DNA of 64,000 bases, taken from positions 1,569,413-1,633,412 of the forward strand of contig NZ_AP014510.1 of NCBI RefSeq assembly GCF_000828675.1, given 5' to 3'. The translations under genes were made by a program, and so were the position numbers. The notes beneath the pieces are model-generated. The model made no database searches and was not told where the DNA came from. It saw only the letters and a program-made list of their open reading frames with translations. This DNA is from Thermotoga profunda AZM34c06 (GTDB taxonomy: Bacteria > Thermotogota > Thermotogae > Thermotogales > DSM-5069). This document shows, piece after piece, positions 1 through 64,000 of the stretch; positions within the stretch are counted from its first letter, which is position 1; each line of letters starts with the position of its first letter.

Positions 1-174
1 CCTTACAAGATAGACAAAGTCTATGTCGGATCAAAGTGCCCAAACAAAATCCATTTGTTAGCCTCTTTTAGTGCTTCATATAAGGTAAAAAGTGTGAGTC
101 TTGAAGGTGGAAAATTCATTACTAAGGAAGAATATGAACGAATGATTCAAGAAAAAAAGGAGGAGGAGAAATGA
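1..174 (+). CDS. C-terminal end of an unidentified protein (partial)
   Basis: Frame 1 is open from the first base to a TGA at 172-174, giving 57 codons of a gene that starts before the window. The visible part has a short beta-rich stretch and a charged, Glu/Lys-rich tail ending in EEEK. I do not recognise the family. Its stop overlaps the metK start as ATGA, and the metK ribosome site (aggaggag, 161-168) lies inside this frame. The two genes are therefore probably translationally coupled and in one operon. The possibility that this is only a chance open frame is low because of the ATGA junction, but the protein cannot be named. Confidence 0.55.
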
Positions 175-1361
175 AAAAACTTTTCACAAGCGAGAGCGTC
201 ACCGAAGGCCATCCAGATAAAGTAGCCGACCAGATCTCAGATGCAATTCTGGATGCGATTATCGAACAAGATCCAGATGCAAGAGTAGCTGTAGAAACAC
301 TCGTGACAACTGGTATAGCGGTTGTTGCTGGAGAGGTTACAACTGAAGCTTATGTGGATGTACAGGATATTGTACGAAAGACTATTTTAGAAGTAGGATA
401 TACACGGGCAAAATATGGTTTCGATGGTGAAACATGTGGAGTTTTTACCTCAATACACAATCAATCTCCCGATATTGCCCTTGGAGTAAATAAAGCACTC
501 GAAGCAAGAGAGAAAAACAACGATGAAGATGAATTTGACAAGGTTGGTGCAGGAGATCAAGGAATGATGTTTGGTTATGCAACCAATGAAACACCTGAGT
601 TCATGCCATTGCCAATAATATTAGCCCATAAACTTTCAATGAGATTGGCGAAGGTGAGAAAAGAAAAAATCATACCATTTTTAAGACCCGATGGAAAAAC
701 CCAGGTAACAGTGGAATATGATGAGAACGGCAAACCAATCCGTGTTGATACAGTATTGATATCAGCCCAACACGATCCCGATGTCACCATGAACGACTTA
801 AGGGATGCTCTCATAGAACATGTCATCAAACCAACTATTCCAGAAAAATACTGGAACGATCAAGTGAAGATACTGGTAAATCCAACTGGAAGATTTGTCC
901 TTGGTGGTCCATCAGCCGACACGGGATTGACCGGTAGAAAGATAATCGTCGATACATATGGTGGTTGGATCCCACATGGGGGAGGAGCGTTCAGTGGTAA
1001 GGACCCAACGAAAGTTGATAGATCGGCACATTACATGGCGCGATACGTAGCAAAGAATGTCGTTGCTGCAGGTTTAGCAGATAGATTCATGTTGCAGGTT
1101 GCCTATGCCATAGGTAAAGCAAGACCTGTTTCATTCATGATAGACACCTTCGGAACGGCAAAGGTCGATGAGACAAAACTGAGAGATGTAATAACACAGA
1201 TTTTTGATTTCAGACCGCTTGCCATAATAAAGAAACTCAATCTCAGAAGACCTATCTACAAAAAGACCGCAGCATATGGACACTTTGGTCGAAATGACCC
1301 AGATTTCACCTGGGAAAATCTCGATGTTGTTCCAGAATTAAAAAGGGCATTTAATATGTGA
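171..1361 (+). CDS. metK: S-adenosylmethionine synthase
   Basis: MetK makes S-adenosylmethionine from methionine and ATP in the cytoplasm, releasing phosphate and pyrophosphate. The 396-residue length is normal for the family. Signature segments are visible: the start [12 protein letters not shown] with the metal and ATP-binding residues, [12 protein letters not shown] near residue 127, and [19 protein letters not shown] near 269, which is the phosphate-binding loop. The ATG at 171 follows a strong AGGAGGAG and overlaps the stop of the preceding gene by ATGA. rpsT follows 14 bases later, so the two are probably co-transcribed. Nothing unusual is seen. Confidence 0.97.
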
Positions 1362-1375
1362 AGGAGGAAGAATAG

Positions 1376-1642
1376 ATGGCAAAGAAAGTCAGCAAATCTG
1401 TAGTGAAAAGGGCTGAGGAAGCGCTTAAGAGAAAGGTTAGAAACAGGGCATATAAAACTCAGATGAAAAATGCAATCAAGAAAGTGCTCGAAGCTGTCAA
1501 GACAAAAGAACCAGCTGATAGTATAGACAAACTTTTGAAAAATGCTATTTCAACAATCGACAAAGCAGCTTCCAAGGGAATTATTCATAAAAATCAAGCA
1601 GCCCGAAGAAAATCTCGCTTAGTAAAAGCCATAAGATCATAA
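1376..1642 (+). CDS. rpsT: 30S ribosomal protein S20
   Basis: S20 is a small helical protein that binds 16S rRNA at the bottom of the 30S subunit. The 88-residue, lysine-rich sequence shows the family pattern: an N-terminal KSVVKRAEEALKRKVRNRAYK segment and the closing GIIHKNQAARRKSRLVKAI signature. A GAAGGAGGAAG ribosome site precedes the ATG. It follows metK by 14 bases, and an intrinsic terminator 50 bases downstream ends the unit. Confidence 0.96.
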   Translation: MAKKVSKSVVKRAEEALKRKVRNRAYKTQMKNAIKKVLEAVKTKEPADSIDKLLKNAISTIDKAASKGIIHKNQAARRKSRLVKAIRS

Positions 1643-1689
1643 CTGTAAAAAACTCTATAAGAAGATTTAAGTTACTTTTCTAACCTGTT

Positions 1690-1718
1690 CCAGCACCTAC
1701 GCGTTGGTGCTGGTTTTT
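1690..1718 (+). terminator. Intrinsic terminator after rpsT
   Basis: An 8-base-pair stem (CCAGCACC with GGTGCTGG, 1690-1697 and 1706-1713) with an 8-base loop is followed by TTTTT. It closes the metK-rpsT unit. Confidence 0.85.
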
Positions 1719-1733
1719 GTTGTGTGATAAAAT
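1704..1733 (+). promoter_or_regulatory. Possible promoter for the CPBP protease gene
   Basis: TTGGTG (1704-1709) lies 18 bases before TAAAAT (1728-1733). It overlaps the 3' arm of the preceding terminator. The match is modest, and the call is supported mainly by the need for a new start after that terminator. Confidence 0.3.
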
Positions 1734-1755
1734 TGTAATGAGGAGAAATCTGAAA

Positions 1756-2334
1756 ATGAGTAAGGCAGTGATAAGGTTTTTGATATTCGTGACAATGCTT
1801 TGGATAGGTTCTACATTGGCATACTATTTTTCGAGTATGTGGTTCATCACAACGTGGTATGCCAGTATTTTTGTGGTAAGTTTATACTTCGCTTTAAAAA
1901 CCGGTGAGAAGTTATCGGATCTTTTCAGATTAAATGGCAAATGGATATTGAAAAGTATCTTATTTCTACCATTGATATATGCCTTGATGGCAGTGGTGAG
2001 TTTTATTTTCCCATCCATTGGTGCAACTACTCAAATACAAAAAGTCGATATAACAACGGCTATAGTAATAACATTTTTAGGACCAATCTCGGAAGAGATG
2101 GCCTTTAGAGGTTATACTCAGGGAATAGCTCGCAGGAAATTGAATGTTAACTCAGCAATACTGATCACGGCATTATTTTTCTCTTTCTTTCATCCATTTG
2201 AGGTCTTTCCCCAGATCTTTGTGATGTCAATGGTGCTGAGTGTTGTGAGAGAGATCTCTGGATCACTCGTTCCGCCGATGATAATACATTGCCTCAATAA
2301 CACAGTAGCGTTGGTAGTTAGTTTCCTGATTTGA
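1756..2334 (+). CDS. CPBP-family intramembrane metalloprotease
   Basis: This is a 192-residue polytopic membrane protein of the CPBP (CAAX protease and bacteriocin-processing) family. Motif 1, EEMAFRGY, sits at the start of a helix and supplies the paired glutamates and the arginine. Motif 2 with its metal-binding histidine is in SFFHPFEVFP, and a late histidine/asparagine pair is in MIIHCLNNTVA. At least five hydrophobic segments are visible. I chose the ATG at 1756, which has AGGAGA nine bases upstream; an earlier in-frame TTG at 1717 falls in the U-tract of the rpsT terminator. The substrate cannot be told. clpC follows 10 bases later, so the two may share an mRNA. Confidence 0.85.
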   Translation: MSKAVIRFLIFVTMLWIGSTLAYYFSSMWFITTWYASIFVVSLYFALKTGEKLSDLFRLNGKWILKSILFLPLIYALMAVVSFIFPSIGATTQIQKVDITTAIVITFLGPISEEMAFRGYTQGIARRKLNVNSAILITALFFSFFHPFEVFPQIFVMSMVLSVVREISGSLVPPMIIHCLNNTVALVVSFLI

Positions 2335-2344
2335 AAGGGGTGAT

Positions 2345-4798
2345 ATGATGTTCGACAGATTTTCTGAAAGATCAGCACAGGTCTTTGTTGAAGCTCAGAA
2401 CGAGGCTAAAGAAATGGGACATTCATATGTAGGAACAGAGCATATACTTTTGGCAATTTTGAAACAAGATCTGCCCATTGTTGACACTCTTGCAGAAATG
2501 GGTATAACTTATGCTCGAACAAAGAATGAAGTCATTTCAATGGTTGGAATGGGAATGCGGGGTTTTTCAAGCTCTCCTCAAATGACTCCACGCGCCAAAA
2601 GAGTCATAGAGTTGGCATATGAAGAAGCAAAGTATCTTGGAAGCGATAAAATCCATCCTGAACATATATTGCTCGGTATCATAAGAGAAGGAGAAGGTAT
2701 TGCCGTTCATGTACTTAGAAAGATGGGTATCGATCTTGGAACGCTTAGAAAGGTAATCGTCGAGAATGCCTCGCCAAAGAACACGGAGTTCGAGGGTGAC
2801 AGAACCGTTGAAAATGCTTCAGTAAGGCACTTAGAAGGTTTTGGAATAGACTTGACCGCTCTTGCTACAAAAAACCAGTTAGATCCAGTTATCGGAAGAG
2901 AAGAAGAGATAGAAAGAGTCATGCAAGTGCTTGTTCGCAGAAAGAAAAACAATCCAGTTCTGATTGGTGAACCGGGAATTGGTAAGACAGCTATAGTAGA
3001 AGGACTCGCCCAGAGAATTGTTGCAGGAGAGGTCCCGGAACCTCTCAAGCGTAAAACAATATTTTCTCTTGATGTAGCTGCCCTCGTTGCTGGTACAAAG
3101 TATCGTGGGGAATTTGAAAAACGAATGAAAAAATTACTGCAAATAGTTACCAAAGATCCAAATATAATTCTCTTCATCGATGAAGTTCATACGATAGTCG
3201 GTGCTGGTTCTGCAGAAGGTGCTGTTGATGCAGCAAATATACTAAAACCAGCCCTTGCACGTGGAGAAATCAGATGCATAGGCGCTACAACTCCTGATGA
3301 ATACAGAAAATATATCGAAAAAGATGCCGCACTTGAAAGAAGATTCCAAAAAATCTATGTTCGAGAACCGACAATTGAGGAAACACTCAACATACTCAAA
3401 GGACTCAGATACAAATATGAATCTCATCACAGGGTTAAGTACACAGATGGTGCATTGGAAGCTGCTGTTTATCTCTCAAAGAGATACATAACAGATCATT
3501 TCTTGCCAGATAAAGCTATCGATGTTATAGACGAAGCGGCTGCCAGAGCACGACTCAAGAGCTTTGTAATTCCATCTGAATTGCAGCAGTTGAAAAAACA
3601 ACTTGAAGATGTCAAATCAAGTAAGGAACTGGCTGTACTTAACCAGGATTACGAGAAGGCAGCTGAACTCAAAGAACAAGAGAAAGTTCTCAATCAGCAA
3701 TACACTGATAGATATGAACAATGGCGGAAGTCTGTTGAATCATCGATTGTAACTGTCGATGTTGACCAAATCGCCGAAGTTGTTTCTGGATGGACGGGGA
3801 TACCTTTGATGAAGCTCGAGGAAAGCGAAAGCATGAAACTATTGAGCCTTGAGAAGGCACTTCATCAGAGAATAGTTGGACAGGACGAGGCTATAAAAGC
3901 AATCTCAAAAGCCATAAGAAGGGCGAGGAGTGGACTAAAAGATCCAAGAAGGCCTATAGGTGTCTTCCTGTTTTTAGGGCCAACAGGTGTTGGAAAAACA
4001 GAACTCACAAAGGTACTCGCAGCACATTTGTTCGGCGATGAAAAAGCGCTTTTAAGATTCGACATGAGTGAATACATGGAGAGATTCTCCGTTTCAAGGT
4101 TAATTGGAGCACCTCCTGGATATGTCGGATACGAAGAAGGAGGAACTCTCACTGAGAGAGTCAGGAGAAGACCATTTTCAGTAATTTTGTTCGATGAGAT
4201 AGAAAAAGCACATCCCGATGTGTTCAATATCCTTTTGCAGATAATGGACGATGGAAGACTAACAGATTCTCAAGGTAGAGAAGTTGATTTCAAGAACACG
4301 ATTGTTGTGATGACGAGTAACATAGGAGGCAACCTCATAAACAAATCAAAGAAGACTATGGGATTTGTATCTGCCGAGGATGCACAAAAGGATTATCAAG
4401 AAATGAAAAATCTCGTTTTGGAGGAAGTTAAGAAAACTTTCAGACCAGAATTCTTAAATAGAATAGACGAGATTATAGTATTCCACTCGTTGACGCGCGA
4501 ACATATAGAAAAGATCATCGATATACTCGTGTCCGATGTTCAAGAAAGACTCGTAAGTAAAGGAATTACATTGAAATTGACCAAGGAAGCAAAGCAATTC
4601 TTAATCGAGAAAGGTTACGATCCCATCTTCGGCGCAAGGCCTTTGAAAAGAGCCATCCAGCAATATTTAGAAGATCCTCTTGCAGAAGAGATACTCAGGG
4701 GAAAATTCAACCCAATGGATACTGTAGTGTGTAAGGTCGATAAAAATGGTTTGAAGTTCGTCAAGAAGAAACACAAAACAGGTGTACTCAAGAGATGA
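2345..4798 (+). CDS. clpC: Clp protease ATPase subunit ClpC
   Basis: This 817-residue class I Hsp100 AAA+ unfoldase feeds proteins to ClpP. In order it has two Clp_N repeats (residues about 1-75 and 80-145), AAA domain 1 with Walker A GEPGIGKT (208-215) and the [10 protein letters not shown] Walker B region, a UVR-type coiled segment (about 415-460, [16 protein letters not shown]), AAA domain 2 with GPTGVGKT (about 545-552), and a ClpB_D2-small domain. The loop KTMGFVSAE in domain 2 matches the ClpP-docking loop of ClpC/ClpA. The UVR segment separates it from ClpA and ClpB. No ctsR or mcsAB lies beside it, unlike in Firmicutes. radA overlaps its end by four bases. Confidence 0.95.
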
Positions 4799-6114
4799 AG
4801 GAAAAAGCGTATTTTGTTTGTACCAATTGTGGTTACGAGTCAGTAAAATGGTTCGGTAGATGCCCTAAATGTGGTGAATGGAATACTGCAAGTGAATTCA
4901 AAGTAGAAGCAAAGGAAAAGAATAAGCCAACGATAATCAATCTGAAAGAAGCTACGAAATCTGCTCAGACAATCAAAAGACTGAGTACGGGCTTTACAGA
5001 ACTCGACACAGCGTTGGGTGGAGGTATTTTACCGGGGCAAGTGATCTTACTTGGTGGAGAACCTGGTGTCGGAAAAAGCACATTGGCTCTTGAGATATGT
5101 AGTGAATTGTCAAAAAATGATTTAGAAACTCTATATGTCGCTGCTGAAGAATCAGCAGACCAGGTAGCTATTAGGGCTCAAAGGCTTTCCTGTAACAGCC
5201 TTGAAAGGATCATGATTTGTTCCGAGAACGATCTTGAGCAAATAGTCAATTTGCTCAATCGGAATTATGCTTTACTCGTAATCGACTCGCTCCAAACGAT
5301 GTATTCACCTGAAGTTGGAACGTATCCTGGCAGTATATTGCAAATTCGTACTTGTGCCGAGAAGATAATAGAGAAGTGCAAAGAACTCTCTATTCCAAGT
5401 GTACTCATAGCACATATAACTAAAAGTGGTGAGATATCTGGACCGAAACTGGTTGAACATTTGGTCGACACAGTTGTTTATTTCGAGGGAGAGAGAAACA
5501 CCGAACTCAGAATCTTGAGAATCATGAAGAACCGCTTTGGACCATCAGGAGAAGTCGCAGTCTTCGAAATGACTGAAAATGGGCTCAAACAGGTCGTCAA
5601 TCCAGCTTTCTACGATATTGAAGATCAATTGCCAGGTAACTGTTTAACATGTTCAATTGAAGGATCTCGAACTTTCGTGGTGCAGGTACAAGCTCTCGTA
5701 TCGAGGACCAAGAGTACAGTACCAAGGCGAGTGAGCAATGGTTTTGAAATGACAAGATTGCTTTTGTTGATAGCGGTGATAGGAAGACATCTACATTTAC
5801 CAATAGAGTCACACGATGTTTATGTCAATATTCTCGGAGGTTTGAAAATCACTGACCCCGGGATCGATGCAGCTGTCGTTGGTGCATTACTTTCTTCTAT
5901 GTTAGACAAGAAAATCGGCAAGGTAGCATTGATTGGTGAAGTGAGTTTAGATGGATCTTTGAAGCGTGTTCACCGTTTGAAATCAAGAATCGATGCGGTT
6001 AAAAAAATTGGAATTAATTCGATTATTATCCCAAGAACCACGGAACTGAAAGAGGAAGACGTCCAGAAAATAAACTCTCTACAAGAACTCGGTAAAGTAT
6101 TGGGGGTGATTTGA
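4795..6114 (+). CDS. radA: DNA repair protein RadA (Sms)
   Basis: RadA is a RecA-like, DnaB-like ATPase that drives branch migration of recombination intermediates. The 439-residue protein has the expected parts: a zinc finger with C9, C12, C23 and C26, Walker A GEPGVGKS (88-95), the RadA-specific KNRFG motif near 245, and a C-terminal Lon-protease-like domain (about 275-439) that lacks the peptidase dyad in this family. The ATG overlaps the clpC stop (ATGA), so translation is probably coupled. disA follows one base after its stop; this clpC-radA-disA order is typical of Thermotoga and resembles the Firmicutes radA-disA pair. Confidence 0.96.
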   Translation: MKEKAYFVCTNCGYESVKWFGRCPKCGEWNTASEFKVEAKEKNKPTIINLKEATKSAQTIKRLSTGFTELDTALGGGILPGQVILLGGEPGVGKSTLALEICSELSKNDLETLYVAAEESADQVAIRAQRLSCNSLERIMICSENDLEQIVNLLNRNYALLVIDSLQTMYSPEVGTYPGSILQIRTCAEKIIEKCKELSIPSVLIAHITKSGEISGPKLVEHLVDTVVYFEGERNTELRILRIMKNRFGPSGEVAVFEMTENGLKQVVNPAFYDIEDQLPGNCLTCSIEGSRTFVVQVQALVSRTKSTVPRRVSNGFEMTRLLLLIAVIGRHLHLPIESHDVYVNILGGLKITDPGIDAAVVGALLSSMLDKKIGKVALIGEVSLDGSLKRVHRLKSRIDAVKKIGINSIIIPRTTELKEEDVQKINSLQELGKVLGVI

Positions 6115-6115
6115 C

Positions 6116-7168
6116 TTGATACCAGATGATCTTCTCAGCAAAATCGCTTTACTTTCACCCGGGACCAAACTGAGAAAAGCCTTGGATGATATTATATCTG
6201 CAAACTTAGGTGCATTGCTCTTTTTTGTCGATGATCCTCAGAAATATGAAGATATAATCCAAGGGGGATTTGATCTGGATTGTAATTTTTCACCAGAGAG
6301 ACTTTACGAATTGGCAAAAATGGATGGTGCAATAGTTATTTCAGAGGATCTTTCAAAAATACTTTTCGCCAATGTTCATCTGGTACCAGATCCAATGATT
6401 CCAACTTTGGAAACTGGTATGAGGCATCGAACAGCTGAACGAGTAGCAAAACAAACAGGACAGATGGTCGTTGCAATATCAAAAAGAAGAAATGTGATAT
6501 CACTTTATTGTGGTCAGTACAAATACGTTATGAACGACACCCGTATCTTGATGGCAAGAGTATCACAAGCTATAAATACTCTGGAAAAATACAGGACGAA
6601 CTTTGATAAGATCATCTCTGAAATAGAAGTCAACGAATTTCATTCAGGTGTTTCGATATATGACGTTGCTCGCGCTGTGGAGAAGGCATTAACTATAATG
6701 AAAACTTACGAAGAGATATATCCATATTTAGTAGAACTCGGTGAAGAAGGAAAATTAATGAATATGCAATTGGAAGAAATTTTAGAAGATATAGAAGATA
6801 TAACATGCCTTTTGGTAATGGATTATTCTCAAAAGGATTTAGATTTAGATCAAGCTCGGGAGATAGTTGAACGATTAGAACAGGACAGAGAAAGCTCTCT
6901 TTTGAGAATCATTCGAACCTTAGGAATCGATGTTCAAAATCTGGCTCAAGCCGGTGAGGTAATTTCCTACCCACGCGGTTATAGAGTCTTGAAGTACACT
7001 GCAAAGATTCCTATAAGTGTTTCTGCAAAAGTTGTCAAAACTTTTAAGAATCTCAGATCACTCAGTGAGGCAACTATCGATTCTCTTCAGTCTGTAGATG
7101 GTATAGGTGAAAAAAGGGCATTGGCAATTGCGTCAGCAATTGGTATGATTAAGAATAGAGTTGGTTGA
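6116..7168 (+). CDS. disA: DNA integrity scanning diadenylate cyclase DisA
   Basis: DisA makes cyclic di-AMP from two ATP molecules and scans DNA for branched structures, on which it pauses synthesis. The 350-residue protein has the N-terminal DAC domain with D70-G71-A72 and the R103-H104-R105 motif in GMRHRTAERVAKQTG, a helical spine, and a C-terminal helix-hairpin-helix (SVDGIGEKRALAIASAIG). I use the TTG at 6116, five bases after GGGGGTGAT at 6102-6110. That ribosome site lies inside the end of radA, whose function it follows directly. RadA is known to inhibit DisA in Bacillus, so the pairing is meaningful. Confidence 0.95.
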   Translation: MIPDDLLSKIALLSPGTKLRKALDDIISANLGALLFFVDDPQKYEDIIQGGFDLDCNFSPERLYELAKMDGAIVISEDLSKILFANVHLVPDPMIPTLETGMRHRTAERVAKQTGQMVVAISKRRNVISLYCGQYKYVMNDTRILMARVSQAINTLEKYRTNFDKIISEIEVNEFHSGVSIYDVARAVEKALTIMKTYEEIYPYLVELGEEGKLMNMQLEEILEDIEDITCLLVMDYSQKDLDLDQAREIVERLEQDRESSLLRIIRTLGIDVQNLAQAGEVISYPRGYRVLKYTAKIPISVSAKVVKTFKNLRSLSEATIDSLQSVDGIGEKRALAIASAIGMIKNRVG

Positions 7169-7187
7169 TCACAATACCATTGACATG

Positions 7188-7196
7188 TGGTACAAT
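7188..7196 (+). promoter_or_regulatory. Extended -10 promoter for rpmH-rnpA-yidD-yidC-khpB
   Basis: TGGTACAAT is a TGn-extended -10 element. A weak TTGATC lies 20 bases upstream at 7165-7170. A perfect TTGACA at 7180-7185 is too close to serve this -10 and has no good partner downstream. The position, 40 bases before rpmH, fits. Confidence 0.45.
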
Positions 7197-7234
7197 GGCA
7201 AAGGTCATATTAAGATGTAGAAGGAGGATCAAGG

Positions 7235-7369
7235 ATGAAAAGAACCTATCAACCCAATCGTAGAAAAAGGCAGAAGACTCATGGCTTTTTGGCACGATCA
7301 AGAACACCATCTGGTCGTAAGGTTCTGGCACGAAGACGTGCGAGAGGTAGATGGAGAATCGCCGTTTGA
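7235..7369 (+). CDS. rpmH: 50S ribosomal protein L34
   Basis: L34 is the smallest common protein of the large ribosomal subunit and binds 23S rRNA. The 44-residue, arginine-rich sequence begins [18 protein letters not shown] and carries [20 protein letters not shown], the universal L34 pattern. A strong AAGGAGGATC lies just upstream of the ATG. The last 19 bases overlap the start of rnpA in another frame, which couples L34 and RNase P protein synthesis. Confidence 0.97.
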
Positions 7370-7722
7370 ATGATTTTTGTCTGCCCAGAACAGAACGCCT
7401 GAAACTTACCAGAGACTTCGACAGGGTGTTCCGAGAAGGGAAGGTTCTACAGAGTGATTTTTTCACAGTTATGTATGTCAAAAACAGCCTTGATTACAAC
7501 AGAATAGCTGTTATGGTGAAGAGAAAATTCGGCAAGGCTCATGAGAGAAACAAGATTCGACGCTGGATAAAGGAAGCATACAGATTGATGAAAAGTGAAT
7601 TGGCAAGGGGATTTGATATAATCATTCTTCCCCGGAAAGCCCTGTCGGAAGTCTTTAGGAGTTTGTCATATTCACTTGTGCAGAGAGAGCTCTATGATTT
7701 GCTAAAGAGGATCGAGAGATGA
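7351..7722 (+). CDS. rnpA: Ribonuclease P protein component
   Basis: RnpA assists the catalytic RNase P RNA in maturing the 5' ends of tRNAs. The 123-residue basic protein carries the signature [10 protein letters not shown] at residues 66-75 and the preceding [12 protein letters not shown] segment. The ATG at 7351 lies inside rpmH, giving a 19-base overlap, with GAGAGGTAG just before it. A later start would cut into the N-terminal strand of the family fold, so this start is preferred. yidD overlaps its stop as ATGA. Confidence 0.94.
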
Positions 7723-7958
7723 GAAAGATATTTATATCATTGATACGTTTCTATCAAAGATATATCTCTCCATTGAAACCACCGACATGTAGGTTTACCC
7801 CTACTTGTTCAACTTATGCCATCCAGGCAATTGAGCGTTTTGGAGTGCTTAGAGGAGGATTTCTTGCGCTCATAAGAATTATCAGATGCAATCCTCTAAA
7901 TCCCGGAGGAGATGATCCTGTACCGGAGAAATTCACACTAAGGAGGAGATCGACTTGA
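7719..7958 (+). CDS. yidD: Membrane protein insertion efficiency factor YidD
   Basis: YidD is a small membrane-associated protein that helps YidC insert proteins. The 79 residues show the family motif: an amphipathic N-terminus ([19 protein letters not shown]), TPTCSTYA, and [17 protein letters not shown]. The ATG overlaps the rnpA stop, and its own stop overlaps the TTG of yidC (TTGA). Five genes here run head to tail with almost no spacing. Confidence 0.95.
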
Positions 7959-9289
7959 AGAAACTCATTGTCTTCATATTAGTTGTCATTTCAGTAATCT
8001 TTGCTTTTTCTAAGAATGAGATCCAATTGACAAATCTTGAGAATGGATTGAAGATCGTCACACGATTCGGTGAATATGAATTGAACAATAAAGGTGATTT
8101 TGTTAACATTTATCTAACTCTTGACAGAAAGATCCACATATTCCAAGCCGATGGCGATGGACTCGAGTTGTTTTCGCCAGAAGGTTCTCCTTTGAAAGTG
8201 ATCACAACTACTGTCAAAGGAACCATGGTTGCACCGAACACATATTCTGGGGATCTGTCCTTAGTATACGAATACGAAAACGGCACTCAAAAGGTAATAA
8301 CTTTCAAGAATGCTCCAGAGTATATAATAATTGTTGAAATCAACAATGTAGACTCCGTGGTCTTAACACTACCAAGAGTTTGGTACGAAGAAAACGACCG
8401 TGTTGTAAAAGATTACTTTGTGTCTTTCGCACCGAAAAATAGAATCATCTCGATTTCAAAGATAAATAACAGTGGAAAACTCGTTTCCAACAAACTAACC
8501 ATCAACAACTTAGGAAAAGTAATGCTCCACATGGCACCTTACAAGAGAATTTTTTTGAAGAAACTGTTTGAAGATGATTATCCGGTATTACTCGCAGAAA
8601 TTAAAAAAATAAGCGGTAGTTCATCGTGGTACGATCCATTTTTCTATCCACTTGTATGGTTCTTCTGGTGGCTTTTTGAACTCACAAAGAACTTTGGTTG
8701 GACAATAGTGGTCTTCACAATCGTGGTGAGATTGGTCTTGTATCCACTGTACCACGCACAGACAAAATCAATGATAAAGATGAGAAAGCTTCAACCAAAG
8801 ATTGAGGCAGTGAGAAAGAAATACAAAGATCCAACTAAGCAGCAAGAAGAACTGATGAAGGTTTACAAAGAAGAAGGTGTGAATCCTGCGAGTGGTTGTT
8901 TGATGTTACTTATACAATTACCCATATTCTTCTTGCTTTACGCAGTTATAAGATACTTTCAAGAAGAATTTGCCTTTGGCAGCAGATTTTTGTTGTGGAA
9001 CGATCTTTCCGTTGGTGGTTTTGGACCGAATGTGTTGTTCATAGTTATCACCATTGTCGCGAGTTATTACAATACATTAATAACGAGCCAGGATACAAGA
9101 AGCGCTTGGCAAGGTATCTTGATGTCTGTGATTTTCCCATTTTTGTTTGTTGGACTACCAAGTGGTTTGTTTTTGTACTATACACTCAATACAGTCATTC
9201 AACTTGTAATCACATACTATATTTATAAGCGTTACAAGATAAGAGGCATAACAACAAGAGAATTACTCGGTTTGAAACCTAAGGCTTAA
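7955..9289 (+). CDS. yidC: Membrane protein insertase YidC
   Basis: YidC inserts and folds inner-membrane proteins, alone or with SecYEG. The 444-residue protein has an N-terminal membrane segment (residues 3-20), a beta-rich extracytoplasmic domain to about 225 and the conserved five-helix insertase core (about 230-430), with [13 protein letters not shown] and the cytoplasmic hairpin [21 protein letters not shown]. The conserved arginine of the hydrophilic groove is the R in VVRLVLYP. The extracytoplasmic domain is shorter than in E. coli but present, so this is not the short Gram-positive form. The start is TTG at 7955 after AGGAGGAGAT. Confidence 0.95.
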
Positions 9290-9306
9290 TTGAGGGGTGA
9301 GAACTG

Positions 9307-9981
9307 GTGAAAAAATTAAGAGCCACGGGACCTACTGTAACAGAGGCCATTGAAAAAGTAAAACAACAATTTGATCTTATGGATGAAGAGTTCGATTACA
9401 CCGTTATCGAAAAAGGTTCAAAGGGATTCTTTGGTCTCATGGCTAAGGAAGCAGTGGTTGAAATAACGATCAAGAATGGATTCTATAAAAGAAAGCTTGA
9501 GCAGTTCATGAACCATATATTGAGCACATATGGAGATATAAACGTGAACGTTCAGTGTGTTGGTAAAAAATTTTCAGTCGAACTCGAGGGAAAGGATCTT
9601 GGCAGGTTAATTGGAAAACACGGAAAGACTCTTGCTGCATTACAGCACATTGCCACTATCTATCTCAACAGATTGAGTGATACGAAATTGTCTGTGATAG
9701 TCGATGCCGGTGAATACAGAGAGAGAAGAAAAAAGAGCCTTGAGCATATGGTTAAACAAGTGATAGAGAACGTAAGAACCAATAAAGGGAAGGTTATTTT
9801 AGATCCAATGTTTTCCTTTGAAAGACGTGTGGTTCATGAGATTGCAAAAAATTATTGTGATATCAAGAGTTATTCAATTGGTATCGAACCATACAGAAAG
9901 GTCGTCATTGAATACTGCCCAGATAGTAAAGAATCATTGAGACCTGACCAGAACTTCAAGAGTAGCGTTCGCGGCAGCTAA
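9307..9981 (+). CDS. khpB: RNA-binding protein KhpB (Jag/EloR)
   Basis: KhpB pairs with KhpA and binds RNA, affecting cell elongation and division in streptococci. The 224-residue protein has a Jag_N domain (1-50), a KH domain with the loop LIGKHGKTL (about 101-109) and an R3H domain with R-x3-H in RRVVHEIAKNY. It starts at a GTG after GAGGGGTGAG and sits 17 bases after yidC, the classic rpmH-rnpA-yidC-jag order. Its last 48 bases overlap the end of the convergent minus-strand gene at 9934-10530. Confidence 0.93.
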   Translation: MKKLRATGPTVTEAIEKVKQQFDLMDEEFDYTVIEKGSKGFFGLMAKEAVVEITIKNGFYKRKLEQFMNHILSTYGDINVNVQCVGKKFSVELEGKDLGRLIGKHGKTLAALQHIATIYLNRLSDTKLSVIVDAGEYRERRKKSLEHMVKQVIENVRTNKGKVILDPMFSFERRVVHEIAKNYCDIKSYSIGIEPYRKVVIEYCPDSKESLRPDQNFKSSVRGS

Positions 9982-10530
9982 GAGCGGATCTCTTTCAAGT
10001 TCAGCACTGCCAATCAGACTTTTTTCTTTGCCGTTATCGAGTTTGGTTATATGACACAATAGGAATTCTTTACCAGCTAATGTGACGATTCGCACATCAT
10101 CAACAGAATAGATGCTTTCTGTCAATTCGTCGAAAGCAGAGACGACCGCCGTTGCAGCAGTTTTGAGCTTTTGAAGGCTTGTTTTTGCCCCTTCAGCAGT
10201 GCCTTCGTATCTATCTTCTCCGTGTTCCACAACGACCCTGATACGCAAATTTTTACCGAGATCTTCTGTCGTCAGAGATGCGATAGTATACTCAGGTTGA
10301 GTACGTATCTCACCAGACATCTGAGCAACGCTTATTATTTTTCTGTCTATTCTCAAACCAGTTGAAGCCAATATCGCTGTCTCTACATCGCGAACAATCT
10401 GTTTGGGATTTTTCGCTGAGTCGGCTATGACATGTATTTCTCTCAAATTATCCCCATCAGGCACAACCCTAACGGCTGTGACTCCAGATATTTGAGAAAT
10501 AATACTTTCTAATTTTTTCGCATCTACCAC
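9934..10530 (-). CDS. Conserved protein of unknown function
   Basis: This 198-residue protein is not one I can name. It begins VVDAKKLESIISQISGV and has several alternating beta/alpha repeats of about 80 residues, with a DGDNLREIHVIAD segment and a second half (RVVVEHGEDRYEGTAEG) that looks related to enzyme-like or ACT-like small domains. There is no signal peptide or membrane segment. I chose the GTG whose first base is 10530, because AGGGGGA lies eight bases upstream; the longer frame would run into ispD. It is divergent from ispD with a 44-base gap and converges on khpB with a 48-base overlap. Confidence 0.8.
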   Translation of the reverse strand: MVDAKKLESIISQISGVTAVRVVPDGDNLREIHVIADSAKNPKQIVRDVETAILASTGLRIDRKIISVAQMSGEIRTQPEYTIASLTTEDLGKNLRIRVVVEHGEDRYEGTAEGAKTSLQKLKTAATAVVSAFDELTESIYSVDDVRIVTLAGKEFLLCHITKLDNGKEKSLIGSAELERDPLLAAANATLEVLVRSQ

Positions 10531-10574
10531 AAAACATTCCCCCTTCTGGTATTCTAACATATGGTGATGAAAAG

Positions 10575-11264
10575 ATGACAATAGGTATAATAATGGCTGC
10601 TGGCAAAGGTATTCGTGCAAAGACAGATTTACCAAAACAGTTCTGTAAGATTTGTGATAAACCTGTTCTTTCTTATTCGCTTTCCACTTTTGAAAAGTCA
10701 ACTTTGGTAGATTCCTGTCTTGTAATGATACCTGACGGGTGGAAAGACAATATTTTACAGATAACCAGAGAATTCAGCAAGGTTAGATGGATATTGACAG
10801 GAGGTATGACGAGGCATGAAACATCTCTCATAGCAATCGATTTTCTCAAGACCATCAACCCGTCAATAGTGATCTTTCACGATGCAGCAAGACCTTTTTT
10901 GAGTTTGAATTTACTCGAAAAGGTGATACAAGAAGCAAAGATCTATGGGGCAGCCACTGCAGCTATATCTGTTTCAGATACAGTAGCGTATTGCAAAGAC
11001 GATTTTGTAGATTCTTATATACCAAGAGAATCTCTGTATCGTATTCAAACTCCACAAGCTTTTGAATATAGAATCATAGCGGATGCAATCAGAAAATTCC
11101 AAGCTGAGGACGGCACAAAACCAGTTTTTCTGAGTAATAGAAAGATAAGAATCGTCGAGGGTGATCCGTATTGTTTCAAGATCACAAAACCAGAAGACCT
11201 TGACCTTGCGGGATCTATCTGTAAATTCTGGAAAAATACAAAATACAGTCAAGAACAACCTTGA
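10575..11264 (+). CDS. ispD: 2-C-methyl-D-erythritol 4-phosphate cytidylyltransferase
   Basis: IspD joins CTP and methylerythritol phosphate in the non-mevalonate isoprenoid pathway. The 229-residue protein has the nucleotide-binding start IGIIMAAGKGIRAKTDLPKQF, the HDAARPF motif near residue 100 and the IQTPQAFEYR motif near 157, all typical of IspD. TarI-type ribitol-phosphate cytidylyltransferases share this fold, but no teichoic-acid gene is nearby, so IspD is favoured. The ribosome site (GGTGAT) is weak. ispF is not beside it. Confidence 0.88.
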   Translation: MTIGIIMAAGKGIRAKTDLPKQFCKICDKPVLSYSLSTFEKSTLVDSCLVMIPDGWKDNILQITREFSKVRWILTGGMTRHETSLIAIDFLKTINPSIVIFHDAARPFLSLNLLEKVIQEAKIYGAATAAISVSDTVAYCKDDFVDSYIPRESLYRIQTPQAFEYRIIADAIRKFQAEDGTKPVFLSNRKIRIVEGDPYCFKITKPEDLDLAGSICKFWKNTKYSQEQP

Positions 11265-11451
11265 AAAGAAAATCTACCGAGTTCCTTATCTTGCTCTATT
11301 CAAAGGATTTGTGCGGTATCCGATACTTAGATACAACTAAGTTCTAAATCAATGATTAGAAGATGATTTTTCTATAAAATTTATCTCAAATATACTCATA
11401 GCAAATATTCGGTTTGTTTGTTATATTTTTCACTTTCGTATAATATATAAT
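11265..11451. other. AT-rich gap after ispD, ending in a promoter
   Basis: No gene is visible here. A weak inverted repeat (ACTTAG with CTAAGT, 11325-11342) has no T-run and is not a convincing terminator. At the right edge, TATAAT occurs twice (11439-11444 and 11446-11451), with TTGTTT at 11414-11419 nineteen bases before the first. This looks like a promoter reading into the following foldable stretch. Confidence 0.5.
11414..11451 (+). promoter_or_regulatory. Promoter of the orphan RNA region
   Basis: Two consensus -10 hexamers TATAAT lie in tandem at 11439 and 11446. TTGTTT (11414) is a fair -35 at 19 bases from the first. Transcription would start near 11452-11458, at the left arm of a long closing stem. 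Confidence 0.5.
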
Positions 11452-11640
11452 AGACAAGCTTGTCGGGCAGATCTGTCCTGGAACGACTGTGTAAATTGGG
11501 GTTGGTCTAATCTCTTGGGACCTTGGTCCATCGATCTGGCGTGATCAATCGGTTTGTGAAAGGCAAGTCATTGTGGCTTGTTTGGTAAAGATCATCTATC
11601 TTGATCCTTTGAAAGAAATTATATTGCTTTCAGACTTCCA
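11452..11640 (+). ncRNA. Candidate structured non-coding RNA, family not recognised
   Basis: This stretch is clearly richer in G+C than the AT-rich sequence on both sides and has no open frame of note. GACAAGCTTGTC (11453-11464) can pair in two steps with CTTGTT (11577-11582) and GGCAAG (11562-11567), making a closing stem of about 12 pairs with one bulge. Inside are GGGCA-GATC-TGTCC (11465-11478) and GGAC-CTTG-GTCC (11518-11529), the latter with a CUUG tetraloop. A promoter lies directly upstream, and the next terminator is at 11844. I looked for RNase P, SRP and T-box signatures and found none. A 6S-like RNA is possible but unproven. The 3' end is uncertain. Confidence 0.4.
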
Positions 11641-11843
11641 TATAAAAAGATCTCGGTAAAGTTTCGTAGGACAAAATTCGAACAAGATATGAAAACTGAA
11701 AAAGCACCAGAAACCTTGTGGGTTATCTTTTTGAATTCTTCTCTTATTCATTTGATATTTTCTTAAATTTTCTACTTTTCAAAGATAATACTTGAATTTT
11801 TTCTCAGTGATTTTTTAGTTAGAAATAGCAAGTACTGGAGAAT

Positions 11844-11876
11844 AAGGCGGAGATTGACTCCGCCTTTTGTGTTTTG
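11844..11876 (+). terminator. Intrinsic terminator upstream of the liv operon
   Basis: A perfect 9-base-pair stem (AAGGCGGAG with CTCCGCCTT) and a 5-base loop are followed by TTGTGTTTTG. No coding gene precedes it for almost 600 bases, so it probably ends the orphan transcript that starts near 11452. Confidence 0.75.
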
Positions 11877-11892
11877 TCTGTAAATTCAAATC

Positions 11893-11923
11893 TTGACGGA
11901 TGCTCGATTCTATGTGATATAAT
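11893..11923 (+). promoter_or_regulatory. Promoter of the liv operon
   Basis: TTGACG (11893-11898) is followed after 19 bases by TATAAT (11918-11923), and the -10 has an upstream TG (TGATATAAT). The expected start near 11930 leaves a leader of about 45 bases that holds a short hairpin (ACCTGA with TCAGGT, 11932-11948) and the ribosome site. Confidence 0.75.
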
Positions 11924-11974
11924 ATGTGCCAACCTGAGAAAATCAGGTATATTTCTCTAAAAGGGGGTTGGATC

Positions 11975-13102
11975 ATGCGGAAGGTCTACGTGTTTATTGC
12001 TTTAGTTCTGACTTTTGCCGTCGTCTTAGCAAGCGAAATCACCGAAGTAAAGATTGGTGCTGGCTGGGAAATGACAGGACCCATTGCGGGATTTGGCCAG
12101 ATGTCGTGGGATGGTGTGAAACTGGCGATGAAACTCAGACCAACGGTTAGAATCGGCGGCAAGGATGTACCGGTAAAGGTAGTTTTGCTCGATAACAAAG
12201 GCGATAAGGCCGAAGCAGCCAACGTTGTAAAGAGATTGATTGATGTCGAGAAAGTAGTTGCCATTCTTGGACCGTGTACCAGTTCATGTGCCCTTGCTGC
12301 TGGCGCGATAGCCGAACAAAAACAAGTTCCGATGGTTACAAATACCGCAACAAACCCACTTGTAACCCAGAACAGAAGGTTCATTTTCAGAGCATGTTTC
12401 ATCGACCCAATGCAAGGAGAGTTACTTGCAAAATTTGCATGGGAACAACTTGGTTCAAAAAACGTCGCAATCATGGTTGATGTAGCACAAGATTACGTTG
12501 TCGGACTTGCAAACTATTTCAAGAGAAAGTTCGCACAACTGGGGGGTAAGTTCTTTGAAGAATACTACAATACTGGAGACCAAGATTTCACCGCTCAGTT
12601 GACAGATGCACTATCTAAAAAGCCAGATACAATTTTCTTACCTGGATATTACTCGGAAATAGCATTGATTTGTAAACAAGCAAGAGAACTTGGTTTCAAG
12701 GGCAATTTCTTGGCTGGTGATGGTGCAGATGCACCAGAACTCATACAAATAGGTGGAAAATTCGTTGAGGGTTTGTACTACACAACCTATTTCCACCAGG
12801 ATGCCGACCTTTCACCAGCAACAAAACCTTTTGTTGAAGCATATGTTAAAGAATACAACAGAAGGCCAGATGCCTTTGGTGCCTTGGCATTTGACGCTTA
12901 CAATCTTGTGTTAGATGCCATCGAAAGAGCCCAATCGCTTGATCCTGTAGCGATCAGAGATGCACTTGCAGCCACCAAGGATTTCCAGGGTGTTGGCGGT
13001 TCTATCACCTATCCGGAAGGTTCTGGAGACCCTGTGAAGCCCGCTGTGATCAATACCGTGAAGAACGGTCAATTCATGCTTATGACAGTCGTCAGACCGT
13101 GA
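11975..13102 (+). CDS. livK: Branched-chain amino-acid type ABC transporter, binding protein
   Basis: This 375-residue secreted protein is a type I periplasmic binding protein of the Leu/Ile/Val class (Peripla_BP_6). It has a signal peptide ending near VVLA-SEI (residues 1-20), then VKIGAGWEMTGPIAGFGQMSWDGVKLA and ILGPCTSSCALAAGAIAEQ, the usual ligand-binding segments. The ATG at 11975 has AAAGGGGGTTGG upstream; an earlier in-frame ATG at 11924 lies at the predicted transcription start and is rejected. It leads livHMGF and is separated from livH by a hairpin. The exact ligand, an amino acid or another small amide, cannot be read from sequence. Confidence 0.9.
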   Translation: MRKVYVFIALVLTFAVVLASEITEVKIGAGWEMTGPIAGFGQMSWDGVKLAMKLRPTVRIGGKDVPVKVVLLDNKGDKAEAANVVKRLIDVEKVVAILGPCTSSCALAAGAIAEQKQVPMVTNTATNPLVTQNRRFIFRACFIDPMQGELLAKFAWEQLGSKNVAIMVDVAQDYVVGLANYFKRKFAQLGGKFFEEYYNTGDQDFTAQLTDALSKKPDTIFLPGYYSEIALICKQARELGFKGNFLAGDGADAPELIQIGGKFVEGLYYTTYFHQDADLSPATKPFVEAYVKEYNRRPDAFGALAFDAYNLVLDAIERAQSLDPVAIRDALAATKDFQGVGGSITYPEGSGDPVKPAVINTVKNGQFMLMTVVRP

Positions 13103-13106
13103 TTAT

Positions 13107-13128
13107 AGCCCCCGAAAAGGGGGCTTTT
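13107..13128 (+). terminator. Leaky intergenic terminator between livK and livH
   Basis: GCCCCC (13108-13113), loop GAAAA, GGGGGC (13119-13124), with an added A-T pair, is followed by only TTTT. The short T-run and its place inside an operon suggest partial termination, leaving more livK mRNA than permease mRNA. Confidence 0.75.
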
Positions 13129-13148
13129 CCAAATTTGGGGGTGATTTT

Positions 13149-14057
13149 TTGAACTTTGCTGGATTTCTACAGCATCTTGTCAATGCATTTTCTCTGGGTG
13201 GGATTTATGCTTTGATCGCCATAGGTTATACAATGGTTTATGGTATTTTGAGGCTCATCAATTTTGCGCACGGTGATATTTTTACATATGGAATCTACTT
13301 TGCCTTTTATGGTGTTATCTTATTTTTAATGCCATGGTGGGCAGCTTTTATCTTTTCAATCTTTGTAACAGCATTCCTGGGGGCTTTCATCGAGAGAATT
13401 GCATACAGACCTTTGAGAAATGCACCAAGGATATCGGCACTCATAACTGCTATTGGTGTTTCCTTCTTTTTAGAGAACTTTGCGATAGTGGTTTTTGGTG
13501 GCAGGGCAAAATCCTTCAATCCTCAAACTGGGATCTATCCAACATCCTTCTTAAACATGATCGATATAGGTGATGTTAAGATACCCGTCCTTACATTTAT
13601 CACGATAGGTATCGTTGTTCTGGCATTGCTGCTATTGATGTGGATTGTCTACAAAACAAAGATTGGAATGGCGATGAGAGCTATTTCAAAGGACATACCA
13701 ACAACAAAGTTGATGGGTGTCAATGCCGATAGAGTGATCAGTTTCACCTTCATGCTCGGTTCAGGATTGGCTGCAATCGGTGGAATCCTCTGGGCAATGA
13801 AATATCCACAGGTTTACCCTTATACGGGCATGATACCAGGCCTAAAGGCTTTCATAGCGGCAGTTGTTGGTGGAATAGGCAGTATTCAAGGTGCAATGAT
13901 TGGTGGTTTCATATTGGGTATAAGCGAGATAATGATCGTGGCATTTGTACCATCCTTAGCAGGTTATAGAGATGCATTTGCATATGCGATATTGTTGTTT
14001 GTTCTACTGGTTAAACCAACTGGAATACTCGGTGTTGAAGTATCGGAAAAGGTGTGA
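13149..14057 (+). CDS. livH: Branched-chain amino-acid type ABC transporter permease LivH
   Basis: LivH forms one half of the membrane channel. The 302-residue protein has about eight hydrophobic helices and the family signature GIYALIAIGYTMVYGILRLINFAHGD near the start, plus the cytoplasmic coupling segment AMRAISKDIPTTKLMGVNADRVI. The start is TTG at 13149 after GGGGGTGAT. livM follows five bases after its stop. Confidence 0.94.
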   Translation: MNFAGFLQHLVNAFSLGGIYALIAIGYTMVYGILRLINFAHGDIFTYGIYFAFYGVILFLMPWWAAFIFSIFVTAFLGAFIERIAYRPLRNAPRISALITAIGVSFFLENFAIVVFGGRAKSFNPQTGIYPTSFLNMIDIGDVKIPVLTFITIGIVVLALLLLMWIVYKTKIGMAMRAISKDIPTTKLMGVNADRVISFTFMLGSGLAAIGGILWAMKYPQVYPYTGMIPGLKAFIAAVVGGIGSIQGAMIGGFILGISEIMIVAFVPSLAGYRDAFAYAILLFVLLVKPTGILGVEVSEKV

Positions 14058-14061
14058 GAGT

Positions 14062-15135
14062 ATGGTGAAAACTCTTCCAAATAAATTGAAATTTCTCCTC
14101 ACAGTTATTTTGATAGCTATTATTGGCTTACTTCTTTTTGTTGCCAACAACAAAGCAAGTGAATATGTGATACTCATACTCAATTTGATGGCGATAAATA
14201 TAATTTTTGCAGTTTCACTGACTCTTATAAACGGCATAACTGGTATTTTCTCACTTGGTCATGCTGGTTTCATAGCCATCGGTGCTTATGTATCAACACT
14301 GTTGACTCTTTCACCTGCACAAAAGGAGATGACTTTTCTTATTAAACCTCTCATCTATCCATTGAATCAAATTCAAATGCCTTTTCTACCAGCTACACTA
14401 ATTGCAGGACTCGTTGCAGCGGGTTTTGGTTATATCGTTGCAGCACCTTCGTTGAGATTGATCGGTGATTATCTTGCAATAGCTACACTTGGCCTTGGTG
14501 AGACTATAAGAATAATTGCAAATAATGCATGGTCGATAACAAATGGGGCACTTGGTTTGAAAGCAATTCCACCATATACCAATATTTACTGGTCGTGGGG
14601 ATGGGCATTTGTGACTGTTTTAGTAATTTCAAGCTTGGCGAAGAGTAGTTATGGACGAGCATTGAAAGCCATTAGAGAAGATCCTATAGCCGCTAAGGCA
14701 ATGGGAATAAATGTGTTCTCACACCAAGTCGTTAGTTTCGTGCTTGGTTCTTTTTTTGCAGGAGTTGGAGGGGCGCTGTGGGCACATTTGATAACGACTA
14801 TAGATCCCAAATCTTTTGCATTCTCCAAGACATTCGAAATACTCATCATGGCAGTTCTTGGGGGTCTTGGTAGTATAAGCGGAGCAATCATAGGTGCATC
14901 GATTTACACGGTTGGGTTGGAGTTTCTGAGAGTTCTTGAGAGTCCTTTCAAAATAGGTTTCATAAGCTTTCCTGGAATCCCCGGTATGAGAATGGTTGTG
15001 CTTTCGGTTTTACTCATAGTTCTCATGCTATTTTGGCAACGTGGAATCATGGGGAGAAACGAACTATCTTGGGATATGATTTATGATCTTGTGGCAAGAG
15101 AGTCAAATAAAAAAAGAGGTGTGAAAGATGAATGA
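14062..15135 (+). CDS. livM: Branched-chain amino-acid type ABC transporter permease LivM
   Basis: LivM is the second channel subunit, 357 residues. It shows the LivM pattern ITGIFSLGHAGFIAIGAY and the coupling helix ALKAIREDPIAAKAMGINVF. The ATG at 14062 is preferred because it lies just after the livH stop with GGTGTGAGAG upstream; the frame is open another 30 codons into livH, which I reject. Its 3' end overlaps livG by eight bases. Confidence 0.94.
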   Translation: MVKTLPNKLKFLLTVILIAIIGLLLFVANNKASEYVILILNLMAINIIFAVSLTLINGITGIFSLGHAGFIAIGAYVSTLLTLSPAQKEMTFLIKPLIYPLNQIQMPFLPATLIAGLVAAGFGYIVAAPSLRLIGDYLAIATLGLGETIRIIANNAWSITNGALGLKAIPPYTNIYWSWGWAFVTVLVISSLAKSSYGRALKAIREDPIAAKAMGINVFSHQVVSFVLGSFFAGVGGALWAHLITTIDPKSFAFSKTFEILIMAVLGGLGSISGAIIGASIYTVGLEFLRVLESPFKIGFISFPGIPGMRMVVLSVLLIVLMLFWQRGIMGRNELSWDMIYDLVARESNKKRGVKDE

Positions 15136-15907
15136 AGTTCTTCGAATAGATAATGTCACAAAAAGATTTGGGGGACTTGTGGCAGTCGATCATTTTGATG
15201 GGTATGTAAAGCAAGGTGAGTTGCTGGGTTTAATTGGTCCAAATGGTGCTGGTAAAACGACACTTTTCAATGTCATAACTGGTATGTACGCCCCTGACGA
15301 AGGAAAGATTTTTTTCTCAGGCAAAGATATATCAGGCCATAAACCTTACGAAATAACAAGATGTGGTATTGCTCGAACTTTTCAAAATATACGTTTGTTT
15401 TCAGATATGACCATCCTTGAAAATGTCATGGTCTCACAGCATTTGAAGCTCAGAAACTGGTTGTGGTTTTTTAAAAGTATTGCGAAAACACCAGATAGCA
15501 TACTCATGGAAAAGCAGATGCGACAGGAAGGATTGAAACTCCTACAGAGAGTTGGTTTGGAAAAATTTGCAAACGAAAAGGCAAGTTCGCTTCCTTATGG
15601 ATTACAGAGAAAACTTGAGATAGCAAGAGCACTGGCGACAAATCCAAAGATGCTTCTTCTTGACGAACCCGCAGCCGGTATGAACCCACAGGAAACTTTT
15701 GAATTAATGGAATTCATAAAACAAATCAGAGATGATTTTCATTTAACGATTATGATAATCGAACACGATATGAAGGTGATAATGGGTATTTGTGAAAGGA
15801 TCTACGTCATGGATTATGGTAAATTGATAGCAGAAGGAAACCCACAACAAATTCAATCCAACCCAACTGTGATTAAAGCATATTTGGGAGAGGAGGTGCT
15901 CTCGTGA
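15128..15907 (+). CDS. livG: Branched-chain amino-acid type ABC transporter ATPase LivG
   Basis: LivG is one of two ATPases that power the transporter. The 259 residues include Walker A GPNGAGKTT (about 36-44), the Q-loop in CGIARTFQNIRLF, a signature region SLPYGLQRKLEIARAL in which LSGGQ is replaced by the LPYGLQ typical of LivG, and Walker B LLLDEPAAGMNP. The C-terminus with NPTVIKAYLGEE is the LivG tail. It overlaps livM by eight bases and livF by four. Confidence 0.95.
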   Translation: MNEVLRIDNVTKRFGGLVAVDHFDGYVKQGELLGLIGPNGAGKTTLFNVITGMYAPDEGKIFFSGKDISGHKPYEITRCGIARTFQNIRLFSDMTILENVMVSQHLKLRNWLWFFKSIAKTPDSILMEKQMRQEGLKLLQRVGLEKFANEKASSLPYGLQRKLEIARALATNPKMLLLDEPAAGMNPQETFELMEFIKQIRDDFHLTIMIIEHDMKVIMGICERIYVMDYGKLIAEGNPQQIQSNPTVIKAYLGEEVLS

Positions 15908-16632
15908 ATAACCAAACGATGTTGAAAATCGAAGACATGCATGTGCACTATGGCAGTATACATGCTTTGAAGGGAATCAATATCGATGTGAAGACTGGTC
16001 AAATCGTGACCTTAATAGGTGCTAATGGTGCTGGTAAGACAACTACTCTTCAAGCAATAACAAATCTTGTTAAAAAGAGTGGCGGAAAGGTGTTTTTTTG
16101 CGATATAGATATAACTCATATGTCAACTCACCATATCGTGAACAGTGGTATAGCACTTGTTCCCGAAGGTAGAAGAATTTTCCCAAATCTCACTGTCTAT
16201 GAGAATCTAATGATGGGGGCATATGCAAGAAAAGATATCGAAGGTATAAAAAAGGATCTGGATTGGGTTTTAACGCTCTTTCCAAGATTGAAGGAAAGAT
16301 TAAAGCAACTTGGAGGCACACTTTCTGGTGGGGAACAGCAAATGCTTGCAGTGGCGAGAGGCTTGATGACAAGACCAAAATTACTCATGCTTGATGAACC
16401 TTCCTTAGGACTGGCTCCGTTACTTGTTCGAGAGGTTTTCCAGATAATCCAGAAGATTAGAGAGGAAGGCGTAACGATCTTACTCGTAGAACAAAATGCG
16501 CTCGCGGCTTTGAAGATAGCAGATTATGGTTATGTTTTAGAGACAGGCCGAATCGTCATGCAGGATACTGGTGAGAATTTACTCAAGAGCGATGATGTGA
16601 GAAAGGCTTATCTTGGAATCGCAATTGCTTGA
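15904..16632 (+). CDS. livF: Branched-chain amino-acid type ABC transporter ATPase LivF
   Basis: LivF is the second ATPase, 242 residues. Walker A is GANGAGKTT, the signature is LSGGEQQMLAVARGL, and Walker B is LMLDEPSLGLAP; VEQNALAALKIADYGYVLETG is the typical LivF closing part. It starts at a GTG that overlaps the livG TGA. It is the last gene of livKHMGF; I see no clear terminator in the 155 bases that follow. Confidence 0.95.
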   Translation: MNNQTMLKIEDMHVHYGSIHALKGINIDVKTGQIVTLIGANGAGKTTTLQAITNLVKKSGGKVFFCDIDITHMSTHHIVNSGIALVPEGRRIFPNLTVYENLMMGAYARKDIEGIKKDLDWVLTLFPRLKERLKQLGGTLSGGEQQMLAVARGLMTRPKLLMLDEPSLGLAPLLVREVFQIIQKIREEGVTILLVEQNALAALKIADYGYVLETGRIVMQDTGENLLKSDDVRKAYLGIAIA

Positions 16633-16720
16633 ACCTATTTTTTCAAATAACGTGTTAAGATGAAGGTCAAATGTAGAAAATTTCACGACCTTGGTAGATT
16701 ACTTAAAACTCCCTGCAATT

Positions 16721-16729
16721 TGCTACAAT
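16721..16729 (+). promoter_or_regulatory. Possible extended -10 promoter for the DegV operon
   Basis: TGCTACAAT is a TGn-extended -10 element 60 bases before the DegV start. The best -35 (TTACTT, 16699) is poor and 19 bases away. Confidence 0.4.
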
Positions 16730-16788
16730 TTATTGGAAAGTTACCAATTCACGAGGTTCAAAACTTAAAGTACAGGGAGGAGTAGAAA

Positions 16789-17652
16789 ATGCCAAAGATG
16801 AAAATTGTTTTGGATAGTACATGTGATATACCAAGAGAATGGATCAAGAATTTAGATGTTGCAATCGCTCCTTTACATGTTGTCTGGCCAAATGGAAACC
16901 AAGAAGATGATACGAGAGATCTTGAACAGATTCAGGACTTTTACAAAAGAGTTTCCTCTGCAAAGGAATTACCAAAGAGTTCCCAACCATCTGTCGGTGA
17001 ATTTGTTTCATTGTATAAGGAAATAGAAAAAGACGGATACGATGAAATCCTTGTCATTTGTATTTCAACAAAACTTTCTGGAACTTATGATTCAGCATTG
17101 AGTGCTGCGCAGCAGGTAAAAATACCTGTCTTTGTGATTGACAGTAAACTCGCTTCTGCGGCTATGCCACTACCAGCAAGACGTGCAAGAGAGTTGGAAA
17201 AAGAGGGATTAAACGCACAGAAAATAGCACAGGCACTTGATCAAGATGTCAAAAGTGGACGGTATAAAGCGATATTCTATGTCTCAAACTTTGATTTTCT
17301 TGTCAAGGGTGGAAGGGTTTCAAGAATGCAGGGCTTTTTTGGCTCATTACTCAACATACACGTAGGTTTGTGGATCGATCCTGAGGGAAAACTCGTACCA
17401 TTCGAAAAGGCAAGAGGTACCAAAAGAGCCCAGGAAATGCTCATTAACAAAGCACTGAGCTTGGTACCAAAAGGGTCAAAGATAAGATTACTCATGGTCG
17501 ATGCAGACGCAAGAGAAAGCACAAAGGTTCTCTTGGGAATGTTAAAACAGCATTATCAAATTTTAGATGTCAATTTCACCGAGATGGGAAAGGTTATCAC
17601 AACCCATGTAGGACCAGGAACCGCTGGTTTTGGTCTGGAGGTTGTTGAATGA
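16789..17652 (+). CDS. DegV-family fatty-acid-binding protein
   Basis: DegV (FakB-like) proteins hold a fatty acid between two domains and, in Firmicutes, present it to the kinase FakA. The 287 residues include the family start KIVLDSTCDIPREWI, the SSQPSVGEF segment around residue 65 that contacts the acyl carboxylate, ISTKLSGTYDSA, and GGRVSRMQGFFGSLLNIH in domain two. A GGGAGGAG site precedes the ATG. It overlaps the next gene by ATGA, and all three genes of the run are coupled. No fakA-like DAK kinase is visible in the window. Confidence 0.9.
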   Translation: MPKMKIVLDSTCDIPREWIKNLDVAIAPLHVVWPNGNQEDDTRDLEQIQDFYKRVSSAKELPKSSQPSVGEFVSLYKEIEKDGYDEILVICISTKLSGTYDSALSAAQQVKIPVFVIDSKLASAAMPLPARRARELEKEGLNAQKIAQALDQDVKSGRYKAIFYVSNFDFLVKGGRVSRMQGFFGSLLNIHVGLWIDPEGKLVPFEKARGTKRAQEMLINKALSLVPKGSKIRLLMVDADARESTKVLLGMLKQHYQILDVNFTEMGKVITTHVGPGTAGFGLEVVE

Positions 17653-18647
17653 AGCAATGGGTTTTGGTTGTAATATTAATTGCAGTTGTGGGTCTCATGA
17701 TTTTGATCCTGTACTTAAGACAACCCAACATTCCAATCATAATCTTTGAAGATGGGGAAACTAATTTTCGTAGCGGTGTTGAAAGGTATGTCAGAGAAAA
17801 AAATTTGAAAGTATTACTTGTGACAGTCAGGGTAGATCAAAATGACGATGAGATTGAGAAAATTCTGCAGAGATATCCAAACTGTTATGCAATTGGTCCT
17901 AGGATCAGCACAGAAGCGTTGGCACTACTTCCCTATCTTGAAAAGTATCAAATCTTTGCAGTGGCTCCCTTGGTGACTTCTCCAAAAGTTGTTGGAAAGA
18001 GTAGATATCTAATGACCTTGAGTGCATCGGACGAATTGCAGGCAAAGGAATTGGTCGAAAGATTGCAAAAAGATTCAAGAAAAAATACCATTGTGATATG
18101 CGATAAAAACAATATAGTTTACAGTGAAAATCTTTTTCATATGATGGCTCAATCTTCACCATTATCCTTAGATTGTCTTTATGTGGATTCTGCAGAGGAA
18201 CTTCTATATTTCGATTTTTCAAAATACGATTCAATGGTTTTGGTCCTCGATGGGAGAGTTGCTGGTTTAGTAGCTCAATTGGCTACAAAGAAAGGGTTCA
18301 GAGGGATTATCTATGGCTCTGACTATGCTTATACAGATACACTGATTTTAACAGGCGCATCAGCAGTTGAAGGGATGATATTATATAGCCTTTTTGATTT
18401 TCCACAGATGACACGTTTTGGTTTTACAGACCTTCAAGAGGCCGGCGCCTATGATGCACTCATGGTTGTGTGGTCTTTGATTTCATCAAAAATCAAAACA
18501 AATGAGGCATATAGCTATCTTCAAAATAAGAGTTTTGAAGGGGTTACAGGGACCTTTGCTGTCAACTCGGATTTAACTGTTTCAAGATCGAGGGATTTTG
18601 TGATAGTAAGAAATGGCCAATTTACCAGCGATGAGGTGAAAAAATGA
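17649..18647 (+). CDS. Membrane-anchored periplasmic-binding-like protein
   Basis: The 332-residue protein has an N-terminal membrane anchor (residues 4-23) with no clear cleavage site, then a type I periplasmic-binding fold outside the cell. Weak but consistent likeness to Leu/Ile/Val-type binding proteins is seen: AVAPLVTSPKV, the hinge-like RGIIYGSDYAYTD, AGAYDALMVVWSLI and the end FEGVTGTFAVNSDLT. There is no permease beside it. Its position directly ahead of an HD-GYP sensor, sharing ATGA overlaps on both sides, suggests that it passes a ligand signal to that sensor rather than serving uptake. This is an inference from context. Confidence 0.7.
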   Translation: MKQWVLVVILIAVVGLMILILYLRQPNIPIIIFEDGETNFRSGVERYVREKNLKVLLVTVRVDQNDDEIEKILQRYPNCYAIGPRISTEALALLPYLEKYQIFAVAPLVTSPKVVGKSRYLMTLSASDELQAKELVERLQKDSRKNTIVICDKNNIVYSENLFHMMAQSSPLSLDCLYVDSAEELLYFDFSKYDSMVLVLDGRVAGLVAQLATKKGFRGIIYGSDYAYTDTLILTGASAVEGMILYSLFDFPQMTRFGFTDLQEAGAYDALMVVWSLISSKIKTNEAYSYLQNKSFEGVTGTFAVNSDLTVSRSRDFVIVRNGQFTSDEVKK

Positions 18648-20164
18648 AGCTCACGATTGCGGCTCGCAGTTTGGTAAGGTATGGTTTTCTTCTGATCTTA
18701 ACCTTGATTTGTGTCTTCATAGTTGGTTTTGTGATAATCTTTCAAAATGTTCACAGATATTATTCTCAAACCTACTTAAAGTCTGAAAGACAGCTTTTAG
18801 AAAGCATAATTGATAATGTGCTTAAGGGAAAACAACAAGCCGATGTTATTATAAGAACATTGAGTCATGATCTTATAGATTTACAAACCGAGGCTGATCT
18901 TTCACGTGCATTGTCCTATAAAAAATTACCATGGCTTGTGTCAGATTTCAGAGGATTATTTGCCTCAGGAAATAGTGCAAAAATCTTGATCGAAAATCAA
19001 AATAGTTTACTACTTATTGAGATACCACAGAGTTTTTTCAAAAATTTCCTGACAAGTGAACTTGCAGATGTACTTTTGGTCACCGATCAAGGTGAGGTTA
19101 TTCTATCAACGCAAACGGAAATAGTTGGTACCAATGCAGGAAACAAAAACAAATTTGTGAAATTGAACAACACTTTGGGATATTTGTACCTTGAAGATCT
19201 TCCTGTTGAAAATGCAAAGGCTGGTGTTTTCATACCAATACAGAGCTATTTTGTCGTGTTGTTACCATACTTGATTATCTCATCAGCGGCATTGATAGGT
19301 ACAATTGTGTGGATGATCTTCTTTCTAAGATTTGAAAACAAACTCGTAGGTGCTACTGCAATGGTTGTGAATAATATAAGTAAAAGTACAACACAGATTG
19401 AGAAAAACAGAGATGTGAACTATATACCAGTTAAAACCAATATCGATGAATTAAATGAGTTACAAGAATCTATTGTGAAACTCCTTGATATAGAAAAAGC
19501 TTCACAAGTTGAAATGCACGCAATGATGAACAGCTTACAAGATACAGTCAATGAACTTGAGGAAATGCAAAGAATTCTCCAAGAGAGAAATACCCAGATA
19601 ATATCTACCCTTGCTGAGGCAATCGAAATAAAAGATACAAGTACATTTGGTCATTCTGGAAGAGTGGTTAATCTCGCTCTTGATTTGGCAAAAGAGCTCG
19701 GTATCACAGATCCGGCAGATTTAGAGGCGATAAAATTTGGGGCCTTGTTACACGACGTGGGTAAAATAGGTATACCCGAACACATTTTAAACAAACCCGG
19801 AAGACTCACCTTTGAAGAATTTGAGATAATGAAAAAGCATCCACTATATGGAGAAAAGATCATCAAGAATATCTCTGGATGGGACCTTGTGGCAGATATC
19901 GTCAGACACCACCATGAAAACATAGATGGTTCAGGTTATCCAGATGGGTTGGCTGGCGACCAAATAAGTATTCGAGCTCAGATAGTTTCTATAGTAGATG
20001 TTTTCACAGCACTCATTGAAGAGAGACCTTATAGACCTGCTCTGAGCTTAGATGAAGCATTGAAGATTATAGAAAATGAAATGATCGGAGTGAAATTTCA
20101 CCCAGATCTTTACAAGGCATTTTTAAAAGTCGTGAAAAGAAGGCTTTCAGAATTTGGGTTGTGA
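18644..20164 (+). CDS. Membrane sensor with HD-GYP phosphodiesterase domain
   Basis: HD-GYP domains degrade cyclic di-GMP or a related dinucleotide. The 506-residue protein has a membrane helix (about 13-34), an extracytoplasmic sensor region to about 200, a second helix (about 206-230), a linker with a coiled coil (about 270-320), and the catalytic domain. Key residues are visible: HSGRV, HDVGKIG (about 369-375), the KHP of MKKHPLYGEKI, RHHHENIDGSGYPDGL (HD-GYP proper, GYP near 431-433) and DVFTAL. All metal ligands appear intact. Its ATG overlaps the preceding gene. The tmRNA gene follows with its own promoter. Confidence 0.92.
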   Translation: MKLTIAARSLVRYGFLLILTLICVFIVGFVIIFQNVHRYYSQTYLKSERQLLESIIDNVLKGKQQADVIIRTLSHDLIDLQTEADLSRALSYKKLPWLVSDFRGLFASGNSAKILIENQNSLLLIEIPQSFFKNFLTSELADVLLVTDQGEVILSTQTEIVGTNAGNKNKFVKLNNTLGYLYLEDLPVENAKAGVFIPIQSYFVVLLPYLIISSAALIGTIVWMIFFLRFENKLVGATAMVVNNISKSTTQIEKNRDVNYIPVKTNIDELNELQESIVKLLDIEKASQVEMHAMMNSLQDTVNELEEMQRILQERNTQIISTLAEAIEIKDTSTFGHSGRVVNLALDLAKELGITDPADLEAIKFGALLHDVGKIGIPEHILNKPGRLTFEEFEIMKKHPLYGEKIIKNISGWDLVADIVRHHHENIDGSGYPDGLAGDQISIRAQIVSIVDVFTALIEERPYRPALSLDEALKIIENEMIGVKFHPDLYKAFLKVVKRRLSEFGL

Positions 20165-20174
20165 ATATTTCTAT

Positions 20175-20203
20175 TTGCATAATAAAAATTTTCGTGCTAA
20201 TAT
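20175..20203 (+). promoter_or_regulatory. tmRNA promoter
   Basis: TTGCAT (20175-20180), a 17-base spacer and TAATAT (20198-20203) lie 10 bases before the mature 5' end of the tmRNA. Confidence 0.75.
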
Positions 20204-20213
20204 TTGTACGCAG

Positions 20214-20567
20214 GGGGGCGAACGGTTTCGACGGGTTTGAGATCCCCCGGGAAGCGAGTCGAGGTCTCCGCCACCTCGTTAAAAAGGTGGAATAACAAAT
20301 AAGTGCCAACGAAGAACTTGCACTTGCTGCTTAGTAGATAAGCAGCCGTTCCTACCGAGTCTGACTGGTGCTCGGATAGGAGCGTGAGATAACCAGTCTA
20401 TCACTGGAGGATCTGCCCTTCGTCCTCTGGTGAGAATTTCAGGAGGGATATAGCCCACAAAACCTGCCTGTGGGTGTTGTGGGCCGAAATCAAAACGCAG
20501 GCTGCACTCGGAGATGCCCGGGGGTACTCATTCTCGGACGGGGGTTCGATTCCCCCCGCCTCCACCA
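20214..20567 (+). ncRNA. ssrA: Transfer-messenger RNA (tmRNA)
   Basis: tmRNA with SmpB frees stalled ribosomes and tags the unfinished protein for proteolysis. The 5' end GGGGGCG pairs with CGCCTCC near the 3' end (one G-U pair), followed by ACCA. The universal GGTTTCGACGGG follows the 5' acceptor strand, and the T-arm sequence GGGTTCGATTCCCCC precedes the 3' acceptor strand. The tag frame is at 20305-20334 and reads ANEELALAA, ending in a double TAG. The tag ends in ALAA, as needed for recognition by proteases such as ClpXP. The mature 3' end lies only three bases from the stop of the convergent permease gene. Confidence 0.96.
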
Positions 20568-20570
20568 GAA

Positions 20571-21779
20571 TTATTCATATCTCAATGCTTCAACAGGATT
20601 GAGTTTTGATGCCTTCATTGCTGGGAAGACTCCAAAAAATACACCAACGGCTATCGAGACAGAAACAGCTATCAATATGACAATGGGTGTAACGGCAGTT
20701 TGAATGGAACCTATGAGGGCTATTGCCCTTGAAAGAAGAATACCAACTCCGACACCGATGACCCCAGCAACCAATGTTAAGATGATCGATTCGAGCAAAA
20801 ATTGCGTGAGAATATGCCTTCGGTTGGCACCAACAGCTTTTCTTACACCAATTTCTCTTGTTCTCTCTGCCACTGTGACAAGCATTATGTTCATTATCCC
20901 TATTCCGCCGACCAATAGAGAAATGCCAGCAATACTACCAAGCATGAAGCTGAGTAATGCCATTGTTTGATTAATTGTCTGTAGCATCGCTTCTTGACTA
21001 ACTATCCTGTATTTTTCCTCATCTTGGAACTTTGAATAAAGAACAGAATCAATTTCAGAGACAGCTTGGGCGGCAACTTCCTCTGAATGAGCCTGGGCGA
21101 TTATGGAAGACACATAACTTCTTTTGAAAAGGCGATTCTCTGCAGCGGAAAACGGAACCAGAATAGATCTATCTGGATTGAGAAAAAGCAGTGTCCCACT
21201 TTTTTCTAAAACACCGATTATTTTATAGTTCTGTCTAATTGATTGGCTTGTTATCTTTATAGTCTTTCCTATCGCATCTCCATCTGGAAAAAGTGTATCG
21301 GCTATCTCTTTTCCAATTACCGCAACCCGTCTTCTGCTGTTTTCATCTTCCTGAGTAAAGTACTCTCCGTCTTGCAAATTTAAGTTCATCATGTTGAAGA
21401 TTTGAGGGTAAACCGCTAAGACAGTAGAAAAGGTGTTTTGCCGTTCATACTGAACAATGAAATTACCTTGTTGCATCGGTGTGATATACGAAACCGATGG
21501 GCACAGTTGTTGAATCTTCTGGGCATCATCTTTCGTCAATAAGTCAGAAAAACTCGTTGATACACGCCCACCCCCTCCTCTTGTGAAGCCTGGTGAGATC
21601 ATGATCAGGTTTGAACCAATTGCCGAGAGATTTTGTTTTATGCTCTGGCTTGTACCTTCTGCCACGGAAACAACCGCTATTACGGCAGCAACACCTATGA
21701 TTATCCCTATCATGGACAAAGCAGTTCTAAGTTTATTTGCTGCAATCGATCTAAATGCCTCTTTAAGCATTTCTAACAC
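20571..21779 (-). CDS. MacB-type ABC transporter permease
   Basis: This 402-residue protein is the membrane part of a MacB-like mechanotransmission ABC exporter. It has one helix near residues 20-45, a large extracytoplasmic MacB_PCD domain (about 50-240) and an FtsX domain with three helices at the end (TREIGVRKAVGANRRHIL is the typical FtsX segment). In E. coli MacB the ATPase and permease are fused; here they are separate, as in Gram-positive systems. The GTG at 21779 overlaps the ATPase gene by 17 bases, with AGAGGTGA upstream. It is the last of five genes on the minus strand. Confidence 0.92.
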   Translation of the reverse strand: MLEMLKEAFRSIAANKLRTALSMIGIIIGVAAVIAVVSVAEGTSQSIKQNLSAIGSNLIMISPGFTRGGGGRVSTSFSDLLTKDDAQKIQQLCPSVSYITPMQQGNFIVQYERQNTFSTVLAVYPQIFNMMNLNLQDGEYFTQEDENSRRRVAVIGKEIADTLFPDGDAIGKTIKITSQSIRQNYKIIGVLEKSGTLLFLNPDRSILVPFSAAENRLFKRSYVSSIIAQAHSEEVAAQAVSEIDSVLYSKFQDEEKYRIVSQEAMLQTINQTMALLSFMLGSIAGISLLVGGIGIMNIMLVTVAERTREIGVRKAVGANRRHILTQFLLESIILTLVAGVIGVGVGILLSRAIALIGSIQTAVTPIVILIAVSVSIAVGVFFGVFPAMKASKLNPVEALRYE

Positions 21780-22464
21780 TTGCCCTCACCTCTTGAGATA
21801 CTATCTTTCCATCTCTCATGTGTATCACTCTTTCACCGTTTTCGGCTACTTCAGGATCGTGTGTTACAACAATTATAGTCAAACCATTTGAATGTAGATC
21901 CGAAAAAATCTTGAGTATTTCTTCACCACTCTTGCTGTCCAAATTTCCCGTCGGTTCATCTGCGAGGATTATCTGCGGTTCATTCGCAAGCGCTCTTGCT
22001 ATTGCAACTCTTTGCATCTGCCCACCTGAAAGCTGTGTTGGTTTGTGTTCCATGCGTTCTGCGAGCCCGACCATTGCTAAAAGCTCCTTTGCCCTCTTTC
22101 GTCTGGTTGTTCTCGGTACACCTGCGTATATCATTGGCAATTCGACATTTTCAAGTGCGGTAAGTCGTGGCAAAAGGTTGAATTGCTGAAAGACAAAACC
22201 AATCATCTTGTTTCTCACCTTGGCAAGATCTCTATCGCTGAGTTTTGAAACCTTCTGCCCTGCCAAATAAATCTCTCCAGAATCAGGTTTATCGAGGCAT
22301 CCCATTAAATGCATCAATGTAGTTTTACCACTTCCAGATGGACCCATGATCACAAGGTATTCTCCATTGAATACACTCAATGTCACACCATCTACAGCTT
22401 TAACTATGTTGTCTCCCATTTTATATGTCTTTCGAATATCCTCAACATTTATTATGATATCCAT
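21763..22464 (-). CDS. MacB/LolD-type ABC transporter ATPase
   Basis: The 233-residue ATPase has Walker A GPSGSGKTTLMHLMG, the Q-loop FVFQQFNLLPRLTALENVELP, the signature LSGGQMQRVAIARALANEP and Walker B IILADEPTGNLD, which together are typical of MacB/LolD ATPases. I start it at the ATG whose first base is 22464, sixteen bases after the stop of the adaptor gene, with GGGTG upstream; the longer frame overlaps that gene. It pairs with the following permease. Confidence 0.93.
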   Translation of the reverse strand: MDIIINVEDIRKTYKMGDNIVKAVDGVTLSVFNGEYLVIMGPSGSGKTTLMHLMGCLDKPDSGEIYLAGQKVSKLSDRDLAKVRNKMIGFVFQQFNLLPRLTALENVELPMIYAGVPRTTRRKRAKELLAMVGLAERMEHKPTQLSGGQMQRVAIARALANEPQIILADEPTGNLDSKSGEEILKIFSDLHSNGLTIIVVTHDPEVAENGERVIHMRDGKIVSQEVRASVRNA

Positions 22465-22480
22465 CTTTGCACCCACTTTC

Positions 22481-23551
22481 TCATCGGTCTGGTGTAGGAC
22501 CACCCATTGGGATCATTATCCTTCCAGCATTACCAGACGATGTACCTGTTCTGTTTATGATAATGACTTCTCCTTCTTTTAATCCATCCAGAATCTCATA
22601 ACCACTTGAGAATTTTTCACCAACGCTAACTTGTCTTTTTTCCGTTGTGTTTCCATTTTTCACCGTGACATAGGCTTTACCAGATTCGTAAGTAATCGCA
22701 CCAGTTGGAACAACCATTACATTTGTTTTATTCAGAACCACTATTTCGGCTTCACAGGAAAGACCAGGTATTATTTTATTCATGAGTTCTTCCAGTTGCT
22801 GGCTTCTGGTAGATGTATTTGATTGTTGCAGTGATTTTGGGGAAATCAAATTCAATTTTATCGGAATCGTGACTATCCCGCTTGAAGTTTGTGCTTCGCT
22901 TCCTACATAGGTCACCTTTGCAGGGAAATTGACTCCTTCAAATGCTTCAAAGGTCAATGAAGCCGTTTGACCAACCTTTATTTTTGAATAATCCATTTCT
23001 TCAACAGAGGCAGATACATAGAGATTGTTCACATTCACAACCCTTGCTACTACATCAACAGTCGTTCCCTTTGAAACATAATCGTTAACTTCAACGTTGA
23101 GTGCCGTTACTATGCCATCTACAGGAGAAGTGATTTTACACCTATCGAGATCTCTTTTTGCAATATCAAGTTCAAGTTGACGCTGTTCAATCAACAACTT
23201 TGAACCTGAATTTTTCGCCAATTCATAATTTTGGAGTGCTTTTAGATAAGACAATCTATAATCTGTGTCATCCAGTTCTACTAATAGATCTCCAGCCTTT
23301 ACTGTGTCACCTTCTTTGACATATATTTTCTTGACAACACCACTGACCAATGCTTGGACCTCCGCGGAACTCTCGGCTTTAATTGTTCCAGAAACAGTTA
23401 TGGTGTCAACCAGGTTCGTCTTTTTCACAGTATACTCTGTAACCGAAGATGTGGTATTAGAAGATTGTTGAGTATTTCTATTACAAGATGAAAGAAATAA
23501 AAGTAAGACTAAAACAGATATCAATATGTAGGTTCTGATATTCTTTCTCAT
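22481..23551 (-). CDS. MacA-like periplasmic adaptor lipoprotein
   Basis: This 356-residue membrane-fusion protein would bridge the MacB-like pump and an outer-membrane channel. A lipobox, LFLSSC, ends the signal segment at about residue 23, so it is probably a lipoprotein. The order is barrel-sandwich half (VSGTIKAESSAEVQALVSG, VKEGDTVKAGDLLVELD), a short helical hairpin (about 95-130), the other lipoyl half (CKITSPVDGIVTALNVEVNDYV), and a beta-barrel and membrane-proximal domain. The ATG at 23551 has AGGAGG upstream. One base separates it from the stop of the TolC-like gene. Confidence 0.92.
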   Translation of the reverse strand: MRKNIRTYILISVLVLLLFLSSCNRNTQQSSNTTSSVTEYTVKKTNLVDTITVSGTIKAESSAEVQALVSGVVKKIYVKEGDTVKAGDLLVELDDTDYRLSYLKALQNYELAKNSGSKLLIEQRQLELDIAKRDLDRCKITSPVDGIVTALNVEVNDYVSKGTTVDVVARVVNVNNLYVSASVEEMDYSKIKVGQTASLTFEAFEGVNFPAKVTYVGSEAQTSSGIVTIPIKLNLISPKSLQQSNTSTRSQQLEELMNKIIPGLSCEAEIVVLNKTNVMVVPTGAITYESGKAYVTVKNGNTTEKRQVSVGEKFSSGYEILDGLKEGEVIIINRTGTSSGNAGRIMIPMGGPTPDR

Positions 23552-23552
23552 T

Positions 23553-24854
23553 TCACTTACCTCCTGCGAGCTGGACAAGATCAATACCAAGTGCTTGGAG
23601 TAAACTGATCTTTGCAATCAATAAATTGTAATTGGTTTTCAAAAACTCTAACTCTGCATCATCTAAGTTTAATTTTGCACTTTCAAGATCACTCTCTGAC
23701 ACGAATGAAGAAGCATTCAGAGTGTTTTCATATTCCATTTTCTTCAATTGCAAATCAAGCTCAGCCACTTTCTTCGATGATTCTGCAATTCTAATCGATA
23801 AGAAAGCTTTTTGAACAGCCTTCTTCAAATTATCGAGTTGTTCATCGAGTATACGTTGCTGTAGTGAATACGAATCCTTTAATTTGTTATACGTATAATT
23901 TTTTTCTCCACGATCGAGTATGCTATAGCCAAAGCTAAAACCAAGCGAGAAGGAATATCCTTTTTCGGAGCTCTCATCCTGCTTGATCTTAAATGAAAAA
24001 GTTGGATTGGGAAGCCATTCTTGATAAGCTCTGTCACTTTGACGCTTTGCTATTTCTAAAGCTATCAATTGAGCCTTTAAATCAAGTCGATTCATTACCA
24101 ATTTTTGTGCTTCTTGCTCAGATGGCAAAGTAGTAGTAATTCTTTCAAGACACGCAAGCATGGTGTTCAAAGTGTCTGTGGAATATTCCGTGAGAGCATC
24201 CATGAGATTTTGACTGATCTGGTCCAATTGATTTGTTGCTTGATAAATACTACTTTGGACCTGTAAGATGTCCTCTTTTGATGCGGTACCGGCCTCGTAC
24301 GCTTTTTGCAAAGAATTAAATTGATCTTCCAAAATTTCTATCTTTCGCTTTGTAACTTCTAACTTTCTTGTGTAATAATGATAGTTGAAAATATCATTTG
24401 CAAGGTTTAAGAAAACCTTGTTCCGAGCTTCAATCAGATTCCAAGATGCAGAAATATAACCTTCCTCATTTTCCAGATCCGTAATATCCCAGTTTGAAAA
24501 AAGTTCCCTTGAAATGGTGAAAGCCCAGCCACTATCATTCCACTCTCCCTGTTTACTTGAATAGGTCCAACCATTCGAAACAGTAAAATCAAAACCAGCT
24601 ATATTCTGAAACTTTACAAAAAACGGGATTGATAATGTGTAATCTTCGAAATCTGTAGATACAGAAAATTCATCAATACCAATATAAGGTATGAAGACAT
24701 TCCTGTTTTTTGACAAACTAAACTCGGCTTCTTTGTATGTCATTACAGCAGAAAGATATGAACTACTCTTGTCAAGCTGCTCTTGTATAAGATCCAAAAA
24801 ACCCGCAAATGACAGCACAGGTACCAAGAAAACCAAGATCAAGATCTTTTTCAT
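23553..24854 (-). CDS. TolC-family outer-membrane efflux protein (first)
   Basis: The 433-residue protein has a signal peptide (MKKILILVFLVPVLSFAG) and the two-repeat, long-helix pattern of the TolC/OEP family, with heptad-rich stretches about 140-215 and 300-420. It contains SKKVAELDLQLKKMEYENTL and ASSFVSESDLESAKLNLDDAELEFLKTNYNLL, typical of OEP repeats. It sits between a second TolC-like gene (six bases upstream) and the MacA-like adaptor. The outer sheath (toga) of Thermotogota could host such a channel. Confidence 0.87.
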   Translation of the reverse strand: MKKILILVFLVPVLSFAGFLDLIQEQLDKSSSYLSAVMTYKEAEFSLSKNRNVFIPYIGIDEFSVSTDFEDYTLSIPFFVKFQNIAGFDFTVSNGWTYSSKQGEWNDSGWAFTISRELFSNWDITDLENEEGYISASWNLIEARNKVFLNLANDIFNYHYYTRKLEVTKRKIEILEDQFNSLQKAYEAGTASKEDILQVQSSIYQATNQLDQISQNLMDALTEYSTDTLNTMLACLERITTTLPSEQEAQKLVMNRLDLKAQLIALEIAKRQSDRAYQEWLPNPTFSFKIKQDESSEKGYSFSLGFSFGYSILDRGEKNYTYNKLKDSYSLQQRILDEQLDNLKKAVQKAFLSIRIAESSKKVAELDLQLKKMEYENTLNASSFVSESDLESAKLNLDDAELEFLKTNYNLLIAKISLLQALGIDLVQLAGGK

Positions 24855-24860
24855 GATGAA

Positions 24861-25868
24861 TCACCCACCAAAGATAGAAGACAACAACCCTTGATGATCC
24901 CAACCTGCGTCGATATACAATGAACAGAGATTTTTCAAGAAAGATTTGACATAACTAAGTAGGGTTTTCTGAGCTGTGAAATAAGTACTTCGTGCCTCCA
25001 ATAGATCTTTTTCGGAGCCAACACCAACCTTGTAATTATTCTCGGCACTGTCAAGTTGAGCCTTCGCCACACTGACAGTTTCCCTTTGAGCCTGAATAGT
25101 CTTCTTGAGATTTTCAGTCGTTAAAAGAAGAGATTCATAAGATTTTCTTGTACTGTTTTGAGTGTCTTTGAGCTCACTCTGGGCTATTTTTAGTATTCTC
25201 TCATACTTACTCTTTGTGTATGCCGATGGATTTACAAGACTGTCGAAATCCATCTGAGATACCTGAACATCGATCTGTGCAATTTGAATGGCAAAAGATT
25301 TAGTGGTCAATTCATCGACTGTTGGCAATTTGATATCAACTTTGATCGATGAAGGATCTATGATTTGGACTTCTTTTCCCAATAAAATCAAAAGATCTTT
25401 TTTGGATTGCTCTGCATTCAATTTTGCTTCGTCCAAACTCGCTTGTGATTCGAGTTTAGTAGAACTTGCGCTTTGAAGATCTTGTAAGGTTGCCGCACCT
25501 GTTTTGTACAAATCTTGCATTTCTGCAAAATCGATCTCGGCGATTCGCAATTTGTTCTGAGCTATTTGAACTTGAAGAGTACTTTCCAGTACGCCTATAT
25601 AGGCATCGAAAAATTCACCATAGAAATTCTTCAATGACTGATTGTAAGTTTGTTGTGCTTGAAGCCAACTCTGTTGTGCTACAAGTTGTTGTCTTTTGTT
25701 CTTTGCCTCAATCATCGCTTTGTCATAATCACTCTTGGCCTGTTCAAAGTTCAGTACAGCCTTTAGATAAGTTACGCTGTTTTGCTTTGCAAGTTCAACT
25801 ACATCAACAATACCAGCGAACATGAGAACAACAAAAGAAATCAAGACAAGCACGAACACTTTTCTCAT
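24861..25868 (-). CDS. TolC-family outer-membrane efflux protein (second, shorter)
   Basis: At 335 residues this is shorter than most TolC proteins (over 400). It has a signal peptide (MRKVFVLVLISFVVLMFAG) and coiled OEP repeats, for example VAKAQLDSAENNYKVGVGSEKDLLEARSTY, the commonest OEP motif. The region before the first repeat is reduced. The ATG at 25868 follows GGAGGG. It is the first gene of the five-gene exporter operon. It may form a mixed channel with the next protein or a shorter one; sequence alone does not decide. Confidence 0.85.
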   Translation of the reverse strand: MRKVFVLVLISFVVLMFAGIVDVVELAKQNSVTYLKAVLNFEQAKSDYDKAMIEAKNKRQQLVAQQSWLQAQQTYNQSLKNFYGEFFDAYIGVLESTLQVQIAQNKLRIAEIDFAEMQDLYKTGAATLQDLQSASSTKLESQASLDEAKLNAEQSKKDLLILLGKEVQIIDPSSIKVDIKLPTVDELTTKSFAIQIAQIDVQVSQMDFDSLVNPSAYTKSKYERILKIAQSELKDTQNSTRKSYESLLLTTENLKKTIQAQRETVSVAKAQLDSAENNYKVGVGSEKDLLEARSTYFTAQKTLLSYVKSFLKNLCSLYIDAGWDHQGLLSSIFGG

Positions 25869-25953
25869 GACATAACCCTCCATTCTGTATTTGGTTCAAG
25901 ATAGATTCTAAGCTTCATTTGCCAAAGTGCTTTGATCTTTAATAATTTTCTAA

Positions 25954-27732
25954 TCATCCAGCTCCCACTCTACTACCACCAGATCCTCCACCTACTCTTC
26001 CACCAGAATGCGATCCACCAGAACTGGAGCTTGAAATCGTCGAAGTTGCAATACTTCTAAAAGAAGAAAGTTCTGCCATTAGAGTTGGTGAATAGTAAAC
26101 CTTTGAAGCTACAGGTGTCGATGGTGGTTCTGGGTAAAGTTTTTTCAAATTATCGATTACCTCTTTGGCAACACCCAGTGCCGTCGCATAGACTATGTAA
26201 TCATCCCAAAGGATCACGGACTGAGGGGGATATGTTGACAGAGCAGAGAAATCTGTTATGAATTTTTCAAAGTTCTTCCACTTCAAATAATAAAGTAAAC
26301 CATCAGACGTCCATCGTGAAAAGACAGTTTTTTTCATAAGAAGCACAATTATTCCAATTATGATCGAGGCTCCCATTAACATCATTGAATATCTTGATAC
26401 TACTTCATAACCTAAGCCGGAAGCTTTCGACAGCCCCAAAATAACAAATACAGGAACGAGAATACCAAAAATAATACCAAAAAACTTCGCCAATGTATTA
26501 CCTGTGGTAATCAGATAATTTCTACTACTCAATTGATGATATACTTTATCTCTCCATCCATTCATCATTTTGAGAAATTTCTGCGCATTACTTTGATTTC
26601 TCAATGATTTTTTGAGCTCCTTGAAATCAATTACGCCGTCTTTTTCAAAAATCTTGAATGCCTCAAGAAGGTCCTGATTTTCTTGAGTAAGTCTTATTAT
26701 CCTCAAGCCTGTTATATCCCTTTTTTCGTTTTCCAATAGCTCGATATCGCCTTTCTTAACAAAATTCAAAATCGCAGCGGCTATTGCATCATCGTCTGGG
26801 TGTGAACAGATCTTCTTGACAATGGCGTTCACAATCTCTGGTGGATCATTATATGGAATCTCTCTTTCATAAAGCGAATTGTACTGTATAGATTGCTCTC
26901 TACCGAATTTTCTATACAAAAGAATCGGAATGGCTACGACAAAAATCAAGTAAGAAATACTTCCAATTACGATCAATAATATCTTAATTGAGTAGGATCT
27001 CTCTATATCTCTTATCTGTGAAAGATCCATGGATTTCATCATGTTTTGGGTACCTGTGCCGAGCAGGTTTGGAAAAACAAACCGTCCCTCTACGAAACAA
27101 TTTGCCGGAATATTCCTGAACTCAAATTCATAATTGTTCCCGATTATTGCCTTACTCTTGGTTTGAAGACCCCATGGGTGATGATAAACAATGGGCTTTG
27201 GAAATTTATCTGGAAGGCTTACAAGAACCTTTAAAGATTTTGTCGGGACAGAAGTACCAGTACCTATGTACTTTACAAACAATTGCGTGAAATCTCGGCC
27301 TTCTATGAGTAAATTCTCTAATGTATATGAAAATGCGACCTTTACCGTTAGACCATCTTTTGGAACCTGAATGTATTCATTCATTGATTTACTAAAAAGG
27401 AGTCTTAAACTTATACTGACATCATTTTTTGTATCGTAAAATGGTCCTCCTAAGAGAGAAGGTCCTTCAAGAATCTGGAAGGTGAAATTGGATATCTTGG
27501 TCGGTCTGTCAAAATCAATAGCCCAGCTTACATATCGAAAAGGTTTCTTGAGCCTGTAGGTAACTGTTTCTGTGACGTTTGCAGAACCATTTTGCAGAAC
27601 CATAATTGAGTAAGTTCTCTCAGGAAGTTCAAAGATCGATGACGTGAAGGAACTAACCAAACTTACGATGATACCAAAGATCACCAAACCAAAAAAGAAA
27701 AGCAGAAAAGTTGTTTTTATAAATTTTCCCAC
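25954..27732 (-). CDS. DUF2207-family membrane protein with Gly/Ser-rich tail
   Basis: This 592-residue protein matches the DUF2207 plan: an N-terminal helix (about 8-32), a beta-rich extracytoplasmic domain (about 40-230), a helix (about 250-275), a cytoplasmic domain, two adjacent helices (about 415-470), and a C-terminal low-complexity tail of Ser and Gly (last 26 residues). The family's function is unknown. The start is the GTG at 27732, eight bases after AGGAGG; that ribosome site lies in the loop of a perfect 8-base-pair hairpin. It is the last gene of the operon that begins with the DUF2089 regulator. Confidence 0.85.
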   Translation of the reverse strand: MGKFIKTTFLLFFFGLVIFGIIVSLVSSFTSSIFELPERTYSIMVLQNGSANVTETVTYRLKKPFRYVSWAIDFDRPTKISNFTFQILEGPSLLGGPFYDTKNDVSISLRLLFSKSMNEYIQVPKDGLTVKVAFSYTLENLLIEGRDFTQLFVKYIGTGTSVPTKSLKVLVSLPDKFPKPIVYHHPWGLQTKSKAIIGNNYEFEFRNIPANCFVEGRFVFPNLLGTGTQNMMKSMDLSQIRDIERSYSIKILLIVIGSISYLIFVVAIPILLYRKFGREQSIQYNSLYEREIPYNDPPEIVNAIVKKICSHPDDDAIAAAILNFVKKGDIELLENEKRDITGLRIIRLTQENQDLLEAFKIFEKDGVIDFKELKKSLRNQSNAQKFLKMMNGWRDKVYHQLSSRNYLITTGNTLAKFFGIIFGILVPVFVILGLSKASGLGYEVVSRYSMMLMGASIIIGIIVLLMKKTVFSRWTSDGLLYYLKWKNFEKFITDFSALSTYPPQSVILWDDYIVYATALGVAKEVIDNLKKLYPEPPSTPVASKVYYSPTLMAELSSFRSIATSTISSSSSGGSHSGGRVGGGSGGSRVGAG

Positions 27733-27733
27733 A

Positions 27734-27754
27734 GAGCACACCTCCTGTGTGCTC
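27734..27754 (-). promoter_or_regulatory. Hairpin presenting the ribosome site of the DUF2207 gene
   Basis: On the minus strand GAGCACAC, loop AGGAG, GTGTGCTC form a perfect 8-base-pair stem. The loop plus the first base of the 3' arm is AGGAGG, and the 3' arm ends one base before the GTG start codon. There is no T-run on the minus strand, so it is not an ordinary terminator. Confidence 0.7.
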
Positions 27755-27769
27755 CAATAATATCACAGG

Positions 27770-28573
27770 TCAGATCAATTCATCTAAAATCTGTTTTGCT
27801 TGCTCGTATGTCAATTTACCACTTGCCACAAGACGCAAGATCTTTTTCTCTATACCCTCAGATCTCTCAGCCCTGTTTGTTGATATGATATCCACATCAC
27901 CCGAGGCTGTACTGATCGTTATTTTCATTCTGCCATCGCCAAACAGATAATCTCTACCCTCACGTGTATAACCCACATTGGTATTTAATTCACCACTCGC
28001 TGTCCTCATAGTCAATCTCATATTCGGCACACCGACAGTTTCCATGATTAGATCGCCATTCGTAGTACTCACAATCCAATCACCATTTTGACATATCAGA
28101 TTTTTTATATTTAGATCTCCACTGACACTGGAAAAAACAAATTTGGCGATCGTTGGCGAATCCATCTTGATATCTCCTGAAACAGTTTTCACCTGGCAAT
28201 CGGAAAATTCCACACTGTCCAACACGATGTCACCCGATATAGTTTTTACAGTCAAGATTTCACCTCTTACTGAATGTACCATAATATCCGAAGAAACACT
28301 GCTGATCATAAATTCTCTTAACTCATAGGGCACCGCAATTTCCATACTTTCTTGTGAACTGCCCGAACCAAATACCACCGGACCGAGGAATGAAAAATGT
28401 TTATCTCTGGTGCTTATTGTCAATGTATCATCTTTGTATTCCAAATGAGGTTGCTGAGATTCATAAATGACATAAGTGTCCGATGAATGTGTGCCGAATA
28501 TCTTTATATCGGTATCCACGCTTTTCACTATGAGTTTCTTGATCTTGGAAAAATCAATTGCTTGTTTTTCCAT
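27770..28573 (-). CDS. DUF4097 beta-helix protein with a SHOCT-like C-terminus
   Basis: The 267-residue protein shows the repeating DUF4097 pattern, with many short turns of the type VKTISGDIVLDSV, VKTVSGDIKMDSP and FSSVSGDLNIKNL, as in YvlB of Bacillus. Roughly eight such turns run between residues 90 and 245. It has no signal peptide or membrane helix. The last 25 residues (ILRLVASGKLTYEQAKQILDEL) form a short helical hairpin that resembles the end of the DUF2089 protein encoded two genes upstream. Its function is unknown; YvlB-type genes are often tied to membrane stress. Confidence 0.87.
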   Translation of the reverse strand: MEKQAIDFSKIKKLIVKSVDTDIKIFGTHSSDTYVIYESQQPHLEYKDDTLTISTRDKHFSFLGPVVFGSGSSQESMEIAVPYELREFMISSVSSDIMVHSVRGEILTVKTISGDIVLDSVEFSDCQVKTVSGDIKMDSPTIAKFVFSSVSGDLNIKNLICQNGDWIVSTTNGDLIMETVGVPNMRLTMRTASGELNTNVGYTREGRDYLFGDGRMKITISTASGDVDIISTNRAERSEGIEKKILRLVASGKLTYEQAKQILDELI

Positions 28574-28585
28574 TATTCTCGCCTC

Positions 28586-28810
28586 CTAAAAACCCATGAA
28601 GATCACAATCACCCATATGACGACTGCTTCTCCAACGAGATATACGATGATCGGTATGATGTTTCCAATGATCAAAAAGAGCGCGTATAAACCAACAAAA
28701 AATGAATATACGAGTGTAACGGATTTGACTTTCATCTGAAGAAGTTTTGAGCCTATGTATATGAGAAGTAGAGCTCCTATCACGCCAGTTATACCAAGGG
28801 CGATTTTCAT
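28586..28810 (-). CDS. Small integral membrane protein
   Basis: This 74-residue protein has two to three hydrophobic helices (about 3-24, 30-50 and 52-72) with a short basic loop (KLLQMKVKS) between the first two. I do not recognise a family. It overlaps the DUF2089 gene by four bases and precedes the DUF4097 gene by 12 bases, which makes it a clear operon member. Confidence 0.8.
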   Translation of the reverse strand: MKIALGITGVIGALLLIYIGSKLLQMKVKSVTLVYSFFVGLYALFLIIGNIIPIIVYLVGEAVVIWVIVIFMGF

Positions 28811-29181
28811 TGTTCTCTCAGCCTCCTGATCTTCTCCAATGCCTCCTGAGCTGATATTTCGCCCTTCTCGAGTTTATCCAATAGTTCATCAACCTGCTTT
28901 TCTTCTGTGACTTCTTGTGCCTCATAACCAAGTGTTTTGACGATTCCTTCCAACCTTGATTTTGCCGTTGGATATGATATTCCAAGTTCTTTCTGAAGGT
29001 CGCTTAAATTACCCCTTGCCTTGATAAAAATCCTAAGAAAATTCAGTTGATCTGGTGTGAGTCTGAAAAATTCTTCCAGTTCAAATTTACCTTTTATCAC
29101 AGTACCGCATGATGGACAACTCAATTCAGTTACAATGAGGTTAGAACCACAAATTGGACATTTCGAAATAACACGGGCCAT
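28807..29181 (-). CDS. DUF2089-family zinc-ribbon HTH regulator
   Basis: This 124-residue protein has an N-terminal zinc ribbon (C-x2-C in KCPICGS and C-x2-C in LSCPSCGT), a helix-turn-helix (about 47-80, DLQKELGISYPTAKSRLEGI, like a sigma-70 region 4 helix pair) and a C-terminal helical hairpin (LLDKLEKGEISAQEALEKIRRL). This is the DUF2089 arrangement. The ATG at 29181 has GAAAGGAGAGG upstream. It is the first gene of a four-gene operon and probably its regulator. Confidence 0.88.
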   Translation of the reverse strand: MARVISKCPICGSNLIVTELSCPSCGTVIKGKFELEEFFRLTPDQLNFLRIFIKARGNLSDLQKELGISYPTAKSRLEGIVKTLGYEAQEVTEEKQVDELLDKLEKGEISAQEALEKIRRLREQ

Positions 29182-29216
29182 TGAAACCTCTCCTTTCATT
29201 TTTTTGAACTCAACTT

Positions 29217-29233
29217 AAATATATTTTATATTT
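29217..29233. promoter_or_regulatory. Perfect AT palindrome over the -10 of the DUF2089 operon
   Basis: AAATATA-TTT-TATATTT is a perfect inverted repeat centred on 29225. It overlaps the minus-strand -10 element at 29223-29228. It is a candidate operator for the DUF2089 protein. The AT-rich sequence makes a chance occurrence possible. Confidence 0.4.
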
Positions 29234-29251
29234 CAATTCAAAATTTGTCAA
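29223..29251 (-). promoter_or_regulatory. Promoter of the DUF2089-DUF4097-DUF2207 operon
   Basis: On the minus strand a perfect TTGACA (29251-29246) is followed after 17 bases by TAAAAT (29228-29223). This is one of the best sigma-70-type promoters in the window. The divergent pyrH gene lies on the other side. Confidence 0.8.
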
Positions 29252-29325
29252 GGTCACATCAAGGTAACAACAATCTTCATCTCTATTGGAATAACTCTGA
29301 TAAAATTTCTTGGGAGGGATCGATG

Positions 29326-30027
29326 ATGTACAAGAAGGTATTGATAAAACTCAGTGGTGAGGTGATGTGCGGGGAGGGTTCACGGGGGTTTGATCAGAAT
29401 AATATAAACTATCTTGTCAAAGAGATATCCCAAGTTGTAGATTACGGAACGAATGTTGGTATCGTAATAGGTGCCGGAAATATATTCAGAGGTGAGGAAT
29501 TGTCAGAGATACCACATTCGTTAGCGGATCAGATAGGTATGCTTGGAACGGTTATAAACGGTTTGTACCTGAAAGGAGCCCTTGAAAAGCATGGTGTGAA
29601 ATGCGTTGTGGTCTCACAGATATCTTCATTACCATCGATTAGGCCTATTCACTATGATGATATAAACCTTTATTTCGATGCCGGATATGTCGTTGTCTTT
29701 GCAGGTGGAACGAGTAATCCATTCTTCACAACAGATACAGCAGCAGCTCTAAGAGCCGTTGAGATGGGAGCTTCTGTTTTGATAAAGGCGACCAAGGTCG
29801 ATGGGGTCTATGACAGTGACCCGAAAAAAAATAAGTCAGCTCACAGATTTGAAAAAATCTCTTATCAACAAGCGATCAAACTCGGTTTAAAGGTCATGGA
29901 TATGGAAGCTTTCTCTATCTGTGGTAGATACAAACTCCCAATAGTCGTTTTGAATTTCTTCGAAGAAGGAGCTTTATTAAAAGCTGTTCGTGGAGAAAAC
30001 ATTGGTAGTATCATATTACCTGATTGA
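29326..30027 (+). CDS. pyrH: UMP kinase
   Basis: PyrH phosphorylates UMP to UDP. The 233-residue amino-acid-kinase-fold protein starts MYKKVLIKLSGEVM and has GIVIGAGNIFRG (about residues 45-56), FAGGTSNPFFTTDTAAALRA (about 125-145) and KATKVDGVYDSDP, all typical. Two ATGs at 29323 and 29326 compete; the second lies seven bases from GGGAGGG and is preferred. A GATAAAAT with an upstream TG (about 29299-29306) may be its -10. eno follows 12 bases later, which is an unusual partner. Confidence 0.95.
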   Translation: MYKKVLIKLSGEVMCGEGSRGFDQNNINYLVKEISQVVDYGTNVGIVIGAGNIFRGEELSEIPHSLADQIGMLGTVINGLYLKGALEKHGVKCVVVSQISSLPSIRPIHYDDINLYFDAGYVVVFAGGTSNPFFTTDTAAALRAVEMGASVLIKATKVDGVYDSDPKKNKSAHRFEKISYQQAIKLGLKVMDMEAFSICGRYKLPIVVLNFFEEGALLKAVRGENIGSIILPD

Positions 30028-31335
<1,308 letters not shown>

Positions 31336-31352
31336 TGTTTTCAAACTATACC

Positions 31353-31381
31353 AAGGCGCGGTCTTACCCGCGCCTTATTCA
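31353..31381 (+). terminator. Terminator of pyrH-eno, also in the CDF leader
   Basis: A 9-base-pair stem AAGGCGCGG with CCGCGCCTT and a 6-base loop is followed by ATTCATC, a poor T-run. It lies downstream of the CDF promoter, so transcripts of the CDF gene must read through it. It may act as an attenuator or only as a weak terminator. Confidence 0.6.
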
Positions 31382-31393
31382 TCAGGTGATAAT

Positions 31394-32338
31394 ATGGAAG
31401 ACAGGGACAAGATTTCTTCAAAGGCTGCCTGGATTGGAGTGTTTGCGAACGCCACCTTGGCAGTGATGAAAATCTTGGTTGGATTGATTTTCAAAAGTAT
31501 GGCTGTGCTCGCAGACGGAATTGATACATCAACCGATATCTTCACGTCCTTAGTTACTTTGGTCTCGAGCAAGATATCAAATCGTCCTCCTGATAAGACA
31601 CATCCATACGGTCATGAAAGGGTCGAAGCAATAGCGGCAAAGGTCGTATCTTTTGTCATCTTTTATGCTGGAACAAACTTGATGGTCTCATCAATCAAGA
31701 GAATTATAAGTGGTGAACATATATTGATCATTGGAGTGCTTCCATTGATCGTCTCACTCATTTCCGTTGCGATGAAAACATGGCTGTTTATCTATAAATA
31801 CAATGTTGGAAAGAAGATAGGTAGTTATGCGTTTATTGCCGATGCTTTGAATATGAGAAATGACATTCTCATCTCTTCAACGGTCTTTGCTGGTGTACTT
31901 TTGAATAAAATTGGTCTTCTATGGGTAGATGGAATAGTAGCCCTGATAATATCTGTAATGATTATAAGAACAGCATTTGAAATCTTTAAAGAAACAAGCT
32001 ATGAATTGATGGATGGTATGACAAACTTTGATGTTTACAATCAAATCTTCAAAGCTGTGAAAAAAGTTCAGGGAGCTGCCAATCCTCACAAAGTGAGGGT
32101 GAGACAAGTTGGATACAAATATTTTGTCGACATGGACATAGAGGTCAGTGGTGGAATAACTGTCCAGCAAGGTCATGATATCGCCACTCAGGTTAAGAAA
32201 GCTATAATCGAGCAAAATGATAGAATCGCGGATGTAATGGTACACGTGGAACCAATAGGGAACGTAGAACGTGAAGCGTATGGATTGTCACAACACCAAA
32301 TTACAGATGGAGGTGAAAAAATTGATATTCAAAGGTGA
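31394..32338 (+). CDS. Cation diffusion facilitator transporter, probably Mn2+ efflux
   Basis: CDF proteins export divalent metals in exchange for protons. The 314-residue protein has six helices, HPYGHERVEAIA after helix 2 and a cytoplasmic C-terminal metallochaperone-like domain (about 210-300, with VHVEP). The transport site is D44-x3-D48 in helix 2 and N153-x3-D157 in helix 5. The usual zinc transporters have His at the position of N153; Asn there is known from Mn2+-specific CDF proteins such as MntE. Mn2+ is thus the best guess. It overlaps the acetyltransferase gene by 17 bases. Confidence 0.9.
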   Translation: MEDRDKISSKAAWIGVFANATLAVMKILVGLIFKSMAVLADGIDTSTDIFTSLVTLVSSKISNRPPDKTHPYGHERVEAIAAKVVSFVIFYAGTNLMVSSIKRIISGEHILIIGVLPLIVSLISVAMKTWLFIYKYNVGKKIGSYAFIADALNMRNDILISSTVFAGVLLNKIGLLWVDGIVALIISVMIIRTAFEIFKETSYELMDGMTNFDVYNQIFKAVKKVQGAANPHKVRVRQVGYKYFVDMDIEVSGGITVQQGHDIATQVKKAIIEQNDRIADVMVHVEPIGNVEREAYGLSQHQITDGGEKIDIQR

Positions 32339-32849
32339 AAAGATCATGTTAAGGCCAGTTGAGCTTTCAGATGTCGAACAATTACTGAATATCAACGACT
32401 TGGAAGTCAGACAGAATTTATTGTCAGTTTTTCCATTGAATCGAGTGCGTGAAGAAGAATGGGTAAGAAACCTTTATTCAAATCAGAGAGATGTGGTCTT
32501 TGCCGTTGTACCACTTGGTCAAGAAAAATTGATCGGTACAACTGGTTTGCATCAAATCGATTGGGTCAATAGATTGGCAGAATTTGGCATAGCGATAACT
32601 GATAAAAGATATTGGAACATGGGATTTGGTACAGAGGCAACGAAATTGACTTTGAAATATGCATTTGAATATCTCAATCTCAACAGGGTTTCTTTAAGGG
32701 TATACGATTACAACAAAAGGGCGATACATGTTTATGAAAAATGCGGGTTTGTCCATGAAGGAAGATTAAGAAAAGCTCGATATCTAAATGGAAAATATCA
32801 CGATGTTTTAATCATGAGTGTACTCAGCAATGAATATTTTCAGTATTGA
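32322..32849 (+). CDS. GNAT-family N-acetyltransferase (RimJ/RimL type)
   Basis: The 175-residue protein has the RimJ/RimL-type acetyl-CoA fold: RPVELSDVEQLLNI at the start, GTTGLHQIDWVNRLAEFGIAI, the pyrophosphate-binding loop KRYWNMGFGTEATKLTLKYAF, and VYDYNKRAIHVYEKCGFVHEG. I start it at the TTG at 32322, seven bases after GGAGGTGA, inside the end of the CDF gene. The substrate is unknown; spermidine, an antibiotic or a ribosomal-protein N-terminus are all possible for this group. Confidence 0.85.
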   Translation: MIFKGEKIMLRPVELSDVEQLLNINDLEVRQNLLSVFPLNRVREEEWVRNLYSNQRDVVFAVVPLGQEKLIGTTGLHQIDWVNRLAEFGIAITDKRYWNMGFGTEATKLTLKYAFEYLNLNRVSLRVYDYNKRAIHVYEKCGFVHEGRLRKARYLNGKYHDVLIMSVLSNEYFQY

Positions 32850-32910
32850 TCAATGCGTTAACGATCAAACAAATGCAAGATGAATATTTTTCATGTGAAC
32901 TGCCATCATG

Positions 32911-32935
32911 AAAAAAGGGGACCTTTGTCCCCTTT
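32911..32935 (-). terminator. Terminator of the tRNA cluster
   Basis: GGGGAC (32917-32922), loop CTTT and GTCCCC (32927-32932) form a stem flanked by AAAAAA on the left. Read on the minus strand this gives a stem followed by six T residues, directly after the tRNA-Ala CCA end. It may also stop plus-strand transcripts from the acetyltransferase gene, with a weaker TTT run. Confidence 0.8.
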
Positions 32936-33011
32936 GGTGGAGCCGATGGGACTTGAACCCACGACCTCTACCGTGCCATGGTAGCGCTCTCCCAAGCTGA
33001 GCTACGGCCCC
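32935..33011 (-). tRNA. tRNA-Ala (anticodon GGC)
   Basis: The minus strand gives a full cloverleaf: acceptor GGGGCCG with CGGCTCC (one G-U pair), D-arm GCTC/GAGC, anticodon stem CTACC/GGTAG with loop ATGGCAC, T-arm GTGGG-TTCAAGT-CCCAT, discriminator A and an encoded CCA. It is last in a Val-Phe-Ala cluster. Confidence 0.95.
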
Positions 33012-33036
33012 ATTTTACCTACCTTCAACAAAAAAC

Positions 33037-33112
33037 TGGTGGCCAGGGGCGGAATCGAACCGTCGACACCTGGATTTTCAGTCCAGTGCTCTACCAACTG
33101 AGCTACCTGGCC
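33037..33112 (-). tRNA. tRNA-Phe (anticodon GAA)
   Basis: The minus strand gives acceptor GGCCAGG with CCTGGCC, D-arm GCTC/GAGC, anticodon stem CTGGA/TCCAG with loop CTGAAAA, variable loop GTGTC, and T-arm GACGG-TTCGATT-CCGCC with one mismatch, followed by ACCA encoded in the DNA. Confidence 0.95.
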
Positions 33113-33121
33113 ACTCTCCTT

Positions 33122-33196
33122 TGGTGGGTGCGGCAGGACTCGAACCTACGACCTTCTGCTCGTAAGGCAGACGCTCTTCCTCTGAGCTACGCACCC
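33122..33196 (-). tRNA. tRNA-Val (anticodon TAC)
   Basis: The minus strand gives acceptor GGGTGCG with CGCACCC, D-arm GCTC/GAGC, anticodon stem TCTGC/GCAGA with loop CTTACGA, and T-arm GTAGG-TTCGAGT-CCTGC, followed by ACCA. The anticodon UAC reads valine codons. It is the first gene of the cluster after the promoter. Confidence 0.94.
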
Positions 33197-33215
33197 ACCG
33201 ATACGACCATTGATT

Positions 33216-33244
33216 ATCCTATCATACAACTTTATCTTTTTCAA
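33216..33244 (-). promoter_or_regulatory. Promoter of the tRNA cluster
   Basis: On the minus strand TTGAAA (33244-33239) is followed after 17 bases by TAGGAT (33221-33216), about 20 bases before tRNA-Val. A GATAAT three bases downstream is an alternative -10 at a longer spacing. Confidence 0.5.
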
Positions 33245-33276
33245 GTACCATACTCGTATAAAACCACAAGCGATTC

Positions 33277-34848
33277 TCAATTACTCTTGATTGAATCAAT
33301 CAGAGCTTTGAACAATGGATGTGGATTACCAACTTTTGTTTTGAGCTCTGGATGATACTGTATTCCAATGAAATATGGGTGATCTTCTAACTCTATTGCC
33401 TCAACAAAATTCGATTGAGCACTGATGACGAGTTTGTTGCCATTTTCATTTGGTAGTTTGAACAACTCGGGATATTCATCATAATTGACCTCGTAGCGAT
33501 GCCTATGCCTTTCAGAAACTTGTTCGACTCCACCATAGATTTGCCAGAGTTTGGTGTTCTTTAAAATTCGCATCGATTGAGATCCAAGCCTCATTGTTCC
33601 ACCGAGTTGTAAAATTCTTTTTTGTTCTTCCATCAATGTTATGACTGGATAAGGTGTGTTTGGATCGAATTCTGTGGAATTGGCATCTTTGTAACCAAGA
33701 ACATTTCTCGCAAACTCAATAACCATTAATTGCATTCCGAGACAAATTCCCAAAATAGGCTTCTTATATTCTCTTGCAAAATGAATTGCTCTTATTTTAC
33801 CTTCTATCCCTCTCTTTCCAAACCCCCCAGGTATTATCAAGGCGTCATACTCGAACAGGGTATCGCATACTTGTTCCCAATTCATCTCTTCGAGAATCTG
33901 TGCATCGACAATTGATGGCTTGACACATCCAGATAGAAAAACAGATTCAATGATACTTTTGTACGCATCATCAGTACCAAGATATTTCGCTACGAGTGCT
34001 ATTTTATATGTTTTGAAAACCTTTGGGTAATCCCATTTAAAACCCGATTCATCGAGGGTGATTTTCAATCTTCGAGCTACCTTCCTATGTACTTCATGAT
34101 TCTTGAGTATCTCGACAACAGAATAGACATTTGGGACATCGGATAGGTTTATCACCATGTCGTTTGGTACTCCACCAAAAAGTGCTACCTTTTTCAGACT
34201 ATCACCATTTATCGGACTCTCAGATCTTACAACGATCATATCGGGATTGATACCAGATCTTCGGAGTAACTGAACGGATTGTTGTGTTGGCTTTGTCTTG
34301 AATTCATTAGAGGCTTTCAGATATGGTACGTATGTAACGTGTATGAACAAGAAATCGTCTACAGATTTTTCCAGTGCAAGCTCACGAACGCTCTCTAAGA
34401 AAACTTCACTCTCTATATCTCCTACGGTACCACCTATCTCGATGACATTCACTTCTCCTTCAAGTGATTCGATTCTTTTTTTGATTTCTCCAGTTACATG
34501 TGGAACTATTTGAACAGTTGAACCAAGATATCCTCCTTCTCTTTCTCTTTGTACAATGGTTGAGTAAACCTGTCCTGCTGTTATATTGTTCTTCCTACTC
34601 ATGTTCTCGCCAAGAAAACGCTCGTAGTGTCCAAGATCTAAATCTGCCTCATATCCATCTTCTGTAACGAAAACTTCTCCATGCTGATTGGGATTCATTG
34701 TTCCGGCATCTACATTCAAATATGGATCTATTTTTAAAACATTAACCTTGACACTACACTCTTTGAGTAATCTTGCCAAAGAAGCGGAAAAAATTCCTTT
34801 TCCAACACCACTCAATACACCACCGGTCACAACGATATACTTTTTCAT
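33277..34848 (-). CDS. pyrG: CTP synthase
   Basis: PyrG makes CTP from UTP with glutamine nitrogen. The 523-residue protein has the synthetase domain (KYIVVTGGVLSGVGKGI with the P-loop, KIDPYLNVDAGTMNP) and a class I glutamine amidotransferase domain (about 285-523) with the nucleophile in GICLGMQLMVIE and the HPE dyad in GIQYHPELKTK. AAGGTGAG precedes the ATG. It follows the PfkB kinase gene by 15 bases. Length is slightly below the usual 530-545. Confidence 0.96.
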   Translation of the reverse strand: MKKYIVVTGGVLSGVGKGIFSASLARLLKECSVKVNVLKIDPYLNVDAGTMNPNQHGEVFVTEDGYEADLDLGHYERFLGENMSRKNNITAGQVYSTIVQREREGGYLGSTVQIVPHVTGEIKKRIESLEGEVNVIEIGGTVGDIESEVFLESVRELALEKSVDDFLFIHVTYVPYLKASNEFKTKPTQQSVQLLRRSGINPDMIVVRSESPINGDSLKKVALFGGVPNDMVINLSDVPNVYSVVEILKNHEVHRKVARRLKITLDESGFKWDYPKVFKTYKIALVAKYLGTDDAYKSIIESVFLSGCVKPSIVDAQILEEMNWEQVCDTLFEYDALIIPGGFGKRGIEGKIRAIHFAREYKKPILGICLGMQLMVIEFARNVLGYKDANSTEFDPNTPYPVITLMEEQKRILQLGGTMRLGSQSMRILKNTKLWQIYGGVEQVSERHRHRYEVNYDEYPELFKLPNENGNKLVISAQSNFVEAIELEDHPYFIGIQYHPELKTKVGNPHPLFKALIDSIKSN

Positions 34849-34863
34849 GCGCTCACCTTCTTT

Positions 34864-35787
34864 TCACAAAACAGCTATGAGATCTTCTTCTTTTATTTTT
34901 TTAAGAAATTCAAGTAATTCCTCTTTAGTTGGACTTGCACTGGACGTACCTTGCCTGGTTACAGAAATCGCCGATGCCGCGACGGCAAGTTTCAAAGTGT
35001 TTCTCTGTGAAAGTTTTTTCATTTTACCTGTGATATAAGCTGCATTGAAGGCATCACCAGCACCAGTTGTATCAACCACATCGACTTCGTATGCATCTAC
35101 ATGAAACGATGTCTTTTCAGAAAAGAAACTGGCACCTTTTGATCCCATCTTAACTACTACTTCTTCAACACCTGAAGACAAAAGTTTTTTAGCTGCCTTT
35201 TCTATATCAGTTTCTTTTGTCATCTTGAAAAGTTCAACTTCGTTTGGTGCTACTGTATCTGCGTATGAAACTATTTCCAAAAAAGACTCATCTACAAATC
35301 CAGCTGGATCTATATAGACATACTTTCCATTCCGCTTTGACATCAGCACCACTTCACGGACTGTATCAATAGGTATGCCCAGCTGGATGAAAACCGCCTT
35401 GGATTTTTCTAAGAAGGTCCAATCTATCATCTCGGGGTTCAGATAACTATTCGCACCGAGAATGTGAAACATGGTGTTTCTACCTTTTGATTCAACAACT
35501 ACAAATGTCTTACCTGTTTGGGTATTGAAAGACTTAACGAATGAGATATCAACACCAGATTTCTCCAATTTCTTGAGAACACTCTGGGAGATAGCATCAT
35601 TACCTATGCAAGCTATTAAATGACAGTCTATGCCAAGTTTTGCAAGACCAACTGCCGTATTGGCTCCTTTCCCACCGATGTCAACAAATGTCTGCTGACA
35701 CATATGATTCTCTCCTATTCGGAGTTGGTCAATATACAAAAAAGTATCTACATTGATCTTACCGAAGACTGCTACTCTCTCATCCAT
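34864..35787 (-). CDS. PfkB-family sugar kinase, ribokinase-like
   Basis: The 307-residue kinase has both PfkB signatures: DIGGKGANTAVGLAKLGIDCH near residue 38 and VVDTTGAGDAFNAAYITG near 240, whose aspartate is the catalytic base. The GGKGAN form and the overall pattern are closest to ribokinase, so D-ribose to ribose 5-phosphate is likely. Other PfkB substrates cannot be excluded. No ribose transporter lies nearby. AAGGAGCG precedes the ATG. pyrG follows in the same direction; ribose phosphate and CTP both belong to nucleotide synthesis. Confidence 0.85.
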   Translation of the reverse strand: MDERVAVFGKINVDTFLYIDQLRIGENHMCQQTFVDIGGKGANTAVGLAKLGIDCHLIACIGNDAISQSVLKKLEKSGVDISFVKSFNTQTGKTFVVVESKGRNTMFHILGANSYLNPEMIDWTFLEKSKAVFIQLGIPIDTVREVVLMSKRNGKYVYIDPAGFVDESFLEIVSYADTVAPNEVELFKMTKETDIEKAAKKLLSSGVEEVVVKMGSKGASFFSEKTSFHVDAYEVDVVDTTGAGDAFNAAYITGKMKKLSQRNTLKLAVAASAISVTRQGTSSASPTKEELLEFLKKIKEEDLIAVL

Positions 35788-35840
35788 GCACTTCGCTCCT
35801 TGATCTTTAGATTACCTTTTGTAGTATAAAACGAAGTTAT

Positions 35841-36581
35841 TCAACTGAAAAGCCCCAAATTTACGGCAAAACATTTTTCTGCGAAAACAGATAGATCTTC
35901 CTCTATTTTCATATCACACATATGATCAAAACCGGTTTCACCTTTGTTCAAGATCACGACCTTTGCACCATTGGCTTTCGCGATGAATGGAAGTTGTGCA
36001 GCAGGATAAACAACCAAAGAGCTCCCCAATACGATCATCAAATCACATTTAGTTGCATGATTTTGAGCTTCATATAGGGCTCTTTCAGGCAAAGATTCAC
36101 CAAAAAATACAATATCTGGCCGAATTAAACCTGAACAATCGCACAACGGAAGATCTGAGTTTTCAATCATATTTTTGATTGACGAGAGACTGAATCTTTC
36201 TGAACATCTAATACAATGATATTCGTATACACTTCCATGCAACTCTATGACGTTTTTGCTTCCCGCCTTTTGATGCAAACCATCTATGTTCTGAGTGATT
36301 GTTGCTTTCAAGATACCATTTTGTTCAAGTCTTGCAAGCATGAGATGCGCTGCATTTGGCTTAACATCAGCCATTGGCAAAAGTACTTCTTTCCAGAATT
36401 TGTAAAATCCCTTGGGATCGCGATAGAAATACTCTATATCAAAGACATCTTCTGGATACCTTGAATAAAGACCGTTTTGACTTCGAAAGTCAGGTATACC
36501 GCTTGGAGTACTTATTCCTGCACCGGTCAGAGCAATTACATACTTGGAAGATTTGAGCAAACAAAGAAAATCTTCTACCAA
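35841..36581 (-). CDS. cobB: Sir2-family NAD-dependent protein deacetylase
   Basis: Sirtuins remove acetyl or other acyl groups from lysine with NAD+. The 246-residue protein has GAGIS (20-24) and GIPDFRSQNGLY, TQNIDGLH (96-103), catalytic H115 in ELHGS, and a zinc site C123/C126/C147/C149. The pattern is that of the structurally studied Thermotoga enzyme. The start is TTG at 36581 after AGGTGA, overlapping the preceding gene by seven bases. Confidence 0.94.
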   Translation of the reverse strand: MVEDFLCLLKSSKYVIALTGAGISTPSGIPDFRSQNGLYSRYPEDVFDIEYFYRDPKGFYKFWKEVLLPMADVKPNAAHLMLARLEQNGILKATITQNIDGLHQKAGSKNVIELHGSVYEYHCIRCSERFSLSSIKNMIENSDLPLCDCSGLIRPDIVFFGESLPERALYEAQNHATKCDLMIVLGSSLVVYPAAQLPFIAKANGAKVVILNKGETGFDHMCDMKIEEDLSVFAEKCFAVNLGLFS

Positions 36582-37162
36582 TTTTCTTCACCTTTCTTGA
36601 AGACAACTTTTGGAAAAACCATAGAACTTTGAGTCGGTTGCCAATAGATCTGATTTGAAACGATCTTAGTAGGTGTAGGTTCTATGGTGATTATTTGTGC
36701 ATCCTGTGGGACGATAACCGTGATTTGAGAGTCATTGACAGAGTATATCGATATATCTTTGAGCGATGTATCAACAACACCATCTTGTACCAATGCGGCG
36801 TTGGATAATCTGGCGATTTCCAAAACTTCAAGTATACCTGATCTTTCTGTAATCGTCGAATTCATCGATATTACTTCTATCTGCCTTCCTATCTTTTTGC
36901 TGACATCGTCAAAATAACTCTTAAAAGTCGAAGTGGAAGCCTGTCGATATTGATCTATATATTGCTGTTGCTTGGATTTATCCTTGAAAAAAAGGCCAGC
37001 CGTTGCTGTAAATGTAGCCTGGCCTGTGTAATCATATTCCATCTCACTCCTATAGTAGGCTATTTCAAATGGTGGTTTCTGCATCAAAGTCGTGATCAAT
37101 TGTGTGACAACAAAGAAAACTATAAATGCAATCAATATATAAAACAAGGTTTTTTGATTCAC
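36575..37162 (-). CDS. Membrane-anchored protein of unknown function (possibly DUF4897)
   Basis: This 195-residue protein has one N-terminal helix (about 6-27) and an extracytoplasmic part of about 165 residues that looks alpha/beta with no Cys. It recalls DUF4897 proteins found in Thermotogota, but I cannot verify this. I use the GTG at 37162, which is seven bases from GGAGG; the TTG one codon earlier is too close. It is coupled to the Sir2 gene by a seven-base overlap, which may only reflect transcription together. Confidence 0.75.
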   Translation of the reverse strand: MNQKTLFYILIAFIVFFVVTQLITTLMQKPPFEIAYYRSEMEYDYTGQATFTATAGLFFKDKSKQQQYIDQYRQASTSTFKSYFDDVSKKIGRQIEVISMNSTITERSGILEVLEIARLSNAALVQDGVVDTSLKDISIYSVNDSQITVIVPQDAQIITIEPTPTKIVSNQIYWQPTQSSMVFPKVVFKKGEENW

Positions 37163-37206
37163 CAATTCTCCTCCCTTCTAAAACTATGTTACCACAGGGG
37201 GAGAAT

Positions 37207-37581
37207 TTAGTCGATCTGAACGATTACCTTGGTACCAGTCTTGATTTCCTTCAGTAACTGTAAATTTTCCTTTATCTTACCAAACACATTTACCGCACTG
37301 GCTGGTCTGATTTTGTCATCGCTTATTGGTGTTTTACCAAAGAAAATACATATAGCCCTACCTGGTATCCAAAATGCAACGTCCCCTTCTTCAACCACAT
37401 CTTTACTGTTCTCATCTACTGTGAGTTTTACTGGCGTTTCAAAGTAAATCTCATCACCCCATCTGTTCACAATACTCTTAATTGGTAAGCATTTTTTGAT
37501 TGCATCAATTGTCATAGGAGCCTTTTTCTCATCAAGCTCGGCAGTGACCTCACAAGTACCAAAAATAAACCTTAGATACAT
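37207..37581 (-). CDS. Cyclophilin-like protein (DUF369)
   Basis: This 124-residue protein matches the small cyclophilin-like fold family represented by Thermotoga TM1367. It contains NRWGDEIYFETPVKL, VEEGDVAFWIPGRAICIFFGKTPIS and a closing VFGKI. The family keeps the cyclophilin barrel but generally lacks the proline-isomerase active site, and no enzymatic role is established. AGGAGGTGGTGAG precedes the ATG. Confidence 0.85.
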   Translation of the reverse strand: MYLRFIFGTCEVTAELDEKKAPMTIDAIKKCLPIKSIVNRWGDEIYFETPVKLTVDENSKDVVEEGDVAFWIPGRAICIFFGKTPISDDKIRPASAVNVFGKIKENLQLLKEIKTGTKVIVQID

Positions 37582-37603
37582 CTCACCACCTCCTGAGAAA
37601 TAC

Positions 37604-37631
37604 TGTATAAATATTGAATAATTGTTTCCAA
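37604..37631 (-). promoter_or_regulatory. Promoter of the cyclophilin-like gene
   Basis: On the minus strand TTGGAA (37631-37626) is followed after 16 bases by TATACA (37609-37604), about 20 bases before the start codon. Confidence 0.5.
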
Positions 37632-37656
37632 TCTTAATAGAGGTGGATCGATTTAT

Positions 37657-38412
37657 TCATACACTCGCTCCAAGTCTCTTGGAAATCTCCTGTGCTGTCT
37701 TAACAACCTCTTTTGCAATAATATCTATTACTTGTTCGCTGAAAGAACTTGCGGCTCCCGTGACACTGATGCCTCCTATCACACAACCTGTGTAATCAAA
37801 GACAGGAGCTCCAACACAAATTATACCAGGCTCGTTCTCTTCGTTGTCAACGGCGTATCCCCTTTGCCTAACGATGGAAAGTTCCTTTCTCAACGTTTCT
37901 ACATCAGTTATAGTATGAGCTGTCTGCTCTTCAAGCTTTACTTTTGCAAAGTAATCATTGAGTTCTTCTTCTGGAAGGAAAGCCAAGATTGCCTTGCCAA
38001 AACCAGTTGAGTACAGTCTCATTTTCATTCCTATTCTTGATACAGTCGGAATTGTTCGCGCACTTTCTATTTTATCAATATACACTCCTTCATAACCATT
38101 TCTAAGCGCAAAATGAATAGTCATACCAGTTCTTTCCATGAGATCTATCAAGAATGGATGGGCTATTTCTCTGATCTGTACATTTCTAAGAATTATGCTA
38201 CCGAGCTCTACTATCTTGTAAGATGGTAAATATCTGTGGCTGTGTGGTTCTTTACAAACATAACCTGCTCGAACAAGCGTTTCAAGATGCTTATAAACGG
38301 CGGGAGAGGATATTTTTAGATGGTCTGCAATGTCCTGAATCCTCGCACCATTTTTTCTAAGTATTATGAATTCCAGAATCTTCAAAGCCTTTTCAACAGA
38401 TCCTATTGCCAT
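37657..38412 (-). CDS. kdgR: IclR-family regulator, KdgR-like
   Basis: The 251-residue protein has an N-terminal winged helix (about 5-65, GARIQDIADHLKISSPAVYKHLETLVRAG) and the IclR effector domain (about 75-245) with YSTGFGKAILAFLPE, RGYAVDNEENEPGIICVGAPVFD and GGISVTG. It begins right after the stop of kdgK (TGA-ATG with no gap), so it probably controls kdgK and related sugar-acid genes, with 2-keto-3-deoxygluconate as a plausible effector. The symbol rests on this pairing. Confidence 0.87.
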   Translation of the reverse strand: MAIGSVEKALKILEFIILRKNGARIQDIADHLKISSPAVYKHLETLVRAGYVCKEPHSHRYLPSYKIVELGSIILRNVQIREIAHPFLIDLMERTGMTIHFALRNGYEGVYIDKIESARTIPTVSRIGMKMRLYSTGFGKAILAFLPEEELNDYFAKVKLEEQTAHTITDVETLRKELSIVRQRGYAVDNEENEPGIICVGAPVFDYTGCVIGGISVTGAASSFSEQVIDIIAKEVVKTAQEISKRLGASV

Positions 38413-39435
38413 TCATCTCACCACTCGTCCAGACCCTTCACCCTTGGCAAGCTTCTTCACTTCTTCCAATGTTACTTGGTTGAAATCACCGATTATTGTG
38501 TGTTTCAAACAAGATGCGGCAACGGCAAAATCCAAGGATTGCTGTGGTCCCATGTTGGTTATAATCCCATAAATTAAACCAGCCGCAAATGAGTCTCCAG
38601 CTCCTACTCGATCAACGATGTGAACTGTGTATTGTTTACTGTGATAAAAATGATCAGAATCCAAAAGAACACCGGACCAACCATTGATATTTGCCACGAT
38701 ACTTTCTCTTAGGCTTATTGCGACTTTCTTCAAACCAAAAGTTTCTCGCAATCTACGACATACTTGCTCATATCCTTTCAAGCTCAATTTTCCTTCGACG
38801 ATGTTTGAATCATCTGCACGAATACCAAATACCTTTTCCGCATCTTCTTCGTTTGCAAAAAGTACATCTACATACTTCACCAATTCGGTCATAACCTGCC
38901 GTGCTTTTTGTTCATTCCAAAGCTTTGCACGGTAATTCAGATCACAAGAAACCGTTATATTCTTTTCTTTTGCTTTCTGAAGAGCCTGTCTACACGATTG
39001 CACAAGATTTTCTCCAAGTGCTGGCGTTATACCAGTGAAATGAAACCAGATAGCATCCTTAAAAATCTCGTCCCAATTGAAATCTTCGGGTTTCGATAGT
39101 GCAAAAACTGAATTAGCTCTATCATATATCACCTTCGATGGTCTCTGTGAAAAACCAGTTTCAAGAAAATACAATCCCAATCTACCATCACCAAAGACTA
39201 CGTGAGAAGTATCTACTCCATATTGTCTCAAGGTTCTCAGAACTGCCTGACCTAAATCATTGGTTGGCAACTTGGTAACATAAGCCACATTCATGCCAAA
39301 ATTCGCAAGCGAGACAGCCACATTTGCTTCGGCACCTGCGTAAGTAATTTCAAATTGATTGGTCTGAACAAGCCTCAAATAACTTGGTGTTGCAAGTCTC
39401 ATCATGATTTCCCCAAAAGTTACTACCCGTGACAT
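38413..39435 (-). CDS. kdgK: 2-keto-3-deoxygluconate kinase
   Basis: KdgK makes 2-keto-3-deoxy-6-phosphogluconate (KDPG), the substrate of the aldolase encoded at 60087. The 340-residue PfkB protein has TFGEIMMRLATPSY, YAGAEANVAVSLANFG with the KDG-kinase form of the first signature, and RVGAGDSFAAGLIYG with the catalytic aspartate. AAAAGAGGTGATATC precedes the ATG. It is the first gene of the kdgK-kdgR pair. Confidence 0.9.
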   Translation of the reverse strand: MSRVVTFGEIMMRLATPSYLRLVQTNQFEITYAGAEANVAVSLANFGMNVAYVTKLPTNDLGQAVLRTLRQYGVDTSHVVFGDGRLGLYFLETGFSQRPSKVIYDRANSVFALSKPEDFNWDEIFKDAIWFHFTGITPALGENLVQSCRQALQKAKEKNITVSCDLNYRAKLWNEQKARQVMTELVKYVDVLFANEEDAEKVFGIRADDSNIVEGKLSLKGYEQVCRRLRETFGLKKVAISLRESIVANINGWSGVLLDSDHFYHSKQYTVHIVDRVGAGDSFAAGLIYGIITNMGPQQSLDFAVAASCLKHTIIGDFNQVTLEEVKKLAKGEGSGRVVR

Positions 39436-39454
39436 GATATCACCTCTTTTTTCC

Positions 39455-39473
39455 TAATAGATAATATCTAATA
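39455..39473. promoter_or_regulatory. Palindrome in the kdgK leader, candidate KdgR operator
   Basis: TAATAGATA-A-TATCTAATA is a 19-base inverted repeat with one mismatched pair, centred on 39464. It lies between the kdgK -10 (39496-39501) and the ribosome site, where a repressor would block transcription. Confidence 0.5.
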
Positions 39474-39495
39474 CCATAAATAAATTTTCACTGTT

Positions 39496-39504
39496 ATTAT
39501 AACA
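39496..39504 (-). promoter_or_regulatory. Extended -10 of the kdgK-kdgR promoter
   Basis: On the minus strand TGTTATAAT is a consensus extended -10. No good -35 is visible at 16-18 bases, which fits a TGn-dependent promoter or one helped by an activator. Confidence 0.6.
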
Positions 39505-39527
39505 CGTGCTTTTCTTTTTTCTGATTG

Positions 39528-39556
39528 TTGACAGACAAGGAATCAAATGATAAACT
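39528..39556 (+). promoter_or_regulatory. Promoter of uraA
   Basis: A perfect TTGACA (39528-39533) is followed after 17 bases by TAAACT (39551-39556). Transcription should start near 39563, leaving a leader of about 44 bases. Confidence 0.75.
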
Positions 39557-39565
39557 TTTCAAGGG

Positions 39566-39600
39566 TCCTTTAATTTGCTCCTGAGAGGGCAGAAAGGAGG
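39566..39600 (+). promoter_or_regulatory. PyrR-like leader hairpin that can cover the uraA ribosome site
   Basis: TGCTC (39576-39580) pairs with GGGCA (39587-39591) around the hexaloop CTGAGA, giving TCCTGAGAGG, which fits the PyrR recognition pattern UCCNGNGAGG. TCCTTT (39566-39571) can pair with AAAGGA (39593-39598) outside this hairpin and so hide the AAAGGAGG ribosome site. UMP-bound PyrR would be expected to lock this fold and repress translation. Confidence 0.6.
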
Positions 39601-39606
39601 ATAAAG

Positions 39607-40818
39607 ATGGAAGCTCAAATTTCACTCGCTCAACAACGTGTGACTGGTTGGAAGTACTTTGTTCTGTCTTTTCAACATTTCGTAGCGATGTTTGGTGCGA
39701 CGGTTTTAGTCCCCTTACTCACTGGTCTTGATCCCCTTGTGGCTTTATTCACTGCAGGTGTTGGAACGCTTGTTTTTCATTCATTTACCGCAGGAGTTGT
39801 TCCGGTATTTCTTGGATCGAGTTTTGCCTTCATAGCACCTGTAATTATGGTCAAGGAGAAATTCAACGATCTTTCGTATGCTACTGGTGGTATTTTTGTG
39901 GCAGGACTTGTTTATTTACTGTTCGCATTAGCTGTATGGATGCTTGGGATTGAAAGAGTTAAGAAACTCTTCCCCCCTGTCGTCACAGGACCAATGATTA
40001 TTGTAATAGGTCTTACATTGAGTCCTGTTGCGATTCAAATGGCGAGTACCAACTGGCTGGTCGCGATCGTGGTTATTGTAACTGTTATAGTTGTATCGGT
40101 TTTTGTAAAAGGCTTTTGGAGTCTTGTACCAGTTCTCTCAGGAGTCTTTGTGGGCTATGTTTTTGCCCTGTTGACTGGACAAGTTGATACATCCACTTTG
40201 AGTCAAATTGGTTGGTTTAGCATTCCAAAGTTTGTTTCTCCCAAATTCGACTGGACAGCAATAGCGATGATCGCTCCCGTTTCAATAGCGACCTTCATGG
40301 AACATATAGGTGATATCACAACTAATGGTGCCGTAGTTGGCAAGAATTTCTTCGAATATCCGGGCTTGCATAGAACTTTGATAGGTGATGGGTTGGCAAC
40401 TTCCATAGCAGGACTACTTGGAGGACCGGCAAATACCACATATAGTGAGAACACAGGTGTCCTTGCACTTACACGTGTATATGATCCAAGAGTTTTAAGA
40501 GGTGCGGCAGTGATTGCGATAATCGTGGCATTTGTTTCGAAGTTTGGTGCATTGCTAAGAACTGTACCAAGTTGTGTCATTGGTGGAATAAGCCTGATAC
40601 TCTTTGGAATGATAGCCTCTGTCGGTATAAGAACACTTGTAAATGCAAGAGTTGATTTTTCTAAGGCAAAGAACCTTCTTGTGGCATCTTTGATACTAAC
40701 TATTGGGATCGGTGGAGCATCTTTGAAAATCGGCCCTGTTGAATTAAAAGGGTTAAGTTTGGCTGCAATAGTTGGTATAGTCGCGAATTTATTGATCGTG
40801 AACGAAAAAAAGAATTAA
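39607..40818 (+). CDS. uraA: Uracil permease (NCS2 family)
   Basis: The 403-residue membrane protein is an NCS2 nucleobase transporter with about 14 segments. It has QHFVAMFGATVLVPLLTGLDP near the start, PVVTGPMIIVIGLTLSPVA, and FMEHIGDITTNGAVVG with the substrate-binding Glu and the following GLATSIAGLLGGPANTTYSENTGVLALT. This pattern is that of UraA rather than of xanthine/urate permeases. The leader structure linking it to PyrR also supports uracil. A terminator follows at 40843. Confidence 0.93.
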   Translation: MEAQISLAQQRVTGWKYFVLSFQHFVAMFGATVLVPLLTGLDPLVALFTAGVGTLVFHSFTAGVVPVFLGSSFAFIAPVIMVKEKFNDLSYATGGIFVAGLVYLLFALAVWMLGIERVKKLFPPVVTGPMIIVIGLTLSPVAIQMASTNWLVAIVVIVTVIVVSVFVKGFWSLVPVLSGVFVGYVFALLTGQVDTSTLSQIGWFSIPKFVSPKFDWTAIAMIAPVSIATFMEHIGDITTNGAVVGKNFFEYPGLHRTLIGDGLATSIAGLLGGPANTTYSENTGVLALTRVYDPRVLRGAAVIAIIVAFVSKFGALLRTVPSCVIGGISLILFGMIASVGIRTLVNARVDFSKAKNLLVASLILTIGIGGASLKIGPVELKGLSLAAIVGIVANLLIVNEKKN

Positions 40819-40842
40819 GTAGTAAATAAAGAAAAAAAACAC

Positions 40843-40867
40843 AGGCGGCATGAAAGCCGCCTTTTTT
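40843..40867 (+). terminator. Intrinsic terminator after uraA
   Basis: GGCGGC, loop ATGAAA and GCCGCC are followed by six T residues. Confidence 0.9.
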
Positions 40868-40894
40868 GTTAGAATTGTATTGGAGAGTGATCGA

Positions 40895-41485
40895 TTGAAT
40901 ATAAAAAGAGTATTGATAAGCGCTTGGGACAAGACTGGCTTGATTGATTTTGCAAGAGAACTTTCAAAAAGAGGTGTATCAATAATCGCAACTCATGGCA
41001 CATGCAATTTTCTCAAAGAAAATGGTATAAGTGTTGGTAATGTGGAACAACTGACAGGTTACCATGAGTTGCTGAATGGAAGGGTGAAAACGCTTCACCC
41101 AAAGATCTTTGCAGCTGTACTTGCAAAACTTTCTAACAGAGAACATCTACAACAATTGTATGAACTCGGTATGCAGCCCATAGATATGGTTGTTGTGAAT
41201 TTGCGCCCTCTGGTGCAGACTTTTGATGAAAAAGAGTTACTCGAGTCAATAGATATAGGTGGGCTTGCATTGCTCAGGGCTGCAGCTAAAAATTACAGAG
41301 ACGTAGTACCTATATGTGATTATAACGATTATGCTTCTATTATTAAATCATTAGATGAATGTGGTGATATCGTCTTACAGCAGAGAAGAAAATTGTGTGC
41401 AAAAGCCTTTCTACTTTGCAGCGAATATGACCTGACCGTGTACAAGGCAATATGTGAACTTTTTGCCATTGATGTTGATTTGTGA
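40895..41485 (+). CDS. Stand-alone IMP cyclohydrolase (PurH N-terminal) domain protein
   Basis: The 196 residues align along their whole length with the MGS-like IMP cyclohydrolase half of PurH: VLISAWDKTGLIDFARELS, GRVKTLHPKI (62-71), PIDMVVVNLRPL, ESIDIGGLALLRAAAKNY. The second PurH half, AICAR transformylase, is absent, and nothing downstream encodes it. The usual NLYPF tyrosine, an active-site residue at position 104 of avian PurH, is arginine here (R104), while the Arg and Lys of GRVKT, the Asp of DIGG and the Lys of AAKN remain. It may be a working separate cyclohydrolase or a changed paralogue. The start is TTG at 40895 after GGAGAG; the ATG at 40850 lies in the terminator. Confidence 0.8.
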   Translation: MNIKRVLISAWDKTGLIDFARELSKRGVSIIATHGTCNFLKENGISVGNVEQLTGYHELLNGRVKTLHPKIFAAVLAKLSNREHLQQLYELGMQPIDMVVVNLRPLVQTFDEKELLESIDIGGLALLRAAAKNYRDVVPICDYNDYASIIKSLDECGDIVLQQRRKLCAKAFLLCSEYDLTVYKAICELFAIDVDL

Positions 41486-41491
41486 TAGAAT
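41463..41491 (+). promoter_or_regulatory. Promoter for comF and perhaps the chemoreceptor/transporter genes
   Basis: TTGCCA (41463-41468), a 17-base spacer and TAGAAT (41486-41491) with TGA just upstream form an extended -10 promoter that overlaps the end of the cyclohydrolase-domain gene. Confidence 0.6.
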
Positions 41492-41547
41492 CATGCCGAA
41501 GGTTTTTATGTGACACATTATTCTAAAAACTCGAGGTTGTAAAGGCT

Positions 41548-42159
41548 TTGAATTTAATTGAGTTACTTTTTCCAAATCGCTGTCTTTTGTGTGGAGAGCA
41601 AATAAAATATTACGAAATGCTCTGTCAGAGCTGTTTGAATGATCTTTCAAGCAGCCCAATCGCTGTAAAAGAAGACGGAGGCATTTTTGTTGCATATTTC
41701 TATGGTAGATACGATTCAAAACTACGAGATCTAATTCTTCTCTACAAAAATTCCCATCATTGGCGCTTGAGCAAAATATTGGCTTCGTTTTTGGTGAAAA
41801 CCATGAATACATATCCTCCTCATGCGGAAATCATCACTTGGGTACCGTCGAGCTTGTCTTCGTTGGAGGAACGGGGATTTGATACAATGGCTTTGATTGC
41901 CAAGGCTACTTCCAAATTGATAGGCATCCCAACCAAAAGAACACTTGAATCTCTTTCCAAATCAAGCAAGAGGGGTATGACACTGAAACAGAGACGTGAT
42001 TCAGTAAAAGACTCCTTTTCTGCTATCTCCAGAGTTTACAAAAACATTGTGCTGATCGATGATGTTTTCACAACAGGCTCCACGATTAGAGAGTGTGCAA
42101 GAACTTTGAAAGATGCCGGAGCTAGTTCTATTACTGTCTATTGTATAGCTCGTGCTTGA
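41548..42159 (+). CDS. comF: ComF-family phosphoribosyltransferase-like protein
   Basis: The 203 residues have an N-terminal zinc-finger-like part (CLLCGEQ and CQSC) and a type I phosphoribosyltransferase domain with the PRPP loop IVLIDDVFTTGSTI near 168. In competent bacteria ComF helps single-stranded DNA uptake; in others its role is open. The start is a TTG at 41548 after AGGTTGTAAAGG. The chemoreceptor gene follows 14 bases later. A promoter lies just upstream. Confidence 0.88.
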   Translation: MNLIELLFPNRCLLCGEQIKYYEMLCQSCLNDLSSSPIAVKEDGGIFVAYFYGRYDSKLRDLILLYKNSHHWRLSKILASFLVKTMNTYPPHAEIITWVPSSLSSLEERGFDTMALIAKATSKLIGIPTKRTLESLSKSSKRGMTLKQRRDSVKDSFSAISRVYKNIVLIDDVFTTGSTIRECARTLKDAGASSITVYCIARA

Positions 42160-42173
42160 AGGAGGTGTAGTTG

Positions 42174-44144
42174 GTGTCGGTACGTGCAAAGATAATCTTA
42201 CTTGTCGTAGTTTTTGTGATTGCCGGTGTGGGGGTTGTCACTGTGCTCAACATCATCTCAATGCGACAACGCTTAACGACCTTCGCAGTTAGTGCAATGC
42301 AACAAAAGGTAGATAAAGAATCTTTGGTTTTGGATCACTGGTTTATGCAAAGATCGTCTGAACTCTCCACAGTTGCATCTAATTTTGAAAGTTATCTCAT
42401 GATCTTTGAAAAATCAATGGTTACTTTAGCATTGAAATCACATGGAGACACACTTAACAAACTTGGGTTTGCTGATTATTTATTATCAAATACACAAGGC
42501 AAGGCGTTCACATACAATGAACAAGAGTTGGATATATCGCAATTTGAATTTTTCAAGGCGATTGTACTTGAGAATAAAGATTTTTATGTTCAAGATAATT
42601 TTAATTGGCAGGGAATTAATTCTGTTGTCCTTGCAAGTAGAGTCACAGATTACAATGGAAATACGTCTGGTTTGTTTGCTGCCATAATATCTCAAGAAAA
42701 ATTCTGGGAGATGATCAAGTCTATCAAGTATGGTAAAACTGGGTATGCCTTTCTGTCAAACTCTAACGCAGTTGTATTGGCTCATCCAAAACAAGAATAC
42801 ATTGGAAAAACCTTAGTGCAAATTAATAATTCGCTCAAAAATCTGGAAGATGAAATTAAGAAGGCACAACCTTCTGTTGTCACTTATAACTTCGAAGGTG
42901 AGCAAAAGATAGCCACGATATCGCCTATACCATCATCAAATTGGATGATTGTTCTGACCATGCCATATAAAGAGTTGAATGAAGTATTTCTCCAGACTCT
43001 TTGGACATCACTGACAGCTTCTGCAGTTGTTATATTCATAAGCATTTTTGTAGGTATGATCTTCACAAGAAGAATCACAAAACCATTGCAAACCTTGACA
43101 TCCATTGCCCAACGTATTGCACAAGGTGACTTGACAGCCTATGAAAAAATCGAAAGCAAAGATGAGATTGGAAAGCTCTCTGGGGCATTTTCGCTTGTGA
43201 GTGAAAATTTAAGAAACAGCGTAACAAAGATTAAAAGACTCAGTGAACAAATCGAAATTTTCTCCGCTAAGATGAATGAAAGTTTAAAAGAGGCAACTTT
43301 GGTGTCTGATAGAACACAAAAATCTGCAGAAAAAGTCAGTAGAAGTATTGAAGAAGTTGTTTCGTCAGTAGCAGAAGTCAATTCAGGAATGGAAGAAATA
43401 GCTTCTGGTGCACAGAATACTGCTAAAAATGCATCAAAACTCGCTGAAGGTTCTGAAAAACTCAAAAATAAAGCTTTCTCAACCAAAAATTCCGTAAAAG
43501 AACTCACTGAATCTATGAAACAAACTGCAGAGCGTGGTCAAATGTCTATGCAAGTTGTACAAAAATTGGTAGATCTTTCCAATCGTATTGGAGAGATAAC
43601 AGATGCCATATACAGTATTGCTGAGCAGACAAACTTGCTTGCATTAAATGCCGCGATAGAAGCTGCACGCGCAGGAGAGGCAGGAAGGGGATTTGCAGTT
43701 GTTGCAGATGAGATAAGAAAGCTTGCTGAGCAAAGCAGAGGCGCTACTCAGGAAGTAGCCGATATCTTAAAACAAATCAAATCACAAAGCCTTTTAGTAG
43801 CACAAGGAGGTCAAGCAGTCGTAAATCAAATACAAGACTCATTGAACATCTTAAATGAAAATGCACAACAGATAGAAAGTATGGTAAAAGATATAGAGGA
43901 ATTCACTTTGGCAGCAAATGACCTTGCTGCAACCAGTCAGGAGCAAAGTGGTGCTGTGGAAGAAATCAGCACAGCTGTAGATAAGATCGCAAAGAATATC
44001 GAGATAGTTTCTAAGACAACTGATGAGGTAGTACAAGCTGTTGTTGAACAGACCAATAATACTCAAAATTTGTCTGGCAAAGTCGATGAATTCACAAACA
44101 TGGTGATGGAGTTAAAGATTTTGTCTGACCGATTTAAGGTATGA
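42174..44144 (+). CDS. Methyl-accepting chemotaxis protein
   Basis: This membrane chemoreceptor of 656 residues has helix 1 (about 6-28), a large dCache-type sensor domain (about 35-270, with [29 protein letters not shown]), helix 2 (about 278-300), HAMP ([22 protein letters not shown]) and a long signalling coiled coil with the conserved tip [50 protein letters not shown] lies upstream of adjacent TTG (42171) and GTG (42174) codons; the GTG has the better spacing. It ends 16 bases before an Opp-type transporter operon, so its ligand may be the transported compound. Confidence 0.94.
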
Positions 44145-44160
44145 GTAGGAGGTGTGACCT

Positions 44161-45198
44161 TTGGCAGCTTATATCATAAGAAGATTTTTGCTGTTGCCGC
44201 TGATTTTGTTTGGAATATCACTCATTGTTTTTGGAATGATACAAAGCCTTGGCTCAGACAGACTCTTGGCGGCTTATGTCAATCCAGGGCTTCTGGACAA
44301 ATTGACTCCAAACCAGCTTGAAAAGATAAAAGAAAAGTATGGACTAAAAGATCCAATGGTCGTCAGATATGTGAAGTGGTTGAAGAACACTCTGAGTGGT
44401 GACCTTGGTTGGTCTGTCGTTGGCAAAGAGCCAGTCAAAGATGCTATTTTGAATAGATTACCATGGACAGTTGAACTCGCTCTTTATTCGATAATTCCAG
44501 TGGTTTTCGTTGGAGTGTGGTTGGGTATAATAGCTGCAGTGAACCGCGACAAATTCATAGATCATTTCGTCCGCATCTTTGCTGTGGTTGGTTGGAGTTT
44601 CCCAGACTTTGTTTTTGGACTACTTGTGTTGATGGTTTTCTACAGTGTACTTGGTTGGTTTCCACCTGGAAATCTCAGTTTTTGGGCCGATACCGTTGTG
44701 AAATCACCTGAATTCAAGAGATTCACTTCGTTGGTATCACTGGATGCCTTACTAAATGGAAGGTTTGATGTCTTTGTGGATGCCATCCAGCACTTGATTG
44801 CTCCTATTTTGACTCTCTCGTGGCTGTGGTGGGCATACTTGCTGAGAATCACACGTTCAAGCATGCTCGAAGTTTTGACAAAAGAATATATCCGAACGGC
44901 AAGGGCTAAAGGATTGGCTGAAAATGTTGTGATCAATAAACATGCACGTAAAAATGCAATGATACCTGTTATAACAGTTGGTGGCGGTATGGTAATACAG
45001 CTTTTTGCGGGTACTGTCATTGTAGAGATGGTTTTCAATAGAACTGGAATGGGTAGCTTTACGGCAACCGCTGCCACACAACTCGATTATGCTTCTATCA
45101 TGGCTTCTACACTTTTCTATTCATTGATTTTGGTCATTGGCAATCTTGTAATCGATATACTTTACGCTGCTGTCGATCCGAGAATTCGTTTTAGCTGA
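44161..45198 (+). CDS. Opp/Dpp-type ABC transporter permease, DppB-like (set 1)
   Basis: The 345-residue permease has six helices and the DppB pattern: YIIRRFLLLPLILFGISLIVF at the start and the EAA loop EYIRTARAKGLAENVVINKHARKNAMIPVIT. It begins at a TTG after AGGAGGTGTGACC. It is the first gene of the transporter run. Opp-type systems in Thermotoga often carry oligosaccharides as well as peptides, so the substrate is left open. Confidence 0.92.
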   Translation: MAAYIIRRFLLLPLILFGISLIVFGMIQSLGSDRLLAAYVNPGLLDKLTPNQLEKIKEKYGLKDPMVVRYVKWLKNTLSGDLGWSVVGKEPVKDAILNRLPWTVELALYSIIPVVFVGVWLGIIAAVNRDKFIDHFVRIFAVVGWSFPDFVFGLLVLMVFYSVLGWFPPGNLSFWADTVVKSPEFKRFTSLVSLDALLNGRFDVFVDAIQHLIAPILTLSWLWWAYLLRITRSSMLEVLTKEYIRTARAKGLAENVVINKHARKNAMIPVITVGGGMVIQLFAGTVIVEMVFNRTGMGSFTATAATQLDYASIMASTLFYSLILVIGNLVIDILYAAVDPRIRFS

Positions 45199-45211
45199 GG
45201 AGGTTAGAATT

Positions 45212-46090
45212 GTGAGAACGGAAACCAAAAGAATAATAAAGAGGTTGATGAGAAATCCTTCTGCTGTACTCGGTTTCTCATTGTTGATTTTCTTCACAAT
45301 AATAGCAATAATTGCTCCGATCATATGTCCACCGCAATCTTATGATCCGTACATGATTCCAATAGTCACATGGGATAAAACACCTCAACCACCGACCGCA
45401 GAACATCCATTTGGTGTTATAGATGGGAGAGATATCTTCTATGGAGTCATATGGGGTACAAGAACAGCCTTTAAGGTTGGTTTGATCGTTACCCTTACCT
45501 CAACGATCATAGGATTGTTGATAGGTTCTATTGCGGGGTATTTTGGTGGTTGGTTAGATGAAATATTAATGAGAATAACTGACATATTTTTGTCGATTCC
45601 ATATATATTAGCGGCGATTGTTGTGACGGCGTTTCTCGGTATGGGTTTAAACAAGGTCATGATCTCCTTGGTGATGTTCGGTTGGATGGCAACGGCAAGG
45701 CTCATAAGAGGCAATATTTTGCAGGTCAGGGAAGAACAATATGTGCTTGCCGCAAGGGCATTAGGGGTTAATGATTATCTGGTTATACTGAAACATGTCT
45801 TACCGAATACGATATTTCCTGTAATCATACAGGCAACGATGAGAATTGGATCACTTGTGATAACTGCTGCAGCTTTGAGCTTTCTTGGTCTTGGTGCGCC
45901 TGTAGGTTATGCAGATTGGGGATCACTTCTCAATTTTGCCAGAAACTGGTTACTTGGAGCATCTGGTGAAGCTTTCAAATACTGGTATGCGATTGTTTAT
46001 CCAGGGATCGCCATGGTTCTTTTTGTGCTTGCTTGGAATCTTGTAGGAGATGCATTGAGAGATGTCTTTGACCCGAGACTTAGAGGATAA
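45212..46090 (+). CDS. Opp/Dpp-type ABC transporter permease, DppC-like (set 1)
   Basis: The 292-residue partner permease has the DppC N-terminal helix (GFSLLIFFTIIAIIAPIICPP), the segment HPFGVIDGRDIFYGVIWGTRTAFKVGL, and the coupling EEQYVLAARALGVNDYLVILKHVLPNTI. Length is normal for DppC, in contrast to the set 2 homologue. The GTG start follows TGAGGAGG. Confidence 0.92.
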   Translation: MRTETKRIIKRLMRNPSAVLGFSLLIFFTIIAIIAPIICPPQSYDPYMIPIVTWDKTPQPPTAEHPFGVIDGRDIFYGVIWGTRTAFKVGLIVTLTSTIIGLLIGSIAGYFGGWLDEILMRITDIFLSIPYILAAIVVTAFLGMGLNKVMISLVMFGWMATARLIRGNILQVREEQYVLAARALGVNDYLVILKHVLPNTIFPVIIQATMRIGSLVITAAALSFLGLGAPVGYADWGSLLNFARNWLLGASGEAFKYWYAIVYPGIAMVLFVLAWNLVGDALRDVFDPRLRG

Positions 46091-46102
46091 AGGAGTGATA
46101 AT

Positions 46103-47110
46103 GTGAGACAACCCATACTCACTGTGAGAAATCTGAAGACATACTTTTATACAGAAGATGGGGTTGTAAAGGCTGTAGATGGTGTAGATTTCGAAGTTTT
46201 TCAAGGCGAAACTCTTGGAATTGTGGGTGAATCAGGTTGTGGAAAAAGTGTTACTTCTCTTTCCATACTCCGGATACTCGACGAAAAAGGAAAAATCGTT
46301 GATGGATCGATTGTTTTTGATAATACAGATTTGACTAAAATATCAGAAGAAGCCATGAGAAAGATACGCGGTAAAGACATCGCTATGATCTTTCAGGAAC
46401 CCATGGTGGCATTAAATCCTGTTTTTACAATAGGTGAACAAATCATGGAAGCTATAATTTTGCATCAAAAGGTTGATGAACCTACTGCCAAGAAAATGGC
46501 AGTGGATTTACTCAGAAAAGTTGGTATTCCTGAGCCAGAGAAGAGAGTCGATGAATATCCACACGAACTTTCAGGAGGCATGCGCCAAAGGGCTATGATA
46601 GCGATGGCACTTTCATGCAAACCAAAGATACTTATCGCAGATGAACCAACGACGGCTCTTGATGTCACAATTCAGGCGCAAATAATGGAGTTGATGAAAC
46701 AACTTCAGAAAGAATATGGCATGGCAATAATCTTGATCACTCATGATATGGGTGTGATCGCCGAAAATGCGGACCGTGTTGTTGTCATGTATGCTGGTAA
46801 AGCCGTTGAATACACTGATGTGAAGACTTTGTTTAACGACCCAAAGCATCCATACACATGGGGGCTTTTGCACGCTATACCAAGGCTCGATGTAGAGCAA
46901 ACTCGTCTGTACAACATTCCAGGTATAGTACCAAATCCCCTGAAATTTCCAACTGGGTGTAAATTTCATCCAAGGTGTGAATTTGCACAAGAAAAATGCA
47001 GTGTAGAAGAGCCTGAGTTAAAAGAGGTTGTCAATGGACATTTTGTGAGATGCTTTTTCTGGGAAAAGGTTGAACAGGCAAAAAAGAAAGAGGCTGGTGA
47101 TGATAAATGA
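46103..47110 (+). CDS. Opp/Dpp-type ABC transporter ATPase, DppD-like (set 1)
   Basis: The 335-residue ATPase has Walker A GESGCGKSV, the Q-loop MIFQEPMVALNPVF, the signature LSGGMRQRAMIAMAL, Walker [15 protein letters not shown] and the C-terminal oligopeptide domain with cysteines in GCKFHPRCEFAQEKC and VRCFF, which in E. coli DppD/DppF can hold an iron-sulfur cluster. It overlaps the next ATPase gene as ATGA. Confidence 0.93.
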   Translation: MRQPILTVRNLKTYFYTEDGVVKAVDGVDFEVFQGETLGIVGESGCGKSVTSLSILRILDEKGKIVDGSIVFDNTDLTKISEEAMRKIRGKDIAMIFQEPMVALNPVFTIGEQIMEAIILHQKVDEPTAKKMAVDLLRKVGIPEPEKRVDEYPHELSGGMRQRAMIAMALSCKPKILIADEPTTALDVTIQAQIMELMKQLQKEYGMAIILITHDMGVIAENADRVVVMYAGKAVEYTDVKTLFNDPKHPYTWGLLHAIPRLDVEQTRLYNIPGIVPNPLKFPTGCKFHPRCEFAQEKCSVEEPELKEVVNGHFVRCFFWEKVEQAKKKEAGDDK

Positions 47111-48270
47111 AACCGCTTGTCAGTATAGAAAGACTTGTCAAGTATTTTCCCATTAGAGCAGGGGTTTTTAAGCGAATTGTAGCCTGGGTAAAGGCTGTAG
47201 ATGATGTTTCATTTGACATTTTTGAAGGCGAAACGGTTGGTCTTGTTGGTGAATCTGGTTGTGGAAAAACCACGATTGGTATGACGTTGTTACGATTATA
47301 TGAACCCACTTCGGGAAGAATCGTTGTTGGTGACGAAGATACGACGTATTATTTTCTTTCACCTGCAAGGGCAAGATCATATTTGAAAAGAAATTATGTA
47401 AATAAGTTTCAACGGTTGCTCAGGGAAAAGGAATCAGTAGATCTCATTGTGAATTCATTGAGTGGGATAGATCGCCGATATGCCGAGATTTTCTTTGAAG
47501 AAGCGAAAGGTTCAACAACAAAGTTCTTGTCCATGATGCTCTCAAATATTGATGAAAAAAGAAAAAAATTCAGGAGAGATCTTCAGATAGTCTTTCAGGA
47601 TCCTTACAGCTCGCTCAATCCACGACTTCGTATAAAAACTATAGTGGGCGAAGGACCTCTCACACATAAATTAGTGAAAGGAGAAAAAGAAGTAATCGAG
47701 AAGGTAAAAACTGTTTTGGAAGATGTTGGGATAAGCGGCGAATACATATACAGATTCCCACATGAATTTTCTGGAGGACAACGCCAGAGAATTGGTGTAG
47801 CGAGAGCGTTGGCACTTTCACCCAAATTGATAATAGCCGATGAAGCCGTAGCAGCACTTGATGTTTCAATACGTTCACAGGTCATAAATCTGATGAAAGA
47901 TCTTCAAAAGGAACACAAACTGACTTATCTGTTTATATCTCACGATTTGTCTGTGATCAAATATGTCAGTGACAGGGTTATAGTGATGTACCTTGGAAAG
48001 ATCGTAGAATCAGCTCCAAAAAAGGAGATGTTTGATAATCCCCTCCACCCATACACACGTGCTCTTATGAGTGCAATACCCATACCCAATCCAAATATCA
48101 AAAAAGAACGAATTATCTTGAAGGGTGATGTACCAAGCCCGATAAATCCTCCTTCGGGCTGTCGATTCCATACAAGATGTTACATGGCAGTTGAAGAATG
48201 TAGCAGGGTTGAACCTCAGTTGAGGGAAATAAAGCCAAATCATTTTGTGGCTTGTCATCTTTTGAAATGA
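47107..48270 (+). CDS. Opp/Dpp-type ABC transporter ATPase, DppF-like with insertion (set 1)
   Basis: This ATPase is 387 residues, about 60 more than usual. Walker A GESGCGKTT, signature FSGGQRQRIGVARAL and Walker B LIIADEAVAALDVS are intact, but between GRIVVGDED (about residue 77) and FRRDLQIVFQDPYSSLNP (about 158) it has a charged helical insertion that contains FLSPARARSYLKR and DRRYAEIFFEEAKG. The usual member has only a short loop of about 15 residues there. It lies ahead of the Q-loop and may touch a regulator or the permeases. It overlaps the next gene by ATGA. Confidence 0.9.
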   Translation: MKPLVSIERLVKYFPIRAGVFKRIVAWVKAVDDVSFDIFEGETVGLVGESGCGKTTIGMTLLRLYEPTSGRIVVGDEDTTYYFLSPARARSYLKRNYVNKFQRLLREKESVDLIVNSLSGIDRRYAEIFFEEAKGSTTKFLSMMLSNIDEKRKKFRRDLQIVFQDPYSSLNPRLRIKTIVGEGPLTHKLVKGEKEVIEKVKTVLEDVGISGEYIYRFPHEFSGGQRQRIGVARALALSPKLIIADEAVAALDVSIRSQVINLMKDLQKEHKLTYLFISHDLSVIKYVSDRVIVMYLGKIVESAPKKEMFDNPLHPYTRALMSAIPIPNPNIKKERIILKGDVPSPINPPSGCRFHTRCYMAVEECSRVEPQLREIKPNHFVACHLLK

Positions 48271-48845
48271 AAACTCACAAACTTTTCTGGGTTGGTTTTC
48301 TTACTTGTGTTTTGTTGGCCTTACTTGCATACAGGATTTCAAAACCAGGAAAGATTAGTGTGTGTTTTCAATGTGATGAGCAACTTAAGAATGCTTTTGA
48401 ATCAGCATTAAAGAAAGTTGGTGTTGATTACAAGCAGAGTAATTGCAAAAATTCGACAATAATTGTATTTGACAACCAACTGGTTTATCATGATCAGGTG
48501 TTTAAATTTTATTGGAATGAAACACTTGAAAAAAAGATCTTAGATGTGGTATTATCTCATATCAAAGTGGAAGGCGATTTCCAGTCGCAAATACGGAGAT
48601 TTGAGCAACTGATAAGCGTATCGTTACATGATCAAACTAAGATCATATACACTGTGAGACCTGAGATAGACATTGATGAGATAGCTTATAAGATTATAAA
48701 AGATATCATAAAAGGTAATGAAAAAATTTTTGAAAACGGTTATCTTGTGCTACCATTAATAATAGAATCAGATGGTGAAAAACTAATGATTTACGATTCA
48801 AGAAACGACCAGGTCTATATGCTCTTGGAACCGGGAGGTAGTTGA
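48267..48845 (+). CDS. Membrane-anchored protein of unknown function within the Opp-type operon
   Basis: The 192-residue protein has one N-terminal helix (about 5-23) and an extracytoplasmic part that is mostly alpha/beta, with C-F-Q-C shortly after the helix and a third Cys near 60. I recognise no family. It starts by ATGA overlap with the set 1 DppF gene and ends where the set 2 DppD ribosome site begins, so it is locked into the operon. It has no lipobox. A role in the transporter is only inferred from position. Confidence 0.75.
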   Translation: MKTHKLFWVGFLTCVLLALLAYRISKPGKISVCFQCDEQLKNAFESALKKVGVDYKQSNCKNSTIIVFDNQLVYHDQVFKFYWNETLEKKILDVVLSHIKVEGDFQSQIRRFEQLISVSLHDQTKIIYTVRPEIDIDEIAYKIIKDIIKGNEKIFENGYLVLPLIIESDGEKLMIYDSRNDQVYMLLEPGGS

Positions 48846-48847
48846 GT

Positions 48848-49822
48848 TTGGAAAACATTCTATCGGTTAAGAACCTTTCAACATATTTCTATATGGATGA
48901 AGGTGTTGTTGCAGCTGTTGACGATGTGAGTTTTGATCTTTCGCCAAGAGAAGTTTTGGGCATAGTTGGTGAAACGGGATCCGGAAAGAGCGTGACCGTC
49001 AAATCGATTATGAGACTGATCAAATACCCAGGGAAAATAGTGAATGGCCAGATTTTATACAAAGGTCAAGATATACTCAAATACGATGAAAGGGAGATGT
49101 ACAAGATCCGTGGTAAAGAAATCAGCATGGTATTCCAAGATCCGATGACTTCCTTGAATCCACTTTATACAATAGGAGATCAACTGATGGAAACAATCGT
49201 TCAGCATCAAAGAGTTTCCAAACAGGAAGCTTACAAAAGGGCTGTTGAGATGCTCGGCTTGGTTCAGATACCAGAGCCAGAGAAAAGAATGAAGTCTTAT
49301 CCATTTGAATTCAGCGGTGGTATGAGACAACGAGTTGTGATTGCCATAGCCCTGAGTTGCAATCCTTCAATTTTGATCGCCGATGAACCAACGACTGCAC
49401 TCGATGTCACAATACAAGCTCAAATACTCGATTTAATGAAAGATCTCCAACAGAAGCTTGGAACAGCTATGATATTCATCACTCACGATCTTGGGGTAAT
49501 AGCTTCAATGGCGCATCGAATCATCGTCATGTACGGTGGAAAGCAGATGGAAATGGGGAGTTCTGAGGATATATTTTATAACCCAACACATCCTTATACC
49601 CATATGCTTCTCAAGAGTATACCGAGAATTGATAGAAAGATCGACAGGCTTGAGCCAATCCCTGGCCAGCCTCCAAGAATGATAGATATACCAAAGGTTT
49701 GTCCTTTCTTGCCAAGATGCCCGAGAAATGTCGATGAGTGTAATCAAAGAATACCTGACATGATCGAAGTCTCTGATGGGCATTTTGTACGTTGCTTCAA
49801 CCCGGTTGGAGGTGGCAATTAG
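48848..49822 (+). CDS. Opp/Dpp-type ABC transporter ATPase, DppD-like (set 2)
   Basis: This 324-residue ATPase has Walker [11 protein letters not shown]-loop [14 protein letters not shown], signature [15 protein letters not shown], Walker [15 protein letters not shown] and the oligopeptide C-terminal domain with Cys in [16 protein letters not shown] start it at the TTG at 48848, nine bases after GGGAGG; the TTG at 48842 is too close to the ribosome site. It is a clear paralogue of the set 1 DppD. Confidence 0.92.
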
Positions 49823-49823
49823 C

Positions 49824-50804
49824 GTGGCTGAGATCTTATTGAGTGTAAAGAATCTGAAGAAGTATTTCCCAGTAAGACAAGGGTTTTTGATAAAGCGTAT
49901 AGTTGCAGAGATCAAAGCCGTAGATGATGTGAGTTTCGAGATAGAGAAGGGTAAGACTTTTGCGCTTGTCGGTGAGTCCGGATGTGGTAAGACAACCGTG
50001 GCGAGAACTATCTTAAAACTCACAGATCCAACTGACGGGCAGATATTTTTTGAGAGCACAGATATTTCAAAGTTCAAATACAGAGAACTTCTTCCTTTTA
50101 GAAGAAGAATGCAGATCGTTTTTCAAGATCCAATGAGTTCATTGAACCCGAGAATGACAGTTGGTCAGATAGTCACTGAGCCAATGATTTTCCACAATGT
50201 GGTGAAGACAAAACAGGAGGCATATGAAAAGGCTAAAAGTTTGATGGAAATGGTTGGATTAAAAACCTTTCATTTAGACAGATATCCTCACCAGTTCAGC
50301 GGGGGACAAAGACAAAGAATAGCCATAGCAAGGGCTATTTCCATAGAACCGGAATTTCTCGTGCTTGACGAACCAACTTCATCTTTGGACGTATCGGTAC
50401 AGGCTCAGATAATAAATCTATTTCTTGACTTTCAAGATAAATTCAAATTCAGTTACCTTTTCATATCACACAATTTGGGCCTTGTCAGATTCATAAGTCA
50501 CAGAGTTGGTATAATGTACTTAGGTAAGATTGTAGAGCTTGGTGAAACAGATGAAGTCTTCGAAGAGCCACTTCATCCTTACAGTAGAGCGCTACTCTCT
50601 GCGACGCCGATCCCCGATCCTAAGGTAGAGAGATCAAGACAAAGAATCATACTAAAAGGCGGAGTACCAAGTCCTATCTCAAGACCAAATGGATGTTTCT
50701 TCAGTCCAAGGTGTCCTTACAAAATACAGATATGCGAGAAAGAGTATCCTGAATTTCGAAAGATATCACAAAACCGCTGGGTGGCATGCCACCTGGTGAA
50801 ATAG
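49824..50804 (+). CDS. Opp/Dpp-type ABC transporter ATPase, DppF-like (set 2)
   Basis: The 326-residue ATPase has Walker A GESGCGKTT, FRRRMQIVFQDPMSSLNPR with the normal short preceding loop, signature FSGGQRQRIAIARAI, Walker B LVLDEPTSSLDVS and the Cys-containing end GCFFSPRCPYKIQIC. I use the GTG at 49824 just after the preceding stop, downstream of GGAGGTGG; the frame is open 16 codons further into the previous gene, which I reject. Confidence 0.92.
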   Translation: MAEILLSVKNLKKYFPVRQGFLIKRIVAEIKAVDDVSFEIEKGKTFALVGESGCGKTTVARTILKLTDPTDGQIFFESTDISKFKYRELLPFRRRMQIVFQDPMSSLNPRMTVGQIVTEPMIFHNVVKTKQEAYEKAKSLMEMVGLKTFHLDRYPHQFSGGQRQRIAIARAISIEPEFLVLDEPTSSLDVSVQAQIINLFLDFQDKFKFSYLFISHNLGLVRFISHRVGIMYLGKIVELGETDEVFEEPLHPYSRALLSATPIPDPKVERSRQRIILKGGVPSPISRPNGCFFSPRCPYKIQICEKEYPEFRKISQNRWVACHLVK

Positions 50805-50817
50805 GGGGTGTATTAAT

Positions 50818-52572
50818 ATGAAGAAAGTTTTGGCAGTAGTACTATTGTTGGTATTTGTTGCTTTAAGTTTTGCAGCCGAGAAATACGTCTATTTTGACGA
50901 AAAAACACCGTACCTGGGTGCAAAGTCTACTGGTAAAGCAGGTGGAACACTCATCGCACCACAACTGGGTAGTGGCCCAAAGACTGTGAATCCTATCGTC
51001 GCCCAAGAGACAAGTTCTACTGCAGTTATCAACGTTTTCTTGATCAGTTTGATTGAATTGGACAATTATGCAAGAATGCATCCAGCCCTTGCAGAAAGAT
51101 GTGAAGTCGAAGTAACAGACGACCAGAAGATGATCATCACTTTGAAGATCAGAAAGGGCATCAAATGGTCTGATGGTACACCATTCACAGCAGACGATTT
51201 CGTTTTCAGTTTAAACGACATTTACTGTAACCCAGATATACCAAATGATATGGCAAACTTGCTCGAAGATTCTCAGGGAAGGCTCCCTGTGGCCGAAAAA
51301 GTTGATGACTACACTGTCAAAATCACTTACCAGGAACCTTACAGACTTGCGGTGAGATATGCAGCTGGCATTCAAATCCTTCCCAAACATGTTGCCGAAC
51401 CATGGGTAAAGCAGGGTAAGTTCAAAGAGATGTGGACAGTAGATGCAATTAATAAGAAAGAGCTCGTTGGTCTTGGTCCATTCATTCCTGTTGAATACGT
51501 ACCAGATCAATTTGTGAGAATGGTCAGAAACCCATATTATTACAAAAAAGATGCAAATGGTCAGCAACTTCCATACCTTGACGAGTATGTCTTGAAGATA
51601 ATACCTGATTTGAACGCGATAAGATTGGCATTTGAAAATGGTGAAATCGATGTTTATGGTGTAACAGCTCAGTTCTATCCAGAAATCAAAAACAAGGCAA
51701 AGGAAAAAGGTTGGGTTGTCGGAACAGGCGGACCAACCTTTGGTACAACGTTTGTGACTTTGAACTTCAATTGTTCAGATCCAGTTAAAAGAAAGTGGTT
51801 CAGAAATGAGTTCTTCAGAAAGGCTATCGCTTATTCAATGGACAAAGATGCCATGATCGATACGTTGTTGGCTGGTCTTGGTGTCGCACAGTGGGGACCA
51901 ATAAGTGCTGCAGCTGCTGCTTTCTATAATGATGATGCTCTCAGAAAATATCCTTATGATCTTGATTATGCACGTATGATGCTTCAGATGGGTGGATTCA
52001 GTTGGGATAATGATGGTAACTGCATCGATGAAGATGGTAATAAAGTTGAATTCATACTCATGACCAACGCTGGTAATACTCAACGTGAAGGCACTTGTAA
52101 CATACTCAGAGATGAACTTGCAAAACTCGGCATCAAAGTCGTATTTACACCCATCGACTTCAACACACTGGTTCAGAAAATGACGTCAACTGGCGACTGG
52201 GAGGCTATAGTTATTGGTTTAACTGGTTCTGACGAACCACAAGGTGGAGCGAATGTTTGGAAACTGGATGGTGCTTTGCATTTCTGGAATTACAGTCCAA
52301 AGGTGAAGAGCTTTGTAAGCCCAGATATCTATGAAGCACCAGATTGGGAAGTAGAAATCGACAAAATCTTTAGAGAAAACGTCAGAATACTCGATCAAGA
52401 GAAAGTGTATCAGATGTTCTCAAGATACCAAGAGTTGGTCTCTGAACATCTGCCTTTGATTTACACAATCCAGCAGAATTATCTATATGCTTACGTGAAC
52501 AAATTGCAGAATTTGGAACCAACTGCCTTTGGTGGAATGCTCTGGAATGTAGATTGGATTTGGAAGAAATAA
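50818..52572 (+). CDS. Opp/Dpp-type ABC transporter substrate-binding protein (family 5)
   Basis: The 584-residue secreted protein has a signal peptide (MKKVLAVVLLLVFVALSFA-A) and the SBP family 5 pattern: KIRKGIKWSDGTPFTADDFVFSL near residue 115, NPYYYKKDANGQQLPYLDEYVLKI and FRKAIAYSMDKDAMI. This is the only binding protein of the whole transporter run and may serve both permease sets. Thermotoga homologues bind oligosaccharides or peptides, so I do not name the ligand. AGGGGGTG precedes the ATG. A terminator hairpin follows. Confidence 0.92.
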   Translation: MKKVLAVVLLLVFVALSFAAEKYVYFDEKTPYLGAKSTGKAGGTLIAPQLGSGPKTVNPIVAQETSSTAVINVFLISLIELDNYARMHPALAERCEVEVTDDQKMIITLKIRKGIKWSDGTPFTADDFVFSLNDIYCNPDIPNDMANLLEDSQGRLPVAEKVDDYTVKITYQEPYRLAVRYAAGIQILPKHVAEPWVKQGKFKEMWTVDAINKKELVGLGPFIPVEYVPDQFVRMVRNPYYYKKDANGQQLPYLDEYVLKIIPDLNAIRLAFENGEIDVYGVTAQFYPEIKNKAKEKGWVVGTGGPTFGTTFVTLNFNCSDPVKRKWFRNEFFRKAIAYSMDKDAMIDTLLAGLGVAQWGPISAAAAAFYNDDALRKYPYDLDYARMMLQMGGFSWDNDGNCIDEDGNKVEFILMTNAGNTQREGTCNILRDELAKLGIKVVFTPIDFNTLVQKMTSTGDWEAIVIGLTGSDEPQGGANVWKLDGALHFWNYSPKVKSFVSPDIYEAPDWEVEIDKIFRENVRILDQEKVYQMFSRYQELVSEHLPLIYTIQQNYLYAYVNKLQNLEPTAFGGMLWNVDWIWKK

Positions 52573-52579
52573 AAACAGC

Positions 52580-52609
52580 AAAGGGGGCTTGGTGCCCCCT
52601 TTGGGTTTT
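52580..52609 (+). terminator. Hairpin after the binding-protein gene
   Basis: AAAGGGGGC, loop TTGGT and GCCCCCTTT form a 9-base-pair stem followed by GGGTTTTG. The interrupted T-run suggests partial read-through into the set 2 permeases. Confidence 0.75.
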
Positions 52610-52622
52610 GAGGTGATGAATT

Positions 52623-53588
52623 TTGCTCAAGTACATTGGTAGAAGACTTGTTATAGCCTTGCCAGAACTTTTGATAATATCGTTGATGATTTTTTTGATC
52701 ATGTATGCTGCCCCTGGAGATTTTCTTGATCAGTTCAGACTCGACCCATCTGTTTCACCCCAAAGACTCAAGGCAATGGAGGAAGAGTTCGGATTGAACA
52801 AGCCTGCAATTGTTCAGTACCTGACTTGGTTGAAAAATATTTTGAAAGGGAATTTGGGATATTCTTTTTATTACAGAAGACCTGTCTCAACACTCATCTG
52901 GGAAAGAGTTGCTGCAACGTTGATTCTTTCTCTCATCTCGCTGGCAAGTTCATGGCTCCTTGGAATTGCACTCGGTGTTTTCACTGCTCTGAAGAAGTAT
53001 TCAATCGGTGATAAGATTATGACATTTCTTGCGTTTGGATTTGTTGCCATTCCTGAGTTTTTCTTGGGACTCGTTTTGCTGTACTTTGCTGCAAAAACCA
53101 ATTGGTTTCCAATTTCTGGGATGAAATCTGTTTATTATTCTTCTTTAACTACCTGGGGAAGGTTCAAAGATATCCTATGGCATCTAATTTTACCGGCAAC
53201 GGCATTGAGTTTGGGGTCTTTTGCCGGCTTGATGAGATATATGAGAGGTTCTTTGTTAGATGTTCTCAATGAAGACTATGTTGTCTTTGCGCGAGCAAAA
53301 GGAATGCCTGAAAGGGTTGTGATCTTTAAACACGCAATGAGAAACGCGATTAACCCAATGATAACTTTTCTTGGATTTAGCATATCTGGCCTTCTTGGAG
53401 GCGCGCTCTTTGTCGAGAACGTTTTTGGTTGGCCGGGTATGGGAAGATTGGTATATCAAGCTTTGATTCAACAAGATATGTACATAGTTATGGCAAGTGG
53501 ATTAATCAGCGCTATCCTTTTGGTTGCAGGTAACCTTGTTGCCGACATTCTACTCGCACTGGTTGATCCAAGGGTCAGACTCAGTTAA
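52623..53588 (+). CDS. Opp/Dpp-type ABC transporter permease, DppB-like (set 2)
   Basis: The 321-residue permease has the DppB N-terminus (YIGRRLVIALPELLIISLMIFLI) and the EAA loop EDYVVFARAKGMPERVVIFKHAMRNAINPMITF. It begins at a TTG after GAGGTGATGAA. It lies on the far side of the binding-protein gene from the other transporter genes. Confidence 0.92.
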   Translation: MLKYIGRRLVIALPELLIISLMIFLIMYAAPGDFLDQFRLDPSVSPQRLKAMEEEFGLNKPAIVQYLTWLKNILKGNLGYSFYYRRPVSTLIWERVAATLILSLISLASSWLLGIALGVFTALKKYSIGDKIMTFLAFGFVAIPEFFLGLVLLYFAAKTNWFPISGMKSVYYSSLTTWGRFKDILWHLILPATALSLGSFAGLMRYMRGSLLDVLNEDYVVFARAKGMPERVVIFKHAMRNAINPMITFLGFSISGLLGGALFVENVFGWPGMGRLVYQALIQQDMYIVMASGLISAILLVAGNLVADILLALVDPRVRLS

Positions 53589-53603
53589 CAGGAGGGCTTC
53601 GAG

Positions 53604-55124
53604 ATGGCCGAGACAAAGAACAATCAAAAGATAGAATTTGAAGAAAAATACCTGACAAGAGGTCAATTAATCTGGAGGGCATTTTTGAGACATAGACCCG
53701 GTGTGATTGCACTTTGTATTTTGATTGCATTGTATATTTTAGCTATCTTCGCTGACTTTTTTTCTCCATACAATCCCATAGAGCAATCACTCAAACATAC
53801 CTATGCACCACCGACTAAAATACACAGAATGTACAAAAGTACAAAAACAAAACCCTATGTGTTGCCGATGATATCTTATGTAGATAAGATAACCTACGAA
53901 AGAACTTACAAAGAGATGCTTTTTCCAAGCAAGCTTGTACTGGAAAAACCCGATGGTTCTGTTGTTACTTATGAACTCGGAAAAGATGGTGTTGAAAGTT
54001 TTAAATTCTCTGTGAACTCAGTGGAGAGCATAAAGATAGATGGCCAGTGGTATGATGTCAAAAAATCACCCAGGACAACGGATTATTTCCTTTTTGACTA
54101 CAACGAAGATACACTTTTAAAGGGATCAAGTAGAATGGAAACTACCTCCGCAGTAGCACAAGAAATGTATTTCAAAAGTTATTCATCGAAATTCGGTCTG
54201 ACCAGTGAATATCAAATAGAGGCAGTTGCTGTTACTGAATCACTCGATACGATTGTGGTGAAAAAAGATGGAAAATTTGAAATGTTGAAAGCAAAGGTTA
54301 TCGATTATGAATATAAGATATACCCCGTGAAATGGTTTGTGAAAAGTTGGACTGGTAAATTGTTTTGGATTTTTCCAATGAAGGTTCATTTGTTTGGTGT
54401 GGACAATTATGATAATAACCAATATGTCAAATTTTTCATCTTGGGTTCGGATCTATATGGTAGGGATGTGTGGTCAAGGATAGTTTTTGCATCGAGGATC
54501 TCTCTATCTATTGGAATCATCGGAATGATCATTACTTTTGCCTTTGCGCTGTTGTTTGGTGGTATCTCTGGGTATTATGGCGGTTTGATCGACGAAGGAC
54601 TGATGAGATTTGCTGAGATAATCATGTCGATACCGGGATTTTATCTGATGATCATGCTTCGTGCAATGCTTCCATTGGATTTACCTTCAACTCAGATATA
54701 CATACTCTTGGTATTCATTTTGTCCTTCATAGGTTGGGCTGGTACATCTCGTGTCATCAGAGGAATGGTTCTCTCGATAAGACAAAGAGAATTTGTTGAA
54801 GCTGCTATTGCCATAGGATTGCCCAACAGTAAGGTCTTGGCAAGACATGTTCTTCCGAACACAGCGACTTATTTGATTGTGAATGCGACACTTAGAATAC
54901 CTGGCTATATCCTTGGAGAAGCCGGTTTGAGTTTCTTGGGCCTTGGTATCAGAGAACCTTATGCATCTTGGGGTCTAATGCTTGCACAAGCTCAGGATGT
55001 CTATATCATGACAAAGGCTCCTTGGCTTTTGATACCTGGAATATTCATATTCATAACGGTGATATCTTTCAATTTTGTTGGAGATGCCTTAAGAGATGCT
55101 TTAGATCCAAGATCACTTGGATAA
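53604..55124 (+). CDS. Opp/Dpp-type ABC transporter permease, DppC-like with large insertion (set 2)
   Basis: At 506 residues this permease is about 200 longer than normal DppC. The first helix is at about 32-52 (GVIALCILIALYILAIFADFF). An extra domain follows to about 270, with many aromatic and charged residues and beta-like alternation, before the usual GSDLYGRDVWSRIVFASRISL and the five remaining helices with EFVEAAIAIGLPNSKVLARHVLPNTA. The insertion should lie outside the membrane, where it could contact the binding protein. Its stop lies in the shared terminator. Confidence 0.9.
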   Translation: MAETKNNQKIEFEEKYLTRGQLIWRAFLRHRPGVIALCILIALYILAIFADFFSPYNPIEQSLKHTYAPPTKIHRMYKSTKTKPYVLPMISYVDKITYERTYKEMLFPSKLVLEKPDGSVVTYELGKDGVESFKFSVNSVESIKIDGQWYDVKKSPRTTDYFLFDYNEDTLLKGSSRMETTSAVAQEMYFKSYSSKFGLTSEYQIEAVAVTESLDTIVVKKDGKFEMLKAKVIDYEYKIYPVKWFVKSWTGKLFWIFPMKVHLFGVDNYDNNQYVKFFILGSDLYGRDVWSRIVFASRISLSIGIIGMIITFAFALLFGGISGYYGGLIDEGLMRFAEIIMSIPGFYLMIMLRAMLPLDLPSTQIYILLVFILSFIGWAGTSRVIRGMVLSIRQREFVEAAIAIGLPNSKVLARHVLPNTATYLIVNATLRIPGYILGEAGLSFLGLGIREPYASWGLMLAQAQDVYIMTKAPWLLIPGIFIFITVISFNFVGDALRDALDPRSLG

Positions 55125-55152
55125 AAAAGGTGACCTAATGGTCACCTTTTTT
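55123..55152. terminator. Bidirectional terminator between the transporter and murC
   Basis: AAAAAAGGTGACC, loop TAAT and GGTCACCTTTTTT form a 13-base-pair symmetric stem. It gives a T-run on both strands and overlaps the ends of both convergent genes. Confidence 0.9.
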
Positions 55153-56472
55153 ATAGTTTTCAACAAATTTCTGAGAGATTTTTATGATGTCGCCTGCTCC
55201 AACGAAAAGATACACTGTGTTTTCCTGAGGATGAAAGGCATTTAGTAGATCTTCAAGTTTCGGAAAATATGTAGCTTTTTTGCCATAGTTCTCCAAACCT
55301 TCAACTATTACCCTTGCTGAAAGTTGAGGGATAATCTTCTCAAAGGCGCTGTAAACTTCTGTGACATATATTTCATCAGCATCTTTGAGTGCTTTTGCGA
55401 AATTTCCATCCTCACGCAACAAACGACTGTATCTATGTGGTTGAAAGATCACAATCTTCTTTTGCTCTGGAAAAATCTCTTCGGCAGCAGCGAGTAACGA
55501 CTTTATTTCATCTGGTGTATGTGCATAATCATCAACAACATATGTTTTTTGCTCTTTGTTAAGGATAGTTATGTCAAAACGCCTACGAGTACTGACAAAA
55601 TCCCTCAGTGCTTCTAACACTTTATTGGGATCATAACCAGCTGCCCAGAACAACGTTAAAACAGCCATGGCATTTAAAACGTTGTGTTCTCCCGGCAATC
55701 TCAAAATCAACTGATACTGCTTCCCATCGAGTCCAATCGTGGCTACCTGGTAAAGATCTTTTACGACTCTATTCACTAACTTACACGTGCCGTGCGTTTT
55801 TCCAAAGGTATAGTCACCAAGATGCGACGTATTTTTATCATCTGCAAAAGTGATAACAATTCTTCGTGTTTTACTCGAAAGCTCCTCAAAACATGATCTA
55901 TAGAATTTTTCATCGTTATTGTAGTTTTCAAGATGATCTCCTCGAGCATTTGTAATGATCAGATAATCCGGACAGAAGCTTGAAAATTCTGGTTGACTCT
56001 CATCAAGTTCATAAACTATGGGGCCCTTACCTGAGCGGTAATTACCAAATTCCAGAGATCTGTGTACACCACCAAGGAAAACTGTCGGATCTTCTCCGAA
56101 GGTTTTAAGACAATGTGCAATCATAGCGGTAGTAGTGGTCTTACCATCTGAACCAGTCACTGCAAATTGAGTCATCCCATCAAGAATTTGTCTCAAAAAC
56201 TCTGATCTACTAACGACCTTAACATTTTCTCTTCTTGCTCGAATTATTTCGGGGTTATCAGAATGAACCGCAGGGGTATGAACTACAAGATCAGGGTTGA
56301 GCCAATTGTCATAATCGTGCCCTATGAAAACGTGTATCCCAACTTTTTTCAAAATTTCTGTTTGTTCATTGTCGTATATGTCAGAACCATACACATCATT
56401 TCCACTGATTTTACAGTGTAAAGCTAAAGAACTCATACCAATACCACCGATTCCAACAAAATGAATTCTCAT
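55135..56472 (-). CDS. murC: UDP-N-acetylmuramate-L-alanine ligase
   Basis: MurC adds L-alanine to UDP-MurNAc in peptidoglycan synthesis. The 445-residue protein has the MurC start IHFVGIGGIGMSSLALHCK, the ATP loop VTGSDGKTTTTAMIAH (about 108-123), ELDESQPEFSSF and FVSTRRRFDI with the C-terminal VVDDYAHTPDEI. It is last in murD-ftsW-murG-murC and overlaps murG by four bases. Its stop codon lies in the terminator stem. Confidence 0.95.
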   Translation of the reverse strand: MRIHFVGIGGIGMSSLALHCKISGNDVYGSDIYDNEQTEILKKVGIHVFIGHDYDNWLNPDLVVHTPAVHSDNPEIIRARRENVKVVSRSEFLRQILDGMTQFAVTGSDGKTTTTAMIAHCLKTFGEDPTVFLGGVHRSLEFGNYRSGKGPIVYELDESQPEFSSFCPDYLIITNARGDHLENYNNDEKFYRSCFEELSSKTRRIVITFADDKNTSHLGDYTFGKTHGTCKLVNRVVKDLYQVATIGLDGKQYQLILRLPGEHNVLNAMAVLTLFWAAGYDPNKVLEALRDFVSTRRRFDITILNKEQKTYVVDDYAHTPDEIKSLLAAAEEIFPEQKKIVIFQPHRYSRLLREDGNFAKALKDADEIYVTEVYSAFEKIIPQLSARVIVEGLENYGKKATYFPKLEDLLNAFHPQENTVYLFVGAGDIIKISQKFVENYKKGDH

Positions 56473-57488
56473 TTCAATTCCTCCAAAATGATTTTAGCGA
56501 TTAACCCTGCTGGATTCTCCCTTTTTTGCATTTCCTTTCCAAGTGAAATGACATGGGAAAGTTTCTCTACAAGAACTTGAGACGTGAGATCTTTTTCCCT
56601 TGCCATTATTCCTCTACCGATTTTCTCGACGTACATAGCATTGAAGAGCTGATGGTTCCCCGCCGAACCCTCCCACGGTATCAACAAACCTGGGACCCCG
56701 TAATAGAGCATCTCACTAACGGCAATAGCACCAGCTCTGCTCACAACAGCCTTTGCTCCTTTCCACGCGCAGGCCATATCGTATATATAGTCAAAAGCTT
56801 GAACATTTTGATAAGCACTCAATCTATTAGTCCAGTTGCTGTCTCCCGTACTATGGACAAATCTCATCTGTTTCTCTGTCTGATAGACCTGTTCCATCAA
56901 TCTGTTTATGAATTCACTTCCCCTGCTTCCACCTAATACAAGTATATAGTCTTCACCGAAACTATTTTGGGTACATTCCTTTATCCTTATCGGATTTCCC
57001 GTGACAACGATCTTTTTATGAACAGATTTTGGAAAATAGTTTGCACTTTCTTCAAATGCAACAAAAACCTTTTTTGCTTTCAAACTCAATGCTTTGTTTG
57101 CAAGTCCAGGTATTACATTTTGTTCTTGGACAAAAAATGGTATACGTTTCTTGCTACATACCCTTGCTACTGGATATGAAACGTACCCACCCGTCACAAA
57201 TCCAAAATCACAACCTTCTATTCCCGAAGCTATGATACTCTCATTTTGGAATATTTTCAATAGTCTTGTGAAATTCGCTGGGTGAAATATTGGCCTTTTC
57301 AAACCCTTAAGATCGATAGTTATTATTTTGTATTCAGGATGTTCCTGCGGAATAACTTTACTTTCAAGACCTCTTTTTATACAAAAATAGGTCACATCTA
57401 TCTTTCTAATCGCTGCAAGGCTTTCTAAGACTGCCAACGCTGGATAGAGATGGCCTCCTGTTCCTCCTCCTGCGGCTGCTATTCTCAA
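56469..57488 (-). CDS. murG: Lipid II synthase MurG (GlcNAc transferase)
   Basis: MurG transfers GlcNAc to lipid I at the inner face of the membrane. The 339-residue protein begins MRIAAAGGGTGGHLYPALAV with the GGGTGGH motif, and has the UDP-binding C-terminal loop LVLGGSRGSEFINRL and VVSRAGAIAVSEMLYYGVPGLLIPWEGSAGNHQ. It overlaps ftsW and murC by four bases each. Confidence 0.95.
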   Translation of the reverse strand: MRIAAAGGGTGGHLYPALAVLESLAAIRKIDVTYFCIKRGLESKVIPQEHPEYKIITIDLKGLKRPIFHPANFTRLLKIFQNESIIASGIEGCDFGFVTGGYVSYPVARVCSKKRIPFFVQEQNVIPGLANKALSLKAKKVFVAFEESANYFPKSVHKKIVVTGNPIRIKECTQNSFGEDYILVLGGSRGSEFINRLMEQVYQTEKQMRFVHSTGDSNWTNRLSAYQNVQAFDYIYDMACAWKGAKAVVSRAGAIAVSEMLYYGVPGLLIPWEGSAGNHQLFNAMYVEKIGRGIMAREKDLTSQVLVEKLSHVISLGKEMQKRENPAGLIAKIILEELK

Positions 57489-58564
57489 TTTTCCTCACTT
57501 CCATGAGTTACGATGTTTATTACTATACCAAGGCCTGCTAACATCATCATGATTGAGCTACCTCCATAGCTGAGAAAAGGTAATGTCACACCAGTCACTG
57601 GTAGAGTCCCTGTCACAACTCCAAGATTAACCAGTACTTGAAGAATAATCAAAAATGAAAAACCAGTGATATAAGACGTAACAAATGCATCCTGAAATTT
57701 TTCAACAAACCTAAGCAAAATCGAGACCAATAAAAAGAATAAGGTGGTAATGATAATTATACCGATTATGCCAAACTCCTCACCTGCCGCCGCTAAAATG
57801 AAATCAGATACAATAGCTGGTATCGCCAATTTTACTTCACCCAACCCTACACCTTTACCAGCCCACCCACCTTCTCTCAGTGCCTGTATCGCCTTGGAGA
57901 CTTGGTCAGGATGATCTCCTTGAAGAAATGTTCTCAGTCTCCATAATTGATAATCTTTCAACAAAAAACCCGTTTTCAGAGCAAGATAAAATAGCACGAA
58001 AATCAATAATACAGTCATAAAGACGTAAGCTCCACGTGTTCCATGTGAATACAGTAACAGGAGTACAAGAAAAAAAAGAATAAGAGATGTGCTTAAATCT
58101 GGCTCGATTAAAATCAAAATTATAAGCGGTGAACTTAGTAGCAAAGGTTTGAGAAAACCTCTGTAAAATTCTCTCATGTGCTCTTTGTTATGAGAAATAT
58201 AAGTAGAGAGGGATATTATTAAAACGATCTTGGCAAACTCAGACGGTTGAAAGGTAAACCCAGCTAAAGTAATCCATCTGTTCGAGCCATTTATCTCTGG
58301 TAGGAAGAAAGGCATCAACAAAAGACCTATTGCCAAAAAATAATAAAACTGGGCAAATTTTATGTGTATTCTGTAGTCCATCATCATAGTCACAGTCATT
58401 AAAAATGCACCGATCAACAATTTCACGATGTGTGAATAAAATAAATTAGAAGAAGTACTACCAAAGACACTCATCTGAGACGCTATATCAAAACTCGCTA
58501 TCAATATGAGACCGACAGATATCAAAATCGATACTATAAGAAGGATCGGTACAGCATTTGACAA
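57485..58564 (-). CDS. ftsW: Peptidoglycan glycosyltransferase FtsW/SpoVE
   Basis: This SEDS-family polymerase extends glycan strands at the division site. The 359-residue membrane protein has about ten helices and the SEDS motifs GSNRWITLAGFTFQPSEFAKI, ALREGGWAGKGVGLGEVKLAIPAIVSDFILAAAGEEFG, and TGVTLPFLSYGGSS. The position in a mur cluster favours FtsW over RodA. It begins at a TTG directly after the murD TAA, so translation is probably coupled. Confidence 0.93.
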   Translation of the reverse strand: MSNAVPILLIVSILISVGLILIASFDIASQMSVFGSTSSNLFYSHIVKLLIGAFLMTVTMMMDYRIHIKFAQFYYFLAIGLLLMPFFLPEINGSNRWITLAGFTFQPSEFAKIVLIISLSTYISHNKEHMREFYRGFLKPLLLSSPLIILILIEPDLSTSLILFFLVLLLLYSHGTRGAYVFMTVLLIFVLFYLALKTGFLLKDYQLWRLRTFLQGDHPDQVSKAIQALREGGWAGKGVGLGEVKLAIPAIVSDFILAAAGEEFGIIGIIIITTLFFLLVSILLRFVEKFQDAFVTSYITGFSFLIILQVLVNLGVVTGTLPVTGVTLPFLSYGGSSIMMMLAGLGIVINIVTHGSEEN

Positions 58565-59854
58565 TTATCCCTCAGCCCCCATTAAAGATTTTACCACACG
58601 AACAAAATCGTCACCACGTTCTGAGTAATCTTTGTACAAATCAAAACTCGCCCCTGCCGGACTCAGAAGGACAACATCGCCTTCAACTCCCATCTCAAAT
58701 GCATTATGAACGGCTTGCTCCATATTTTCGACAACAGTAAACGGGAGTTTTTCTGCTCGCAATATATTCTCTATCATCGATGTGATTTCTCCAAAGATAT
58801 AAGTGTGCTTTACTTTGCTCTTCATTTGTTTGACCAAAGCGGAATAGTCCTCGTTCTTACTTTTACCAGATAAAATCAAAATAACATTCTTTCCAGCAAA
58901 ATTCTCAAGAGCCGATATCGTTGCGGCGGCACTCGTTGCTTTTGAATCGTCTATAAAACTAATTCCTCTGATTTCTGCGACTAATTCCATTCTGTGTTTG
59001 GGTGGCTTGAAAGTCTCAAGTGCCTTTAAAACACTATCAGGTTCATAACCGAGTACCGAGAAAATTTTCAAAACTGCCGATAAGTTCTCAAGGTTTTGGC
59101 GAGTCAAAAGAGCAGAATTGCTTACAAAATAGTTCTTGCCATCATACTTGATATTTGATGAAGAACTATCAAAAAATAGAGGTTCAAAAGCGTGGTAGGT
59201 CAGATCGATATTTATGTTTTTCTTAATTAGCTCATCTGATCCATTGAAGATTTTGCAACTCGCAAATTCAAAGATCTTGAGCTTTGAATCAATATAGTGT
59301 TGTAATGTTGGATGCCAGTCTAAATGATTTGGCTCGATATTCAGCAGAACACCAATATCAATAGGAATTTTCTTAGACCAATACAGTTGAAAACTGCTGA
59401 TCTCCAATACAACATACTCCGGATCAATGTCGAGTAGATTTGCGATTGGCTCTCCTATGTTTCCACATAAATAAGCACTCTTACCGTTACTCTTTAATAC
59501 ATGAAAGATCATATTGCAAGTTGTCGTTTTACCGTTAGAACCAGTCACAGCAATGACAACACGGGGCTTTTTCATGTTGAAAATTACATCAATGTCTGTC
59601 ACAACTTTTTTAAGGCAATTCGCAATAACTGGATGATCATGCTTCACCGATGGGCTAACCACAACTATATCTGCTTTGCATATTTCTTCAGTATTCTTGC
59701 CTTCTTCAAACTGAACGTTCATATTCAATAGTTGCGATCTCTCATCTTCGCTCAGAATCCTTGTTTCGCTCACAAAGACTTCATGGCCAATCTTTCTAAG
59801 TTTGGCACACAGCGCTTTGTTTCCCACGCCATAGCCAACTAAAGCATAACGCAA
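58565..59854 (-). CDS. murD: UDP-N-acetylmuramoyl-L-alanine-D-glutamate ligase
   Basis: MurD adds D-glutamate to the peptidoglycan precursor. The 429-residue protein has the ATP loop VIAVTGSNGKTTTCNMI (about 105-120), LEISSFQLYW, LNIEPNHLDWH and GISFIDDSKATSAAAT. I use the TTG whose first base is 59854, six bases after GGGAGGT; the frame is open further but has no ribosome site. It is the first of four overlapping or abutting genes. murE, murF and mraY are not in the window. Confidence 0.94.
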   Translation of the reverse strand: MRYALVGYGVGNKALCAKLRKIGHEVFVSETRILSEDERSQLLNMNVQFEEGKNTEEICKADIVVVSPSVKHDHPVIANCLKKVVTDIDVIFNMKKPRVVIAVTGSNGKTTTCNMIFHVLKSNGKSAYLCGNIGEPIANLLDIDPEYVVLEISSFQLYWSKKIPIDIGVLLNIEPNHLDWHPTLQHYIDSKLKIFEFASCKIFNGSDELIKKNINIDLTYHAFEPLFFDSSSSNIKYDGKNYFVSNSALLTRQNLENLSAVLKIFSVLGYEPDSVLKALETFKPPKHRMELVAEIRGISFIDDSKATSAAATISALENFAGKNVILILSGKSKNEDYSALVKQMKSKVKHTYIFGEITSMIENILRAEKLPFTVVENMEQAVHNAFEMGVEGDVVLLSPAGASFDLYKDYSERGDDFVRVVKSLMGAEG

Positions 59855-59876
59855 GAAAATACCTCCCGTAGAGTTG

Positions 59877-59906
59877 ATTATAAAACACTGTGGTTCAAAA
59901 CCACAA
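59877..59906 (-). promoter_or_regulatory. Promoter of the murD-murC cluster with an internal palindrome
   Basis: On the minus strand TTGTGG (59906-59901) is followed after 18 bases by TATAAT (59882-59877). The spacer and -35 contain a perfect palindrome GTGGTT-nnn-AACCAC (59890-59904). Confidence 0.65.
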
Positions 59907-60009
59907 TGAAAAATGAAGAACGACAAATGTAATATCTGTTAACAAAACACAGAACATGATTTTTTGACTCAGCAACTCGGTAACCAATTTGACGACGATG
60001 ACCGTTATT

Positions 60010-60024
60010 TTTCCATATAGGAAA
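60010..60024. promoter_or_regulatory. Inverted repeat upstream of the eda promoter
   Basis: TTTCC-ATATA-GGAAA lies six bases before the -35 of the eda promoter. IclR-family sites often have similar GGAAA/TTTCC arms, so it may bind the KdgR-like protein. It differs from the palindrome at kdgK. Confidence 0.4.
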
Positions 60025-60029
60025 TGTGT

Positions 60030-60057
60030 TTGCTTGATATTAATGGTAGGGTATAAT
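60030..60057 (+). promoter_or_regulatory. Promoter of eda-tctCBA
   Basis: TTGCTT (60030-60035), a 16-base spacer and TATAAT (60052-60057) lie about 30 bases before the eda start. Confidence 0.65.
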
Positions 60058-60086
60058 AAAGTTGTTAAAAGAAAGGGGGAAAGAAA

Positions 60087-60719
60087 ATGGGAATTGTGGA
60101 AAAAATCATTGACAGCGGCATTGTAGCAGTTATCAGGGCAGATTCGCCTTCAAAAGCTGTAGAAATGTGCAGGGCTTGTAGAGAAGGCGGAATCGTTGCA
60201 ATTGAAGTAACTTTCAGTGTGCCACACGCAGTTGAGGTTATTCAGCAAATAGACAAGGAAATGGGAGATCAAATTCTTCTCGGAGCTGGTACAGTACTCG
60301 ACCCATACACAGCAAAGATAGCTATTGAGGCTGGAGCAAAGTACATAGTGGCTCCAAATCTCTCTGAAGAGACAGCTTTATTATGCAACAAACACAGAGT
60401 ACCGTATATACCAGGAGTTTTAACACCAACAGAAATTGTGAAAGCTCTCGAATTAGGAGTGCCATTGATTAAACTATTCCCGGCTTCAGCGGTCGGCCCA
60501 TCCTACATAAAAGCGATTCATGGACCACTTCCACAGGCAAAGATCATGCCAACAGGCGGTGTTGAGCTTGAAAACGTCAAAGAATGGATCAAGGCTGGTG
60601 CTGTAGCAGTTGGAATCGGTGGAGGATTGACAAAGGGCACCAAAGACCAGATTGTTGAAAAAGCGAAAAAATTTGTTCAGTTGGTTAAAGAAGCCAAAGA
60701 GGAAATTGCTGGGAGGTGA
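60087..60719 (+). CDS. eda: KDPG aldolase (2-dehydro-3-deoxy-phosphogluconate aldolase)
   Basis: Eda splits KDPG into pyruvate and glyceraldehyde 3-phosphate. The 210-residue barrel protein has the family signature GIVAIEVTFSVPHAVE with the catalytic glutamate, LGAGTVLDPYTAKIAIEAGAKYIVAP, and LIKLFPASAVGPSYIKAIHGPLP with the Schiff-base lysine. GAAAGGGGGAAAG precedes the ATG. It is the first gene of an operon with a TctCBA-type transporter, and its substrate can come from the kdgK kinase encoded 21 kb away. Confidence 0.93.
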   Translation: MGIVEKIIDSGIVAVIRADSPSKAVEMCRACREGGIVAIEVTFSVPHAVEVIQQIDKEMGDQILLGAGTVLDPYTAKIAIEAGAKYIVAPNLSEETALLCNKHRVPYIPGVLTPTEIVKALELGVPLIKLFPASAVGPSYIKAIHGPLPQAKIMPTGGVELENVKEWIKAGAVAVGIGGGLTKGTKDQIVEKAKKFVQLVKEAKEEIAGR

Positions 60720-60725
60720 TTTTTT

Positions 60726-61682
60726 ATGAGAAAAAGCTGGATTTTTTTGGTTTTGCTCGTTGCTTTTAGTAGTTTTCTGTTGGCGGCTGATTACCCGAGA
60801 AAGTCTGTCACCATAATCTGTCCTTGGGGCGCAGGCGGTGGAACAGATAGACTTGCTCGCTTCTTAGCAGATGAACTGAGTAAGAAGTTTGGTCAACCAT
60901 TTGTGGTTGTTAATAAAACTGGTGGAGGCGGAGCTACAGGCCACAGTGCAGGAGCTTATGCAGCTCCTGATGGTTATACTCTTACTCTTGTGACATTGGA
61001 AATTGCCACAATGCATTGGATGGGTTTAACTGATTTGACATTCGAAGCATTTGATTATATCGCGCAAGTTAATGAAGATGCTGCTGGAGTAATTGTCAGA
61101 GCAGATTCAACATGGAAAACCCTTAAAGACTTATTAGATAGCATAAAAGCAAATCCAGGAAAATATCTATTTTCAGGTACCGCTGCTGGTGGAATCTGGG
61201 ATCTTGCAAGAATAGGTATGCTTGATGCAGCAGGAATCCCTGTAGATGCAGTAACCTGGATACCAACCACTGGTGCAGCACAAGGATTAGTCGAGCTTTT
61301 GGGTGGTCATGTGGATGTAGTAACTTGCTCTCTTGCTGAAGCCATTTCACAATTGCAAAGTGGCCAAGTGCGTGCTCTTGCCATCATGGCTGATGAACGA
61401 GATCCAAGATTTCCAGATGTTCCAACATTGAAGGAATTGGGGATAAATTGGTCAGCCGGTACTTGGAGAGGTATAGCCGTTCCAAAGAAAACTCCACCTG
61501 AAATAAAGGCCATCTTAGAGCAAGCTATTCTGGAGATAGCAAATTCTGATGCGTTTAGAAATTTCATGAATACAAATGGTTTTGGAGTCAAAATTAGAAA
61601 TGGTACACAGTTCTATGAATTTGTTAAAAAGCAAGATCAGGACTGGAAGCATGTTTTGGAACTTGGAGGATATGCTAAGTGA
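60726..61682 (+). CDS. tctC: Tripartite tricarboxylate-type transporter, binding protein TctC
   Basis: TctC is the secreted receptor of this transporter class. The 318-residue protein has a signal peptide (WIFLVLLVAFSSFLLA-A), then YPRKSVTIICPWGAGGGTDRLAR with the ligand loop, FVVVNKTGGGGATGHSAGAYAAPDGYTL and DVPTLKELGINWSAGTWRGIAVP, all typical of the Bug/TctC family. Given the linked KDPG aldolase, a sugar acid is more likely than citrate. A terminator follows directly. Confidence 0.92.
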   Translation: MRKSWIFLVLLVAFSSFLLAADYPRKSVTIICPWGAGGGTDRLARFLADELSKKFGQPFVVVNKTGGGGATGHSAGAYAAPDGYTLTLVTLEIATMHWMGLTDLTFEAFDYIAQVNEDAAGVIVRADSTWKTLKDLLDSIKANPGKYLFSGTAAGGIWDLARIGMLDAAGIPVDAVTWIPTTGAAQGLVELLGGHVDVVTCSLAEAISQLQSGQVRALAIMADERDPRFPDVPTLKELGINWSAGTWRGIAVPKKTPPEIKAILEQAILEIANSDAFRNFMNTNGFGVKIRNGTQFYEFVKKQDQDWKHVLELGGYAK

Positions 61683-61683
61683 G

Positions 61684-61711
61684 ATGGTAGCCTCACGGCT
61701 ACCATTTTTTT
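61684..61711 (+). terminator. Hairpin between tctC and tctB
   Basis: ATGGTAGCC, loop TCAC and GGCTACCAT form a perfect 9-base-pair stem followed by a T-run of six or seven. As an internal terminator it should leave more tctC mRNA than tctBA mRNA. Confidence 0.85.
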
Positions 61712-61722
61712 GAGGTGAAAAA

Positions 61723-62205
61723 ATGAAGGACCTCGTTTTAGGTTTGATATTACTCGTAATATCTACAACAGTTCTTTTTCTGAGCTCTTCCTTTCCTGAT
61801 TTTGTCGTTAGAGGAGAGAGATTACCAGGTCCAAAATTCTTCCCGACAATTTTGTCGATAATCCTGATTTGTTTTGCGTTTTACTGCGTACTCGTGGGAT
61901 TTGTGAAACTCATCAAAAAAACGCGGAATTCTTTAGAATCCAAGAGTGAATTGACAAAATTTGGTATTCTAAATGTTTTGTTCACAGTCTTTGGTGTATT
62001 ATTCTTTGTCCCAATCATCACGTTTTTTGGTACATTCTTGGGTATTATTCTACTTGGCACAGCCTTGATGATTTTATTTAGTATCAAATGGTACCAATCT
62101 CTCATATATTCTTCAGTACTCGCATTTCTGGTGTACACAATCTTCCAAGTTTTGTTCAAGGTACCTCTGCCAGAAGGGACTTTGTTTTCTTTTCTTGTGA
62201 GGTGA
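61723..62205 (+). CDS. tctB: Tripartite tricarboxylate-type transporter, small membrane subunit TctB
   Basis: This 160-residue protein has four hydrophobic helices (about 4-22, 42-62, 83-118 with two crossings, 124-146) as in TctB, with GPKFFPTILSIILICFAFYCVL resembling the family motif. TctB proteins are poorly conserved, so the call depends on its place between tctC and tctA. Confidence 0.87.
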   Translation: MKDLVLGLILLVISTTVLFLSSSFPDFVVRGERLPGPKFFPTILSIILICFAFYCVLVGFVKLIKKTRNSLESKSELTKFGILNVLFTVFGVLFFVPIITFFGTFLGIILLGTALMILFSIKWYQSLIYSSVLAFLVYTIFQVLFKVPLPEGTLFSFLVR

Positions 62206-62212
62206 ATACTAA

Positions 62213-63691
62213 GTGGAGCAAATCGCAAAGTTATTTGATCCAAGTGTGATTTTTCCGTTGATCATATCGATGTTTTTTGGAATTTTCGTTGGTGCAATTC
62301 CCGGATTAACTGCGACTATGGCTGTCGCTCTGATCATTCCGGTGACTTATTACATGCCACCGATCGCTGGTTTGGCCATGGTCCTTGGTGTTTCTTTTAC
62401 TGCCATTTTTGCTGGAGATATACCTGCTACTTTTTTGAGAATACCAGGCACACCTGCATCTGGTGCAGCCACACTCGATGGATTTGAACTTTCAAAAAAA
62501 GGCAAGGGTTCACTGGCATTAACTCTTGATCTTTTTTGCTCAGCGCTTGGAGGACTGATAGGAGTTTTGCTGTTGATACTGACAGCACCACCGTTGGCAA
62601 AATTTGCCTTGAAATTCACAAATTTTGAATATTTCTGGCTTGGCATATTCGGCTTGAGTATGGCTGCGGTCTTGAGCAAAGGTAATACCATTAAAGGACT
62701 TATTTCCGCATCACTTGGATTACTTATCTCGACCATCGGAATTGATGTAACAACAGGTTACCCAAGATTCACCTTTGGAAATATTGAACTCATGGATGGT
62801 GTTAGTTTCATACCTGCAATGATTGGTCTATTTGGTTTATCAGAAGTTTTGAAGAGAATACAAGCCGGCAGAAAAGCTATGGAACTTCCTGCAGTTAATG
62901 AAAAATCAAAGTTAAACGTGAGAGAAGGTCTAATCGCAATGTGGAAACACAAATTCACGATAATTCGAGGGTCTTTAGTGGGGACATTTATCGGTGCCTT
63001 GCCCGGTGCTGGTGCTGATATAGCCGCATGGGTTTCTTATGGTATTGAGAAAAATACTTCAAGGGATCCAGAAATAGGCAAAGGAAGTCTTCGTGGAGTA
63101 ATTGCTCCAACCAGCGCGAACAACGCAGCAATTGGTGGCACGTGGATACCCGCCCTTGTCTTCGGTATACCAGGAGATTCAATAACTGCAATAGTTCTTG
63201 GTGCAATGCTGATGTATGGACTCAAACCCGGTCCACTTATCTTTACCGAATCACGAGATTTAGTCCATCAATTGTTTTCAGTTGCTATTCTGGTTCAGAT
63301 ACTCTTGATTCCCATAGGTTGGCTTGGTATCAAGGCCTTTTCGCTATTTCTAAAGCTCAAATCAGGTATTGTCCTAACATCTGTGGTTTTCTTCTCGATA
63401 ATCGGCTCATATGCGATGAGAAACAGTTTTTTTGATATTTATGTAATGCTTATCTTCGGTTTGATAGGATATGCTTTTGAGAAGCTCGAAATACCTCTTG
63501 CACCAATGATACTGGGACTGATTCTTGGCCGCATGATTGAAGACAATCTTCGTGTTGGCCTCATTAAGACAAAGGGAAATTTCCTTCCATTTCTAACCAG
63601 ACCCATTTCTTTAGTTTTATTTCTGTTGATAATCTTCACCCTTGTTGGTCCATGGTTCTTTTCCCTTTTCAAAAAACCTGCTTCAAGGTAA
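62213..63691 (+). CDS. tctA: Tripartite tricarboxylate-type transporter, large membrane subunit TctA
   Basis: The 492-residue TctA has about twelve helices and the family signatures FVGAIPGLTATMAVALIIPVTY, GDIPATFLRIPGTPASGAATLDGFEL, GALPGAGADIAAWVSYGIEK and IWTP-like TSANNAAIGGTWIPALVFGIPGDS. The GTG at 62213 lies eight bases after GAGGTGA in the end of tctB. A terminator follows. Confidence 0.95.
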   Translation: MEQIAKLFDPSVIFPLIISMFFGIFVGAIPGLTATMAVALIIPVTYYMPPIAGLAMVLGVSFTAIFAGDIPATFLRIPGTPASGAATLDGFELSKKGKGSLALTLDLFCSALGGLIGVLLLILTAPPLAKFALKFTNFEYFWLGIFGLSMAAVLSKGNTIKGLISASLGLLISTIGIDVTTGYPRFTFGNIELMDGVSFIPAMIGLFGLSEVLKRIQAGRKAMELPAVNEKSKLNVREGLIAMWKHKFTIIRGSLVGTFIGALPGAGADIAAWVSYGIEKNTSRDPEIGKGSLRGVIAPTSANNAAIGGTWIPALVFGIPGDSITAIVLGAMLMYGLKPGPLIFTESRDLVHQLFSVAILVQILLIPIGWLGIKAFSLFLKLKSGIVLTSVVFFSIIGSYAMRNSFFDIYVMLIFGLIGYAFEKLEIPLAPMILGLILGRMIEDNLRVGLIKTKGNFLPFLTRPISLVLFLLIIFTLVGPWFFSLFKKPASR

Positions 63692-63704
63692 TCCAAGATT
63701 TTGT

Positions 63705-63734
63705 AGAGCAGTCTGAAAGGACTGCTCTTTTTTT
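63705..63734 (+). terminator. Intrinsic terminator after tctA
   Basis: AGAGCAGTC, loop TGAAAG and GACTGCTCT form a perfect 9-base-pair stem followed by a T-run of six or more. Confidence 0.92.
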
Positions 63735-63741
63735 GTATAAT
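63713..63741 (+). promoter_or_regulatory. Possible promoter of cinA
   Basis: CTGAAA (63713-63718), a 17-base spacer and TATAAT (63736-63741) lie 20 bases before the cinA start and overlap the terminator of the previous operon. Confidence 0.45.
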
Positions 63742-63761
63742 TCTTATTAGGAGGCCATAAA

Positions 63762-64000
63762 GTGAAATCTGCAAGCATTATAACAATTGGTAGTGAAATA
63801 GTTGAGGGTATTATACTCAATACAAATGCTAAATACCTATCTGAAAAATTGACACAGTCAGGCTTGAAAGTAAAAAGACATCTTTCAGTTGACGACAATC
63901 TGGATGATATTGTCGAAGCAATAAAACTCTCAATGAGAGATTGCGATATGATCATTTTGAGCGGTGGTCTTGGACCCACCGAAGATGACAAGACTCGCGA
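63762..64000 (+). CDS. cinA: CinA-like protein, N-terminal part (partial)
   Basis: The first 79 codons are present and run off the window. ASIITIGSEIVEGIILNTNAKYLSEKL and the closing LSGGLGPTEDD match the MoCF/CinA N-terminal domain (COG1058), which in full-length CinA acts as an ADP-ribose pyrophosphatase linked to a C-terminal NMN deamidase. Whether the C-terminal domain is present cannot be seen. The GTG start follows AGGAGG. Confidence 0.88.
   Translation, partial: MKSASIITIGSEIVEGIILNTNAKYLSEKLTQSGLKVKRHLSVDDNLDDIVEAIKLSMRDCDMIILSGGLGPTEDDKTR

Follow-up and report, generated by a model that had tools for sequence, protein, structure and literature searches.

What lies in the long gap between ispD and livK of Thermotoga profunda AZM34c06, and is it transcribed in its own right? 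The gap belongs to the window analyzed here, a 64,000-nucleotide stretch of contig NZ_AP014510.1 (positions 1,569,413 to 1,633,412). An earlier note, made from the letters alone, had described it as an orphan transcription unit with a foldable, G+C-richer core and no gene.

The gap between ispD and livK

Positions 11265-11923 contain no convincing coding gene and are flanked by ispD (PF01128, E 1e-40) and by a gene for a periplasmic binding protein of the livK type (PF13458, E 2e-58), in agreement with the reported absence of a gene. The tandem TATAAT boxes were found at 11439-11444 and 11446-11451, the G+C fraction of the island was 0.45-0.49 at 11450-11599 compared with 0.21-0.34 over most of the surrounding gap, and the terminator announced at 11844 is a 9-pair structure (11844-11866). 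In the region scanned, terminator-like sites numbered two, as compared with 0.5 in shuffled sequences. The sequence GGGCA-GATC-TGTCC was likewise recovered and is part of the conserved unit.

The structured core fared less well, as the folding of the region was no better than that of its shuffles (z of -0.19 for 156 nt and +0.10 for 429 nt). Nor is the 12-pair long-range stem conserved, because the orthologous ispD-livK locus of a relative (genome G003), which keeps 11327-11517, is homologous only over that interval. The stem arm at 11453-11464 had no comparable downstream partner in five related copies; on its own it is a perfect palindrome (GACAAGCTTGTC). The proposed tetraloop hairpin GGAC-CTTG-GTCC (GGAC-CUUG-GUCC in the RNA) sits at the edge of the conserved block or past it, and G003 does not share it. 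The gene-less unit itself is real, the stem and tetraloop do not define it, and its conserved parts fall partly outside the 11414-11876 interval first drawn around it. By eye, we also discarded a stem between ATTGG and CTAAT inside the conserved core, since copies with CTACC do not compensate.

The earlier note had been unable to assign an RNA family, and our Rfam search of the gap unit also gave no match. For 6S RNA (RF00013), which had been left as a candidate, there was no hit at the gathering threshold or at E ≤ 5. The unit shares with 6S RNA the idea of a gene-less structured transcript, but it occurs in 21 copies and has no long rod with a central bubble, so that a 6S-like RNA is unsupported; T-box and other Rfam families were set aside for want of a match. 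Elsewhere in the window, Rfam matches marked a tmRNA gene and three tRNA genes (20214-20567 and 32938-33196).

A family of putative paralogous RNA loci

A first search of relatives returned significant short matches to 11418-11518 in two genomes, and the same search within the genome of the window (G000) gave small matches near 11491-11519. With a sequence-only covariance model built from copies chosen by hand, for which calibration is rough and borderline hits are not countable, 21 copies were detected in G000, all with E ≤ 3e-9. Copies were also present in six to seven related genomes (G001, G002, G003, G007, G008, G009, and G010), including nine in G003, while the other genomes of the order yielded weak hits only. 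Thirteen putative ncRNAs have been reported in T. maritima (PMC3636130); the genome group tentatively assigned to that species had no copy by the covariance model. Our literature search found no Thermotogales repeat or sRNA of such kind. Judging by its sequence, the conserved unit at 11327-11518 represents an undescribed non-coding RNA gene that is present at least 21 times in G000, and these paralogous loci in one genome make up a putative sibling sRNA family. With its conserved promoter, its multiple copies, and its orthologous loci, the orphan non-coding transcription unit of the earlier note is well supported.

The order of elements is common to the family. In the consensus, the 18-bp motif TTAGNNTNAACTAAGTTC is followed 110 bp later by an invariant CGTA within CGTATANTATATNNTGG and by a presumed start at GG, after which come two self-complementary stretches, the core CGTAcATTGGsATAGGTCTAATCTsTTGG (shared by copies as TTGGsATAGGTCTAATCT), and a locus-specific tail. 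In the window copy (Table 1), the presumed RNA start is at about 11453, and the homology with G003 spans exactly the upstream motif, promoter, start, dyads, and core. The second dyad has counterparts in GGACA-GATC-TGTCT of the G003 ortholog and GTACA-GATT-TGTAT of another G003 copy (G003b). The terminator scan found a terminator within 700 nt downstream of 11 of the 21 G000 copies and none for the other 10. The copies other than that of the window adjoin unrelated genes, and several are opposed by convergent genes.

Table 1. Elements of the RNA unit in the window copy (window coordinates).
Element	Position	Strand	Remarks
Upstream motif TTAGATACAACTAAGTTC, dyad CTTAG-N6-CTAAG, candidate activator site	11327..11344	+	110 bp before CGTA; left edge of G003 homology
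Weak -35-like TTGTTA	11418..11423	+	Seen by eye in many copies; position family-dependent, weakly conserved
CGTATAATATATAATAG, -10/discriminator region of the family promoter	11437..11453	+	CGTA invariant in aligned copies
First dyad GACAAGCTTGTC, presumed RNA 5' end	11453..11464	+	Palindrome center 20-23 nt past CGTA in most of 26 non-redundant copies
Second dyad/hairpin GGGCA-GATC-TGTCC	11465..11478	+	Counterparts in G003 copies; palindromes here far above shuffles
Conserved RNA core GTAAATTGGGGTTGGTCTAATCTCTTGG	11491..11518	+	GTCTA motif in nearly all copies; missing from sigma-operon leaders
Variable 3' tail, unconserved	11519..11843	+	G003 homology stops at 11517; tails differ among copies
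Intrinsic terminator	11844..11866	+	Terminator scan

Between the start and the core, the mean longest strict palindrome in the 26 non-redundant copies was 9.7 nt, as compared with 4.6 ± 0.35 nt in dinucleotide shuffles and 4.2-4.7 nt in control regions alongside. The first palindrome keeps its position in most copies and varies in sequence (GGCGCC, AAGCTT, AGCGCT, and GGAGCGCTCC, with CTGCAG in G006). The excess over shuffles was larger for strict palindromes than for hairpins with a loop, a bias that could point to a function at the DNA level. In many copies of the g3 group, the 5' end pairs with a stretch located approximately 100-130 nt downstream, with matched, compensating differences in three of them (L139, L078, and L149). 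The dyads may serve RNA hairpins, RNA dimers, or DNA-bound dimers. At one locus (L172, G002:C1:827281), a promoter copy precedes two long perfect palindromes, TTACCCGGGTAA and ATGTGCATGCACAT, with a tRNA-like sequence soon after.

The copies differ in age. Several loci are common to different species by gene neighborhood (ispD-livK, groEL, cutA, rsmD, a peptidase gene, and a hexapeptide-transferase gene), indicating that these copies were retained. About a dozen near-identical G000 copies, whose similarity extends from about -115 to +82 and ends there, are by this likeness recent. At the L114 locus, the aligned flanks are separated by 30-42 bp in G001 and G003 and by approximately 530-550 bp, including the RNA unit, in G000; as read from this alignment, L114 is an insertion relative to empty sites in two relatives, and some copies have spread recently. 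A second locus tried for an empty site was not syntenic. The recent copies L062, L063, L110, and L114 are mosaic, their upstream, middle, and tail portions matching different partners as if recombining, and two G003 copies (L069 and L074) share a 3' tail that includes an apparent rsmD end, the flank having seemingly been copied along. IS605-type tnpB-like or right-end remnants were noticed near the tails of L113 and L116 and upstream of L111. An IS605/omega-RNA reading was rejected because the ends of these remnants, which occur near a few copies, did not by eye correspond to those of the unit, and carriage by a virus because no viral contig matched.

The shared promoter and a sigma-like operon

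Across G000, just 23 sites carry the promoter pattern CGTATNNTATATNNTGG, namely the 21 RNA loci, the promoter of one operon encoding a sigma-like protein, and a truncated duplicate of the latter; of these, only the copy in the window has a mismatch to the pattern. The upstream motif reached a score of 12 or more out of 15 in 39 promoters, five of which belong to sigma operons or their duplicates, and in every one of them it is located at -110 (34 promoters) or -109 (5 promoters) from CGTA, whereas shuffled sequences reached a score of 12 in 11 of 2760 trials. The sequence between this motif and CGTA is poorly conserved, and most g3 copies are without the motif. The RNA loci thus have a common promoter, and a shared regulator is proposed.

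A search with the upstream motif led to two places without the RNA core, both with the same motif and promoter. Behind the first is an operon coding for a DUF1659 protein (PF07872, E 2e-9), a DUF2922 protein (PF11148, E 2e-15), an 81-aa protein with no Pfam match, and a 124-aa sigma-like protein. The truncated duplicate (G000:C1:830859, L151 and L153), approximately 16.6 kb away from the complete operon, carries the promoter and the DUF1659 gene. G001, G002, and G008 (two copies) also have this operon behind the same promoter and -110 motif, and a similar -10 region precedes the diverged sigma operons of G006 and G007.

The G000 sigma-like protein itself had no Pfam sigma hit, and no region 4 family was reported for member 1 of its family. 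Among 12 homologs, Sigma70_r2 (PF04542) was identified in 10 (best E 9e-8) and sigma70-ECF in 11. The AlphaFold model had a pLDDT of 78, and the top Foldseek hits were nearly all sigma domain 2, with weak E-values (best 0.14, none ≤ 0.001). In B. subtilis, the sigma-2 domain resides in RsoA and the sigma-4 domain in SigO (PMC8103513). From the shared promoter, the sigma-2 matches, and the comparison with RsoA, we infer that the protein is a region-2-only sigma factor that would be autoregulated. The sequence shared by the promoters is also what suggests a link between this factor and the RNA loci. No sigma-like gene was detected in G003 (94% complete), though nine RNA copies are there, and sigma-like genes occur in genomes without detected RNA copies (G004, G005, and others outside the family). 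The literature search returned almost nothing on the DUF1659-DUF2922 sigma operon.

In G006, four loci (L174, L175, L176, and L181) have the same or a near-identical -10 region with other dyads (GGACTGCAGTCC) and no GTCTA core, and three of them then carry GACCAAC..GTTGGTC. L176 precedes an apparent flgB-flgC-fliE operon and L181 a chemotaxis-receptor-like gene.

Alternative explanations and proposed function

The recent spread raises the question of whether the unit is mainly a MITE-like mobile repeat in which both end motifs are transposition ends and transcription is incidental. Short non-autonomous repeats of this kind are also repeated and recently inserted at new sites, as are the dozen near-identical copies and L114, which sits in an insertion of approximately 500 bp, and by eye a TTAGA-like stretch is common to the two ends in opposite orientation. 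However, the unit has a complete promoter, RNA, and terminator. The end similarity is loose, the flanks are too diverged, and neither a target-site duplication nor a clean terminal inverted repeat was seen. When the left end was used to look for an autonomous partner, nothing came up apart from promoters of the family, the sigma operon, and weak matches of the kind expected by chance. The promoter of the sigma operon carries the left motif at the same -110 spacing but has no right end, and old copies are kept at loci common to species. We consider a mainly mobile repeat unlikely. The strict palindromes at a fixed position past CGTA and the fixed 110-bp spacing could instead reflect a DNA-level site, where motifs and dyads bind a chromosome-organizing or regulatory protein rather than being parts of an RNA. 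Yet the dyad sequences vary between copies, as does the promoter-core distance, terminators follow 11 of the 21 copies, and many g3 copies show the long-range 5'-3' pairing, which together make this explanation improbable.

Being upstream of livK on the same strand, the unit might also be a livK leader or riboswitch, but a terminator lies in between, and the multi-locus distribution, with copies next to unrelated or convergent genes, contradicts this reading and leaves it very little credence. Just as hard to sustain is the translation of leaderless small peptides from the ATG in TATAATGGA: ATGG is found at the presumed start in many copies and in some the frame continues for at least 20 codons without a stop, but the window copy has ATAG, L067 has ACGG, and others have TTGG, and the differences in start-core spacing are not multiples of three bases. 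This candidate was rejected since neither start nor frame is conserved.

We favor, as the probable explanation, that 11327-11866 is a member of a sibling non-coding RNA family belonging to the regulon of an autoregulated sigma factor that, like RsoA of the SigO-RsoA pair, has region 2 only. Aided by a factor at the -110 site, this sigma would act on the CGTATA -10 promoter to switch on both its own operon and all the RNA genes. Each RNA would begin with a short 5' dyad or hairpin, followed by the exposed core AUUGGSAUAGGUCUAAUCU, which would bind a shared protein partner, while tail and terminator vary. A genome search for an antisense target of the core with up to three mismatches recovered the family itself and, beyond it, only a handful of weak matches in coding sequence. 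As no extended complement of the core occurs elsewhere in the genome, long antisense pairing is unlikely, and the lack of an antisense target favors a protein-binding role; that the core binds a common protein is suggested with low confidence. In this organism, the whole RNA family is probably controlled by a dedicated switch that amplifies itself. More tentatively, these may be spreading sRNA genes, each equipped with its promoter and often with a terminator, that account for nearly the entire regulon of an autoregulated region-2-only sigma, and their self-complementary 5' ends may let the RNAs dimerize or self-sort. If true, it would be unusual for a sigma factor to have nearly all of its recognizable genomic promoters in front of non-coding RNAs. 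The locus offers an entry point to an RNA family without an Rfam entry and to the candidate regulon of the DUF1659-DUF2922 sigma operon, and the set of copies opens three questions: what a region-2-only sigma needs at -110, how sRNA genes multiply, and why the 5' palindromes are perfect.

The proposed regulator resembles the SigO-RsoA (YvrI-YvrHa) system of Bacillus subtilis in being a small protein with sigma region 2 only that would, as judged here from the shared promoter, be autoregulated (PMC8103513). In contrast to that system, the operon of the candidate adds DUF1659 and DUF2922 genes, and its regulon, with a -110 upstream motif, apparently consists mostly of RNA genes. On the RNA side, the nearest functional model is provided by the sibling families LhrC of Listeria (PMC4132741) and the CiaR-dependent csRNAs of streptococci (PMC3091779), which likewise comprise paralogous intergenic RNA genes with a short conserved stretch and with a shared regulator, proposed in the case of our family. 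Our family differs from both in its putative sigma-like regulator, in a conserved stretch without a known target, and in copies apparently spread by insertion; it numbers 21 copies as compared with five csRNAs (PMC3091779).

Follow-up and report, generated by a model that had tools for sequence, protein, structure and literature searches.

In the window (the whole 64,000-nucleotide stretch of the Thermotoga profunda AZM34c06 genome analyzed here), we identified a hairpin at 39566-39598 that is very probably a PyrR binding loop, with a 3' arm that doubles as the Shine-Dalgarno sequence (SD) of the uracil permease gene uraA; binding of PyrR-UMP would repress translation. The element and its regulator are well supported, and from them we infer the binding, its ligand, and the translation-level repression of uraA by PyrR. 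When UMP is abundant, PyrR-UMP would bind and clamp the hairpin, keeping the 30S subunit off the SD and leaving the uracil permease unmade; when UMP drops, or when purine nucleotides compete for PyrR as described in Bacillus, the protein would leave and the SD would become accessible.

The uraA leader and its hairpin

The leader elements, for which the coordinates of the earlier note proved correct to the base, are arranged in the window as follows.

39528..39556, + strand: promoter-like site TTGACA-17-TAAACT (consensus scan, 10/12 match)
about 39563, + strand: predicted transcription start of uraA, from the promoter-like consensus match
39566..39598, + strand: probable PyrR binding loop with lower stem, 5' internal bulge, upper stem, and CNGNGA hexaloop (RF00515, model R2, covariation)
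39566..39571, + strand: 5' arm of the outer stem, UCCUUU, pairing with 39593-39598 or 39596-39601
39572..39574, + strand: 5' internal bulge AAU, at the bulge position of the RF00515 consensus structure
39575..39580, + strand: 5' strand of the upper stem, covarying with 39587-39592
39581..39586, + strand: hexaloop CUGAGA (CNGNGA), suiting the RF00515 loop positions
39587..39592, + strand: 3' strand of the upper stem, covarying with 39575-39580
39593..39598, + strand: 3' arm of the outer stem, AAAGGA, overlapping the SD (sequence; covariation in relatives)
39596..39600, + strand: uraA SD core GGAGG, six bases 5' of the ATG
39607..40818, + strand: uraA, NCS2 family uracil permease, 403 amino acids (uracil permease and NCS2 superfamily models, PF00860)
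40843..40862, + strand: intrinsic terminator 3' of uraA (terminator scan)

Translation of uraA starts at the ATG at 39607, and its product scored 382 bits against a uracil permease model (under the cut-off of 477) and 349 bits against the NCS2 superfamily model (over the cut-off of 291.8). Promoter-like 10/12 matches numbered two, compared to a mean of 3.7 in shuffles, and the 44-base leader is therefore a prediction only. The earlier note had described a leader of about 44 bases that is nearly all structure; the structural part stands, as the predicted leader (39563-39606) is nearly all one hairpin, and the length rests on the predicted start. Right after uraA lies a stand-alone N-terminal part of PurH (40895-41485), comprising the MGS domain and, of the AICARFT domain, only its first 57 positions; the remainder of PurH lies outside the open reading frame (ORF).

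The hexaloop CTGAGA (39581-39586) is contained in TCCTGAGAGG at 39579-39588, and the loop motif TCCNGNGAGG produced 11 matches in the genome, with a reversed control likewise producing 11. This chance-level count, for which we dropped the motif alone as evidence, is what would be expected if the resemblance were accidental, with an SD standing beside a complementary pyrimidine run and a loop that fits by coincidence. For the 47-nt leader, the folding energy is -15.8 kcal/mol, a value reached by 2 of 200 shuffles (z -2.58), and the fold of an 85-nt piece was unexceptional compared to shuffles (z -0.03). We then searched the 2.19-Mb genome (2,187,612 bases, one contig) with R2, a covariance model made from nine 35-nt loops (A3) of Actinobacteria, Thermoleophilia, and Firmicutes and containing no Thermotogota, and obtained a single match at E<=0.5, which fell in the uraA leader with 42.1 bits and E 1.8e-7. 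These nine loops were kept from a MAFFT alignment of 56 (A2) with gaps in the lower stem, and they came from a pattern devised after the Thermotogota leaders, so that their choice is not wholly independent. The whole-element match with R2 in our view rules out chance resemblance, to which we would assign a vanishingly small probability, and recurrence of the element 5' of orthologous uraA in 29 genomes also argues against it.

RF00515, which was curated independently and is free of the pattern choice behind R2, likewise matched the uraA leader and nowhere else in the genome at a threshold of E<=0.1 (32.2 bits, E 0.0127), with no match at E<=0.001. The score lies below the gathering cut-off of 54 bits for this 115-position model because the antiterminator/terminator half is missing. 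The first portion of the model, which covers the loop, the two stems, and the bulge, aligns well with the leader. The leader carries a CNGNGA hexaloop atop the upper stem and a CCUU/AAGG lower stem with a 5' internal bulge; alignment of the loop positions bears out the proposal in the earlier note that the hexaloop fits the PyrR recognition pattern CNGNGA. An antiterminator and intrinsic terminator are absent 3' of the loop and before the ATG, and we therefore file the element as a PyrR binding loop and not as a member of the full attenuator family, the terminator half of which does not fit. We also tried and rejected the L31-Firmicutes ribosomal protein leader (RF03156), which scored 14.6 bits versus a gathering cut-off of 33.3.

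Two outer pairings compete in this leader: CCUUU/AAAGG, which is the Rfam register, and CCUUU/GGAGG, which buries the SD core. Pairing of TCCTTT (39566-39571) with AAAGGA (39593-39598) had been proposed to mask the ribosome site; this holds, with the second, SD-burying register added, and either register is predicted to cover the SD at least partly. In isolated folding, the CCUUU/GGAGG register was favored at 37 °C and about equal to the Rfam register at 70 °C, and the probability of SD pairing without protein was 0.98 at 37 °C, 0.71 at 70 °C, and 0.57 at 80 °C. The group is thermophilic, and with the SD already 0.98 paired at 37 °C, PyrR would be needed mainly where growth is hot. The predicted fall in SD pairing over this temperature range would also suit a hairpin that acts without protein, whether as an RNA thermometer or as a constant brake on translation of uraA, although the CNGNGA loop would then have no role and the loop tracks pyrR among close UraA relatives (29/29 versus 0/11, described below). 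We consider this explanation very unlikely.

To follow the structure across relatives, we aligned 28 uraA leaders picked with the motif pattern (A1, 25 distinct rows), a selection by which conservation of the loop, the SD, and CTTT/AAGGAGG is partly by construction. Pairing in the upper stem was kept in all cells, with both-sides changes in 20 cells compared to 5.5 in shuffles. These changes occurred at three pairs, two of them with many such changes and the third with just one, and included both-sides changes at model columns 12-25 and 13-24; structures slid along A1 gave far lower scores. The outer stem in A1 exhibited one-sided changes or lost pairing only, with zero both-sides changes, and its outermost pair (column 1) was unpaired in 15 of the 25 distinct rows. 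In an alignment of the uraA leaders with relatives' purE and pyrC leaders (A4; 42 rows, 36 distinct), the outer stem changed from CCUU/AAGG to GGUU/AACC in pyrC leaders, a both-sides change that kept the Rfam register. This change was probably a single event, and lower-stem covariation in A4 is mostly one substitution pattern common to the pyrC leaders.

A terminator scan found no terminator-like site between the predicted uraA promoter and the ATG, in agreement with the earlier note, and the terminator-like sites within and 3' of uraA are far from the loop. Because the 3' arm of the loop is the SD (core 39596-39600) and no terminator precedes the ATG, translational repression is the simplest reading, as had been proposed, and the genome encodes a cognate PyrR through which it could act. 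A real PyrR loop could instead act mainly through mRNA stability or transcription, for example through Rho-dependent termination after a translation block, and translational repression often reduces mRNA secondarily. Such action would resemble that of Bacillus PyrR, which works by intrinsic termination (PMC7430163). The absence of a terminator-like site between loop and ATG, with others far away, and the overlap of loop and SD in A1 (where the selection itself included the SD) argue against this explanation, which we regard as unlikely.

PyrR and its co-occurrence with the loop

The earlier note had tied its reading to a pyrR homologue in the genome and to recurrence of the hexaloop and outer stem in relatives. 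Both were found: the window's genome contains one clear copy of PyrR (G000:C1:371749-372267, 231.5 bits versus a cut-off of 138), and in 29 of 40 genomes uraA is preceded by both hexaloop and outer stem. All 11 solved sequences that match this PyrR at E<=1e-20 are by name PyrR or ancestral or engineered PyrR. The pyrR gene lies outside the pyr operon, with tgt, priA, glmU, and prs as neighbors (names read from sequence).

A search for UraA in 103 genomes of the phylum returned matches in 76, and we defined a close-UraA set of 40 genomes at 57% identity or more, including the window's genome and one genome (G056) with a UraA that matches only in part, being truncated by a contig end. The loop is present 5' of uraA in 29 of these 40 genomes (11 of family f1, 15 of f2, and 3 of f10), all 29 of which carry pyrR, compared to none of the 11 genomes that lack the loop (eight of f3, together with G002, G035, and G037). 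Across the phylum, pyrR occurs in 42 of 103 genomes. Strong matches to model R1 (E<=2.7e-7), which contains the window's own uraA leader and is not an independent test of the window, were found in 31 of 103 genomes, 29 at uraA and two (G071 and G072) at purE only; these comprise 31 of the 42 genomes with pyrR versus 0 of the 61 without it. Co-occurrence of loop and pyrR follows the family tree, such that these counts represent non-independent events. Just 5' of the uraA leader in one relative (G076, L030:1-600), we observed CRISPR-like repeats with differing spacers.

Eleven pyrR genomes (G003, G004, G012-G017, G020, G022, and G054) had no strong R1 match, and a search of these with R2 returned one weak match only (G003, E 0.335). 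PyrR in these loop-less genomes may use a diverged site or act only as an enzyme. Two of them (G020 and G022) encode pyrR and a UraA whose main piece shows about 52-54% identity, outside the 57% cut. G054 encodes pyrR but, of UraA, only a C-terminal fragment cut off by a contig end, with the leader lying outside the sequence. A weak R2 match (E 0.0154) was also found in G089, a genome without pyrR.

Within the window's genome, the PyrR motif that the earlier note had suggested looking for before other pyr genes is absent there: R1 matched at uraA only, with a next best match of 16 bits (E 1.36). The gene pyrC and downstream pyrK, pyrD, pyrF, and pyrE (names read from sequence) lie at about G000:C1:2029.7-2033.5 kb, and the leader of this operon (L250:9452-9560, minus strand) contains a 43-codon ORF extending across a terminator, with no PyrR loop. 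A similar leader ORF through a terminator precedes pyrC in three of four relatives tried (G063, G064, and G057), and in the fourth (G065) the terminator was not found by the pattern used. As far as our models see, PyrR would serve uraA alone in this genome.

The hairpin before purE and pyrC in relatives

The leader-ORF wiring before purE and pyrC in relatives is a more interesting lead than the uraA loop. Tentatively, and with somewhat less than even confidence, we propose that PyrR is a translational repressor throughout the phylum and that the same hairpin has three different wirings, at uraA, purECSQ, and pyrC, with a block on leader-ORF translation leading to termination and with UMP gating the purine operon. 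In the first wiring, the hairpin would cover the SD of uraA itself; in the second, it would mask the SD of a short leader ORF reaching up to or into a terminator before purECSQ; and in the third, it would lie over the start codon of a longer leader ORF, one that crosses a terminator 5' of pyrC. In the second and third, PyrR would halt translation of the leader and the terminator would form, by which repression would become transcription termination.

We found the loop 5' of purE in six f2 genomes (L217-L221 and L234; G077, G080, G078, G079, G071, and G072), which places a pyrimidine sensor at a purine operon. The genes purE, purC, purS, and purQ were named by NCBIfam in L217 only, with purC under its cut-off. 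Four of the six purE loops exceed the RF00515 cut-off, at 61-64 bits. In these leaders a start codon lies 3' of the loop's AAGGAG, and a terminator follows at 85-122 bases from the loop start in five of six, with none found in L234. The leader ORF extends past the end of the terminator at three loci, stops within it at one, and stops just short of it at another; because the frame is open in 11-17% of shuffles (five stretches), these short ORFs remain putative.

Before pyrC, a loop with a GGUU/AACC lower stem lies at the start codon of a leader ORF in eight genomes (L222-L228 and L232; genera g5 and g6), with pyrC named by NCBIfam for one locus (L223). These ORFs are 68-97 codons in length, encode VNLVQRGQN or similar, and traverse the terminator in 8/8 cases, with the other two frames holding 2-9 stops; the frame was open in 0-3% of shuffles for seven loci and 19% for one. 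This arrangement suggests that PyrR may block translation of the pyrC leader, letting the terminator form. Coupling between PyrR and a leader peptide has reportedly been proposed for Thermus.

The uraA leader brings an established regulatory RNA, here pared down to its minimum, into a phylum of thermophiles and to a gene that is not part of the pyr operon, and the Rfam model under-scores such sites, which fall below its cut-off, as it includes the terminator. The three wirings would make a natural series in which an RNA-binding enzyme acts by ribosome block versus by ending transcription, and they raise the question of whether pyrimidine level gates purine synthesis.

Comparison with known PyrR systems

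Bacillus PyrR binds its loop when charged with UMP or UTP, with GTP and GMP as antagonists. It acts through intrinsic termination (PMC7430163). The earlier note's account of PyrR as best known for attenuation in Bacillus stands, with the amendment that translational repression by PyrR has already been published for Mycobacterium smegmatis (Fields and Switzer 2007, as cited in PMC13328217). Mechanism and target thus each have a precedent, and we did not meet their combination in this phylum in the literature searched. That search found no paper on PyrR sites in Thermotogota; the supplementary site lists of PMC3766115, which surveys 11 Thermotogales genomes and counts 211 pyrR sites over all lineages, lay outside it and may already include Thermotogales PyrR sites.

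In Streptococcus pneumoniae, a PyrR site lies 5' of uraA and uridine represses a reporter, such that regulator and kind of target are the same as here; however, the site is described as acting by transcription termination and not by SD masking (PMC6212727). The Firmicutes attenuators of RF00515 share the binding-loop part with the uraA leader, whereas their antiterminator/terminator half is absent here. In one Bacillales pyrR attenuator (Calidifontibacillus oryziterrae, L100:6705-6850), we observed an SD-like AAGGAGG and a 35-codon ORF over the terminator.

We scanned genome contigs with the pattern CCTTTAA-N5-8-CCNGNGAGG-N3-6-AAGGAGG and obtained at least 119 stretches, of which 80 were listed as loci. 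Among the matches listed, a PyrR-like ORF starts 3-15 bases 3' of AAGGAGG in 71 of the 80 loci, and the SD-overlapping loops before PyrR-like genes are mostly from Actinobacteria. The uraA element resembles these actinobacterial pyrR leaders in having the same hairpin, with CCUUUAA and AAGGAGG arms and the SD in the 3' arm, and is one to two bases shorter than most Actinobacteria loops among the matches listed. In contrast to the actinobacterial leaders, the target here is a uracil permease gene, located away from pyrR and the pyr operon and in another phylum.
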